From Elusimicrobiaceae bacterium (GTDB lineage: Bacteria > Elusimicrobiota > Elusimicrobia > Elusimicrobiales > Elusimicrobiaceae), in contig JAEEIL010000019.1 in NCBI GenBank assembly GCA_016281355.1, positions 1-47,860 on the forward strand: a DNA stretch of 47,860 nucleotides, given 5' to 3'. The position numbers were made by a program, and so were the translations under genes. Positions 1-47,860 of the stretch are shown here, piece after piece (positions within the stretch are counted from its first letter, which is position 1; every line of letters begins with the position of its first letter). Under the pieces are notes generated by a model. That model was not told the DNA's origin, ran no database searches, and was given only the letters and a program-made list of their open reading frames with translations.

Positions 1-1289
1 AAGCCCGCACTAATTTAATGGCACGCTTTAAATTTACGGAACCTCAAGCCCAGGCAATTTTGGAAATGCGCTTGCATCAACTTACACAACTTTCCTCTAT
101 TGCAATTGAGCAAGAACAAAAAGATTTAAAGGCTTTAATTAAAGAACTCCAGGATATTTTAGGTAATCCTCAAAAGATTTTAGACATCATTGTTGACGAA
201 CTTACCAAAATGAAAAAGGATTACGGTGATGAACGCCGCACAGAAATTTCAACCGATATTACAGACTTTTCTGTAGAAGATTTTATTGAGGAAGAAGAAG
301 TTGTTATTACCCTCTCACACGGTGGTTATGCAAAACGTATTCCGCTTGATACATATCGCTCACAAAACCGTGGCGGTAAAGGAATAATCGGCGGTAAAAC
401 CAAAGAGGAAGACTTTATTGAACATCTCTTTGTAACCTCAAGCCATGCAACGATTTTAATGTTTACAAATCGTGGAAGAGTCTTTGCCTTGAAGGCTTAT
501 GAAATACCAGAAGGCAACCGTCAAGGTAAAGGTAAAGCAATAGTTAACATGCTCCAAATTTCCGGTGAAGAAAAGGTTACCTCAGCTGTTGCATTTAAGG
601 ATTTTGATCCGAAGAATTCCGGTGAAACTTACCTTACAATGTGCACACGTTTTGGCACAATGAAACGCGTTAGTTTAGAAAACTTTGCCAACATCCGCCG
701 CAGTGGTATTATCGCTATAGGATTAGATGAAGGTGATGTTTTAGTTTCCGTACAAGAAACACATGGTAAATCAGATATTATTATCGCGACAAGAAACGGT
801 AAATCTATCCGCTTTGATGAAAATCAAGTCCGTGCCATGGGCCGCACAGCACATGGTGTAAGAGCTATAAAACTTGCGGAAGGTGATGTCGTAATCGGTA
901 TGGAACAAGGGCAAAGGGAAGGTGAACAACCGGATGTATTGTCCGTCTGTGAAAACGGTTACGGTAAACGCACAGAGTTTAGTGAATATAGAACACAACA
1001 TCGTGGCGGTATTGGTGTTATTACAATTAAAACAAGCGAAAGAAACGGAAAAGTTGTTGGTATCAAATTAGTTGATGAGACCAAAGACTTAATGGTTATT
1101 ACCGAGAAGGGTATGGCTATCCGCTTACGCTGCGAACAAATCCGCTCTGTTGGCAGAAATGCACAAGGTGTCCGCCTTGTCAAACTTGATGAAGGTGATA
1201 AGATTGCTAAAGTGACACCAGTTGTTAAAGAGGAAGAAGAGAAAGAAAAAGAAGACCTTTCTTTAGAAGAAGTTAAAGAAAGCAAATAA
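1..1289 (+). CDS. gyrA: DNA gyrase subunit A, C-terminal part (5' end outside window)
   Basis: This is the ATP-dependent type II topoisomerase subunit that cuts and wraps DNA. The reading frame is open to the window edge, so the breakage-reunion domain with the active tyrosine lies upstream. The visible part starts in the coiled-coil/tower region, where FTEPQAQAILEMRL is the usual end of that domain. It continues into the C-terminal beta-pinwheel made of repeated blades. A GyrA box (QNRGGKG, about residue 116 counted from the ATG at 18) separates GyrA from ParC. A second, weaker copy (QHRGGIG) lies near residue 324. The protein ends in an acidic, Glu/Lys-rich tail, as in several gyrases where the tail tunes supercoiling. 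The ATG at 18 is an internal methionine, not the start. A hairpin follows the stop. Confidence 0.95.
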   Translation, partial: ARTNLMARFKFTEPQAQAILEMRLHQLTQLSSIAIEQEQKDLKALIKELQDILGNPQKILDIIVDELTKMKKDYGDERRTEISTDITDFSVEDFIEEEEVVITLSHGGYAKRIPLDTYRSQNRGGKGIIGGKTKEEDFIEHLFVTSSHATILMFTNRGRVFALKAYEIPEGNRQGKGKAIVNMLQISGEEKVTSAVAFKDFDPKNSGETYLTMCTRFGTMKRVSLENFANIRRSGIIAIGLDEGDVLVSVQETHGKSDIIIATRNGKSIRFDENQVRAMGRTAHGVRAIKLAEGDVVIGMEQGQREGEQPDVLSVCENGYGKRTEFSEYRTQHRGGIGVITIKTSERNGKVVGIKLVDETKDLMVITEKGMAIRLRCEQIRSVGRNAQGVRLVKLDEGDKIAKVTPVVKEEEEKEKEDLSLEEVKESK

Positions 1290-1296
1290 AACAATT

Positions 1297-1321
1297 TGCG
1301 CCGCTCTTAAAGGGCGGCGCA
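1297..1321 (+). terminator. GC-rich hairpin after gyrA
   Basis: A 9-10 bp stem (gcgccgctc paired with gggcggcgc, one wobble) sits 8 nt after the gyrA stop. It is followed only by a short mixed A/T stretch, not a clean T-run, so termination may be partial. The next gene has its own strong Shine-Dalgarno sequence 18 nt further on. Confidence 0.55.
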
Positions 1322-1338
1322 TATTTAGGAAGGAATTT

Positions 1339-1563
1339 ATGGAAAAACAAATTTTAGCTTTAATTCAAAAAATCCGCCCGGCACTTCAAGCAGACGGCGG
1401 TGATGTGGAATTCGTTTCTTTTGATGAAAAAACCGGCATCGTAAAAGTAAAATTGCAAGGCGCTTGCGCAGGTTGCCCCATGGCGACAATGACAATTAAA
1501 AACGGCATAGAAGCATATTTAAAAGAAAGCATACCCCAAGTTACCGCTGTTGAAAAGGTTTAA
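1339..1563 (+). CDS. NifU/Nfu C-terminal-domain Fe-S carrier protein
   Basis: This 74-residue protein is essentially only the Nfu domain that carries and transfers 4Fe-4S clusters. The cluster-binding CxxC motif is visible at C43 and C46 (GACAGCP), after the typical ALQADGGDVEF segment. There is no A-type degenerate N-terminal domain as in NfuA and no IscU domain as in full NifU, which matches the stand-alone Nfu proteins of many anaerobes. The start is fixed by an AGGAAGG Shine-Dalgarno about 6 nt upstream. Its stop overlaps the next ATG by one base (TAATG), so the two genes are translationally coupled. Confidence 0.88.
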   Translation: MEKQILALIQKIRPALQADGGDVEFVSFDEKTGIVKVKLQGACAGCPMATMTIKNGIEAYLKESIPQVTAVEKV

Positions 1564-2372
1564 TGTCGGTAATTGATTTACATTCCCATTCAAGATATTC
1601 GGACGGTGCTGTAAGCATCTCCGAATTATTATATACTTATAGCAAAGCGGGCGTAGAAATGATGGCTCTGACCGATCACGATTGCATTTTAGGCCTTGAG
1701 GAAGCCCGCTTAAAAGCCGTAAGATATAACATGCTTTTTGTTAATGGGGTGGAAATCAGCACATCAGATCATGATAACTTACACTTTTTAGGCTATAATT
1801 TTGATACACAAAACTCCGCCTTAAAAAAATTACTTGAAACCAATACCAAACTTCGGTTAGAACGTGTTAAAAAAACCGTTAAACTTTTACAAGAAATAAA
1901 AATAAAAATTACAGAAGAAGAAGTCTTAAAGATAGCAAAAGGTGTTTCTTCCCGTGCACATGTTGCCGATTGTTTACGCAGAAAACATCTTGGGAATACT
2001 CGTGCTGATATTTTTAAAAGATATTTGGGTAAAGGTTGCCCGGCTTATGTTCCTCCTATGGCTGTAACGGTTAAAGAAGCTGTAGAAACAATTAAGCAGG
2101 CAGGGGGGAAATGTTTTATAGCACATCCGGGGCTTGTTAAAGAATATTGGGATTTTGAAAAATGGGTTTCTTGGGGTTTGGACGGTATAGAGGTTTATTA
2201 TCCGTCACATCGGGAAGCCTTACGCGAAGAACTTTTGAATATTGCAAAGAAATATAAGCTACTTGTTTCCGGCGGATCAGATTTCCATGGAAATATTGCG
2301 GGCAGAGTTCTAGTTCCCGGGCGTGAAGTTCCGCAAGAAGTTTACGATAAATTATATTCAACATTTTTTTAA
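1563..2372 (+). CDS. PHP-domain metal-dependent phosphoesterase (TrpH/RNase AM-like)
   Basis: This is a 269-residue PHP phosphoesterase. Metal-ligand motifs are intact: HSHSRYSDG near the N-terminus (H7, H9, D14), TDHD at residues 37-40, a mid-protein SSRAHVAD, IAHPG near residue 183 and a C-terminal SDFHG. The arrangement matches the YciV/TrpH group, which hydrolyses 3',5'-nucleotide bisphosphates or trims short 5' RNA ends. The exact substrate cannot be read from sequence. It starts on the last base of the Nfu stop codon and ends one base before the next ATG, so it is the middle gene of a three-gene unit. Confidence 0.85.
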   Translation: MSVIDLHSHSRYSDGAVSISELLYTYSKAGVEMMALTDHDCILGLEEARLKAVRYNMLFVNGVEISTSDHDNLHFLGYNFDTQNSALKKLLETNTKLRLERVKKTVKLLQEIKIKITEEEVLKIAKGVSSRAHVADCLRRKHLGNTRADIFKRYLGKGCPAYVPPMAVTVKEAVETIKQAGGKCFIAHPGLVKEYWDFEKWVSWGLDGIEVYYPSHREALREELLNIAKKYKLLVSGGSDFHGNIAGRVLVPGREVPQEVYDKLYSTFF

Positions 2373-2373
2373 T

Positions 2374-3051
2374 ATGTTAGTAATTGCACATCGCGGGGCA
2401 AGCGCATATGCCCAAGAAAACACTTTAAAAGCCTTTGATTTGGCTTTTAAATTGGGTTCTTCTTGGCTTGAAACAGATATTCAACGCAGCAAAGACGGTA
2501 TACTTGTTTTATATCATGATTATTCTTTAAAAAACGGTAAAAAAATTAAAGATTGCACTTATGATTATTTAAAAGGATTTAATATTCCTAAACTCTTTGA
2601 TTTACTTAAAATTACGCCTAAAAATTTTACTTTAAATTTAGAGATTAAAAACGATAATAATGTTTATCCGGATATAGAAAAACAAATTTTAACTGAAATA
2701 AAAAAAGCAAAAAATATATGTACAAATCAACTTTTAATTTCTTCTTTTGATATATCGTCTTTGAAAAAAATACGAGCTTTAGATTATAAAATAAACATAG
2801 GTGTTTTAACCCGTAATTTCGAAGTAAAAACCCCTCTTTCTTTAAAAGCAAAAAGTATAAATATAAGCGTAAAAAGAGTAACGAAAAAAATAATTGATAC
2901 TTGCCACAAAAACAATTTAAAAGTTTTAGTTTACACTGTTAACGATTTGCAAATTTATAATAAATTAAAGAGATTGGGTGTCGACGGAATTTTTAGTGAT
3001 AATCCTATTTTAGATCACCATCGTTTTTTTGAAATAGGAAGCACTTTATAA
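2374..3051 (+). CDS. Glycerophosphodiester phosphodiesterase family protein
   Basis: This 225-residue GDPD-family enzyme hydrolyses deacylated phospholipids to glycerol-3-phosphate and an alcohol. The catalytic signature is present: HRG at residues 6-8, ENT at 16-18, ETD at 33-35 and the catalytic HD at 48-49, followed by an LEIK strand and a C-terminal DGIFSDNP segment. I place the start at the ATG at 2374, one base after the PHP stop. The frame is open further upstream from 2323, but that lies inside the PHP gene and adds nothing resembling the family. No signal peptide is visible, so it is likely cytoplasmic. A strong bidirectional terminator follows. Confidence 0.88.
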   Translation: MLVIAHRGASAYAQENTLKAFDLAFKLGSSWLETDIQRSKDGILVLYHDYSLKNGKKIKDCTYDYLKGFNIPKLFDLLKITPKNFTLNLEIKNDNNVYPDIEKQILTEIKKAKNICTNQLLISSFDISSLKKIRALDYKINIGVLTRNFEVKTPLSLKAKSINISVKRVTKKIIDTCHKNNLKVLVYTVNDLQIYNKLKRLGVDGIFSDNPILDHHRFFEIGSTL

Positions 3052-3055
3052 CAAT

Positions 3056-3086
3056 AAAAAACCCGTGCTCAAAAGCACGGGTTTTT
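3056..3086. terminator. Bidirectional intrinsic terminator
   Basis: A perfect 9-bp stem (acccgtgct / agcacgggt) with a 4-nt loop is flanked by an A-run on the left and a T-run on the right. It can therefore stop transcription from both sides. It lies between the convergent GDPD gene and the small lipoprotein gene. Confidence 0.93.
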
Positions 3087-3104
3087 ATAATATCAGTTTA
3101 CAAA

Positions 3105-3644
3105 TTATTCATAAACGGCATCACTTTCAGCGGCGGCTGCGGCAGCAGCTTCTTGTTCTGCTTTTAAAGCGGCGGCTTCTGCAGCGGCAACGGCTTCTTC
3201 CGTTACAAGGCCATCATCCGGTATACCGGTATAATTTTCAGGCTTATATTTTTTAGGTTTTTTCCAAAGTCTTTGTGATTCTTTATAAGCATTTAAAGGG
3301 TACCCGTCAGACCAAACTTCATTATATTCATTGTAGGAGTAAGTCTCCTGTCTTCCCGGGTAAACCTGGAAATAGTAATCTGATTCCACAACTGTTTTTG
3401 CGCGCCTTTCTTTTTGTGCTTCTTGTTGGACAGCGGCTAAACGGTCCCCTTCGCTCATTGCTCTTTTATCATCAGCAGATCTTTTGTCTGCATCATAGAA
3501 ATCTTTCTCCGTATAGTCTTTAGTTTCTCTTTCCAGTTGCCTATATTCTTTTTCAAAGGATGTAGGGTATCCTTCCCTTGAAACACAACCGCTAACGCAA
3601 ACTAAAGAAAAAAGCAAAACAGTTAAAAAAGTAATTTGTTTCAT
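3105..3644 (-). CDS. Small lipoprotein of unknown function, Ala/Glu-rich tail
   Basis: This 179-residue predicted lipoprotein has a lipobox ending VSGC with the acylated cysteine at C20. I do not recognise a domain. The mature part is hydrophilic and rich in E, K, R and D. A Tyr-rich middle follows (YYFQVYPG..., YSYNEYNEVW), and the C-terminal 40 residues are almost entirely Ala and Glu and probably helical. The start ATG overlaps the folD stop by four bases (ATGA) with a GAGG sequence upstream, so it is co-transcribed with folD. It might be a periplasmic or outer-membrane structural protein, but no function can be assigned. Confidence 0.8.
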   Translation of the reverse strand: MKQITFLTVLLFSLVCVSGCVSREGYPTSFEKEYRQLERETKDYTEKDFYDADKRSADDKRAMSEGDRLAAVQQEAQKERRAKTVVESDYYFQVYPGRQETYSYNEYNEVWSDGYPLNAYKESQRLWKKPKKYKPENYTGIPDDGLVTEEAVAAAEAAALKAEQEAAAAAAAESDAVYE

Positions 3645-4516
3645 TTTATTTTCCTCTCAGCAGAAATAATAATATTTTCAAGCAAACACGCCAAAGTTAC
3701 TGGGCCTACCCCTCCTGGTACAGGGGAGATAGGGCAAATTTCTTTTAAATTTTCAAAATCTATATCACCAACACATTTGCCTTCATTGTTCACAACAGTT
3801 GCGACATCTATAAGTATTGTACCTTTTTTTACAAAGTCTTTTTCAATTAAATTTATTTTACCAACGGCAGATACTATAATATCACTATTTAATGTAATTT
3901 CCTTTAAATCTTTTGTTTTACTATGGCACAAGGTAACAACCGCATTTTTTGCAGTAAGCATTTTTGCTAAAGGGGAACCTACGGTATTGCTTCTACCTAT
4001 AACGGTGACTTTCGCTCCTTCCAAATTTATTTTGTGATAGTCTAGCAAACGCACAACTGCTTTGGGGCAACAAGGAATAAATGTTTGTAAATTTTCAATA
4101 TCTTGCCAAGTTTTACACATAAATAAACGCCCCATACTGATTAAACCTGAGCCGTCAATATCTTGTGCCGGGTTAATATTTGCGGCAATATCCAAGATAT
4201 TAAGTTGTGGGGGCAAAGGCCTTGCAATTAAAAGGGCATCAATAGTATTTGCTTTTTGAAAAACAGCATCAAGTAAAGTAAAAAGTTGTTTTGGCTTTGT
4301 GCTTTCTTCAAGCAAAACGATATCGGCATCTATTCCTATTTTGCGGGATGCTTCAACTTCTTTGTTTAAATAATAAAAACCTGCACCGTCGCCTTTCCAT
4401 CCGAAACCTACTAGGCTTGCGCGGCGGCCAAGTTTCTTATAAACATTATATGCTCTCTCTTGTAAAGAAGCTTTTATTTGCTTTGCCAGGGTTTTTCCTT
4501 CAAGTATTTCTGCCAT
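3641..4516 (-). CDS. folD: Bifunctional methylene-THF dehydrogenase/cyclohydrolase, divergent active site
   Basis: This 291-residue FolD-family enzyme interconverts methylene-, methenyl- and 10-formyl-tetrahydrofolate. Recognisable parts are the N-terminal GKTLAKQIK, the Tyr-x3-Lys catalytic pair (YYLNK, equivalent to E. coli Y52/K56), DIDG (the catalytic Asp region), the NADP-binding VIGRSNTVGSPLA and the family signature PGGVGPVT near the C-terminus. The strongly conserved QLPLP motif is changed to ARPLP, so the glutamine equivalent to E. coli Q98 is Ala. The CTP segment before the NADP domain reads CCP. The enzyme may have altered activity. A TAAAAT box lies 6 nt before the start with no Shine-Dalgarno. 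It is followed by, and overlaps, the small lipoprotein gene. Confidence 0.88.
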   Translation of the reverse strand: MAEILEGKTLAKQIKASLQERAYNVYKKLGRRASLVGFGWKGDGAGFYYLNKEVEASRKIGIDADIVLLEESTKPKQLFTLLDAVFQKANTIDALLIARPLPPQLNILDIAANINPAQDIDGSGLISMGRLFMCKTWQDIENLQTFIPCCPKAVVRLLDYHKINLEGAKVTVIGRSNTVGSPLAKMLTAKNAVVTLCHSKTKDLKEITLNSDIIVSAVGKINLIEKDFVKKGTILIDVATVVNNEGKCVGDIDFENLKEICPISPVPGGVGPVTLACLLENIIISAERKIK

Positions 4517-4522
4517 ATAGAA

Positions 4523-4528
4523 ATTTTA
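4523..4528 (-). promoter_or_regulatory. -10 box of folD, leaderless layout
   Basis: On the minus strand the sequence reads TAAAAT, six bases, then the folD ATG at 4516. No Shine-Dalgarno fits in the gap. With the usual 6-7 nt between -10 and +1, transcription would start at the ATG. No convincing -35 is seen. Confidence 0.5.
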
Positions 4529-4545
4529 TAAAATTTAAAAAACTT

Positions 4546-4575
4546 TTGCCATATTATTGTATAAAATGTTAATAT
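4546..4575 (+). promoter_or_regulatory. Probable promoter of the tpiA operon
   Basis: TTGCCA (4546-4551), an 18-nt spacer and TAATAT (4570-4575) give a weak sigma-70-type promoter. The leader of about 50 nt contains a small gcgc-tttg-gcgc hairpin and an AGAGG Shine-Dalgarno before the tpiA ATG. The region is AT-rich, so other -10 boxes (for example TATAAA just upstream) are possible. Confidence 0.45.
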
Positions 4576-4631
4576 ATATTATAGCGCTTTGGCGCAAAAC
4601 ATAAAAATTTTTAAAACAAAGAGGTATATTT

Positions 4632-5384
4632 ATGGCAAGAAAGCCTTTTATAGCAGGTAATTGGAAAATGAATAATACTATTCAAGAAGGGGTAACATTA
4701 GTTAATGCTCTTAAAGCGGCAAAAAATAAAAACAATGCCGACATTATGGTTGCGCCTAGTTTTACAGCAATAAATGCTGTTGCAAACGCTTTAAAAGGGA
4801 CAGGCTTTATAGTTGCCGCTCAAGATTGTTATTTTGAAGAAAAGGGTGCTTTTACTTCTCAAGTTTCACCTTCTCAAATCAAAGAAGCAGGGGCCACTGC
4901 AGTTATTTTAGGTCATAGTGAACGCCGCGCATTATTTGGTGATACAAATGAAATTTTAAACAAAAAAATTGCCGCAGCTTTAAGGCATAATTTGCAAGTT
5001 ATTTACTGTGTCGGTGAAACTTTGGCAGAACGCGAAGCAAATAAAATAGAAACTGTAATTACTTCTCAACTTGTCGAAGGATTAAAAGGTTATACAGCCG
5101 AAGAATTAAAAACTTTGGTTATTGCTTATGAGCCTGTTTGGGCTATCGGTACAGGTAAAACCGCAACCCCGGAACAAGCGGAAGAAGTCCACGCTTTAAT
5201 CAGAAAAGTTTTAACTAAAATTTTAGGAGCAGATTTTGCAAATAATATCCGCATTTTATACGGTGGCAGTGTTAAAGCAGAAAACGTTGACTCAATTATG
5301 GCAAAAGAAAATGTTGATGGCGTTTTAGTCGGTGGGCAAGCTTTAATTGCTGAAAAGTTCACAAGGATTATTGACTATGAATAA
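4632..5384 (+). CDS. tpiA: Triosephosphate isomerase
   Basis: This 250-residue glycolytic isomerase converts dihydroxyacetone phosphate and glyceraldehyde-3-phosphate. All catalytic residues are visible: K12 in NWKMN, H95 in GHSERR, E167 in [11 protein letters not shown] (loop 6 follows) and the C-terminal phosphate-binding YGGSV and GVLVGGQAL segments. Length is normal for the family. It is the first gene of the long plus-strand run. Its end overlaps the deoC start by 8 bases, so the two are coupled. Their products meet at glyceraldehyde-3-phosphate, which deoC releases from deoxyribose phosphate. Confidence 0.97.
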
Positions 5385-6012
5385 TTTAGCATCTTATATT
5401 GACCATACCTTACTTAAACCTGTTGCCACAAAGGCAGACATTTTAAAACTTTGCGAGGAAGCAAAACAGTATCATTTTGCATCTGTTTGTGTTAACCCTT
5501 GCTGGGTTTCATTTTGCGCAGAAACTTTAAAAGGCACAGGTGTTAATGTTTGCACCGTTATAGGCTTCCCGTTGGGGGCAAATACCTCAGAAATCAAAGC
5601 ACAGGAAGCCACTCTTGCCATTAAACAAGGGGCAGAGGAAGTGGATATGGTCATAAATATAGGGGCTTTAAAAGAAGGTAATATAGATTATGTTTACCAA
5701 GATATTTTGGCCGTTCGCAAGGCAAGTGAAGGTAAAATTTTAAAAGTTATTATAGAAACATCTTATTTGACTGATGAAGAAAAGAAAACCGTTTGTAAAC
5801 TAGCAGCCAAAGCAGGGGCAGATTTCGTTAAAACTTCTACAGGATTTTCAAATGCAGGTGCAACAGCGGAAGACGTTAAACTTATGAAAGATGCAAGCGG
5901 TATTAGTGTTAAAGCATCCGGGGGCGTACGTACCAAAGAAGATGCTTTAAAAATGATAGAGGCAGGGGCTTCTAGGTTAGGGGCAAGTGCCGGTATAAAA
6001 ATAGTTTCTTAA
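5377..6012 (+). CDS. deoC: Deoxyribose-phosphate aldolase
   Basis: This 211-residue class I aldolase cleaves 2-deoxyribose-5-phosphate into acetaldehyde and glyceraldehyde-3-phosphate for deoxynucleoside catabolism. The Schiff-base lysine is K152 (VKTSTGF), with the helper lysine K179 (VKASGGVR) and D90 ([12 protein letters not shown]). I use the ATG at 5377, because the family begins at the [11 protein letters not shown] segment. The longer frame from 5347 runs through the tpiA 3' end. It overlaps tpiA by 8 bases. The thymidine kinase at the end of this gene run also fits deoxynucleoside salvage. Confidence 0.96.
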
Positions 6013-6031
6013 TGTTTATTGGAGAGAAGAA

Positions 6032-9000
6032 ATGATAAATAATTATGAAATAAGAGAAAACTCTTTAACACAAAATGGAGTATACTTACTTTTTTTAAGT
6101 GCTGATGAACAAGGCCGCGAAGATGTTGAACGGGAATTATATTCTCAATGTAAGTTAACGGATTTGAAAGTTAAGGGGTTTAATTTTGTTTTTGAACTTA
6201 CTGAAGTGAGAGATGAAAATGACCTCGAAAAAGTAAGAGCAAGATTAGATTTTATTTCTTCATCTGTGGCAGGAATAACACAAACTTTTGAAAATTTAGC
6301 CAAAACAAAAGTAACAAATATAGAAACTAATGCGTCGACTAATTCTCTCAAAATTGGTAGCACAGGGGCTAATATGGAAAAAGGAATACAACAAGAGAAC
6401 AATATTCAAAGTCAAAAAGCTCCTAATAAACAACAAGAGGGAGGCTTACCGGTTATAAACCTTTCGGAGCCTAATTTTGCAGTTTCAAATGATAAAAGAG
6501 ATGAAATGAACTTTAAAGATTTACCTGCTGAAAGCACTCTCGTTTCAGGGGATGAAAAACTTATAGATATAGAAGGTTCTTCTTTAAAGATAGAAAAAAC
6601 AATGCCAAACCTTGAACAAAAGCAATCTTCCGCGCAAGGCGGCGGACAAAAAATATCAGATGAAAAAAAGATATCTGATGTCGAAGAAGAAAACAAAACA
6701 ATACTTTCCTTTTCTGATGAGGAAATGAAAAATGTTTCAATGTCAATAGAAAAAGAAAAAACAGGTTTTTTGGGTGGGCTTTTCGGAAAAATAAAATCTG
6801 CAATAAGTTCTAAAAAACACGAACAAACTATCAGAAAAGATATACCCGCACAAGAGAAATCTCAATTTTCTGATTTAATACAGGGAGCAAAAGAAATAAA
6901 GAAAGAAATTGTCGAGGAATTTAAAACAGAAGAAACAAAACCTGCCCCCGTTAAAAAACAAGAAAATCCTTTTCAAAATTTAGGGGAAGGAATTATCGTA
7001 AAAAAAGGACTGTTAAATGATGACGAACCTTCTGTAAGCACTATTAAAAGAGAATTGTCCGCTAATCCTGCTGTGTCTGCAAAATTGCAAGTGGATGATA
7101 TCTTTGCTGCTGAAACGATCTGTGATTTTTATGGTAATCAACCGGAAGGGCAATCACAAGATATTCCGTCTGTTTCAAGTAAGAAAGAAAGCCCTTTAGA
7201 GGTACTGGAAAAATCTTCTTCTTTACAAACAGAATCTGCTTTGACACTTCCGACATCTGAAGAAAAATCATCTTCAGGCATTCTTCCGGCATCGGAGGAA
7301 ACTACACCTAAAAAGGAAACCGCACCTAAAACAGAACCTTTGCCGAAAGACGAAACCTTGCCTCAACCGAAGCAACCGGAAATAGAGGAAATACAAGAAA
7401 ATAAAGAGGAGATAACACTTCCTTCAGAAAAAGTTTTTACGCATAATAATTTGCAGGGAGAAAGAGCAGAAAAAACCCCTGTTAAAGTGCAAGGAGGTTC
7501 TCCGCTTTCCATGGAAAGAACTTTGCCTCAACCAAAGCAACCGGAAATAGAGGAAATACAAGGAAGCGAAGAAGAAATGACACTTCCTTCAAAAAAAGTT
7601 TTTACTGATAACAAATTACAGGAAAAGAAAACAGAAGAAAATCCTACTGACACAAAAGAAGACACTTCTGCAAAAACAGCAAAAAATTCTTTACCTGTCA
7701 TCGATAAAGCCGAAGAAACATTACGTGAGGTTTTAGCAGAAAAAGAAGATATTATGATAAAAGAAAAAAAAGAAACAGAGCATAAAGAGTCTTCTTCTGA
7801 CACTTTAAAAAATGAGGGGAATAAAAATATGCAAGAACAAAAAAGTAAAACACAGCAATTACCGAAACAACAAACTGTGCATCACAATACCTTTAAGGCA
7901 GTGACAACTAAACAGGTTAAAAAAATCGGTGATAAAATAGACCACACATTACACGTCGCTGCTCCTGCAAAAAATGCAAAATATAGAAATTACCCGATAG
8001 AAATGCCTTTAATACCTACTTATACTTTTGCTAATATGGATATTTCTGCTATTCGTTTTGCACACGCAATGGCGATGGCGACACTGGATGATTTGGGTAA
8101 AAGCAATAATCCATTTTTATTGCAAGGCCCGGGCGGTACAGGTAAAACCCATTTCTTGCACGCTATGGGTTATGAAATTTCTAAAAAAATACCTCAGGCC
8201 AAAATATTATTTACAAACGGTGTAAGATTTTCCAGAGGTGTACAATATCTTTTAGAACAAGGTCAACAAGATAAATTAGATAAATTCTTCAACGGTGCGG
8301 AAGTCTTAATTGTTGACGATGTACATTTGACAGCCGTAAACGAACATAATAGGGAATATATTTCAAAAGTTTTAAACGATTTTCTTAAAAATAAAAAACA
8401 AATAATTCTGTCTTCGAAGTATCCTCCGGAAAGTTTGAAGAGATTTGAAGAATTAGTCAATTTCAAATTTTCTGCCGGAACCATTGCGGAATTAAAGGTT
8501 CCGAACAAGGCTCATTTCGAAAGATTAACTAATAAAATAGTTACATCTTCCTTTTTGGATTTGACTGAAAAGCAAGTTCAATCTTTCTTCTCTGGTCAAA
8601 ATGATTCTTTAGGGGATGTTGCACGTAATGTTAAGAGAGTTAAAGTTCTTTCCCGCCGTATAGAAAGTAGCGGTATAAAAAAGATGTCTTATGAAGATAT
8701 CTTAAAAGAGATGACTGCTATTAACGGGGAAAACGAGAATAGCGATATAGTTAAGAAAGATTTTGCAGATATTACAGTGCTTGGAAGAAATAAAGAAAAT
8801 TCTTGGGGTAATTTTGGTTTCTTTTTCCCGGTTTCGCATATTGATAAGTTCCGCTGGATTGCTTTTGCTTCCCAAGAAGCAGCAAAAAGTTTGGGTATAA
8901 AAGGCGGATTTAATTATGCTTTGAAATCTGCTTATTCTACCGAACATATTATCTCTGCCGCTTTTAAGATTGCAAATATTTGCGACTTAAAAGGCCTTAA

Positions 9001-9178
9001 AGGTGCAGTAATTTTGGGGCCTGCTTTTGTAGAATGCGCAGAACCTATAAGAGATAATTTTTATGATATTTTAACCCATATGCTTGAAGTTATGATGATT
9101 CGTTGCGGAACCATTAACTTTGAAGATATTAAAAAACCGAGCGCGTATGTTAAAATGCTTGGTGATATCTTGAAATAA
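6032..9178 (+). CDS. Large protein with DnaA-type AAA+ ATPase domain and long disordered linker
   Basis: This 1048-residue protein has an unusual build. Residues 1-90 form a small domain I do not recognise. Residues 100-640 are low-complexity, rich in E, K, P, S and T, and include a 55-residue tandem duplication. Residues 660-850 are a clear DnaA/Hda-type AAA+ module: YTF near 670, Walker A GPGGTGKTH (699-707), and Walker B VLIVDDVH (758-765). A final domain of about 140 residues (from about 905) replaces DnaA domain IV, and no DnaA-type DNA-binding helix-turn-helix signature is visible. The box VII arginine (SRF in DnaA) is changed to NFKF at 810-813. A GGAGA Shine-Dalgarno precedes the ATG. 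It sits directly before a lipoprotein gene and the comM-dprA-topA-xerC block. It is not the replication initiator itself, and its function is unknown. Confidence 0.85.
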   Translation: MINNYEIRENSLTQNGVYLLFLSADEQGREDVERELYSQCKLTDLKVKGFNFVFELTEVRDENDLEKVRARLDFISSSVAGITQTFENLAKTKVTNIETNASTNSLKIGSTGANMEKGIQQENNIQSQKAPNKQQEGGLPVINLSEPNFAVSNDKRDEMNFKDLPAESTLVSGDEKLIDIEGSSLKIEKTMPNLEQKQSSAQGGGQKISDEKKISDVEEENKTILSFSDEEMKNVSMSIEKEKTGFLGGLFGKIKSAISSKKHEQTIRKDIPAQEKSQFSDLIQGAKEIKKEIVEEFKTEETKPAPVKKQENPFQNLGEGIIVKKGLLNDDEPSVSTIKRELSANPAVSAKLQVDDIFAAETICDFYGNQPEGQSQDIPSVSSKKESPLEVLEKSSSLQTESALTLPTSEEKSSSGILPASEETTPKKETAPKTEPLPKDETLPQPKQPEIEEIQENKEEITLPSEKVFTHNNLQGERAEKTPVKVQGGSPLSMERTLPQPKQPEIEEIQGSEEEMTLPSKKVFTDNKLQEKKTEENPTDTKEDTSAKTAKNSLPVIDKAEETLREVLAEKEDIMIKEKKETEHKESSSDTLKNEGNKNMQEQKSKTQQLPKQQTVHHNTFKAVTTKQVKKIGDKIDHTLHVAAPAKNAKYRNYPIEMPLIPTYTFANMDISAIRFAHAMAMATLDDLGKSNNPFLLQGPGGTGKTHFLHAMGYEISKKIPQAKILFTNGVRFSRGVQYLLEQGQQDKLDKFFNGAEVLIVDDVHLTAVNEHNREYISKVLNDFLKNKKQIILSSKYPPESLKRFEELVNFKFSAGTIAELKVPNKAHFERLTNKIVTSSFLDLTEKQVQSFFSGQNDSLGDVARNVKRVKVLSRRIESSGIKKMSYEDILKEMTAINGENENSDIVKKDFADITVLGRNKENSWGNFGFFFPVSHIDKFRWIAFASQEAAKSLGIKGGFNYALKSAYSTEHIISAAFKIANICDLKGLKGAVILGPAFVECAEPIRDNFYDILTHMLEVMMIRCGTINFEDIKKPSAYVKMLGDILK
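7358..7687 (+). repeat. In-frame 165-bp tandem duplication inside the DnaA-like gene
   Basis: Two adjacent copies start at 7358 and 7523. Each begins with the codons for LPQPKQPEIEEIQ and continues with a similar LPS-KVFT-N-LQ segment. The first 40 or so bases are nearly identical and the remainder has drifted. The offset of 165 bp is 55 codons, so the frame is kept. Confidence 0.8.
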
Positions 9179-9187
9179 GGAGATAAA

Positions 9188-10291
9188 ATGAAAAAGTTTT
9201 TACCTATACTTATCTTGTGTGTTTTGTTTAGTGCTTGCCAAAGAATGAATATTGGCCCTAAAGGGGAAGGAGAATATGTTATGGCAAGTGCCGAAGTCCC
9301 TTTCGTTGAAGGTTCAGTATCTTCTATGAAAGAAGAAGGCCTTGTTTTAGCAGAAAAAGCTGCCGTTGAAAAGGCTGCTAGGGTTTTTCTCTCTTCAAAC
9401 AGTTTGCTGGAATATCCCGAAAGAGTTAAAACAGATATTTTGGATAATTACAAAAATTATATAAGGCGTTCTTATGTAAGTTCCTCTTACAGAAAGGGTG
9501 ATAAGTTTTATGTCGAAGGGCGTGTTATGGTTTTGGTAAGCAATTTAGCAACCAAAGTAAAAGAAATAGAAGATAGTGCCTATGTTCGAAAAACCAATAT
9601 TTTAGTTGCTTCAAGGGAAATTATAAACGGGGAAGTTTCCTTAAAACAATATTGCCGCCAAGGCGTCTATAAAGCACTTAAAAATTTCCCATATACTTTA
9701 CTTGATGGTGGAACTTTAAGCGAAAACAATTTAACGGATACAACTTCTTTTATAGATAAAGCAAAAAAAGAAGGAGCCCGTTTCGTTATTATTGCCGAAG
9801 CTGACGCTGCCCCTCTTGAAAGTGCTGCTGCCTTAACTACAACTTTTAAACCTATTCGCGCAAAAGTAAATTTGAGAGTAATGGCAACAAGCAATTATCA
9901 ACTTGTAGCACAATCGGCGGAGAACGCCAGCGGCCTCGATGCCGTACAAAATTTAGCCGAACAAAAAGCTTTAACAAATGCATGCCAAACTGCTGCAGAA
10001 CAAGTAGAAGATGCTATAACACAAGCAATTAATTCCGCAAAAACTTTTAAATTTATTGTTTCAAATGTTAACACAATTGAGCGTTTGGAAAGACTTCAAA
10101 ATATTATGCGTTCCCAAAGGGATGTTGAAGATTTTGCTTTAGTAAAATACAGAAACTCAACCGCAACTTTTACGGTGCAGGCAAAAGTTTCTACCGCAGA
10201 GGAATTTTCTGCTAAAATCTTGCGCAAAAATGTAGCAAATTTTACGGTTATAAATACTTCTGCCGATAGTATTGCAATGGAATTTATTTAA
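9188..10291 (+). CDS. Lipoprotein with FlgT/LPP20-like N-terminal region
   Basis: This 367-residue predicted lipoprotein has a lipobox FSAC with C17 as the lipid site. Residues about 50-125 follow the pattern of FlgT-N/LPP20-like domains: a helix rich in Ala (LAEKAAVEKAARVF), then strands ending in YVEGRVMVLV. The middle part (FVIIAEADA, INLRVMA-type strands) resembles the nucleotide-free GTP-binding-like fold of FlgT-M. In flagellated bacteria these domains belong to outer-membrane ring proteins, but no flagellar gene is seen here. It may instead be an envelope or secretion-associated protein. It has an AAGGAG Shine-Dalgarno, follows the DnaA-like gene by 9 nt and overlaps the comM start by one base. 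Confidence 0.7.
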   Translation: MKKFLPILILCVLFSACQRMNIGPKGEGEYVMASAEVPFVEGSVSSMKEEGLVLAEKAAVEKAARVFLSSNSLLEYPERVKTDILDNYKNYIRRSYVSSSYRKGDKFYVEGRVMVLVSNLATKVKEIEDSAYVRKTNILVASREIINGEVSLKQYCRQGVYKALKNFPYTLLDGGTLSENNLTDTTSFIDKAKKEGARFVIIAEADAAPLESAAALTTTFKPIRAKVNLRVMATSNYQLVAQSAENASGLDAVQNLAEQKALTNACQTAAEQVEDAITQAINSAKTFKFIVSNVNTIERLERLQNIMRSQRDVEDFALVKYRNSTATFTVQAKVSTAEEFSAKILRKNVANFTVINTSADSIAMEFI

Positions 10292-11835
10292 TGTTAGCAA
10301 GTGTGTTATCCTCAGCAATTAAAGCCCTGGAAGGGTTTATTGTCAAAGTAGAAATTGACATTGCCGGGGGTGCGCCCACTTTTACAATAGTCGGTTTACC
10401 TGAACAAGAAGTTAAAGAGGCTAAAGACCGTGTTCAGGCCGCAATAAGAAACAGTGGTTTTGATTTCCCTTTAAAAAAAATTACCGTAAATTTAGTTCCC
10501 GCTGAAATTAAAAAAACAGGTACACATTTTGATTTACCTATCGCTTTAGGTATTTTAGCGGCAAGCGGGGAATTAAGCAATCAAGCACAAAACAAATTAA
10601 ACGAAATGGTGTTTATCGGTGAACTTGGTTTAAACGGTAAAGTGCATGCTTGTGCCGGTGTTTTACCAATGTTAATTTCTTTAAGAAAAGCGGGGACTAA
10701 AAAGGCAGTTATCCCTTTGGCAAATAAAGAGGAAGGGGAGTTTGCAGAAGTACCGAATTTCGGAGCAAGTTCTTTAAGAGAAGTTGTTGATTTGCTTGAA
10801 GGTAAAATTTTATTTCATCAAGAATATAAATCACCCAAAGTGGAAGATAATTTAGAAGGTTTTGATTTAAAAGAGGATTTTTCCGAAGTCAAAGGCCAGG
10901 CTCTTGCGAAACGTGCTTTGGAAATAGCCGCTGCCGGTGGGCATAATGTTTTGATGATAGGTACTCCCGGTACCGGTAAAAGTATGTTGGCCAAACGTTT
11001 TTCAACAATTTTACCTCCTTTAACCAAAGAAGAAATGCTTGAGATTTTGCAAATTTATTCCGTTTGCAGAATGCTTGGCAAAGGTAAAAAAGTTTTTCAA
11101 CGTCCTTTTCGGGAACCTCATCACACAATTTCAAATATTGCTTTAATCGGTGGTGGTGCAAATCCAAAACCGGGTGAAGCAAGTTTAGCACATAACGGTA
11201 TTTTATTTTTAGATGAGTTTGCGGAATTTTCCCGCAATTCTCTTGAAGTCCTCCGTGAACCTTTGGAAACTTTTAAGGTAACCATTGCACGTGCAAAAGA
11301 TACTTTAACTTTCCCTGCAAAATTTACTTTAATTGCGGCAATGAACCCTTGCCCTTGCGGTTATCACGGCCATCCTGTTAAAACATGTAATTGCACACCG
11401 GTGCAGATAAGCAGATATAAATCAAAAGTTTCCGGCCCTTTGCTTGACAGAATAGATTTAACAGTAAATTTAAATCCTGTAAACTATAAAGATTGGCAAG
11501 CCAAAAGCGAGGGCGAAACCAGTGCACAAATCCGTGAACGTGTAATTAAAGCTCGCAAAATACAGGAAGAAAGATTTAAAAATTCCAAAACAACAGCCAA
11601 TGCTTTTATGACTGTTTCGGAAATAAAAAAATATTGCCCTTTACCTGAAGGCGGTGGGGAAATACTTGAACTTGCAATGAAAAAGTTAGGCCTTTCCGCC
11701 AGAAGTTTAGATAAAATTTTAAAAACCGCCCGTACAATAGCAGATTTGGAAGGCAGTGAAAATATCAAAAAAGAGCATATCATAGAAGTTATGCAATACC
11801 GTCCTTTAGATAGGAAAGGAGTTAGTGATATTTAA
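10291..11835 (+). CDS. comM: YifB/ComM-family Mg-chelatase-like AAA+ ATPase
   Basis: This 514-residue hexameric helicase-like ATPase promotes branch migration during natural transformation in Vibrio and Haemophilus. The N-terminal ChlI domain (VEIDIAGGAPTFTIVGLP) is followed by the Mg-chelatase AAA+ module with Walker A GTPGTGKS, Walker B ILFLDEF, and the CPCGYHGH...CNC cysteine cluster preceding the SGPLLDRIDL motif. A C-terminal helical domain (SARSLDKILKTARTIADLEG) is complete. The start overlaps the preceding stop (TAATG). The dprA ATG overlaps its stop. Adjacency to dprA supports a role in processing incoming DNA. Confidence 0.93.
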   Translation: MLASVLSSAIKALEGFIVKVEIDIAGGAPTFTIVGLPEQEVKEAKDRVQAAIRNSGFDFPLKKITVNLVPAEIKKTGTHFDLPIALGILAASGELSNQAQNKLNEMVFIGELGLNGKVHACAGVLPMLISLRKAGTKKAVIPLANKEEGEFAEVPNFGASSLREVVDLLEGKILFHQEYKSPKVEDNLEGFDLKEDFSEVKGQALAKRALEIAAAGGHNVLMIGTPGTGKSMLAKRFSTILPPLTKEEMLEILQIYSVCRMLGKGKKVFQRPFREPHHTISNIALIGGGANPKPGEASLAHNGILFLDEFAEFSRNSLEVLREPLETFKVTIARAKDTLTFPAKFTLIAAMNPCPCGYHGHPVKTCNCTPVQISRYKSKVSGPLLDRIDLTVNLNPVNYKDWQAKSEGETSAQIRERVIKARKIQEERFKNSKTTANAFMTVSEIKKYCPLPEGGGEILELAMKKLGLSARSLDKILKTARTIADLEGSENIKKEHIIEVMQYRPLDRKGVSDI

Positions 11836-12947
11836 TGAAAGCAGAAGAAAAATTAGCACTAATAAAAATCAATGCCTTTAACTATCTTAGAACCGATTGG
11901 CTTGAAAGATTGCTTGAAATTTTCGGTACAGGGCAAGAGATTTTGAAACAAACCCCTCAAACTTTAAGTGAAGAGGGTAAAATTTCCCTTGAAACTGCGG
12001 AATATTTTTTAAAATCAGCATTGGAATTAGATGCTGAAAAAGAAATAGAAAATACCGCTAAAGTCGGTGGGCATATTTATATTAAAGGGGAAGAAGGTTA
12101 CCCCGAAGAATTTTTAAATATTAAAGAACCTCCGTTAGTTATTTATGTTCGCGGAGAATTAAATACACATTTAGCGCCTACGGTTGCGATTGTCGGTACA
12201 CGCAAAATTACACCTTATGGCAGACGTGCTGCAACAAAACTTGCAGGTGATTTAGCGGAAGCTGGTGTTATAATAGTCAGCGGCCTTGCACGTGGCATTG
12301 ATAGTGTTGCTCATGCTGAAGCCGTAAAACGCAAAAAACCGACGTGGGCTTTAATCGGTACAGGTATCGGCAGATGTTACCCCGCTGAAAACAAAGAACT
12401 TGCATTAGGTATTATTGAAAACGGAGGTGCAATAATTTCTGAATATCCTTTTATGACGGCACCTCTTGCCCAACATTTTCCTAGGAGAAACCGTTTGATT
12501 GCGGCTCTTTCACGGGTCGCTTTAATTGTGGAGGGAGAAGTTAAATCAGGAGCTTTAATAACTGCAAAAATGGCCTTGGAACAGGGTCTTGATGTTTTTG
12601 CTGTTCCCGGACCTATTGATTCACCGACAAGCGGTGGCCCTAACAAACTTATAAAAGAAGGTGCCGGTATTTGTTTGGATGCCAGAGATATTATTGACGC
12701 TTTACCCGTAAACATAAAAAGCACTTTAAAAATACAGGAAATTTATAAAGAAAAGGAAGAAGTTTCGGATTTATCCCCGGAAGAAGCTAAAATTATAGAT
12801 ACTATTGGCACAGGGGAAAGCACAATAGATGAACTTTCCGTAAAATTAAATATGGATGTTCCAAGTTTATCAACCGTATTATTTTCACTTGAAATAAGCG
12901 GTTATTTAAGATGTGAAGACGGCAAATATTCAAAAGCCAAAATTTGA
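11835..12947 (+). CDS. dprA: DNA-processing protein DprA/Smf
   Basis: This 370-residue protein loads RecA onto single-stranded DNA entering during transformation. The Rossmann-like core is clear: VGTRKITPYGRRAA, VSGLARGIDSVAHAEA, ALIGTGIGRCYPAEN, FPRRNRLIAALS and VFAVPGPI. A helical N-terminal SAM-like segment and a C-terminal winged-helix (EEAKIIDTIGTGESTIDEL) complete the usual three-part layout. A strong AAAGGAG lies about 14 nt before the start and the ATG overlaps the comM stop. The dprA-topA-xerC order is also known from Firmicutes, so the block looks ancestral. Confidence 0.95.
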   Translation: MKAEEKLALIKINAFNYLRTDWLERLLEIFGTGQEILKQTPQTLSEEGKISLETAEYFLKSALELDAEKEIENTAKVGGHIYIKGEEGYPEEFLNIKEPPLVIYVRGELNTHLAPTVAIVGTRKITPYGRRAATKLAGDLAEAGVIIVSGLARGIDSVAHAEAVKRKKPTWALIGTGIGRCYPAENKELALGIIENGGAIISEYPFMTAPLAQHFPRRNRLIAALSRVALIVEGEVKSGALITAKMALEQGLDVFAVPGPIDSPTSGGPNKLIKEGAGICLDARDIIDALPVNIKSTLKIQEIYKEKEEVSDLSPEEAKIIDTIGTGESTIDELSVKLNMDVPSLSTVLFSLEISGYLRCEDGKYSKAKI

Positions 12948-12965
12948 TTTATTAAGAGGTGTGAA

Positions 12966-15242
12966 ATGACAGTACAAAAATCTACGACAGGCAAAGCCCT
13001 TGTTATTGTGGAATCTCCCACAAAACAACGCACTATCAGCAAAATTTTAGGGCCTAACTATATAGTTAAAAGTTCTTTCGGGCATGTTAGAGATTTGCCC
13101 TCAAAAGAAATAGGTGTTGATGAACAACACGATTTTAAACCCACTTATGTGGTAAGCGGTAAACCAAAAATTATTGCAGAATTAAAAGAAGCAGTAAAAA
13201 AGGCATCTGTTGTTTATCTTGCTACCGACCCTGACCGCGAGGGGGAAGCCATCGCATGGCATCTTGAGCAACTTTTAAAACTTAAACCGGAAAACACACG
13301 TCGTATTTTCTTCCACGAAATTACCGATACCGCTATTAAAGAAAGTTTTGATAATGCCCGTGCTATCGATCATAATTTAGTTGATGCCCAGCAAGCCCGC
13401 CGTGTTTTAGATAGGCTTGTAGGTTATAAAATCTCTCCGCTTTTGTGGCGTAAAATTACAAGCGGTTTAAGTGCGGGGCGTGTTCAATCTGTGGCAGTCC
13501 GCTTGCTTGCCGAAAGAGCAAAAGAAATTGCAGATTTTAAAAGTAAAGTTTATTGGACTTTGCGTGCTAAACTTGAAAAGAAAGATACAAAACCGCAATT
13601 TTTTGCACGTGTTTTAAAATGGCAAGGTAAAAATGTTGAAAGCACAACAACATATAAACTTTTTGCGGAAGATTATAAAGTTAAATCAACGGTTTTTGAT
13701 ACAAATGAAAGTTTGGCTGTTGTAAACGCTTGTTTACGCAAGGGGCCTTTAACAGTTGAAAAGGTAGAAAAGAAGGAAGTCAAACAACATCCTAAACCAC
13801 CTTTTATTACAAGTACCTTACAACAGGATGCTTATAATAAACTTGGCTTTTCCCCGCAAAAAACAATGCAGACAGCACAATCCTTATATGAGGGTGTGGA
13901 AATTGCCGGTAAAAACGTTGGTTTGATTACTTATATGAGAACAGACTCTTTTAACGTTTCAAAACTTCTTCAAACCCAAACAAACAAATTTATTAAGGAA
14001 AAGTACGGCCCGCAATTTGCACCTGCAAAAGCCCCTGTTTATAAAGGTAAAGTAAAAGGCGCGCAAGAAGCACACGAAGCAATCCACCCTACCGATGTTT
14101 TTAAAACACCGCAAAGCATAAAAAGTTCTTTAACCTCAGACCAATATAAACTTTATGAACTTATATGGCTTCGCTTTGTTGCTTCACAGATGGCAGACGC
14201 AGTTTTCAATACCGTAAGCATTGATATTTCCGCCGAAAGTAAAGAAAACTGTTTGCTTCGCGCAACAGGCAGAACGGTTAAATTTGAAGGTTATTTATCT
14301 GTCTATAAAGATGAAGAACCTGAAGAAAATGAAAAAGAAGAATCATCTTCCGCAATTTTACCTGTTTTGGAAGAGGGCGATACTCTTAATTTGGTTGATA
14401 TCGAAACTAAAGACCATAAAACAGCACCACCGCCAAATTATAATGAAGCAAGTTTAATCAAAACTTTGGAAAAGCATGGTATTGGCCGCCCGTCTACTTA
14501 TGCACCTACGATAAAAACAATTATGGATAGGAAGTATATTGAAAAACTTCCTAAAACCACAAAACTTACTGCAACACCTTTAGGTATTAGAGTTACAGAA
14601 CATTTAAAAGAATTTTTCAAAGATATTATGGACCTTTCTTATACCGCCGGTGTTGAAGAAAAACTAGATGATATCGCAGAAGGAAATAAAAAATGGGTTG
14701 CGGTTTTATCTGATTTCTATACAGGGTTTTCACGTGATTTAAAAAATGCTGCACAAAATATGGTTTCATCCACACCTGTTCCGACAGATGAAAAATGCCC
14801 GATTTGCCAAAAACCTATGCTTTTAAAACATAGCCGTTACGGTGAATATTTGGTTTGTTCCGATTACCCTAATTGTAAAGGTAAAAAGAATTTAAATGCT
14901 ACGACTTCCGCACCTGTCCAACAAACAAATGAAGTTTGTGATAAATGCGGTGCGCCTATGGTTATAAGAACAGGCCGCCGCGGGCAGTTTATGGCTTGTT
15001 CCGCATATCCTAAATGTAAAAATACTTATTCCATAGATGCAGAAGGCAAAAAAGTAGCAACAAAGCAGGCTTTAGATTCCGGCAAAAAATGCCCAAATTG
15101 CGGTAAAGCAATGTTACTTCGCCACTCCGCACGCGGTGCATTTTTAGGATGTTCCGGGTATCCGAAATGTAAAACAATAATACAAGTTACCCCGGAAGAG
15201 ATTAAAGAAATAGAAGCAAAAAATGCAACAACAAATAAATAA
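12966..15242 (+). CDS. topA: DNA topoisomerase I (type IA)
   Basis: This 758-residue enzyme relaxes negative supercoils. The Toprim domain starts at KALVIVESPTKQRTI and includes the acidic DPDREGEAIAWHL triad. The catalytic tyrosine is Y323 in YMRTDS. The central domain contains QQDAYNKLGFSPQKTMQTAQ and GIGRPSTYAPTI. Three four-cysteine zinc ribbons follow at the C-terminus, each with CPxC/CDxC and CS-YPxCK halves. An AGAGGTG Shine-Dalgarno precedes the ATG. The last 20 bases overlap the xerC start. Length and domain content are typical. Confidence 0.97.
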   Translation: MTVQKSTTGKALVIVESPTKQRTISKILGPNYIVKSSFGHVRDLPSKEIGVDEQHDFKPTYVVSGKPKIIAELKEAVKKASVVYLATDPDREGEAIAWHLEQLLKLKPENTRRIFFHEITDTAIKESFDNARAIDHNLVDAQQARRVLDRLVGYKISPLLWRKITSGLSAGRVQSVAVRLLAERAKEIADFKSKVYWTLRAKLEKKDTKPQFFARVLKWQGKNVESTTTYKLFAEDYKVKSTVFDTNESLAVVNACLRKGPLTVEKVEKKEVKQHPKPPFITSTLQQDAYNKLGFSPQKTMQTAQSLYEGVEIAGKNVGLITYMRTDSFNVSKLLQTQTNKFIKEKYGPQFAPAKAPVYKGKVKGAQEAHEAIHPTDVFKTPQSIKSSLTSDQYKLYELIWLRFVASQMADAVFNTVSIDISAESKENCLLRATGRTVKFEGYLSVYKDEEPEENEKEESSSAILPVLEEGDTLNLVDIETKDHKTAPPPNYNEASLIKTLEKHGIGRPSTYAPTIKTIMDRKYIEKLPKTTKLTATPLGIRVTEHLKEFFKDIMDLSYTAGVEEKLDDIAEGNKKWVAVLSDFYTGFSRDLKNAAQNMVSSTPVPTDEKCPICQKPMLLKHSRYGEYLVCSDYPNCKGKKNLNATTSAPVQQTNEVCDKCGAPMVIRTGRRGQFMACSAYPKCKNTYSIDAEGKKVATKQALDSGKKCPNCGKAMLLRHSARGAFLGCSGYPKCKTIIQVTPEEIKEIEAKNATTNK

Positions 15243-16110
15243 TTTTTTGCAGAGTTTGAAAGTGCGTAATATGTCTCCGCATACCTTAAGGGCTTATACT
15301 AAGGATTTGGAGGCCGCACTTTCTTTCTTTTCAAAAAATAATTTAACTCAAATTAAAGATTTTAATATTAGGAACATTCGTTCTTATCTCGCAGCGGAAA
15401 ATTCCACACAAATCAAACGCAACACTATGCTTCGTAAAATAAGTTCTTTAAGAAGTTTTGCCAAATTTTTGGAAACACGCGGTTTAATAAAATTAAATCC
15501 TTTTAAACTTTTTGATGCTCCAAAACGTGAAAAATTACTTCCGAAATTTTTGACAGAGGAAGAAGCCTCAAATTTAATGGAAGCCCGCCCAAGTAAATTA
15601 TATGCGGCCAGAAACAAAGCAATTTTAGAACTTTTATATTCCAGCGGCTTGCGTCGAACAGAACTTGTAAATTTAAATATTTGTGATATCAATTTCGAGC
15701 AAGGTTATGCAAAAGTTTTAGGTAAAGGTTCAAAAGAACGTATCGTGCCGATAACTGATATTGCACTTGATAGTATCCAAAATTACTTAGCAACGCGCCC
15801 TCAACGTTTACCCACAGAACCGTTGTTTTTGAGCAGTTATAATCGGCGTATTAGTGGGGAAGGAATAAGAAAAATTATAAATCAAAGTGCAATAAACACA
15901 AAACTTACCCGTCATATAACTCCACACAGTTTAAGGCATAGTTTTGCTACGCATTTATTAAATAACGGCTGTGATTTAAAAACTTTACAGGAAATGTTGG
16001 GTCATAAAAGTTTAAGTGCCACGCAAGTTTATACACATGTTTCTTTAGACAGGCTTAAAAAAGTATATAACCATAGTCATCCAAAAAGCAAAACAGGGGG
16101 GCAAATATGA
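15223..16110 (+). CDS. xerC: Tyrosine recombinase XerC/XerD
   Basis: This 295-residue site-specific recombinase resolves chromosome dimers at dif during division. The N-terminal SAM-like core-binding domain (residues 5-90) precedes the catalytic domain. All active-site residues are present: R144 (SGLRRTEL), K168 (LGKGSKERIVP), H235 and R238 (HSLRHSFATHLL), H261 (LGHKSLSATQ) and nucleophile Y270 (VYTH). I choose xerC rather than xerD from the conserved position after dprA-topA; sequence alone does not settle it. The ATG lies inside the topA 3' end. The stop overlaps the next start by four bases. Confidence 0.9.
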   Translation: MQQQINNFLQSLKVRNMSPHTLRAYTKDLEAALSFFSKNNLTQIKDFNIRNIRSYLAAENSTQIKRNTMLRKISSLRSFAKFLETRGLIKLNPFKLFDAPKREKLLPKFLTEEEASNLMEARPSKLYAARNKAILELLYSSGLRRTELVNLNICDINFEQGYAKVLGKGSKERIVPITDIALDSIQNYLATRPQRLPTEPLFLSSYNRRISGEGIRKIINQSAINTKLTRHITPHSLRHSFATHLLNNGCDLKTLQEMLGHKSLSATQVYTHVSLDRLKKVYNHSHPKSKTGGQI

Positions 16111-17057
16111 TTTCCTGCGGGATAGATATCGGTGGAACTTTTGTAAAAATTCTTGCTACTAGCGAGGAGGGGAAAGTTTTAAGAAATCAAAAAATTAAAA
16201 CGCCGTATCATTTGTCTTCTTCTAAATTTTTAGATTTTTTGGCAGATATAATTAATAATTTCAAAAAAGAATTAAAAACAAAAAATATAGTTATAGGCGT
16301 TGGCGTTGCCGGAGATACTGATAATAAAAAAGGCATTTTGCGTTTTGCTCCGAATATTCCTTGGCCTAATTTAAGAATAGCAGAAGGCCTTACAAAACGA
16401 ACAAATTGTAATTGTTTCGTGTCAAATGATGCCAATATGGCTGCTTTTGGTGTTTATAAAAAAGAATTAAAAGAAAAATATAAAAATATTTTAGTTTTTA
16501 CTTTAGGAACAGGTATCGGTGGCGGAATAATCATTGAAGGTAAATTATATCAAGGTTCAACAGGTACTGCAGGGGAGTTTGGGCATATCAAAATAGGGGA
16601 CGCAAAAACCGGAAATCTTTGCGGTTGCGGGGCGCGTGGTTGTCTTGAAAGTTTTATAGGCACAAATACTTTAAAGAAATTAACAGTACAAGAAGTTAAA
16701 AAGAACCCTAAAAGCATACTTGCACAATTAGTTAAAGAAGAAGGGTTTTCTGTTAAATTATTATCGGATGCAGCAAGCAAAAAGGATAAATTTGCCCTTT
16801 CACTTTGGGATTATTTTGGAACTTATTTAGGATATGCGGTAACTGATTTGATTTTAATTTTTAACCCTGAAGTTGTAGTTTTTAGCGGTGGTGTTGCAGG
16901 TGGTGCAAAATATTTTATGCCCGCTTTACTCAAAATTTTGAAAACCCAAAAAATAAAAGAACCATTCAGAAATATTAAGTTATTAGTTTCAAAAACAAAA
17001 GATGTCGGGGCTTTGGGTGCCGCATTATATGCTTTGAGTGTAAATAATGAAAAGTAA
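16107..17057 (+). CDS. ROK-family sugar kinase (glucokinase-like)
   Basis: This 316-residue ROK-fold kinase probably phosphorylates glucose or a related hexose. The ATP-binding DIGGTFVK lies at residues 7-14, the catalytic Asp is D108 (SNDANMAAFG), and the glycine loop reads LGTGIGGGIIIEGK. The ROK zinc site is H160 plus C172, C174 and C179 (CGCGARGC). The sequence resembles glucokinases more than NagC-type repressors because there is no N-terminal helix-turn-helix. The substrate is inferred and N-acetylhexosamines are possible. The ATG overlaps the xerC stop (ATGA) with an AGGGGGG Shine-Dalgarno, and the 3' end overlaps lptD by 11 bases. Confidence 0.9.
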   Translation: MISCGIDIGGTFVKILATSEEGKVLRNQKIKTPYHLSSSKFLDFLADIINNFKKELKTKNIVIGVGVAGDTDNKKGILRFAPNIPWPNLRIAEGLTKRTNCNCFVSNDANMAAFGVYKKELKEKYKNILVFTLGTGIGGGIIIEGKLYQGSTGTAGEFGHIKIGDAKTGNLCGCGARGCLESFIGTNTLKKLTVQEVKKNPKSILAQLVKEEGFSVKLLSDAASKKDKFALSLWDYFGTYLGYAVTDLILIFNPEVVVFSGGVAGGAKYFMPALLKILKTQKIKEPFRNIKLLVSKTKDVGALGAALYALSVNNEK

Positions 17058-19164
17058 ACTTTTATTTATAATTTCTTTGTTTTTACTGAATACTTTTGCT
17101 TTTTGCCAAAGTTCAAACTTGCCTGCACCCGATAAAGAAGATTTTATATTTTTTACCGCAGATGAAGTAAATTACGATAATGTTAACGGTACGGCGCAGC
17201 TAAAAGGGAATGTTCGCATAAATTTAAACAAAGATGATGAACAATATACAGTTTTAGGCCAAGAATTTACTGTATATCCAAAAGAAGAAAAAATAACATC
17301 ATCTTCCCCTGTCACAATTCAAAACAATGAAGGAACTTTTACTTTGCAAAAATTTAGTTATAATACCAAAGATAAAAAAGTTGTTATGGATAATTTTCAG
17401 GCCCAGTATGGCCCGATGCGTATAATTTCCGCAAAACAATTTTCAGGGGAGGAAACAGAATATAATTTAAAGAAAGCAGTTTTAACTTGCTGTGATAGAG
17501 AAGCACCGCATTATACTTTAACAATAGGTAGTGCGAAATTAAAACCTGAGGTCAGTATTTCCGGCACAAATGCTGTTGCGCGTTTAGGAAAAGTTCCTGT
17601 TTTATATTTACCTTATTTTTACCGTTCTTTAAATAAAGATCATTTGTTTACCACATATTTAGATTTCGGTCAAAGTAAAAATACCGGGCTTGGCATATTG
17701 TCGTCTACGGTTTATTCAAAAGGCAATTTTGCTGTCACAGGTAACCTTGATTATTACACAAAAGCAGGTATAGGATACGGTTTAATTTTGGGCTATGATG
17801 ATCCTTCAAAATTTCGTGGAAACATCCAAGCGTATACTATTAAAGATAAAGTTATGGATATGCAACGCTGGGGTATAAACGGTGGTTTTTGGTGGGAGAT
17901 GTACGATAGTTCTAACTCTTTAAACGATGAAGACGGTGCAATATATTTTGCCCAAATGAAAACCCGTACTGTTTCTGATCCGGAATTTAATAATGACTTT
18001 TTTAGAAATAACCCTTATGTCGTTTCGCCTGATAAATTAACCCAAACCTCTTTGGTCCGCCAAAGCCGTGTAAGCAATTTCCGTATCAGTTATTATGATA
18101 TCAGTAAATTAGATGAAACGACAAAAACTTTTCATAATTATAAAACAGATTTGCCGGAAATTGCCTGGAATTTTACCCCTTTTGTATTGCCTAAGACCGG
18201 TGGTATAGTAAATAATTTTAATTTATCTTTCAATAATACAAAGTTTAATGAAACTCCGGCAGATAATAATGACTTTTTACAATATTTTAAAGGTACTTGG
18301 AGAAGTTCAAAAAGTTTCCGCTTACACCGTAATTTAACTTTAACACCAAGTGTTTTTTATAACCAGGAAATTGCTTTTAAAGATCCTAAATCCCAAGAGA
18401 AAGATAATTACGTCGGCCGTTATGGTACGGAAGTTAACTTAAGAACAAATCTTCCGACAGGTGCTTTAGATTTCGGCTACCGCTATAAACACCGCACAAC
18501 GGATAAAGTTTTAGTTATTGATGAATATCAGAATGTCTTTAACCGTGAAGAACAAAATGCTTTTTATGTTCAAAATTATTATATGCCTACAAACAATTTA
18601 TATTTTAAAATCGCAAGTGGCATAGATATAGGCAAAGATATAAATTCTTGGAAATTAAATGACAGATTAGAACCTTTGCTTGCTGAAATCGGTTATTTTA
18701 ACCAACAAAGCGGGACAAATTTCTTCTTACAAAACTTATATGATTTTGATGCCGGCAATCAGGCTTTTGTTTTAAACACAACTTTTCATGATCCGCGTGA
18801 TCCGGAAAATAAATATATTACCTTGGGTGTAACAAATTATAAAACCACACGCCACAGTTTCTTATTTACAACCAAGTTCGCCATTGCCCCTAAAGAAAGT
18901 ACTTGGCATGCAAACATGGGCATAGATTTTGAAATTAAAGATTCTTCTGTTCACGGTTATTCAAAACATATTTTAGTTTATAAAGATTTCCATGATTTTA
19001 ATGTGATGTTAGGTGTCAGGGATAGAAGCCACAACTTATCTTTCCATTTCGCAATAAATGTAATATGTGGCGGTAAAAACAAAGAAACAGCAGCCCAACA
19101 GCGCATAAATCAATATTGGTACCCTTGGCAACAAGGTTATACGGACGCTGGTCCTAATTTATAG
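17047..19164 (+). CDS. lptD: LPS-assembly outer-membrane protein LptD-like
   Basis: This 705-residue outer-membrane protein is probably the LptD translocon that inserts LPS into the outer leaflet. A signal peptide (residues 1-20, ending TFAFC) is followed by an OstA/LptA-like beta-jellyroll (about 30-135, with VNYDNVNGTAQLKGNVRI). A long beta-barrel with alternating aromatic strands follows. The LTCCDREAPHY segment at 146-156 matches the cysteine-containing segment after the jellyroll in LptD proteins. Another cysteine near the C-terminus (VICGGK) could form the disulfide that LptD needs. It overlaps the ROK kinase gene by 11 bases and has no strong Shine-Dalgarno. The lipid A genes elsewhere in the window support the role. 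Confidence 0.85.
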   Translation: MKSKLLFIISLFLLNTFAFCQSSNLPAPDKEDFIFFTADEVNYDNVNGTAQLKGNVRINLNKDDEQYTVLGQEFTVYPKEEKITSSSPVTIQNNEGTFTLQKFSYNTKDKKVVMDNFQAQYGPMRIISAKQFSGEETEYNLKKAVLTCCDREAPHYTLTIGSAKLKPEVSISGTNAVARLGKVPVLYLPYFYRSLNKDHLFTTYLDFGQSKNTGLGILSSTVYSKGNFAVTGNLDYYTKAGIGYGLILGYDDPSKFRGNIQAYTIKDKVMDMQRWGINGGFWWEMYDSSNSLNDEDGAIYFAQMKTRTVSDPEFNNDFFRNNPYVVSPDKLTQTSLVRQSRVSNFRISYYDISKLDETTKTFHNYKTDLPEIAWNFTPFVLPKTGGIVNNFNLSFNNTKFNETPADNNDFLQYFKGTWRSSKSFRLHRNLTLTPSVFYNQEIAFKDPKSQEKDNYVGRYGTEVNLRTNLPTGALDFGYRYKHRTTDKVLVIDEYQNVFNREEQNAFYVQNYYMPTNNLYFKIASGIDIGKDINSWKLNDRLEPLLAEIGYFNQQSGTNFFLQNLYDFDAGNQAFVLNTTFHDPRDPENKYITLGVTNYKTTRHSFLFTTKFAIAPKESTWHANMGIDFEIKDSSVHGYSKHILVYKDFHDFNVMLGVRDRSHNLSFHFAINVICGGKNKETAAQQRINQYWYPWQQGYTDAGPNL

Positions 19165-19173
19165 AGGTGCATT

Positions 19174-19731
19174 ATGATGGCAAAAGCAAAAGTCCCTTAC
19201 GGGCGTATAGAAGTTGTTTGCGGTTGTATGTTTTCCGGCAAAAGCACGGAACTTATCAGGCGTATTGAAGTCGCACAACATGCCGGCCAAAAAGTACAGG
19301 TTTTTAATTCTACTTTAGATAAACGTTATGCCCGCAAAGGTATTGCCACACATGATTTAGTTAAAATGGATGCAACTACCGTTGACAGAGCGGAAGAAAT
19401 TTTAGATTTTGTTGAAAAAGATACAGAAGTTATTGCAATAGATGAAGTTAATTTTTTTACCGAAGATATTGTTAATGTTGCCCAAACTTTAGCCAAACAA
19501 GGCAAACGCGTTATTTGTTGTGGGCTTGATATGGATTATCAGGGCGTACCTTTTGGCAGTACCGCAAAACTTTTGGCGGTTGCCGATAGTGTTTTAAAAC
19601 TTGCTGCCCGTTGTGTTGTTTGTGGCAAACCTGCACGTCGCACGCAAAGAACCGCAAAAGTTAAGAGCCGTATTTATGTGGGTGGGGCTGACGATTATGA
19701 AGCCCGCTGCGCCGACTGCCATGAGGTTTAA
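19174..19731 (+). CDS. tdk: Thymidine kinase
   Basis: This 185-residue type II thymidine kinase phosphorylates thymidine or deoxyuridine for salvage. The P-loop GCMFSGKST lies at residues 17-25, the Walker B/catalytic region reads VIAIDEVNFF, and the lasso/zinc domain carries CVVCG and a C-terminal CADC pair for the structural Zn. Two ATG codons are adjacent (19174 and 19177), and AGAGGTG upstream serves either. The protein ends soon after the last Cys, slightly shorter than many homologues but complete. It closes the plus-strand gene run that includes deoC. Confidence 0.95.
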   Translation: MMAKAKVPYGRIEVVCGCMFSGKSTELIRRIEVAQHAGQKVQVFNSTLDKRYARKGIATHDLVKMDATTVDRAEEILDFVEKDTEVIAIDEVNFFTEDIVNVAQTLAKQGKRVICCGLDMDYQGVPFGSTAKLLAVADSVLKLAARCVVCGKPARRTQRTAKVKSRIYVGGADDYEARCADCHEV

Positions 19732-19913
19732 TACGTGTTGTATTTCCGCATTATGCGTTCGTACGCGCGGAACGTGCTTGCATATTTAAGTGCTTTTTGG
19801 TTTTTCTGCTCCTAAAGTACCGAGATGTCGCTTCGCTCCTGTACTTCTGGGTATTCGTCGTCAAAGAAAAATTAAAATTATCTCAAAATTATTTGCCGAG
19901 TGATAGAATTATT
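19732..19913. other. Intergenic element with hairpins between convergent genes
   Basis: These 182 bp separate the ends of tdk (+) and mtaB (-). The composition is more GC-rich than nearby intergenic DNA. It holds two potential hairpins. One has cgttc/gaacg arms around gtacgcgcg (about 19758-19778). The other has arms aagtac (19815-19820) and gtactt (19841-19846) with an inner gag/ctc step. Several minus-strand frames stay open across 19740-19870, but none has a proper start. No standard T-run terminator is seen. It may be a multi-copy intergenic repeat, which I cannot verify from one copy. Confidence 0.35.
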
Positions 19914-21137
19914 TTATTCCCCGTAACAAATACCGTCTTGGGCTTTGGTGATTTTTACTTTTAGTAAAGTGTTTTTTGGTGTGTTTAAAGATACTAAAAC
20001 TTTTTGGAAATTTGCCGCAGTAGCAACTTGATATTTGCCGTATTTAGTTAAATCTTCAACTAAAATTTCTTGTGTTGTGTTTATTAGTTTTTCAGCGGCA
20101 GTTTGGCGTAAAATTAAATCTTCTTCACGCAAAATATTAGCGCGGCATTTAATTTCTTTTGTGTCAATTTGCGGAAGTTTTGCCGCCGCTGTCATCGGGC
20201 GCGGCGAATAACTGAAAACATGCAAACCGGCAAAACCTATCTTACGTACAAATGCAACGGAGTTTTTAAAATCTTCTAAACTTTCTGTCGGGAAACCTGC
20301 AATAATATCAGTATAAATAAAAATATCTTTTATTTTTTGTCGTATTTCTTTTACGCGTTTTTCAAAATCTTCGGCGGAATAATGGCGGTTCATTTCTTTT
20401 AAAACTTTACTTGAACCGCTTTGCAAAGGTAAATGTAAATAATTGCAAAATTTATTTCCGGCACTAGAAACAACTTCCAAAAGTTCATCAGTTACAGTAG
20501 GCATTTCTATAGAAGAAAAACGGACGCGGAAATTGCCTTCCAAAGCAAAAATTTCTTTTACTAAACCGGCTAGATTTGTTTTTGTTTCCGCACAAAAATA
20601 ATTGCCGATGTTTATACCCGTTAAAACAATTTCTTTATAACCTGTAGCAATTAAATTTTTGATTTCTTTAAGCACGATTTCTTTGGGTTTAGAAGTTTTT
20701 ATCGGGCGTGTAAAAGGCACAATGCAGTAGGTACAAAAGTTTGTGCATCCGTCTTGAATTTTAACAAAAGCTCGCGTTTTACCATGATGTTCTTTAACTG
20801 TCCAATCAATATTTTGTTTAAAAAGTTCTTGCGGTAAATTTTCTTTTTGTACAATTTCGGCTTGTTTAACTTTTTCCAAAATTTCTTTTGCACCGTGCCT
20901 AGCAAAACATCCTGTTAAAATCAGGCGCGCTTTAGGGTTTTTGCGTTTAATCAAATTGGCTTCTTTAAGGGCATCTTTGTCTGCATTACGTGTTACGGAA
21001 CAAGTGTTTATTAAACAAATATCAGCATATTGCGGCGTGGTTACTATTTTGTGGCCTCGGCGTAGGAATTCTTCAAGCAAAGCCTCACTTTCCACTTGAT
21101 TAACACGGCAACCGAAAGTTTTTATATAAATTTTCAT
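19914..21137 (-). CDS. mtaB: tRNA t6A37 methylthiotransferase MtaB
   Basis: This 407-residue radical-SAM enzyme adds a methylthio group to t6A at position 37 of ANN-decoding tRNAs. The N-terminal UPF0004 domain has the three cluster cysteines C10, C46 and C77. The radical-SAM CxxxCxxC is C131, C135, C138 (GCTNFCTYC). A C-terminal TRAM-like domain follows. The start is taken at 21137, where MKIYIKTFGCRVNQ matches the family's first residues. The frame extends 9 codons upstream but only into rsmE. The ATG overlaps the rsmE stop by four bases, so both genes form one unit devoted to RNA modification. Confidence 0.92.
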   Translation of the reverse strand: MKIYIKTFGCRVNQVESEALLEEFLRRGHKIVTTPQYADICLINTCSVTRNADKDALKEANLIKRKNPKARLILTGCFARHGAKEILEKVKQAEIVQKENLPQELFKQNIDWTVKEHHGKTRAFVKIQDGCTNFCTYCIVPFTRPIKTSKPKEIVLKEIKNLIATGYKEIVLTGINIGNYFCAETKTNLAGLVKEIFALEGNFRVRFSSIEMPTVTDELLEVVSSAGNKFCNYLHLPLQSGSSKVLKEMNRHYSAEDFEKRVKEIRQKIKDIFIYTDIIAGFPTESLEDFKNSVAFVRKIGFAGLHVFSYSPRPMTAAAKLPQIDTKEIKCRANILREEDLILRQTAAEKLINTTQEILVEDLTKYGKYQVATAANFQKVLVSLNTPKNTLLKVKITKAQDGICYGE

Positions 21138-21814
21138 AAATTTGCTAATGCCCACACCGCACATGCGGCAGCAGTTTGCGCACGTAAAATATTTGCCCCA
21201 AGTGTTACAGGTTTTACATTGTAAATTTTTGCGAGTTCAATTTCTTCTTTGGCATATCCGCCTTCAGGGCCGATAAATATTGCAATATCTTTCCCGGTTG
21301 GGATTTGTTCGGTTATCGAAGTTTTTTGTTCGTCTTCATAACAAATTAAAGCAGGTGTTTTTAAATTTTTTAAAGCGTTTTCAAAAGTAAGCGGGGGTAA
21401 AATTTGCGGTATTTTTGCAATCTCGCATTGTTTGGCTGAAGCCAAAACAATTTGCCCCCAACGTTCTTTTTTTGTGTCCCATTTTTTTAATAAAGTTTGG
21501 TCGCAAAATTTACTGAAAACAGGGCAAAAAGTGCTTGCACCTGCTTGCGTACAAAGGTCCAAAAGTTCTTCCGTTGCCGGGCGGGAAATAGCACTAAAGT
21601 AAAGTGTAATATTTCTTTTAAGTTCGCGGCTTGGAATTTGTTTTATAATTTCACCGCCTTGAGTGCTTGTTAAACGGGCAAGATATTTTTTGCCGAGCCC
21701 GTCAAAAATTTTTATTTCCTGGCCGGTAGTATACCTGGCCACTTTTAAGTGGTGCGCTTCTTCTTTTGAGAGGGTAAAATTTTTACCGTTAATTTCTGCT
21801 AGGTACTGTGGCAT
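21134..21814 (-). CDS. rsmE: 16S rRNA m3U1498 methyltransferase
   Basis: This 226-residue SPOUT-class methyltransferase modifies U1498 of 16S rRNA. An N-terminal PUA-like domain (EEAHHLKVARYTTGQEI) precedes the knotted SAM-binding domain with IGPEGGYAKEEIE and LGANILRAQTAA, the hallmark motifs. The length is slightly short of the E. coli protein but complete. No Shine-Dalgarno is present. Instead an extended -10 (TGCTAAAAT) lies 6 nt upstream of the ATG, and it directly follows the terminator of the gene behind it. It is the first gene of the rsmE-mtaB pair. Confidence 0.93.
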   Translation of the reverse strand: MPQYLAEINGKNFTLSKEEAHHLKVARYTTGQEIKIFDGLGKKYLARLTSTQGGEIIKQIPSRELKRNITLYFSAISRPATEELLDLCTQAGASTFCPVFSKFCDQTLLKKWDTKKERWGQIVLASAKQCEIAKIPQILPPLTFENALKNLKTPALICYEDEQKTSITEQIPTGKDIAIFIGPEGGYAKEEIELAKIYNVKPVTLGANILRAQTAAACAVWALANL

Positions 21815-21820
21815 ATAATA

Positions 21821-21829
21821 ATTTTAGCA
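21821..21829 (-). promoter_or_regulatory. Extended -10 promoter of rsmE, leaderless layout
   Basis: The minus strand reads TGCTAAAAT, then six bases, then the rsmE ATG at 21814. The T-run of the upstream terminator ends immediately before it. The expected +1 coincides with the start codon. Confidence 0.6.
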
Positions 21830-21862
21830 AAAAAACACCCGCGGTGTTTAACCGTGGGTGTT
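21830..21862 (-). terminator. Intrinsic terminator of the DUF4424 gene
   Basis: An 11-bp stem (aacacccacgg paired with ccgcgggtgtt, one wobble) with a short loop is followed on the minus strand by seven T residues. It lies 17 nt after the DUF4424 gene stop and abuts the rsmE -10 box. Confidence 0.92.
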
Positions 21863-21879
21863 AAATAACTTATAAATAT

Positions 21880-23316
21880 TTATTTATCAAGTTTGCCAAA
21901 CGGAATTAAATTATTTTTATGGGTATAACCTGTTGTTTCCTCATCTAATAAAACAATAAACCAATCTTTTTTATCAGATGGATAAGCCCAAATATAGTAA
22001 CCGTTTTCCAAAGTTTTTATTTTTTTGCCGTTGGGTTTTGCGCGGACATTTGCCGGCCCATCTACACGGTAAAATTGCGGGATAATTTTTGGCATTTTGC
22101 CGGCATAATCGCATGCAAGTTCAAAAGAAATTTCACTTTTGGGAACAAAATCTTGTTTAGTTTCCAATAAATAATTTTTTGGAGCAACACGAACAAATGT
22201 TTGTTTATAGTCCTTATCATAAGTAGAAACAGCGGCCCCTAATCTTCCCCAAACGAGCAAATTAAATTTTTCTATCGGTGTTTTCCAATTATTTGCGGTG
22301 GTAATAATGTAAGAAGATTCATACCACATTTTGCCTGATTCAAAATAGGTACCTACAATTTTTCCTACCTCAGGGCTTGCCGCACCGATACTATTGCTAT
22401 AAATAGATGGCTTATACTCATGCCTAATATGTATAATTTTATGCGGTGGAAAAGTCTGTTTCCAATAATACATAACTTCTTGTTTATAATGGCCTCCTGG
22501 ATTATAGTATCTATCGGCCCCCAAATGATAAACATCTTCACCGGGAATGCATTTCTTTTCCCAAGGTAAAAATTTTCTACATCCAACGTTATAATGATTA
22601 ACAACTTGGTTGATAGGGGAAAGATTTTTCTTATTTAAATCAATATAGGAAGGTAGCGTTGCTCCACTTTTTTCAAAAGAATCACGGTCATTTGTAAATT
22701 GTTTTGCAAGTTCATAATCAGCCTTACCTTTTTCACAATCACGATCTTTACTCTTTTGGTCAGACCAAGGAACAATGTCTTCTTCATAGATCATACAATC
22801 TTTGGAAAGCAAACCTAATTCTTCTAACTTTTTTTGTTCATCAATAGGTAATTTGAGTAAAGGTTCTATTATTTTTTTAAAAGTTTGTTCCGTTTCTTCC
22901 GGCGCCATTTCTATTGACTTATAATAAGTATCTATACCCATTAAATTAAAATATTTTGTTACATCCGTGCCATTAAAGGTAACTTTACGGCTGAGTTCTG
23001 GCTTAATTTCTTTCCCGTTAGTCCATACACGGAATTTAAAGTTATGAGGTTCTTCAGTATAATCATGAAACGGCCCTACAGTAGGGATGGGGAAAAACAC
23101 GGTTGTTTCCACAGGCTTATCCGTAATATTTTCAAATAAATAATCAACTGTTACTGTGTCGGATAAAAGTAAAGCCTCGTGTTTCAAAACAATGCCGTCT
23201 TGCTTTTCAAAGCGTATTTCCCCTGTCGGCAATAATTGGCCTGCGGTATCATTAGCCGCCGCAAAAACGGCACACATAAAAAATAAGACTAAAGTATATA
23301 AAAAGTTTTTTTTCAT
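21880..23316 (-). CDS. Exported DUF4424-family protein with C-terminal SH3-like region
   Basis: This 478-residue secreted protein starts at 23316, where a signal peptide (MKKNFLYTLVLFFMCAVFAAA) follows an AGGAG Shine-Dalgarno. The nine codons further upstream lie in the terminator of the preceding gene. After cleavage the N-terminus (NDTAGQLLPTGEIRF, then DTVTVDYLFENITDKPV and FFPIPTVGPF) matches the DUF4424 pattern. The central part contains several cysteines (CMIYEED, RDCEKG, VGCRKF, KKCIPG). The last 70 residues (PANVRAKPNGKKIKTL...) look like a bacterial SH3 domain of the type that binds cell wall. DUF4424 has no known function. It is probably a periplasmic protein with its own terminator. 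Confidence 0.82.
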   Translation of the reverse strand: MKKNFLYTLVLFFMCAVFAAANDTAGQLLPTGEIRFEKQDGIVLKHEALLLSDTVTVDYLFENITDKPVETTVFFPIPTVGPFHDYTEEPHNFKFRVWTNGKEIKPELSRKVTFNGTDVTKYFNLMGIDTYYKSIEMAPEETEQTFKKIIEPLLKLPIDEQKKLEELGLLSKDCMIYEEDIVPWSDQKSKDRDCEKGKADYELAKQFTNDRDSFEKSGATLPSYIDLNKKNLSPINQVVNHYNVGCRKFLPWEKKCIPGEDVYHLGADRYYNPGGHYKQEVMYYWKQTFPPHKIIHIRHEYKPSIYSNSIGAASPEVGKIVGTYFESGKMWYESSYIITTANNWKTPIEKFNLLVWGRLGAAVSTYDKDYKQTFVRVAPKNYLLETKQDFVPKSEISFELACDYAGKMPKIIPQFYRVDGPANVRAKPNGKKIKTLENGYYIWAYPSDKKDWFIVLLDEETTGYTHKNNLIPFGKLDK

Positions 23317-23325
23317 TTTTTCTCC

Positions 23326-23351
23326 TAAAAATCCCCCGGCCAAACCGGGGG
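23326..23351 (-). terminator. Intrinsic terminator of the POT transporter gene
   Basis: A perfect 7-bp stem (cccccgg / ccggggg) with a 5-nt loop is followed on the minus strand by ATTTTT. It sits 8 nt past the transporter stop and just upstream of the DUF4424 gene's Shine-Dalgarno. Confidence 0.88.
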
Positions 23352-23359
23352 TGTTTAAT

Positions 23360-24664
23360 TTATTTCACGCCGTGCATCCAACGCTTGATCGGTTTAACTA
23401 AAACTAATAAAATCAAAGAGGCAACTATCGGTGTAATCACCGGCCAGGTAAAGAATTGTGTTAAATTATCTTTATCAAGGAACCCTGAATATTTGCCTGC
23501 AAGCCAACCGGCAGCGGAGTTTGCCAAAAACCAAATACCCATAAATAAAGAAATAAATTTTACCGGCGAAAGTTTTGTCACCATTGAAAGCCCAACCGGA
23601 GACAAACAAAGTTCACCCATCGTAAACATAAAATATGCGCCGATTATCCAAAGCATGCCGAATTTATCTTTGCAAACTATTGATGCCGTCAAAAGCAAAG
23701 CATAGCCAAGTGCAATTAACCAAAATGCCAGAACAAATTTTGCCGGGATGCTCAAGTCTTTATTTTTCTTACCGAGTGTCACCCAAAGTTTAGAAAATAC
23801 CGGTGCAAATAACATAATAAATAATGGATTTACTGACTGAAACCAAGCAGTAGGAATTTCAAAAGTTTTGCCGAAAATGTGGACAATTCTATCAACATTA
23901 TGTTCCGCAATTAAGTTAAGTGCGGCACCTTTTTGTTCAAAAATTGCCCAAAAGAAAACGGAGAAAAACGCCATAATAAAAATAACCGCTATTCTTTGTT
24001 TTTCTTCTTTAGTGAGGGGTTTGTTTTCTGTTTTAACTTTTTCCTTTTTTTCGTAATGTTTAGGGGAAAGGCCTTTACCTTGCAAAAATTTATTTTGGCC
24101 CCAAAGGAAAGTTATTAAACCAATACCCATACCGATAGCAGAAGATCCAAACCCCCATCCCCAACCGAAGTTATGTGCAAGTGTTCCCGCAATTAAACCG
24201 GCCAAAAAAGAGCCCAGATTTATACCCATATAAAATATTGTAAAACCACTATCACGGCGCGGGTCGTTTTTTTCATAAAGGTCACCGACAATACTTGAAA
24301 TATTCGGTTTAAAAAATCCGTTACCGATTACAATAAAAGCCATAGCCCAAAACACCCAAGTTATACTTCCGCGCCCCATACACAGTTGACCAAGTGCAAT
24401 ACAAATTGCACCGATAATTATCGCTGCGCGTTTGCCGATCCATTTATCGGCAATATATCCGCCAAAGAGGGGGGAAAGGAAAATCAAACTCATCAATGTT
24501 CCAAAATGACCGCTTGCTTCTTTTGTGCTGAGTAAAAGTTCTTTTGTTAAATATAAAATAAATAATGCTTTAAGGGAGTAAAAACTAAACCTTTCCCACA
24601 TTTCCGTTGCAAATAGTAAATATAACCCTGCAGGTTGCTTTTGTTTAGCAGTAACTTTTGTCAT
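23360..24664 (-). CDS. POT-family proton-coupled di/tripeptide transporter
   Basis: This 434-residue, strongly hydrophobic protein has 12 or so predicted membrane helices. The POT signature is visible: the ExxER-type proton site in TEMWERFSFYSLKALFILYL, the loop GGYIADKWIGKR and the family motif FFKPNISSIVGDLYEK...DSGFTIFYMGINLGS. It imports small peptides with protons, fitting an amino-acid-fermenting or host-associated lifestyle. It is somewhat shorter than typical POT proteins, mainly in the loops. A CGGAGGT Shine-Dalgarno precedes the ATG, and an extended -10 promoter and a terminator bracket it, so it is a single-gene unit. Confidence 0.93.
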   Translation of the reverse strand: MTKVTAKQKQPAGLYLLFATEMWERFSFYSLKALFILYLTKELLLSTKEASGHFGTLMSLIFLSPLFGGYIADKWIGKRAAIIIGAICIALGQLCMGRGSITWVFWAMAFIVIGNGFFKPNISSIVGDLYEKNDPRRDSGFTIFYMGINLGSFLAGLIAGTLAHNFGWGWGFGSSAIGMGIGLITFLWGQNKFLQGKGLSPKHYEKKEKVKTENKPLTKEEKQRIAVIFIMAFFSVFFWAIFEQKGAALNLIAEHNVDRIVHIFGKTFEIPTAWFQSVNPLFIMLFAPVFSKLWVTLGKKNKDLSIPAKFVLAFWLIALGYALLLTASIVCKDKFGMLWIIGAYFMFTMGELCLSPVGLSMVTKLSPVKFISLFMGIWFLANSAAGWLAGKYSGFLDKDNLTQFFTWPVITPIVASLILLVLVKPIKRWMHGVK

Positions 24665-24691
24665 AATACCTCCGAAATAGAATACTTTTTT

Positions 24692-24721
24692 ATTTTAGCA
24701 AAAAAATTATAAACCGGGCAA
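24692..24721 (-). promoter_or_regulatory. Promoter of the POT transporter gene
   Basis: On the minus strand TTGCCC (24716-24721), an 18-nt spacer and TGC-TAAAAT (extended -10, 24692-24700) precede a short leader of about 20 nt containing CGGAGGT. The TGCTAAAAT core is identical to that of rsmE and hisS. Confidence 0.65.
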
Positions 24722-24742
24722 GCACTGTGCTAAATAATTTCA

Positions 24743-24748
24743 TATAAT
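24743..24748 (+). promoter_or_regulatory. -10 box of the bamA operon, leaderless layout
   Basis: A consensus TATAAT is followed by six bases and then the bamA ATG at 24755. No Shine-Dalgarno is present and no -35 match is obvious. Confidence 0.6.
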
Positions 24749-24754
24749 GTATAT

Positions 24755-27220
24755 ATGAGGAATTTTTTAACTTTAACCCTTTTTACATTATTAGCGCCTT
24801 GCGTTTTTGCACAAATGCTTGGCGGAAGTTCTGCCCAAAGCCCTTTTAATACAGGGAGTTTTGGCAATAAATCTGTTGATTTTACATCCGGCAATTATGT
24901 CGGTCCGGAAGAAGGAAATGATGGGGAAAACAATGCTCAAACTTTTTCCGAAAACGGCCCGTGGCTTATTTGTGAACTTAAAACGGAAGGCCTTGTGAAT
25001 ATAAACAAGAAAACCGTTTTAAAAAATATTTCGGCAAAAACGAATACTTTTTATGCATTAAGTTCTGTGCAGGAAGATAAAAACAATTTAATTACGCTCG
25101 GTAATTTCGATAATGTGGAGATTGATATCAGCCCTCTTCCTAAAAAAGCAAAAAATAAAGCCGATAAAAAAGATAAAGAACTTTACCCCTGCCACACCTT
25201 AACCGTTATTTTAGAAGAAAAGCCCATTTTGGAAAAGTTCTATTATGAAGGCCGTAAACAAGTTTCCAAAACTTCTATACAAAAAGCAATGATGTCGAAA
25301 ATCAAAGATCCTTTCAGTGAAGCTAAATTGCTTGCCGATATGGATAAAATTAAAGCGCTTTACGCAGAAAACGGTTTTTTAAATGCGCAAGTGTCTTATA
25401 CTTTTGAAGTCGATAAATCTAAAAATATTGTTTTTGTTACTCTTAAAATTGATGAAGGTAAAAAAACACGCGTTAAAGAGGTTAATGTTGAAGGTTTAAA
25501 CAAAATCCCTCTCAAAAAATTTATTAAAAAACTAAAAAACCGCCCCGGAAAAGTTTATAAAGTTCGAAATATGCCTATCGATAACTACAATGCCACAAAT
25601 TATGCCAGAAATGAGGGCTATTACGAATTTAAAATAGAAAATTATGAACCCGTTTTTAGTGAAGATAATAGTGAAGTTACCCTAAATTATACCGTACATG
25701 AAGGCGTAAAAGCACGTTTTGGGGAAACAACAGTTAACGGAAATACAGTTCTAACAGAAAAGGAAATTGACAAAAGCATTTATTATGCAAAAGGGAAATT
25801 GTATAACCAACAACAATTTGACGGTACAGTTCGCGCTTTGCAGGAACAATATGCAAATAAAGGTTATTTAAGGGCAGAAGTTGTTCCCCAAAAAACATTG
25901 GACGAAGAAACCAGCACTTTAAATATAAATTTCCAAGTGCAACAAAACAATATTGTTTATGTCGACCATATCGACATTACCGGTGAGGGTGATACCCCCA
26001 AATACATCTTTGCACGTGAAGTGCCTTTTAAAGAAGGTTCAATTTTCAATTTTTCCAAAGTGCAACGCGGACAAAATAAACTTATGAACATGGGCTTTCT
26101 AAATGATGCGCAAATCGATATCACACCGACAAACGATATAAACAAAGTAGATGTAGGATATAATATAGTTGAAGGCCGCCCCGGTATGTTTACTGCCGGT
26201 GTGGCAATGTCCTCTTTAGACGGTTTGTATGGGGATATTTCTATCAGCCATTTAAATTTATTTCATCGTGCTCAACGTTTATCTGCCAGGGCGATGTTCG
26301 GTAAAAGAGTTTTAGACTATACAGTTAGTTGGTTTACTCCTTGGATTTATGATCGTCCAATTGGGTTTGGTATAGACGCTTTTGATACCAGAAGATACCG
26401 CCCTTATATGGATACTTATTCCGCTTACACCGAAAAACGCCGAGGTTTCAGATTAAATGTTAACCCCCGTTTTAATGACGATGTTTACGGTTTAAATTTT
26501 TCTTATTCTCTGGAAGGTATACATATCTACGATATCGATTCACAGTATAGCGGTGAAGAAGCCAATGGTTTAGTAGAAGGCAGAAGCACACAATCTACTT
26601 TCGGTGTTACATTAGCAAGGGATACACGCGACAGTATTTTTGACCCGACCGAAGGTTCTAAAAATTCCATAAATCTTGAACTTACCGGCGGGCCGTTAAT
26701 GGGTAACGTAGATCTTTACAAAATTAATTTAAAATCTGCTTATAACTTTACACTGTTAAATATCGGCAAAGATTATCCTATTGTTTTAATGATAGGCCAA
26801 AGGGCAGGTTCAGTAAAAGCCTATGGGCGTACGGACATAGTTCCTGCTTATGAAAGAATCTTTTTAGGCGGTGCAGATACCGTTAGAGGTTATGAAACGA
26901 CAGGCCAAATCGGCCCTGAAACAGGCGGTGAAATTTATTATATCGGCAATATTGAACTTAAATTCCCTATTGCGCGTGAAGGCCGCCGTACAATGGCACA
27001 ACTTGCGGCATTTTTTGATATAGGTAATTCATGGGAAAACCTTAGTGATGTCCGTTTTAAAACAGGAGCAGGTGTTGGCGATTTTAAAATGGGTGTAGGT
27101 TTCGGTTTAAGGATTGTTACCCCATCACTTCCGATACGCTTAGATTGGGGTTACGGTTTAAATCATAAGTCAGGGGAAAGGCGCGGTTATATTTATTTCT
27201 CAATGGCAAACTTGTTTTAA
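24755..27220 (+). CDS. bamA: Outer-membrane barrel assembly factor BamA
   Basis: This 821-residue Omp85 protein inserts beta-barrels into the outer membrane. A signal peptide (residues 1-19, ending VFA before Q20) and a low-complexity linker precede about five POTRA domains (residues about 70-480; for example RVKEVNVEGLNKIPLKKF and ARFGETTVNGNTVLTEKEI). The 16-stranded barrel follows. The loop-6 motif VRGY (family VRGF) is present, and the chain ends in Phe as barrel proteins do. It heads an envelope operon with a Skp-like chaperone and lipid A genes, the classical bamA-skp-lpxD order. The ATG lies 6 nt after a TATAAT box. Confidence 0.96.
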   Translation: MRNFLTLTLFTLLAPCVFAQMLGGSSAQSPFNTGSFGNKSVDFTSGNYVGPEEGNDGENNAQTFSENGPWLICELKTEGLVNINKKTVLKNISAKTNTFYALSSVQEDKNNLITLGNFDNVEIDISPLPKKAKNKADKKDKELYPCHTLTVILEEKPILEKFYYEGRKQVSKTSIQKAMMSKIKDPFSEAKLLADMDKIKALYAENGFLNAQVSYTFEVDKSKNIVFVTLKIDEGKKTRVKEVNVEGLNKIPLKKFIKKLKNRPGKVYKVRNMPIDNYNATNYARNEGYYEFKIENYEPVFSEDNSEVTLNYTVHEGVKARFGETTVNGNTVLTEKEIDKSIYYAKGKLYNQQQFDGTVRALQEQYANKGYLRAEVVPQKTLDEETSTLNINFQVQQNNIVYVDHIDITGEGDTPKYIFAREVPFKEGSIFNFSKVQRGQNKLMNMGFLNDAQIDITPTNDINKVDVGYNIVEGRPGMFTAGVAMSSLDGLYGDISISHLNLFHRAQRLSARAMFGKRVLDYTVSWFTPWIYDRPIGFGIDAFDTRRYRPYMDTYSAYTEKRRGFRLNVNPRFNDDVYGLNFSYSLEGIHIYDIDSQYSGEEANGLVEGRSTQSTFGVTLARDTRDSIFDPTEGSKNSINLELTGGPLMGNVDLYKINLKSAYNFTLLNIGKDYPIVLMIGQRAGSVKAYGRTDIVPAYERIFLGGADTVRGYETTGQIGPETGGEIYYIGNIELKFPIAREGRRTMAQLAAFFDIGNSWENLSDVRFKTGAGVGDFKMGVGFGLRIVTPSLPIRLDWGYGLNHKSGERRGYIYFSMANLF

Positions 27221-27227
27221 GTAAAGT

Positions 27228-28319
27228 ATGAAAATTAAAATATCAACTTTTTTACTCTTAATATTTCTTGGCATATTTTTAAATGCGCAAGAGAAAGTTG
27301 ATATTTCCGAACTTGAAAAAGAAATTGCGGCGCAGGAATCTACCCAAACACAGGCAGCCTTAAATAATCTTCCGGGTAATAGCCAAATCCCGCTTGAAAA
27401 GTATGATACTACTGCAATAGTTCAAATACCTGTAATGAATCCATCAACGGATGAAAAACCCGGTAACTTTAATTCCGTTTTAAACCAACAAGCGCCGGAA
27501 GGTAGTCAAAATTTTAGTACTTCGCAAGGCACTTTGCCTAATGTGCAAGATCCGCAAGCTGCTGCTCTTCAAACGCCTGAAAAAAACGCACTTGCTCAAA
27601 ATGCCAAACCGGAAGAATTAAAGAAGCAATTCGGTTTAAAATTAAACGGTAATGAGCAAGATACAGAAAAAGAAACAAAAGGCGCTTTAGCTGTTTATAT
27701 CAACATGGAAGAGGTTTTTAACAATAACCCTTGGACTATTGAAGCACGCAAAACCATGCGTCTTGAACTTGAAGCAAAACAACTTGAATATGCACAACTT
27801 CAAGATCAAGTTAAAAGTTTAAAGGAAAAACTTAATAATCTGCGTGTCGAATTAAAAAATGCACAGCCTTTCTATGAAGATCTTGAGTATATTCCGCCGA
27901 CAGATGATACAACTTACCCTCGCATACAACCAAATAAAATGAAACATATTTTGCAGAATCTTTTATTTTCTTCTTCACAGACCATGCAAGAAATACCTAC
28001 ACCGCAAAAGCAAATAAATTCCATTAAAGAACAAATAAGAACAACAAAACAAGCCATAATACAAAAAGAAGCTTTTCTGCTTAATTTCCAACAACTTTCA
28101 AAAGAGGAAGTAAATTCCCGCCAAGATTATATTGTCGGCGAAATTCTAAAAGAAATTTACAGCGGGCTTAAAGAATTTTCTTCAGTCCGCAATATAGGTG
28201 TAGTAGTTGACAAAAACAATTTACTTTACGGTAAACCTATAAATGTTACCGATGAATTTATAAAGTGGATGAAAAATTATCATACAAAATATAAAAAGCA
28301 GTTAGGAGGTAAAAAATGA
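27228..28319 (+). CDS. Skp/OmpH-like periplasmic protein with long N-terminal extension
   Basis: This 363-residue exported protein has a signal peptide ending LNAQ. Residues about 25-150 are a Gln/Asn/Pro-rich, probably disordered extension not found in E. coli Skp. From residue 151 the OmpH pattern begins ([16 protein letters not shown]), followed by long coiled-coil helices ([17 protein letters not shown]...) that form the chaperone tentacles. The C-terminal strand motif [21 protein letters not shown] is the characteristic end of the family. The position between bamA and lpxD is the usual place of skp. The stop overlaps the lpxD ATG by four bases. It likely escorts outer-membrane proteins through the periplasm. 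Confidence 0.82.
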
Positions 28320-29338
28320 GTTTAACCCTAAAAGAAATGGCTCAAATTTCCGGTGCGGAACTTGTGGGGGACGAATCTTTTAAACCCACTTGTTTGTGTG
28401 GCTTAGATAAAGTTATTCACGGAGGTATTGCTTATGCGGCGGAACTCCGCGATGCCAATGCCGACGCAAATAAAGATCTCGGTGCCTTAATTGTTCCTAC
28501 AAAAATCAAAGGGCAAGATATTTCCTACAAAGGTAATATATTATATGCAAATAACCCCGAATGGGCTTTTACTTTAATAATGCGTGCAACTACTACTTTA
28601 AATAAAAACATTAAAAGGGAAATTCATAAAACTGCGGTTGTCGCGGAAACAGCGAAAATCGGCGCAAATGTTGCCATAGGTGCTTTAAGTGTTGTTGAAG
28701 ACGGCGCAGAAATCGGCGAAGGCACAATAATTTATCCGCAAGTTTATATAGGGCGTGATGTAAAAATCGGTAAAAATTGTATTGTTTACCCGAAGGTAAC
28801 TATCCGTGAAGAATGCGTTTTGAAAGATTATGTTATTTTGCAACCTGGTGCAGTTATCGGTTCCGACGGCTTTGGTTATGTGTTTATAAATAAGCATGAA
28901 AAGATTCCGCAAATCGGTAAAGTTATTTTACAAGATGATGTAGAAATAGGTGCAAATACAACCATTGACCGTGCAAAGATGAATGAAACAGTTATCGGTG
29001 CAAATACCAAAATCGATAATTTGGTACAAATCGGGCATAATGTTAAAATCGGAATGTCCAGCATTTTGGTTTCACAAGTCGGTGTCGCAGGTTCGGCGGA
29101 AATCGGCAACGGTGTTATTATTGCAGGCCAAGCAGGTGTTTCCGGCCACTTAAAAGTTGGTGACAGGGCCGTTATCGGTCCTCAAGCGGGTATAATTTCC
29201 GCACTTGAAGCAGGTTCAAAAGTTATGGGTTCGCCGGCGATGTCTTATTCGGATTTTATGCGTTTGCAAGTTATTCTCAAAAAATTACCGGAATTTTATA
29301 AAGAAATCCAGGCTTTAAGGAAAAAATATAATATTTAG
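28316..29338 (+). CDS. lpxD: UDP-3-O-acylglucosamine N-acyltransferase
   Basis: This 340-residue left-handed beta-helix acyltransferase adds the N-linked acyl chain in lipid A synthesis. The N-terminal uridine-binding domain precedes many hexapeptide repeats ([20 protein letters not shown] and so on). The catalytic His is in QIGHNVKIG, and GSDGFGYVF is the family motif for the acyl-carrier contacts. A TAGGAGGT Shine-Dalgarno lies just before the ATG, within the end of the Skp-like gene. Length matches the family. Confidence 0.97.
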
Positions 29339-29345
29339 AGGTTTT

Positions 29346-30167
29346 ATGAATAGATTTACAGTAGCAAAAGAAGTAACTTTAAGTGGTATAGGTTTACATA
29401 CCGGTAAAAACAGTACTATCACTTTAAAACCCAGTGAACAAGGTTATATTTCTTTTCTAAGAAAAGATATTCAAAATGCCGAACCTATAAAGGCGCATAT
29501 TTCCAGCATTAAATCAACTTTGCGCGGAACAAATATGGCAAGCAGTAATGCCAGTGTTCATACGGTGGAACATTTATTAAGTGCTTGTGCTGCTTTGGGT
29601 ATTACAGATTTGCTTGTGGAAATGGACGGCCCCGAACCACCGCTAACCGACGGTTCTTCTTTAGTTTTTGCTGAGCATATTTTAAAAGCCGGCTTAAAAG
29701 ATTTAGGCTTACCTGCTAAAGTATTGAACATAAATAAAGAAATAAAGTACGAAGAAAAAAACATGTCTTATGTTGCAAAACCGGCGGACAAATTAACTTT
29801 TACTTTTATTTATTTAAGGAATCATCCTTTAGTAAACCATCAGGAATATACCTTTGAAATGTCTAAAGACGGTTATGTTAAAGAAATAGCACCTTCAAGA
29901 ACTTTTGGTTTTGAAGAAGAACTTGCTTTTTTGAAAGCAAACGGTCTTGCTCTCGGCGGTGATCCTCAAAATTGTGTAGTAATTTTTAAAGATAAATTTT
30001 CAACTCCTTTGCGTTTCCCCGATGAACAAGTGCGCCATAAAATTCTTGATTTAATCGGCGATTTATCTTTAACAGGTTATGTGCTTGGACCAATGCATAT
30101 AACATGTTCTTGCGGCGGCCATACAGGCAATACAAATTTTGCTAAAATATTGTTAGAAAATATCTAG
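29346..30167 (+). CDS. lpxC: UDP-3-O-acyl-N-acetylglucosamine deacetylase
   Basis: This 273-residue zinc deacetylase catalyses the committed step of lipid A synthesis. Motifs are intact: GIGLHTGKNSTITLKP, the zinc/catalytic HTVEHLLSA, SRTFGF, NGLALGG and the second zinc pair in RHKILDLIGDL, with a C-terminal GHTGNTNFA carrying the general-acid His. It is a stand-alone LpxC and is not fused to FabZ. It follows lpxD by 7 nt with an AGAGG Shine-Dalgarno. Confidence 0.97.
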   Translation: MNRFTVAKEVTLSGIGLHTGKNSTITLKPSEQGYISFLRKDIQNAEPIKAHISSIKSTLRGTNMASSNASVHTVEHLLSACAALGITDLLVEMDGPEPPLTDGSSLVFAEHILKAGLKDLGLPAKVLNINKEIKYEEKNMSYVAKPADKLTFTFIYLRNHPLVNHQEYTFEMSKDGYVKEIAPSRTFGFEEELAFLKANGLALGGDPQNCVVIFKDKFSTPLRFPDEQVRHKILDLIGDLSLTGYVLGPMHITCSCGGHTGNTNFAKILLENI

Positions 30168-30175
30168 GAGATTTT

Positions 30176-30994
30176 ATGACGAACCCCAATATCCACCCAA
30201 CAGCGATAATTGATCCAAGTGCTAAAATCGGCGAAGGAACTATTGTCGGTCCTTTTACTATTATAGGTAAGGATACTACAATCGGTAAAAATAATAAAAT
30301 CGGCCCAAGTTGTGTTATCGAAAATACAGATATGGGTGATGAAAATGAACTTATAGGGCATTGTTTTATCGGTGTTAAACCGCAAGATTTATCTTATAAA
30401 GACGGTTTTGAAAGCCGTGTTAAAATCGGTAATAAAAATAAAATACGTGAATGTGTAACAATTCACCGCTCCACAAAGTTAGAACAACCGACGGTCATCG
30501 GTGACAGTTGCCTTTTAATGGCAAATTCCCATGTCGCGCATGATTGTATTTTGGGTAACAATATTATTTTGGTTAATTGTTGCGGTGTTGCAGGCCACGT
30601 TCGTATTGCAGATCATGCAATATTATCAGGTTTAACGGGTGTGCATCAGTTTGTGCGTATTGGTCGTCTTGCTATGCTTTCAGGTTTAAGCGGTCTTATG
30701 TTGGACCTTCCTCCCTTTTGTTATGCAACAGGCACACGCGCAAAACTTGCAGGCATAAATGTAATCGGCCTCAGGCGTGCAGGCTTTAGTTCTGAAACTA
30801 TCCGTGCAATAAAACACGCATATATGGAATTGTTTTTATCAACCAGAACAATGAAAGAAAGTATTGAACTTTTACGCTCAAAACCGCAAGTCCCCGAAGT
30901 TATGGAAATGATTGAATTTTGCGAAACGACCGAACGAGGTTTAGCCACACCTCGCAAAAAAATAAATAAAACGGAAGAAGATGCGGATGAATAA
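30176..30994 (+). CDS. lpxA: UDP-N-acetylglucosamine O-acyltransferase
   Basis: This 272-residue hexapeptide-repeat acyltransferase performs the first step of lipid A synthesis. The start NIHPTAIIDPSAKIGEGT is typical, and the catalytic His lies in HVAHDCILGNN. The GVHQFVRIGRLAMLSGLSG segment and C-terminal helices (NVIGLRRAGFSSETIRAIKHAY) are complete. The last 20 or so residues are a charged extension beyond the common length. A TAGGAG Shine-Dalgarno precedes the ATG, and the gene overlaps lpxI by 14 bases. Confidence 0.97.
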   Translation: MTNPNIHPTAIIDPSAKIGEGTIVGPFTIIGKDTTIGKNNKIGPSCVIENTDMGDENELIGHCFIGVKPQDLSYKDGFESRVKIGNKNKIRECVTIHRSTKLEQPTVIGDSCLLMANSHVAHDCILGNNIILVNCCGVAGHVRIADHAILSGLTGVHQFVRIGRLAMLSGLSGLMLDLPPFCYATGTRAKLAGINVIGLRRAGFSSETIRAIKHAYMELFLSTRTMKESIELLRSKPQVPEVMEMIEFCETTERGLATPRKKINKTEEDADE

Positions 30995-31811
30995 AATCCT
31001 TGGCATAATTGCCGGAGAAGGCAAATACCCTGTTTTAACTGCAAAAGGTGCAACCGAAGAAGGTTGGACGGTAGTAGTTGCCTGCGTCAAAGGTAATGCC
31101 AGTGAAAGTGATTTTAAGCCCTATGCAAAAATAACAACTACTTTAAAAATAGGGCAACTTTCCAAGTGTATAGAATTTTTTAAACAAAACGGCGTAACTC
31201 ATGCCATTATGGCCGGGCGCGTAAAACATATAAATATCTTTTCGCTAATGCCTGATATGCGTATGGCTAAAGTTTTGGCAACACTTCGCGATAAACGTGC
31301 AGAAAGTTTGCTTAATGCCGCAATAGCAGAATTTAAGAAAGACGATATTGAAGTTTTATCCTCATTTTCCTTCTTAAAAAATTGTACCGTTAATGCAGGT
31401 GTTTTAACTAAACGTGCACCTAATGAAGAAGAAAAAGCAAATATAGACTTAGGTTTAAAAATTGCGCATACTTTGGCAGATTTAGATGTTGGCTTAACAG
31501 TTGTCTTAAGTGATAAAGCCGTTCTTGCCGTTGAAGCGATGGAAGGAACTGACGAGTGTATTAAACGCGGCGGAGAAATTTATAAAACGGCAAAAAGCAA
31601 AGAAAAGAAGCCATTAGTTATTGTTAAAGTTGCGCGCCCCAAACAAGATGACAGGTTTGATTTACCTGTTATTGGTAAAGGCACAATAAAAACAATGATA
31701 AAATCTGATGCAACAACTTTGGCAGTTGAAGCCGGCAAAACAGTTGTTTTAGATGTAGAAGAAGTCGTCGCATTAGCTGATAAAAATAATATTTCCATTA
31801 TTGCTTTATAG
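30981..31811 (+). CDS. lpxI: UDP-2,3-diacylglucosamine pyrophosphatase LpxI
   Basis: This 276-residue protein is of the LpxI (formerly DUF1009) type, which cleaves UDP-2,3-diacylglucosamine to lipid X and replaces LpxH. The N-terminal signature LGIIAGEGKYPVLTAKGA and MAGRVKHINIF are present, as are the C-terminal-domain segments TKRAPNEEEKANIDLGLKIA and KVARPKQDDRFDLPVIG. Starts at 30981 or 30987 (two in-frame ATGs) are both possible; both lie inside the lpxA 3' end. The lpxA-lpxI order matches that in alphaproteobacteria and other phyla lacking LpxH. lpxB, usually next, is absent here. Confidence 0.93.
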   Translation: MRMNKILGIIAGEGKYPVLTAKGATEEGWTVVVACVKGNASESDFKPYAKITTTLKIGQLSKCIEFFKQNGVTHAIMAGRVKHINIFSLMPDMRMAKVLATLRDKRAESLLNAAIAEFKKDDIEVLSSFSFLKNCTVNAGVLTKRAPNEEEKANIDLGLKIAHTLADLDVGLTVVLSDKAVLAVEAMEGTDECIKRGGEIYKTAKSKEKKPLVIVKVARPKQDDRFDLPVIGKGTIKTMIKSDATTLAVEAGKTVVLDVEEVVALADKNNISIIAL

Positions 31812-31835
31812 TTTTATAAGCAATAATTACTATTT

Positions 31836-34800
31836 ATGGCAACAGTGTACTTACCTAATATTTCCGCAAGCGCTTTTTTTATAATAAATACCTTAAAACA
31901 AAAAAGCGTACACACTCTTTTTGCCTGTAATACCGAAGAAGAACTTGAAATTTTTGAAGCTGCATATAAAACATTTGCTCCGAAAGATTTTAACTATAAG
32001 TTTTTAAGTGTGTATGAAGATAAATTTTCTTTATATTCGGCTTTGGAAACAATTTTGCAAGCAAAAACGCCGCTTTTTATTGCAACAACTTACGGTACTT
32101 TAAAACAAGAAGTCGCCGGGAAAAAAGATTTCAGCACACAAATTTTAAAACTGGAAAAGGGCCAAACAATTAACCGTACAGAACTTATAAACACTTTGCA
32201 CAAATTAAATTATAAACGTGTTGATTTTGCCGAAGCCCCTGCCGATTATGCTTTGCGCGGTAGCGTGTTGGACATATTCCCAATAAACTCAAAAAAACCT
32301 TGTCGTTTATATTTTAGGGTAAATACTATTGAACAGATTTCGGCTTTTGATTTGGACACACAAAATACCGTAGAACCGATCAAAGAGTTACTGGTTCTGC
32401 CTTTTGAATTTGATGTAAAACCTTCCACTTTATTACGTTGGCTTAAAGATTTTAAACCTTATTTTTATGAGCCTACGCAAGATGTCACAGAACAAAACGA
32501 TGCTGAAATTTTAACTGCTTTACCTTCTAAAGACGGACAAGATAGTTTCTTGCGTTCCCCGCTTGATTTTAAGTCAAACTTTGCTTTGTTTGATAATGAA
32601 ATTTTTACTTTAAATAAGAAAAATATTAAAAGCACTTTTTATTGTTTAAATAAAGGGGAGTTGGAAAGGTTGACGGAAGTTTTTCAAGATTATGACAACT
32701 TAAAAAGTTTGCCTCTTACTGTTGCACCTTTGCAGGAAGGGTTTTACAGTACTAAAGAAAATTTCGCATTTTTTACTTCCGCGCAACTTTTAAAACACTC
32801 TTACAAACAAACAAATTTTGCGGAAAAGTTTGATAAAACTTATTCCAAACATGTGCGCTTTAAAGAATTGGAAATAGGGGATTATGTCGTGCACCAAGAG
32901 CATGGTATCGGGCGTTACGGCGGGCTTATAACTTTGGAACAAGACAATTTACCGCTAGATTGTTTGCTTATTGAATTTAAAGGTTCGCAAAAACTTTATG
33001 TACCTTTACATGATTTTAGGAAAGTTCAAAAATATATTGGTCTGAAAGGGCGTGCGCCTAAAATATCTTCACTAAACACAACCACTTGGAAAGAAGTTAA
33101 AAAACGTGTAAAAGAAGATGCACAAAAAGTTGCAAAAGAAATTTTACAGGCCGCTGCTTTACGCAGTGCGCATAAAGCCGATATTTTGCTTGGTAACGAA
33201 CATTTGGAGAGGGAATTTGCCGACTCTTTCCCTTACCAGGAAACTGATGATCAAACCCAAGCAATAAATGAAATTTTGCAAGATTTAAATAAAGATATTC
33301 CTATGGACCGCGTGCTTGTAGGGGATGTCGGCTTCGGTAAAACAGAAGTTGCAATACGCGCCGCTTTACGCGCTGTTTTAAGTAATAAACAAGTGCTTGT
33401 TTTAGTGCCGACGACAGTTTTGGCAAGCCAGCATTTTAAAACTTTCAGTGAACGTTTGCAGGCTTACCCCATAAATGTGGAAATGTTAAGCCGCTTTCAA
33501 ACAAAAACCGAACAAAAGAAAGTCGTAGAAAATATTAAACAGGGTAAAGTGGATATTGTTGTTGGCACACACCGATTACTTTCAAAAGATGTAGTGTTCA
33601 AAAATTTAGGGCTTTGCATTGTTGATGAAGAACACCGCTTTGGTGTGAAACAAAAAGAGAAGATTAAAGCAAAAAGCGTCGGGGTACATACTTTGATGCT
33701 TTCCGCAACGCCGATACCGCGCACTTTAAACCAATCACTTTCCGCTTTGAGGCAAATGTCTATTATTCAAACTGCACCGCAAGGGCGTATGCCTATTAAA
33801 ACGTTTTTATGTGCTTATCAAGACGATATCGTAACCAATGCTGTCCGCCAGGAACTTGCGCGTGGGGGACAGGTTTTTTACCTTTTTAATACAGTTGCTA
33901 CTATGGAAGAAAAGCGTGAATATTTGCAAAAACTTATGCCGGAAATAAAAATAATTTGTGCACACGGCCAAATGCCGGAACAAGAACTTGAAAAAACTCT
34001 GTGGGATTTTTACAATAAAAAATATGATGTCTTACTTTGTTCCACTATCGTGGAAAGTGGCCTTGATGTTACAAATGCAAACACTTTAATTGTGGAAAAT
34101 CCGCAAAACTTCGGGCTTGCTCAACTGTATCAGTTGAGGGGGAGAATTGGGCGCGGGAATAAAAAGGCATATTGCTATTTGCTTGCACCTGCTTGGATAT
34201 TAAATAAAAGGGAAGAAGAATTTGATTTAAATGATTTTTATTTTCCTAAAAAGAAAAACAAACCATCTTATGCCGAGGCTCAAAAAAGATTATCTGCCCT
34301 GCTTGAGTTTAGCGAACTTGGCAGTGGTTTTAAACTCGCTTTACGCGATTTGGAAATACGCGGCGGCGGTGATTTACTTGGCATAAGGCAACACGGGTAT
34401 GTAAACGCTGTCGGGCTTTCTTTATATTGCGATTTAGTGGCAAATGAAGTCAAAAAATTACGCGGGGAACCTATCGTCCGCAAAATGTATGCAACGGTTA
34501 ATTTAGGCATACCTGCATTTATTTCCCCGGACTATTTGCCGAGTGATGAAGAACGCCTAAAATTTTATAAAGACTTTTTGGAATCGGACGCGGAAACAAA
34601 ACAAAAACTTAAAACAAAAATTGAAGATTTATGCGGCCCTGCCCCACAAGAATTAAAAAATTTAATTGAAATAATGCAAATTTCCGCTGATGCCGGGGAA
34701 ATGAAAATACGAACCATAGAAGCAGGCCCTAAATTTTATGATTTTTATTTTGCAAGAAATGCACAAATACCTGAAAGTGCCTTAACAAAAATAATGGAAA

Positions 34801-34925
34801 CATTTAACGGTAAAATAGAATTTTTACCTTCGCAAAACGGTGACGGGTTTAGAATTTTTGCCCCACAGAACGATAAGTTAAACGAAATAAAACAGATTTT
34901 AAACAGTTTAAAAGATATTTTATAA
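31836..34925 (+). CDS. mfd: Transcription-repair coupling factor Mfd
   Basis: This 1029-residue SF2 translocase removes stalled RNA polymerase and recruits UvrAB. The N-terminal UvrB-homologous part (about 1-200, with DYALRGSVLDIFP) is present but short. The RNAP-interaction domain follows (ELEIGDYVVHQEHGIGRY). The helicase motor has Walker A GDVGFGKTEVA, VDEEHRFG as motif II and the motif III region SATPIPRT, and QLRGRIGRG as motif VI. The C-terminal TRCF domain is complete. It is about 100 residues shorter than E. coli Mfd. It follows lpxI by 24 nt, with no visible Shine-Dalgarno. A terminator follows. Confidence 0.95.
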   Translation: MATVYLPNISASAFFIINTLKQKSVHTLFACNTEEELEIFEAAYKTFAPKDFNYKFLSVYEDKFSLYSALETILQAKTPLFIATTYGTLKQEVAGKKDFSTQILKLEKGQTINRTELINTLHKLNYKRVDFAEAPADYALRGSVLDIFPINSKKPCRLYFRVNTIEQISAFDLDTQNTVEPIKELLVLPFEFDVKPSTLLRWLKDFKPYFYEPTQDVTEQNDAEILTALPSKDGQDSFLRSPLDFKSNFALFDNEIFTLNKKNIKSTFYCLNKGELERLTEVFQDYDNLKSLPLTVAPLQEGFYSTKENFAFFTSAQLLKHSYKQTNFAEKFDKTYSKHVRFKELEIGDYVVHQEHGIGRYGGLITLEQDNLPLDCLLIEFKGSQKLYVPLHDFRKVQKYIGLKGRAPKISSLNTTTWKEVKKRVKEDAQKVAKEILQAAALRSAHKADILLGNEHLEREFADSFPYQETDDQTQAINEILQDLNKDIPMDRVLVGDVGFGKTEVAIRAALRAVLSNKQVLVLVPTTVLASQHFKTFSERLQAYPINVEMLSRFQTKTEQKKVVENIKQGKVDIVVGTHRLLSKDVVFKNLGLCIVDEEHRFGVKQKEKIKAKSVGVHTLMLSATPIPRTLNQSLSALRQMSIIQTAPQGRMPIKTFLCAYQDDIVTNAVRQELARGGQVFYLFNTVATMEEKREYLQKLMPEIKIICAHGQMPEQELEKTLWDFYNKKYDVLLCSTIVESGLDVTNANTLIVENPQNFGLAQLYQLRGRIGRGNKKAYCYLLAPAWILNKREEEFDLNDFYFPKKKNKPSYAEAQKRLSALLEFSELGSGFKLALRDLEIRGGGDLLGIRQHGYVNAVGLSLYCDLVANEVKKLRGEPIVRKMYATVNLGIPAFISPDYLPSDEERLKFYKDFLESDAETKQKLKTKIEDLCGPAPQELKNLIEIMQISADAGEMKIRTIEAGPKFYDFYFARNAQIPESALTKIMETFNGKIEFLPSQNGDGFRIFAPQNDKLNEIKQILNSLKDIL

Positions 34926-34954
34926 AAACAGGCCCTTTTCAGAGCCTGTTTTGA
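34922..34954. terminator. Bidirectional terminator between mfd and a prepilin gene
   Basis: A 9-bp stem (aaaacaggc / gcctgtttt) with a loop of about 10 nt overlaps the mfd stop. Its arms are A-rich on the left and T-rich on the right, so it can serve mfd and the convergent prepilin gene. Confidence 0.82.
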
Positions 34955-34978
34955 ACAATCTTTTAGAAACCTTATATT

Positions 34979-35551
34979 TTATTTCCAAGTGCAAGTACCG
35001 TCTTCTGGGTGCCACCAACCACCTTGTTCATCGCATTCTTTTTCTGCAGCACTTTTGCAGCCATCCGTAATTTGATAACCTTTATCTACAGCCCATTGGC
35101 ATATCTCTTTGACGTTTTTTTCACTACCACCAATATCAATATACCACACATCAGGGTTTTCATATCTGTATAAATAAATGTAAGCATCATCAAAAAATGA
35201 GTTGTCTTGTGTTTCTACATAGCATTGCTGATCACCTACCCAGCAACCTGCCCAGTAATTAGCGACATTTGCGCGGCACATAGTTTCATCGTCATTACAA
35301 TTGCCGGGCATTCCAATATCTCCGACGCCTTCACTACCCGTGAACCATATGTCCCTTGGAATGGCCCAATTGTGAGTAGTCGTATACATCTCTATATTTT
35401 TTTTGGCAGCATCTATTAGGGTATCTAATTCGGCGAGTCTTGCTCTGCGAACAGATTTTTGATATTGAGGAATTGCAACTGCCGACAATATTCCGATAAT
35501 TAAAACAACTACTAAAAGTTCAATTAAAGTAAAGCCTTTTTTGTTTTGCAT
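34979..35551 (-). CDS. Type IV prepilin-like protein
   Basis: This 190-residue protein has a textbook class III prepilin signal. A short basic leader (MQNKKG) is followed by FTLIELLVVVLIIGILSAVAIP, with Glu at +5 of the mature chain, as recognised by PilD-type peptidases. The rest is a soluble head with cysteines (NCNDDETMC, GCWVGDQQC) and a Cys-rich end (CDEQGGWWHPEDGTC). No pilus machinery is in the window, so its partner system is elsewhere. It could be a major or minor pilin or a type II secretion pseudopilin. It has a good sigma-70 promoter and AAGGAG Shine-Dalgarno, and is divergent from pal. Confidence 0.88.
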   Translation of the reverse strand: MQNKKGFTLIELLVVVLIIGILSAVAIPQYQKSVRRARLAELDTLIDAAKKNIEMYTTTHNWAIPRDIWFTGSEGVGDIGMPGNCNDDETMCRANVANYWAGCWVGDQQCYVETQDNSFFDDAYIYLYRYENPDVWYIDIGGSEKNVKEICQWAVDKGYQITDGCKSAAEKECDEQGGWWHPEDGTCTWK

Positions 35552-35596
35552 ACTTTTATAATTCTCCTTTTAAGACATTCTACACTACACTCAATA

Positions 35597-35625
35597 ATTA
35601 TAGAAATAAAGCCAAAACAAGTCAA
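35597..35625 (-). promoter_or_regulatory. Sigma-70 promoter of the prepilin gene
   Basis: On the minus strand TTGACT (35620-35625), a 17-nt spacer and TATAAT (35597-35602) form a near-consensus promoter, the best in the window. The leader carries AAAAGGAG before the ATG at 35551. Confidence 0.82.
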
Positions 35626-35676
35626 GGTCATATATAAAACAAGAAACTCATTCCTTTTTATTTATTGACTTGTTTT
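35614..35676. repeat. 12-bp inverted repeat between divergent promoters
   Basis: AAAACAAGTCAA (35614-35625) and TTGACTTGTTTT (35665-35676) are perfect inverted copies 39 bp apart. Each covers or abuts the -35 region of one of the two divergent genes. Confidence 0.75.
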
Positions 35677-35699
35677 ACATTAAATTAGTATCATATAAT
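35670..35699 (+). promoter_or_regulatory. Probable promoter of pal
   Basis: TTGTTT (35670-35675), an 18-nt spacer and TATAAT (35694-35699) precede a short leader with ACGGAGG. The better -35 hexamer TTGACT just upstream would need a 23-nt spacer. Confidence 0.6.
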
Positions 35700-35714
35700 T
35701 ACGGAGGATAAACA

Positions 35715-36224
35715 ATGAAAAAAACATTAAGCTTGATGTTAATCTTAGGGCTTGCTCTCGGTTTAGCCGCTTGCAGTAAAAACCAAAAAGCGGATGCCAC
35801 TGCAGATTTACAAGCCGCAGCCGATTCTAACTATGATGCCATAGTCGCAGAAGAGGAAGAAGTCGCAGAAGCAGTTGAAAGCGTGGAAGTTGGCTTAGCA
35901 CCTGTTTTCTTTGCTTTAAATGAATACTCCTTATCACAAGGAGCTAGAAACATTTTAAAAGCCAATGCCGAAGTCTTAAAAGTCAAAGGTATTAAAAATA
36001 TTACCGTTGAAGGTAATTGCGATGACAGAGGTACTATCTCCTACAATATTGCTTTAGGTCAAAAAAGAGCAAATGAAGTAAGAGATTATTACATTAAACT
36101 CGGCGTCAAAGCTGAAAACATCAACACCGTTTCTTACGGTGAAGAAAACCCGCTCTGCACAGATCAAACCGAATCTTGCTGGGCAAAAAACAGAAGAGCA
36201 GATACAGTAATCTCTGCTAAATAG
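35715..36224 (+). CDS. pal: Peptidoglycan-associated lipoprotein Pal (OmpA-family)
   Basis: This 169-residue outer-membrane lipoprotein tethers the outer membrane to peptidoglycan. The lipobox is LAAC with C20. An acidic Ala-rich linker precedes the OmpA-like domain, whose motifs are clear: ITVEGNCDDRGTISYNIALGQKRANEVRDYY, with the Asp and Arg that bind diaminopimelate. The end CWAKNRRADTVI is usual for Pal. A GGAGG Shine-Dalgarno precedes the ATG. It is followed by cpoB and tolB, an order differing from the tolB-pal-cpoB of E. coli. Confidence 0.95.
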   Translation: MKKTLSLMLILGLALGLAACSKNQKADATADLQAAADSNYDAIVAEEEEVAEAVESVEVGLAPVFFALNEYSLSQGARNILKANAEVLKVKGIKNITVEGNCDDRGTISYNIALGQKRANEVRDYYIKLGVKAENINTVSYGEENPLCTDQTESCWAKNRRADTVISAK

Positions 36225-36243
36225 TTTAAAAGGGGCACGTCTT

Positions 36244-36915
36244 ATGATCAGGAATTTTTATAAATTATTTCTTTTTGTGGGGGGTGCCTCTTTTCTTTTA
36301 TGCGGTTGTTTTGCTACACAAGAAGACACCGCAATTTTAAAATTACAAATCTCAGAACTTAATAAGACATTAAAGGAATTACAACAAAACCAGGCCGATA
36401 ATGCCGTACAAATGGAAGAAATAATGGGCCGCTTAACTTTAGCTACGGACCATGTAGAAAATTTTGATTATAAACTTGACGATTTAAGTTCAAAAATCGA
36501 TAATTTGGAAGCCTCAATAAAAAATACAAAAACTTCAGTATTACCTACTGAAATTTATGCACAAGCCAAAAAACAATTTGACGAAAAACAATACGATAGT
36601 GCTTTGAAAGGTTTTGGGCTTTATTTAAAATCTACGGAAAACAAAGGATCATCAGCACAGGAAGCATACCTTAATATAGCAAGAATTTATTATGAACAGA
36701 AAGATTATCAATCTGCCGCGGTAACTGCAGCAACTTTGATGGAAAAATTCCCCAAAGGTTCTTTAATAGCAAGCGCCAGGCTTGTTTATGCAAAAAGTAT
36801 AATTCCTTTAAAGAAGACGGACGAAGCAAAAAATTATTTAGAATCTATAATTGAAGATTATCCGAAATCAAAAGCTGCTAAGGAAGCAGCAATAGTTTTA
36901 AAAGGTATTAAATAA
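36244..36915 (+). CDS. cpoB: CpoB/YbgF-like Tol-Pal accessory protein
   Basis: This 223-residue envelope protein has an N-terminal hydrophobic segment with a cysteine-containing end (LLCGC) that could be a non-standard lipobox. A coiled-coil (residues about 30-95, ILKLQISELNKTLKELQQNQ...) precedes TPR repeats (AKKQFDEKQYDSALKGFGLYL, AYLNIARIYYEQKDYQSAAV). This is the CpoB/YbgF layout, which coordinates peptidoglycan synthesis with outer-membrane constriction. The AAGGGG Shine-Dalgarno is about 9 nt before the ATG. Its stop overlaps tolB by one base. Confidence 0.85.
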   Translation: MIRNFYKLFLFVGGASFLLCGCFATQEDTAILKLQISELNKTLKELQQNQADNAVQMEEIMGRLTLATDHVENFDYKLDDLSSKIDNLEASIKNTKTSVLPTEIYAQAKKQFDEKQYDSALKGFGLYLKSTENKGSSAQEAYLNIARIYYEQKDYQSAAVTAATLMEKFPKGSLIASARLVYAKSIIPLKKTDEAKNYLESIIEDYPKSKAAKEAAIVLKGIK

Positions 36916-38207
36916 TGAAAAAATTTTTACTTTTGTTTTTTATTTTATTGCCGGTTTTTTTATTTGCCAGGGAAAGTGATGTTTATATAGGTCTTTCTTC
37001 CAAATACAATCCATCCGATTTACCGAAAATAGGCCTTGCCGCAAATAGCGTCAGTAATCTTGCCCCGGAAGAAGAAAAAGTTTACAGTAATCTTTTTGCC
37101 GAAGTGTTAAGAAGTGATTTATACCGCTCCCGTTATTTTAATATTGAAGATGTTGCTACCGCACAAATTTCATCACTCGGGCCACAACTTGCGATGTTTG
37201 AAAAGAGAAACATTCTATATTATGTTTTCTTTGATTTTTTCCCAACTGATACGGAAGAAGTTTGGCAAATAAAAGCATATATGTACGATACTTCTTCCAA
37301 AAAAGCCTTACTTGCCAAAAGTTTTAAAGTACCAACAAAAAGCATAAGAAAAAGTGCCCATATATTTGCCGATCAAATTATTAAACTTTTAACAGGTAAA
37401 CGTGGACTTTCAACTACAAAAATTGCTTTTTCTAATGATAGCACCGGCAGAAAAGAAATTTATATTGTCGATTATGACGGTTATAATTTGGCAAAACTTA
37501 CAAATGACAAGTCTATTTCCCTTTTGCCTCGTTGGGCTGATAAAGGTACAAAACTTTATTACACCACTTACCGCAACAGAAACCCACAAATTTATGTACT
37601 TGATTTAAAAGAAAGTACAAATTCCCCTGTTATGCAAGAAAGAGGTTTAAACTTAATCGGTGGCGTATCCCCTGACAGTAAAAAACTTGTTATGACTTTA
37701 TCCAGAGGGCAAAACCCAAGCATTTATTTAAAGGAACTTTCCAGTGGCCGCACTTTGGAACTTACAGATAAATACGGTGTTGACGGTTCACCTTCCTTTT
37801 CACCGGACGGCAAATTTGTAACTTTTGTTTCAAACCGCTCCGGTAACCCGCAAGTTTATATTATGAACCTTGAGACACAAAAAATGCGTCGTTTAACTAA
37901 ATTTAACTGGACGGACTCCCCGCAATGGTCCCCAAATGGCGATTGGATAGTCTTTTCAGGGCGTCAATCAGCAAATCACCCTATCGATATCTTCTTAGTA
38001 GATATTACCGGTGGGCAAATAAGGCAACTTACTTCTGATAGCGGTTCAAATGAAGACCCATGGTGGTCACCTGATGGGCGTTTTATCGCATTTACTACAA
38101 ATCGCGCGGGCAAACGCCAAATTTATGTTATGGATGCCGATGGCAGCGCACAACATTTAATTGCAAATATTAAAGGGAATTCTTTTACCCCATGCTGGAG
38201 TGATTAA
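36915..38207 (+). CDS. tolB: Tol-Pal system protein TolB
   Basis: This 430-residue periplasmic beta-propeller interacts with Pal. The signal peptide (MKKFLLLFFILLPVFLFA) is followed by the N-terminal TolB domain (about 20-160) and six WD40-like blades with repeated SPDGKFVTFVSNRSGNPQVY and PWWSPDGRFIAFTTNRAGKR elements. The last blade closes with NSFTPCWSD. It starts on the last base of the cpoB stop (TAATG). tolQ, tolR and tolA are not in the window. Confidence 0.94.
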   Translation: MKKFLLLFFILLPVFLFARESDVYIGLSSKYNPSDLPKIGLAANSVSNLAPEEEKVYSNLFAEVLRSDLYRSRYFNIEDVATAQISSLGPQLAMFEKRNILYYVFFDFFPTDTEEVWQIKAYMYDTSSKKALLAKSFKVPTKSIRKSAHIFADQIIKLLTGKRGLSTTKIAFSNDSTGRKEIYIVDYDGYNLAKLTNDKSISLLPRWADKGTKLYYTTYRNRNPQIYVLDLKESTNSPVMQERGLNLIGGVSPDSKKLVMTLSRGQNPSIYLKELSSGRTLELTDKYGVDGSPSFSPDGKFVTFVSNRSGNPQVYIMNLETQKMRRLTKFNWTDSPQWSPNGDWIVFSGRQSANHPIDIFLVDITGGQIRQLTSDSGSNEDPWWSPDGRFIAFTTNRAGKRQIYVMDADGSAQHLIANIKGNSFTPCWSD

Positions 38208-38219
38208 CTTTTACCCCTT

Positions 38220-38549
38220 ATGTACAAACCTATAATTTTATTAACAATTTCAAATATTTTTATGACTTTTGCCTGGTATGGCCATCTACGTTTTAAAGAT
38301 AAGGCCACATGGATTATCGTTTTAGTAAGTTGGTTAATAGCGTTTTTTGAATATTGTTTTTTGATCCCGGCAAACCGTATAGGGCATATGTATTATAGTG
38401 CACCGCAACTTAAAGGCATGCAGGAAATTATTACGCTTATTGTTTTTGCCGTATTCAGTATAACTTACCTTAAAGAAGATTTACGCTGGAACCACTATGC
38501 CGGTTTTGCATTAATTATTTGTGCGGCATTTTTGATTTTTAAGAAGTAA
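38220..38549 (+). CDS. Small DUF486/DMT-type membrane protein
   Basis: This 109-residue integral membrane protein has four predicted helices and the family's recognisable elements: MTFAWYGHLRFK, WLIAFFEYCFLIPANRIG and a C-terminal NHYAGFALIICAAFLIFKK. DUF486 belongs to the drug/metabolite transporter superfamily fold, but the substrate is unknown. It lies 12 nt downstream of tolB with no Shine-Dalgarno, so it may be read by termination-reinitiation. It ends next to the convergent small peptide gene. Confidence 0.82.
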   Translation: MYKPIILLTISNIFMTFAWYGHLRFKDKATWIIVLVSWLIAFFEYCFLIPANRIGHMYYSAPQLKGMQEIITLIVFAVFSITYLKEDLRWNHYAGFALIICAAFLIFKK

Positions 38550-38657
38550 TTACCTTTTTTTATTCTTATCTCTTTCATGTTTGGCAATAAGGAATACCAT
38601 ATAAAAAGCTAGAAACATTACTGAAAAGAAACTTAAAAACACAAGTATAATTTGCAT
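38550..38657 (-). CDS. 35-residue single-helix membrane peptide
   Basis: This short open frame of 36 codons including stop encodes a hydrophobic stretch (MQIILVFLSFFSVMFLAFYM, then VFLIA) followed by a strongly basic, soluble tail (KHERDKNKKR). That fits one transmembrane helix with the N-terminus out and the C-terminus in the cytoplasm. A GGGAGA Shine-Dalgarno lies 5 nt before the ATG. It ends right beside the stop of the convergent DUF486 gene. Upstream is a structured RNA ending in a terminator. I do not recognise the peptide. Small membrane proteins of this form often act as regulators of larger membrane proteins. Confidence 0.55.
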   Translation of the reverse strand: MQIILVFLSFFSVMFLAFYMVFLIAKHERDKNKKR

Positions 38658-38681
38658 AAATTCTCCCAATAAAATAGAAAT

Positions 38682-38731
38682 AAAAAACGGCTGCTAATTT
38701 GAGGAATTCCAAGCACTCAAACAAACAGCCG
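38682..38731 (-). terminator. Large hairpin terminator before the 35-residue peptide gene
   Basis: Minus strand: CGGCTG (38731-38726) pairs with CAGCCG (38693-38688), with an inner TTTGAG/CTCAAA stem. Six T residues follow (38687-38682). It can be disrupted by the competing pairing described for the overlapping RNA. Confidence 0.75.
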
Positions 38732-38876
38732 CAACCTTTGCTTCAAAAAAGCAAAAGGTTATAACGGCTATTTTTGGTTTGGAATTCCTTTTCTCAAAAG
38801 GCGGCAAAAGCCCCCAAAAACAGCAAAAATTGTTTAGCCTTTATAAAGGCCAGAGATTAAACAATCCTCCTTGATT
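38682..38876 (-). ncRNA. Structured untranslated RNA or attenuator leader
   Basis: About 195 nt are transcribed from an extended -10 promoter (38883-38891) and end at a T-run. Predicted elements in 5' to 3' order on the minus strand: a hairpin with outer arms ATTGTTTA/TAAACAAT (38866-38829) and inner gcctt/aaggc; a small GGC-TTTT-GCC hairpin; then a long rod. In the rod, TTTGAG..GGAATTCCAA (38798-38779) pairs with TTGGAATTCCTCAAA (38712-38698), enclosing AGCCG/CGGCT and an AACCTTTTGCTT/AAGCAAAGGTT hairpin. The terminator stem reuses the same CGGCT and CTCAAA, so two exclusive folds exist. No open frame of note lies inside. I do not recognise a known riboswitch class or 6S/SRP RNA. Confidence 0.55.
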
Positions 38877-38882
38877 AAATAA

Positions 38883-38891
38883 ATTATATCA
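38883..38891 (-). promoter_or_regulatory. Extended -10 promoter of the structured RNA
   Basis: The minus strand reads TGATATAAT, a full extended -10, 13 nt after the TauE/SafE stop codon. No -35 match is visible. The predicted +1 is an A at 38876. Confidence 0.6.
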
Positions 38892-38903
38892 ATTTTATAG
38901 ATA

Positions 38904-39812
38904 TTACCGCGGATGTTTCACTGTATAAAAAGTAAAAAGATTGATAGATATAAATAAAACTATTGCACAAAATATCATTAAATAACGGCTAAATTTAACA
39001 TAATCTAATAAATTTAAAACTGCATTTGTAATAATAATCAAAATTATACTGCCAAAACTTTTTTGTAAAATTTTTACATAACCCCTTTTTGTAACTATTT
39101 TGCCGTATCGTACTCCAAGCGGAAAACCAAAAGCACCGCCAATTGCAATTAAAACGCCGAGCAATAAAATATGCGTATGAAATTTCCCGTTAGCAAATAA
39201 ATAAAACATCGAACCGCTTATCGTGGCCGTTAACAGTAAAAAACGCACTGCCTTTGTGGCATATTTTTCCGCAATTTTAAAACCGTTTATTATCATGGGC
39301 CTAAAAATTAAAGCACCGCTGATACCAAGTACCGAACTTATAATTCCAACAAACATTCCGCAAAAAAGTGCTATTATGCTTTGTAATTTTGAAATATTCG
39401 GTTTTTCATTTTGGTTTTTGACAGTCTTACCGAATAAACTTTGCGAACCGATAAAAAGCATCACAAAAACAAATAAACAAAGTAATGCTTTTGAACCGAA
39501 TCTATTATATAAATAAGCATTTATCAAACGCCCGCTGAAAGCAGTTGAAATAACACCTATTGCCATAGGTAAAGCCAAAGAATACATAACGGAAAATTTA
39601 GCCCAAGAAGTATTTTTTATTTCTTTTAAAACCGTAGGTGCGGTAGAGAATACCATTTGCAAAAGTGCAGCACCTACGGCTTCTAAAGGTTGAAAACCGA
39701 AAATGAGCATTGTCGGCACTATAAGCCAACCGCAACCGACACTCCAAAACCCACCGCAGAACATGCCGATAAAACCGATTATTGGAAAGACTAAATAAGT
39801 GTACCACGTCAT
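38904..39812 (-). CDS. TauE/SafE-family membrane permease
   Basis: This 302-residue protein has about eight to nine predicted helices in two homologous halves. Each starts with the family pattern: GFIGMFCGGFWSVGCGWLIVPTM near the N-terminus and CGMFVGIISSVLGISGALIFRPM in the middle. TauE/SafE proteins move sulfite, sulfonates or other sulfur-containing organic anions. The substrate here is not determinable. No Shine-Dalgarno is present; TAAAAT lies 6 nt upstream of the ATG, suggesting a leaderless transcript. The gene ends before the structured RNA promoter. Confidence 0.88.
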   Translation of the reverse strand: MTWYTYLVFPIIGFIGMFCGGFWSVGCGWLIVPTMLIFGFQPLEAVGAALLQMVFSTAPTVLKEIKNTSWAKFSVMYSLALPMAIGVISTAFSGRLINAYLYNRFGSKALLCLFVFVMLFIGSQSLFGKTVKNQNEKPNISKLQSIIALFCGMFVGIISSVLGISGALIFRPMIINGFKIAEKYATKAVRFLLLTATISGSMFYLFANGKFHTHILLLGVLIAIGGAFGFPLGVRYGKIVTKRGYVKILQKSFGSIILIIITNAVLNLLDYVKFSRYLMIFCAIVLFISINLFTFYTVKHPR

Positions 39813-39818
39813 AAATAT

Positions 39819-39824
39819 ATTTTA
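39819..39824 (-). promoter_or_regulatory. -10 box of the TauE/SafE gene, leaderless layout
   Basis: On the minus strand TAAAAT is followed by six bases and the ATG at 39812. No Shine-Dalgarno is present. The -35 is unclear; TTCCAC at a 16-nt spacing is the closest. Confidence 0.5.
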
Positions 39825-39849
39825 TTATTTAACTGTTTATGTGGAAGTT

Positions 39850-41292
39850 TTAATTCAATATTTTTTTGTCAATTAATTCAACACATTGGCAAATTTGGCA
39901 AGTTTTTTCTTTTTGATTATAGAAAAGAATATTATCTTTATCTTCCACAAAACAAGATTGCCCTTCATTTGTTTTTGTGGCATTTTTTTCTATTTTGCGT
40001 TTTTTACTGAAGTCATCTGTACAAATTTGCAAATCTGTTTGTGCACATAAATATTGCCCATTAGGTTTTAAACAATTACCATTACGGTCATAGTAACCGA
40101 TTCTGCATTTCCAGGGGCAATCATCTTTATCTGTTCCAGCAGATGTAAACACAACTCCTTCTTGTTTTTTCGTGCACGGGGAACATTTAGTTTCACCTTT
40201 TTGCCTATCCCAGAAGGTGCCTGGAGCATAGCAAGTACAATTTTTTGCTTTCTGAATCCAACCTTTTCCTTCCTCACAAGTGTAGTAAATGTTTGTGCAA
40301 ACGCCTTCGTTATCGGGTAAATTAATATTATCTTTATTTTCTGGTTTTTTTACGCATTCTTCTTTTAGAGAGCAGAAATCATCTCCATTACAAGAACATT
40401 CCCAAGAAGTATAATTCCAACCCCTATTTTTTTGGCAAGAAGACAATCTTTTGCAAGATCCGTTATCGACATCTTTTGTTAAAGGTTCCATGTCTTCACA
40501 GTAAACACCGGTAAAGCATTGGTTTTTTGTGCAATCTTTTTCAGTTTGAAGCTGCTTGCAAGTTTTCCCATCCCATTCAAAACCTCTTTCACATTGGCAA
40601 GGAGACCATTCCCCACAAATTCCGGCACCTTCGCAGCTTGGTTGGCATACGCGGGTTTGCGAACCTCTGCCATCACCGCAGAGGCGTTTTGTTTCCGCTT
40701 TTAATCTGGGAGCAAAACAACTTCCGTCTACATAACATAGATTTTCTTCCCCGTTTTTTGCTTGTTTAAAACATTTTTTACCTTGGCATAAAACTTTGCC
40801 ATTTGTAAATGAAGCATAAAAAGTAGTTTGATTTATTGTATTTCTTTCGTGTTTCAAAACAAGGCAGCCGTTTTCGGCATCAACATCTATAAAAAAATCG
40901 CCACTTTGTCCCACATTTAAATCTTGATTTGAGTCTTTACTTCGTCTTCTCCTTCTGCTCATAAAGAGAGGATCTTCCATAGAATTCATATCGTTATAAC
41001 CTACGGTTATTTGTAATTCGCGGACTAATTTTTCATCTGAAAATATATCTTTTTTATACTGTTTTTCCGTATTTAAAAAATCTTGTTCGCTTTGTGAAAT
41101 TTTTGCTACAATTTTTTTTGCTTGCCTCAGCATACTATATTTTTGCCATAAGTCTTTCCCTAAGAAATAACCTGTAAACAAAGACAAAACTACCACTGCA
41201 AAGATTATTCTTTGCGTCTTTGTAGTTTTTTTAAATAAATCTTTTATGTAAACTAGTGCTTCTTGGACATTTATGTCCGCAATACTTTTCAT
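39850..41292 (-). CDS. Membrane-anchored cysteine-rich protein of unknown function
   Basis: This 480-residue protein has a short cytoplasmic N-terminus and one membrane helix (IIFAVVVLSLFTGYFLG, about residues 30-46). A helical stalk follows, and then from about residue 140 a long extracytoplasmic region with dozens of cysteines. Repeated short EGF-like pieces are visible (CQCERGFEWDGKTC, CTCYAPGTFWDRQKG), plus GRGSQTRVCQPSCEG, which resembles a thrombospondin type 1 segment. I do not recognise the whole protein. I start at 41292 because TATACT sits 6 nt upstream of that ATG; the ATG at 41307 overlaps this -10 box. It is divergent from the c-di-GMP gene. Confidence 0.8.
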   Translation of the reverse strand: MKSIADINVQEALVYIKDLFKKTTKTQRIIFAVVVLSLFTGYFLGKDLWQKYSMLRQAKKIVAKISQSEQDFLNTEKQYKKDIFSDEKLVRELQITVGYNDMNSMEDPLFMSRRRRRSKDSNQDLNVGQSGDFFIDVDAENGCLVLKHERNTINQTTFYASFTNGKVLCQGKKCFKQAKNGEENLCYVDGSCFAPRLKAETKRLCGDGRGSQTRVCQPSCEGAGICGEWSPCQCERGFEWDGKTCKQLQTEKDCTKNQCFTGVYCEDMEPLTKDVDNGSCKRLSSCQKNRGWNYTSWECSCNGDDFCSLKEECVKKPENKDNINLPDNEGVCTNIYYTCEEGKGWIQKAKNCTCYAPGTFWDRQKGETKCSPCTKKQEGVVFTSAGTDKDDCPWKCRIGYYDRNGNCLKPNGQYLCAQTDLQICTDDFSKKRKIEKNATKTNEGQSCFVEDKDNILFYNQKEKTCQICQCVELIDKKILN

Positions 41293-41298
41293 AATTAT

Positions 41299-41304
41299 AG
41301 TATA
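41299..41304 (-). promoter_or_regulatory. -10 box of the Cys-rich protein gene, leaderless layout
   Basis: On the minus strand TATACT (preceded by TG) is followed by six bases and the ATG at 41292. A TATAAT-like sequence also lies closer to the ATG, but too near to place +1 upstream of it. Confidence 0.45.
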
Positions 41305-41323
41305 CATTTTTTATCTTAATTTG

Positions 41324-41329
41324 TATAAT
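41324..41329 (+). promoter_or_regulatory. -10 box of the GGDEF-EAL gene
   Basis: TATAAT preceded by TTG, 26 nt before the ATG, would give a leader of about 20 nt. The only purine-rich stretch, AGGGG, is 15 nt from the start, farther than usual. Confidence 0.5.
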
Positions 41330-41355
41330 TATTTTTAGGGGTTGTTTGTGAAGAT

Positions 41356-43629
41356 ATGAAAAACAATAAAAATCTATTTTCAATAACCTTATTGGTTTTT
41401 TTGGTTGCCGCATTTATATTGACGGGTGGAATATATTTTAGTTTTAGTTTAAGAAACATTTTATTAGGGCAACAAAAAGTGTATTTGCAAGAGATAACAA
41501 AACGAGCATCTGCCGATTTTGCAGGATACTTGGAAAGGGAAATGCAATCATTAAAGGCTATTTCCACAGTACTTTCAAATTTTTATAGTTATTCTTCCCT
41601 TGATGAATATTTAACAATATTAGATGAACTTGCAAAAGATTATGTTTTTAAAGATATAGGTATATTACCCATACGCAGTAAAACTGCTTATTTCGGAAAT
41701 GGTGAAACGTCTGCAGATTTTCTCTCTCAAAGTATTGTTGATGAAGTTATTGAAGGCAAAAGCATAATATCAAACTTAAATTATGATCCTTTTACGAAAC
41801 AACCAATTATTGTTTATGCCACGCCATTTATAGTCAACGGTAGAACAGAAGCGGTTCTTTTTGCGACTCAAAGGATTGAAGAATTTCAGAAAATTCTTGC
41901 TAAATATAAAATTTCCGGGGAAGGGTTTACCGCTGTATTAAATAAAAAGAATCAACTTATTGTTGATACAAGCCAAGATTCTTTTGAACCGCAAGATTTA
42001 AAGCAACTCCTTTCAATTTACGGTAAAGAAGGTTTGTATCTTTATAATGAGTTATTTAAAGCAATCAATATCGAAAACACCGGCGTTCTTAGTTACTTTA
42101 CCGCCAAAACAAAGGAACGCAGGTTGATTTCCTTCGTAAAAATTTCTGTTTATGGGCTTAATGATTGGCATTTGCTTTTTGTAGTTCCGTCCAAAGTAGT
42201 ATCTGTTTTGCAAAAGAAAATATTTTTAGGTTCTTTGGTTTTTTGTTTTGCACTACTTCTTGCTTTTGCTGTAATCATCATATTTATCGAAAAACGGGAA
42301 CACGAACAAAAACGCGAGATTTTTGAGACTGCTTTCAAAGATAAAGTCACAGGCGCATATAATATGGCAAGATTTAATATGGAAATGACTAAAATACTGA
42401 AAGCAAAACCAGAGCAAAAATTTGCTTTAGTCCTTTTTGATATAGATAAATTTAAATTGATAAACGACCTTTACGGATATAGGCAAGGGGATTTGGTATT
42501 AAATCATATTACAAATGTTTTGGAAGAAAATTTAGATAAAAATAAAGGCGAAATTTTTTGCCGCTTGATAGGGGATATATTTTTGTGCCTTATCAATTAT
42601 GAAGAAGGCAAAGACATAACACTTCGTTTGGAAAAAATTTATAAAGCAACACAGAATTGCTATGCTATAACGGATATGCATTACAATATTGTTACTCATT
42701 TCGGTATTTACAGGATAACTGAAGATCTGCCTTTCTACTTAATGCTCGATAGGGCAAGTTTGGCTAAGAAAACTGCAAAAGAACATATAAACGAAAAATA
42801 TGTCTTTTATGATGATAGTACCCTAAAAAACGTTTTACAAGATAAAGAAATTGAAAACAGCATGCAGCAATCTTTAAAAGATGAAGAATTCAAACTTTAT
42901 TTCCAACCTAAATGTTCTTTTAATAAAGATGATATTTGCAGTGCAGAAGTACTTGTTCGTTGGCATAATAAAAAAAGAGGACTGCTTTTACCCAATTCCT
43001 TTATTCCGATATTTGAACGCGACGGTTTTATTATCAAATTAGATTTTTATGTTTTGGAAAAAGCCTTGCAAACTTTAAGAGCATGGTTAGATGCCGGTTT
43101 AAAACCGTGTAAATTGTCAATCAATTTCTCAAGGTTGCATTTAAAGGATGAACTGAGCCTTCCTAAAATAAAAATTTTATTAGATCTTTATAAAATCCCT
43201 ACGGATTTACTGGAACTTGAAATTACAGAAACTGCTGTTATGAATAACACACCCGAAGCCAGAAAATTTGTAGAAGGTTTACACAATTTGGGTATAGCTG
43301 TTGCAATGGATGATTTCGGTTCCGGGTTTTCCTCATTAAATGTTCTTAAAGATTTGCCGTTTGATACACTCAAAATTGATAAAGAATTTTTAAGAGATTT
43401 TGGCAAGAACCCACGTACCCTTGCAATACTCGAGGGTATTATATCTATGTCAAAAAATATGAAAACCTGTATAGTTGCCGAAGGTGTGGAAACAAAAGAA
43501 CAAGCAGATTTTCTAACTTCTTTAAAGTGCGATTTGGCACAAGGTTTCTTATACTATAAACCTATGAATACCGAAGAATTTGAAAAATTATTAAATAAAA
43601 ATAATGAAAAGGGACAGGAAAAACCGTAA
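41356..43629 (+). CDS. PDC-sensor GGDEF-EAL protein, probable c-di-GMP phosphodiesterase
   Basis: This 757-residue inner-membrane signalling protein has TM1 at about 9-30, then a periplasmic Cache/PDC-like sensor (about 31-285) and TM2 at about 289-311. A GGDEF-type domain (about 328-485) and an EAL domain (about 495-750) follow. The GGDEF motif is IGDIF at 405-409, so cyclase activity is probably lost, although FDIDKFKLINDLYG is kept. No RxxD inhibitory site is seen. The EAL domain keeps E531 (EVL), N590, the ELEITET glutamates, D652/D653 (DDFGSG), K673, E709 and Q729, so it should be an active phosphodiesterase. It lies between two Cys-rich surface protein genes. It might control adhesion or pili; that is inference. 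Confidence 0.92.
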   Translation: MKNNKNLFSITLLVFLVAAFILTGGIYFSFSLRNILLGQQKVYLQEITKRASADFAGYLEREMQSLKAISTVLSNFYSYSSLDEYLTILDELAKDYVFKDIGILPIRSKTAYFGNGETSADFLSQSIVDEVIEGKSIISNLNYDPFTKQPIIVYATPFIVNGRTEAVLFATQRIEEFQKILAKYKISGEGFTAVLNKKNQLIVDTSQDSFEPQDLKQLLSIYGKEGLYLYNELFKAINIENTGVLSYFTAKTKERRLISFVKISVYGLNDWHLLFVVPSKVVSVLQKKIFLGSLVFCFALLLAFAVIIIFIEKREHEQKREIFETAFKDKVTGAYNMARFNMEMTKILKAKPEQKFALVLFDIDKFKLINDLYGYRQGDLVLNHITNVLEENLDKNKGEIFCRLIGDIFLCLINYEEGKDITLRLEKIYKATQNCYAITDMHYNIVTHFGIYRITEDLPFYLMLDRASLAKKTAKEHINEKYVFYDDSTLKNVLQDKEIENSMQQSLKDEEFKLYFQPKCSFNKDDICSAEVLVRWHNKKRGLLLPNSFIPIFERDGFIIKLDFYVLEKALQTLRAWLDAGLKPCKLSINFSRLHLKDELSLPKIKILLDLYKIPTDLLELEITETAVMNNTPEARKFVEGLHNLGIAVAMDDFGSGFSSLNVLKDLPFDTLKIDKEFLRDFGKNPRTLAILEGIISMSKNMKTCIVAEGVETKEQADFLTSLKCDLAQGFLYYKPMNTEEFEKLLNKNNEKGQEKP

Positions 43630-43645
43630 TTTGGGCAAAAAAATA

Positions 43646-43718
43646 CACCCCAGATAGGACTTGAACCTACAACCTTATCCTTAGGACGGATCTGCTCTTC
43701 CAATTGAGCTACTGGGGC
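43646..43718 (-). tRNA. tRNA-Arg (anticodon CCU)
   Basis: A 73-nt cloverleaf on the minus strand. The acceptor GCCCCAG pairs with CTGGGGT (1:72 G-U), followed by discriminator G73. D arm GCTC/GAGC with an 8-nt loop. The anticodon stem GATCC/GGATA has a G27-A43 mismatch; the loop GTCCTAA has anticodon CCU at 34-36. The T arm GTAGG/CCTAT has loop TTCAAGT, and the variable loop has 5 nt. It reads AGG. No CCA is encoded; a T-rich run follows. Position 32 is G, which is unusual. Confidence 0.93.
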
Positions 43719-43812
43719 ATATCTAAATTATACAATTTTTGGTAATATTATTGAAATTTAGCCTGATTTAAGATATTATATACTTATACATTTGATAGGA
43801 GAAAATATCAAT

Positions 43813-45504
43813 ATGAAAAATAAAAAACAAAAAGGATATACCTTGGTTGAAATTTTAGTGACAGTAACAATTATTACTGTGATGGCATATTTTGCTGTTC
43901 CTGTGTATAATAAAATTGTGCAACAGTCAGATGTTTCAGATGCTTTACATAATATAGACATGTTTTCCAACGCCCAAGAAAAATATTATATTCAAAATGG
44001 GAAATATACGGGTAATTTAGGCCAATTGGAAACACCTTTAAAAGGTGAAAAAGCGACTGTTGAAACAACCAAATTTTCTTATTCTGCCGGTGACCCTAGG
44101 GAAGATGATTATTGCATCTATTCTAAAAGCAGAACTAAAAATTATGTTCTTGCCAGGAATTACAAGATAAATTCCGAGATTTTATGCAATGGCGATGATT
44201 GTGGTAAAGTAGAATCTTTTGTTAAAAAAGGGGATTTTAAAGAAATGTGCAGTAAGAGCAGTAACAATACCCCCAATCAAAATTGTAATAATACTGAAAG
44301 TTATTGTAAATCAATTAACCCAAAGTGGGGTTTACGCAAAGACTGCTCTTGTGGCTGTACTGTTGAAGAAAAAATATGTAGTAAAAGTCAAAGATGGAGT
44401 GCTGAAGAATGTGCCTGCGTACTATGGAATTCATGTGATTTGACCGAAGAAAAGTGCAAGTCACTTTATACACCAAACCACTTTTTGTATATGGACGGTT
44501 CAGGTTCTTGTGAGTGTAAATGCAGATTCACCACTGCTATTTGTAATGAGAACAATGCCGATAGTTTTGATGAAAAGACATGCAGTTGTGTTTGCGTAAA
44601 TGATGACGTAAAAAAATGTGCGGAGCAAAACAAAGTTCTTACCGGGGATTGCCAATGTATTTGTGCCGAAATTAAAAAATGTAACAAGGGATATGTCTTC
44701 AGCCATGAAAAATGCGAATGCATAAAAACTGATTGCGGTATCACGGAAGAAGAGTGTAAAGAAAAGAATAAGAATTGGACATTGTTAGAAGATTGTTCTT
44801 GTGGCTGTGAACAATCGTTGGTAGTCAAAAGATGTCCGGATGGCTATTCTTATAGCCAAGAAAAATGTGCTTGCGTAATGGACGAATGCACTAAAACGGA
44901 CGAAGAATGTCAGAAATATTACGGTAAATACTTTATCTTGAACAAAGAAAAATGTTCTTGCGAATGCGGTATAACAGAAGATAAGTGCAAAAGTGAAGTA
45001 GGGATTTTAAATAAAGAAAAGTGCGTTTGCGAACCAATTTCTTGCACTAAAACGGACGAAGAATGCAAGAAAGAAAACGAAAATTGGGCTTTGTTAGATG
45101 GTTGTACTTGCGGATGCCCTAAAGTTGAGAAATGCAACAGTAAACTAGAATTTTGGAATAGTGAAACATGTAAATGTGAGTTTGGTACCCAACTGTGTAA
45201 TTTAACATTAAAGGAATGTCAAGGAATAAATGAAAACTACATTTTAGATACAGACAGTTGTAACTGTAAATGCGGATTGACTGAAAAAGAATGTACTTCA
45301 CAAGGCCTTCAATATAATGTAGCTAAATGTAAATGCGAAGGGGAACTCTGCGATTTAACAGAAAATGAATGCCAGGGCAAAAATAAATATTGGACTTTAT
45401 TAAAAGATTGCACTTGCGGATGTGAAACAGTAGAATTGTGCGACAGCGGTTTAAAGTGGGACGAAAACTTGTGTAAGTGTGTTTCATCAGTAATAAAACA
45501 ATAA
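43813..45504 (+). CDS. Prepilin-like protein with eight 8-cysteine modules
   Basis: This 563-residue protein begins at 43813, 11 nt after AGGAG; the upstream in-frame TTG at 43792 lies before that site. The leader MKNKKQKG is cut before YTLVEILVTVTIITVMAYFAVP (Glu at +5), a class III prepilin signal. A pilin-like head (about 30-155) is followed by residues 158-556, made of eight consecutive modules with eight cysteines each. The spacing is C-x6-C-x10-17-C-x-C-x-C-x5-8-C-x10-12-C-x-C. Typical text is CGITEEECKEKNKNWTLLED. I know no family with this build. It is probably exported and oxidised into disulfide-linked units, as a pilus-associated or surface adhesin. A terminator follows. Confidence 0.88.
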   Translation: MKNKKQKGYTLVEILVTVTIITVMAYFAVPVYNKIVQQSDVSDALHNIDMFSNAQEKYYIQNGKYTGNLGQLETPLKGEKATVETTKFSYSAGDPREDDYCIYSKSRTKNYVLARNYKINSEILCNGDDCGKVESFVKKGDFKEMCSKSSNNTPNQNCNNTESYCKSINPKWGLRKDCSCGCTVEEKICSKSQRWSAEECACVLWNSCDLTEEKCKSLYTPNHFLYMDGSGSCECKCRFTTAICNENNADSFDEKTCSCVCVNDDVKKCAEQNKVLTGDCQCICAEIKKCNKGYVFSHEKCECIKTDCGITEEECKEKNKNWTLLEDCSCGCEQSLVVKRCPDGYSYSQEKCACVMDECTKTDEECQKYYGKYFILNKEKCSCECGITEDKCKSEVGILNKEKCVCEPISCTKTDEECKKENENWALLDGCTCGCPKVEKCNSKLEFWNSETCKCEFGTQLCNLTLKECQGINENYILDTDSCNCKCGLTEKECTSQGLQYNVAKCKCEGELCDLTENECQGKNKYWTLLKDCTCGCETVELCDSGLKWDENLCKCVSSVIKQ

Positions 45505-45510
45505 AATTTA

Positions 45511-45537
45511 AGCGCCCGCTTTTCAGCGGGCGTTTTT
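45511..45537 (+). terminator. Intrinsic terminator after the Cys-module prepilin gene
   Basis: An 8-10 bp stem (cgcccgct / agcgggcg, plus flanking wobbles) with a 4-nt loop is followed by TTTTT, 6 nt past the stop codon. Confidence 0.92.
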
Positions 45538-45560
45538 AACTACTATCAGCACTCTTAAAA

Positions 45561-45569
45561 TGCTAAAAT
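45561..45569 (+). promoter_or_regulatory. Extended -10 promoter of hisS, leaderless layout
   Basis: TGCTAAAAT is followed by seven bases and then the hisS ATG at 45577. No Shine-Dalgarno is present. A TATAAT two bases before the ATG is too close to give a +1 upstream of the start. Confidence 0.6.
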
Positions 45570-45576
45570 ATAATAT

Positions 45577-46800
45577 ATGGCGAAATTACTCCGTGGTTTT
45601 CGTGATTTATTTGAAGAGGAAGCCCAAAAACTAACTACAGTTGAAAAGGCTGCCCGTTCCGTATTTAAAATTTACGGTGCAAAAGAACTCCGCTTACCGA
45701 CATTGGAACTTAAAGAAATTTTTATAAAGGCAACCGGCCAAACAACCGATATCGTTCAAAAAGAAATGTACGCTTTTGAAGACGGCGGCGGCCGCCTTGT
45801 TGCCATGCGCCCGGAAGGTACACCGGGTGTGGCGCGTGCTTATATTGAAAATAATTTTCAGGAAAACCCTTTACAAAAATTCTTCTATATCGGCAATATG
45901 TTTAGGGCAGAACGCCCCCAAGCAGGCAGATATCGCGAGTTTGAACAAATCGGGCTTGAATATATAGGTAATGCTTCCCCTGCTGCGGATGCGGAAGTAA
46001 TTTTAATGCTTAAAGCAATTTTTGATAAACTCGGCGTAAAAAATTATAAAGTTAAAATAAATTCTATCGGCTGCAAAGAGTGCCGCCCGAAATTTAGGGA
46101 AGATTTAATTAAATTTTTTACCGCCCAAAAAGACAGCCTTTGCGAAAAGTGCCAAACACGTTTGGAAGTAAACCCTTTGCGTGTTTTAGATTGCAAAATT
46201 GACGGCCCTAAATTTACACAAAGTGCGCCAAAACAAATTTTATGCCCCGCTTGCCAAAAACATTTTGACGAAGTAAAAAAATATTTAGATGGCAAAGTTC
46301 CTTTTGAGGTAGATCCGTGTTTGGTGCGCGGTTTAGATTATTACACAAAAACGGTTTTTGAATTTCAGGCCGATATTGCAGGTGCGCAAAATGCTTTGGC
46401 CGCCGGTGGCAGATATGATGATTTAATCGCCTCAATGGGCGGGCCGAAAGTGCCTGCTGTCGGTTGGGCTTTGGGCGCGGAACGCGTTGCGCTTGCAAGC
46501 AGTTTTGAAGAACAAAAAAGTAAAACAATTTTTGTAGTTTCCGTTGAAGAAAGCGCAAACAATTATGCTTTTAATATCTTGCAAACTTTGCGCGAAAAGG
46601 GCTTAAGTGCGCAAGGCGGTTTATTTGATAAAAACCTAAAAGCGCAAATGAAACAAGCCAATAAAATTAATGCAAGTTATGCAATTATCGTCGGCGGAAA
46701 TGAAGTTTCCAAAAATACTGCAGTTTTAAAAGATTTAACTTCCGGCGAGCAAAAAGAATTATCTTTAAATGATTTGCTTGCCAATTTAGAGGGAAAATAG
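45577..46800 (+). CDS. hisS: Histidyl-tRNA synthetase
   Basis: This 407-residue class II synthetase charges tRNA-His. Motif 2 is FRAERPQAGRYREFEQIGLEYIG, the histidine A/B motifs are represented by GLDYYTKTVFEF and AAGGRYDDL, motif 3 is GWALGAERVALA, and a C-terminal anticodon-binding domain is complete. A cysteine-rich insertion (CKECRPKF, CEKCQTRL, CPACQKHF) may bind zinc, as in some bacterial relatives. It is separated from aspS by one base, so both are co-transcribed. Confidence 0.96.
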   Translation: MAKLLRGFRDLFEEEAQKLTTVEKAARSVFKIYGAKELRLPTLELKEIFIKATGQTTDIVQKEMYAFEDGGGRLVAMRPEGTPGVARAYIENNFQENPLQKFFYIGNMFRAERPQAGRYREFEQIGLEYIGNASPAADAEVILMLKAIFDKLGVKNYKVKINSIGCKECRPKFREDLIKFFTAQKDSLCEKCQTRLEVNPLRVLDCKIDGPKFTQSAPKQILCPACQKHFDEVKKYLDGKVPFEVDPCLVRGLDYYTKTVFEFQADIAGAQNALAAGGRYDDLIASMGGPKVPAVGWALGAERVALASSFEEQKSKTIFVVSVEESANNYAFNILQTLREKGLSAQGGLFDKNLKAQMKQANKINASYAIIVGGNEVSKNTAVLKDLTSGEQKELSLNDLLANLEGK

Positions 46801-46801
46801 T

Positions 46802-47860
46802 ATGAAAAGAACATCTTATGCAGGGCTTATCAATGCCAGCATGATAGGCACCAAGCAAACTTTGTGCGGTTGGGTGCACAGTTACAGGAATCACGGCGGC
46901 GTTTTGTTTATTGACCTTCGCGACCGTGAGGGTTTTGTGCAACTTGTTATTGACCCGTCAAACAAAACTGCTTTTGAAACTGCCCAAACTTTGCGCCAGG
47001 AATATGTTATTTGCGCAACGGGCACAGTCGCTGCAAGAAAAGAGGGTTATATAAACAAAAATATTCCCACCGGGGAAGTTGAAATTATTGTTGACAGTAT
47101 TGAAGTTTTAAACACTTCAATCCCTTTACCTTTTGATATTGAAACGGAAAAAAATATTACGGAAGATATCCGCCTAAAATACCGCTATCTTGATTTGCGT
47201 AATGCACGCATGATACGCAATTTAAAAATGAGGCACAGAGTTGCACAAATCGCGCGCCGTTACTTAGATGAAAACGGCTTTTTGGAAATTGAAACACCTA
47301 TTCTTACCCGTTCCACCCCCGAAGGCGCACGCGATTATTTGGTGCCTTCACGCGTACACAAGGGTAAATTTTATGCACTTCCGCAAAGCCCGCAAATGTT
47401 TAAACAAACTTTAATGGCAAGCGGAATAGATAGATATTTCCAAATTGCGCGTTGTTTCCGCGATGAAGATTTACGCGCAGACCGCCAGCCCGAACACACG
47501 CAAATTGACGTGGAAATGTCTTTTGCCGAACTTGATGATATTTTTAAAACTATTGAAGGTTTAATGAGTAGCGTTTTTACTACCGTCGGGGAAAAGATTG
47601 AAACACCGTTTGTCCGCATGCCGTATAAAGAGGCCATGCTAAAATACGGCTCTGATAAACCCGATATGCGTTACGGTATGCTTATTGAAGATGTTTCAAA
47701 TATTTTTGCAAGCACCGGTTTTAAAGTTTTTGCAGATATTCTTGCAAACAAAGGTGTTATCCGTGCAATTAAGGCCGAAAATTCCGCCGCAACACTTTCA
47801 CGCGGTGCGATTGATAAATTAACCGACCTTGTTAAAAAGAACGGTGCAAAAGGGCTTGTG
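46802..47860 (+). CDS. aspS: Aspartyl-tRNA synthetase, N-terminal part (3' end outside window)
   Basis: The open frame of 353 codons runs to the window edge. An OB-fold anticodon domain (GWVHSYRNHGG...FIDLRDREG) is followed by motif 1 and the class II core with RLKYRYLDLRNARM, ETPILTRSTPEGARDYLVPS, ALPQSPQMFKQ and motif 2 CFRDEDLRADRQPEHTQIDVEMSF. The GAD insertion begins after GSDKPDMRYGM. H31 and G82 match residues described for non-discriminating bacterial AspRS, suggesting it also charges tRNA-Asn. The ATG follows the hisS stop by one base, with GAGGG upstream. Confidence 0.95.
   Translation, partial: MKRTSYAGLINASMIGTKQTLCGWVHSYRNHGGVLFIDLRDREGFVQLVIDPSNKTAFETAQTLRQEYVICATGTVAARKEGYINKNIPTGEVEIIVDSIEVLNTSIPLPFDIETEKNITEDIRLKYRYLDLRNARMIRNLKMRHRVAQIARRYLDENGFLEIETPILTRSTPEGARDYLVPSRVHKGKFYALPQSPQMFKQTLMASGIDRYFQIARCFRDEDLRADRQPEHTQIDVEMSFAELDDIFKTIEGLMSSVFTTVGEKIETPFVRMPYKEAMLKYGSDKPDMRYGMLIEDVSNIFASTGFKVFADILANKGVIRAIKAENSAATLSRGAIDKLTDLVKKNGAKGLV

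Follow-up and report, generated by a model that had tools for sequence, protein, structure and literature searches.

The question raised by this locus is what a type IV prepilin followed by a long tail of cysteine modules might be, and what such a tail might do. The gene lies in a stretch of 47,860 nucleotides (hereafter the window, that is, the whole DNA analyzed) from a gut-type Elusimicrobiaceae bacterium. The best reading is that the protein represents a modular type IV pilin, a pilin of a known kind whose tandem-module tail is new. Modular pilins combine an N-terminal class III signal, a small pilin module, and a large C-terminal module foreign to pilus biology (PMC8179133). PilB and PilC of Streptococcus sanguinis belong to this class (Raynaud et al. 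2021, PMC8179133), and the grafting of adhesive modules onto pilins has been experimentally established, PilB being a tested adhesin (PMC8179133). As far as the main text of that source goes, the most extreme modular pilin in its dataset of 264 architectures has 860 residues and 12 copies of IPR013211, and cysteine modules are not mentioned.

The prepilin and its module array

The features of the locus are collected in Table 1. The ATG at 43813 appears a more likely start than the TTG at 43792, and because a promoter-like site precedes the gene and a GC-rich terminator-like hairpin follows it, the gene reads as a stand-alone one. The class III prepilin signal proposed in the initial annotation is borne out: MKNKKQKG/YTLVE (the slash marks the predicted cleavage) consists of a basic leader ending in G and a Glu at position +5, followed by a hydrophobic helix, and both N_methyl (PF07963; 27.9 bits, cut-off 21.2) and TIGR02532 (20.9 bits, cut-off 16.3) exceed their curated cut-offs. 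The pilin head covers approximately residues 1–157, leader included, and ComP_DUS and Pilin_GH score below their cut-offs on it in the profile scan. The eight modules, which are not specific to pilus biology, occupy residues 158–563. The protein thus has the architecture of PilB and PilC, from which it differs in its extra part, where eight tandem 8-Cys modules take the place of a single vWA or lectin domain.

The protein contains 68 cysteines, four in the head and 64 within residues 158–556, where the order C-x6-C-x(10-17)-C-x-C-x-C-x(5-8)-C-x(10-12)-C-x-C is repeated eight times, and the cysteine list confirms the count and the modules first noticed. The spacing had been called strictly regular, which holds for the C-x6-C step (seven of the eight modules, with x7 in module 3) and for the CxCxC and CxC steps (all eight), whereas the remaining spacers vary more. 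Nine CxCxC motifs are observed, against a mean of 1.1 in the shuffled tail. A smaller unit, C-x5-8-C-x10-17-C-x-C, forms each 4-Cys half and occurs twice per module, in 16 copies. Since the first halves are closer to each other (25% identity at non-Cys positions) than to the second halves (13%), the 8-Cys pair appears to be the unit that was duplicated; the sequences point to an old duplication of whole pairs, of which mostly the cysteines and a few first-half positions remain. The tail is acidic (pI 4.9, net charge −18) and is composed throughout of a single module type, and no terminal binding domain is recognised in it.

Table 1. Features of the pilin gene and of its surroundings, in window positions
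Feature	Position	Strand	Evidence or remark
485-aa membrane protein, 36 Cys, no prepilin signal	39850..41307	-	Orthologs only in G002, G003, G014
Membrane Cache-like sensor with GGDEF and EAL (c-di-GMP)	41356..43629	+	Pfam; syntenic in G002, G003, G014
tRNA-Arg (CCT), one edge of the pilin slot	43645..43719	-	ARAGORN; same place in G002, G014
Promoter-like site TTGAAA-17-TATTAT	43751..43779	+	Consensus scan, 10/12 matches; function putative
Shine-Dalgarno-like AGGAGA, 10 nt 5' of ATG	43797..43802	+	Sequence
Cys-rich modular prepilin, whole gene	43813..45504	+	ORF, RBS, prepilin motif; 563 aa, ATG start
Prepilin leader MKNKKQKG, predicted cleavage after G8, Glu at mature position 5	43813..43836	+	N_methyl PF07963, TIGR02532
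Pilin head: hydrophobic alpha1 and globular part, four Cys (101, 125, 130, 146)	43837..44283	+	ComP_DUS/Pilin_GH sub-threshold
8-Cys module 1	44284..44433	+	Cys spacing, module profile
8-Cys module 2	44434..44592	+	Cys spacing, module profile
8-Cys module 3, x7 in first step	44593..44733	+	Cys spacing, module profile
8-Cys module 4	44734..44886	+	Cys spacing, module profile
8-Cys module 5	44887..45042	+	Cys spacing, module profile
8-Cys module 6	45043..45195	+	Cys spacing, module profile
8-Cys module 7	45196..45348	+	Cys spacing, module profile
8-Cys module 8	45349..45501	+	Cys spacing, module profile, AF2 model pLDDT 81.7
Terminator-like GC stem-loop, then T run	45513..45532	+	Sequence

The AF2 model of module 8, built from the eight module sequences, predicts that the first half contains a short helix and a pair of short strands, and that the second forms a hairpin. 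The full-length model (three sequences; mean pLDDT 54, pTM 0.21) is too poor to read and lends no support to the rod shape that had been suggested for the tail. Foldseek and VIA-align searches with the 51-residue module gave no usable fold match. An EGF-like domain was considered and rejected, as Pfam reported no EGF family on the whole pilin or on the modules at E up to 10, and the best Foldseek match was factor IX at E 4.3.

Resemblance to animal cysteine-rich repeats

Two animal families recall the module. Pfam CXCXC (PF03128; cut-off 15) scored 16.1–17.8 bits at three sites of the window pilin, exceeded its cut-off at one site in a paralog on contig C14 of the same genome, and did so in none of 14 control genomes. 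When modules were scanned singly, nine of 14 matched it (best E 0.022), and the whole-protein hmmscan of the window pilin did not report it; with a model of 13 positions, such matches are evidence of a pattern and not of descent. The VEGF heparin-binding domain (PF14554) was matched by four of these modules (best E 0.0019). A profile built from all 14 retrieved only VEGF entries from the PDB, the heparin-binding domain being the best (E 1.9e-4), and a profile of the eight window modules again found that type only (E 0.004). With permuted non-Cys columns, VEGF was still the best match (E 0.03), which was not the case for the reversed profile. The real profiles scored 20–24 bits against the VEGF domain, whereas within-spacer permutations averaged 11–12 bits (0/150 reaching the real score) and permutations of all non-Cys columns gave 7–10 bits (at most 1/150), in a comparison that is biased because the VEGF target had been picked by the real profile. 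A claim of homology with VEGF was dropped, since the Cys scaffold carries much of the score in the permuted controls. On these alignments the scaffold common to the module and the VEGF domain looks sound; common descent does not.

The likeness to the VEGF-A heparin-binding domain (PF14554; PDB 1kmx/1vgh) consists of eight cysteines in two 4-Cys halves, with an end that reads CxCxC-x6-C-x10-CxC or nearly so. In each half of the VEGF domain, the disulfides join C1 with C3 and C2 with C4. The first step is C-x2-C in VEGF and C-x6-C in the pilin module, and the pilin has eight tandem copies and no VEGF receptor-binding domain; in place of a strongly basic domain (pI above 9) behind that receptor-binding domain, an acidic tail stands behind a pilin head. 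Because of this difference in charge, heparin binding is not transferable to the pilin, and the function need not be common. The VEGF domain has two subdomains, both of which contain a short two-stranded sheet and two disulfides (PMC9856036). In terms of BR3P it is composed of a complete repeat and an incomplete one (PMC10328876); the origin of this repeat has been called unknown (PMC5816233). With the BR3P/CXCXC repeats of midge silk and of the VEGF-C/D silk homology domain (PF03128) the pilin shares a tandem C-x10-C-x-C-x(1-3)-C rhythm. Unlike them, its halves add the C-x6-C step, the first-half spacer is longer (10–17), and the host molecule is a bacterial pilin rather than an animal secreted protein. 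In our view it is very doubtful that the silk/VEGF-type CXCXC module has here a true relative in gut bacteria, whether acquired by transfer or inherited from deep ancestry, that was multiplied on type IV pili to give disulfide arms, which an anaerobe would oxidise without a known Dsb or VKOR.

Giant pilins of the lineage and the tRNA-Arg–hisS slot

The genome (1.5 Mb, 46 contigs) yields 36 N_methyl matches, of which nine fall in frames longer than 300 aa, together with a prepilin peptidase gene (C14:5218-5463; PF06750, E 1.7e-37) and four T2SSE ATPase matches (PF00437). Three giant Cys-rich pilins of 773, 660, and 931 aa (C14:6967-14343) adjoin the peptidase gene, and each carries a single 8-Cys module closely behind its head. 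Within this genome, the matches of the module profile are confined to ORFs with a prepilin signal. The contrast between one module in these paralogs and eight in the window pilin favors the growth by repeat duplication that had been proposed. The peptidase and the three pilins might form a pilin island (L030, C14:5188-14343).

Among 40 relatives, unambiguous copies of the module are confined to G000 (the present genome), G002, and G003; G012 and G013 give partial matches. As suggested in the initial annotation, the search was run on Elusimicrobiota: 248 genomes of the phylum gave one further weak match (G156, another genus of the same family), in a frame that has CXCXC over the cut-off and no visible N-terminus, so that the module is found in few genomes, all of one family. 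No relative of the tail was found in plasmids and phages. The search with the pilin head returned a single named relative, G002 (JAFZUQ010000007.1), a MAG of Elusimicrobiaceae obtained from the rumen of a water buffalo. The placement of the window's genome in the same genus follows the tool-assigned kinship.

The window pilin head is 36–40% identical to those of other giant pilins of the genus, which likewise have a prepilin signal and a Cys-rich tail; their tails, including those of the C14 paralogs, have other cysteine architectures, in which the 8-Cys module is absent or single. The longest of these pilins have 2285, 1860, and 1577 aa (L066, L068, and L069, in G001, G008, and G011) and 119–164 cysteines, reaching 164 in a protein of 2285 aa. 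The window pilin belongs to a lineage-specific set of giant cysteine-rich pilins, which are probably surface adhesins and which appear to have been multiplied and diversified in this lineage. The initial claim of a new kind of surface fibre must be narrowed, since modular pilins were already described (PMC8179133); what is new is the module type and the lineage-wide set. The literature searched contained no description of the 8-Cys module on pilins, and it is an animal repeat already described that the module resembles. By eye, repeats such as CGTCGSQTRTCQKTC and CTNKPIGYYWTGHGG in the L066, L068, and L069 pilins look thrombospondin-like.

The gene order in the window is GGDEF-EAL gene, tRNA-Arg(CCT), pilin, hisS, and aspS. 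The slot between tRNA-Arg and hisS harbors no pilin in G014, one in the window, and two in tandem in G002. In G014 (L095) a terminator-like remnant resembling the end of the pilin terminator is kept before hisS, which suggests a loss of the pilin. The head of the window pilin is about 50% identical to those of the two G002 pilins, whereas the tails align in their Cys units only; the G002 tails contain eight and six strict 4-Cys units and then other Cys-rich sequence. It appears, then, that the head was kept while the tail was rebuilt between species, and the slot with zero, one, and two pilins in three species offers a clear case of tail turnover on a conserved head. The 485-aa protein encoded at 39850-41307 has a weak pilin-like stretch after its TM helix (hhalign to pilin heads, probability 26%), and a direct sequence comparison with the window pilin gave no match; it is possibly a pilin whose cleavage signal was lost.

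The role of the tail

We propose, with a probability of roughly 0.6, that the protein is a modular type IV pilin whose acidic, disulfide-stapled module arm projects from the pilus, for binding or spacing. The prepilin peptidase would remove the short basic leader and, as the signal suggests and the presence of the peptidase and ATPases allows, the hydrophobic alpha1 would pack the head into a type IV pilus. Each module would consist of two small hairpin units stapled by disulfides, predicted as C1-C3 and C2-C4 in each half, and the tail might project from the tip or the side of the pilus as a protease-resistant arm, binding a gut surface or a partner, or spacing other pilus parts from the cell. 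By analogy with known modular pilins, it is probably an adhesive or spacer arm; as no ligand-binding domain is recognised in the tail, the adhesive role would be assigned by that analogy. The ancestor probably had one module behind the head, as the C14 paralogs still do, which would have been amplified to eight in the window gene, while the sister species would have rebuilt the tail differently. Such a rapid change of the tail on a conserved head would fit an adhesin with a varying target. We guess from synteny that the adjacent c-di-GMP enzyme may regulate the pilin. If so read, the locus would extend modular pilins to tandem cysteine-module tails.

Some of the same evidence might be explained by a tail that is inert, disulfide-hardened padding, coating or lengthening the pilus as in silk-type BR3P proteins, with no specific ligand. 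A tail that consists of one module type and lacks a terminal binding domain, a scaffold resembling the silk repeat, and inter-Cys sequences that have drifted far would all agree with this, whereas the sister pilins end in other Cys-rich sequence and not in more modules, which would also fit a diversification of binding; we hold such padding to be rather unlikely. It is less probable still that the protein forms no surface pilus at all, being a membrane-anchored or T2SS-like pseudopilin with a periplasmic tail. Indeed, the head matches GspG/ComP-type models weakly and not all of the roughly 36 pilin-like genes in 1.5 Mb can encode major pilins, but with its tail of about 400 aa the protein does not resemble ordinary pseudopilins, and pilins located at the tip have been described with large C-terminal modules (PMC8179133).

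A different matter concerns the state of the cysteines, which might stay as thiols and bind metal ions or carry electrons in a host with no evident periplasmic disulfide oxidase. CxC and CxCxC motifs, both present in the tail, are able to bind metal. In profile searches of the genome, which covered VKOR, DsbA, and Thioredoxin_4, VKOR was not found and DsbA and Thioredoxin_4 gave only matches below the cut-off, which leaves some room for a thiol or metal tail. Nonetheless, up to E 10 neither the whole pilin nor the modules match a metallothionein or Fe-S family in Pfam, the module scaffold agrees with that of a disulfide domain, and a periplasmic CGHC protein is present, so that we consider a metal-binding or redox tail quite improbable and retain the disulfide-stapled arm. 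The CGHC protein, which is thioredoxin-like and has a signal peptide, is followed by a CcdA-like membrane protein (L098, C33:1417-2651, read by eye); this is the sole exported thiol-redox pair seen, and it may be reducing rather than oxidising. How an exported protein with 68 cysteines would fold in a gut anaerobe that has no evident VKOR or DsbA is a question raised by this locus.

Some minor observations concern other frames. Two pilins, at L032 (3202-4404, minus strand) and L033 (2558-3901, plus strand), have a different Cys repeat, about 20 aa long and built around INxGGxCxGxG, resembling beta-helix turns. At L030, a 950-aa Cys-free frame (15992-18844, minus strand), whose repeats are rich in GG (VADGG, LSGG), reaches the contig end and looks like an autotransporter by eye. 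Finally, L035 (on C33) harbors two tandem, near-alike pilins of 387 and 377 aa, whose sequences diverge midway through the C-terminal part.
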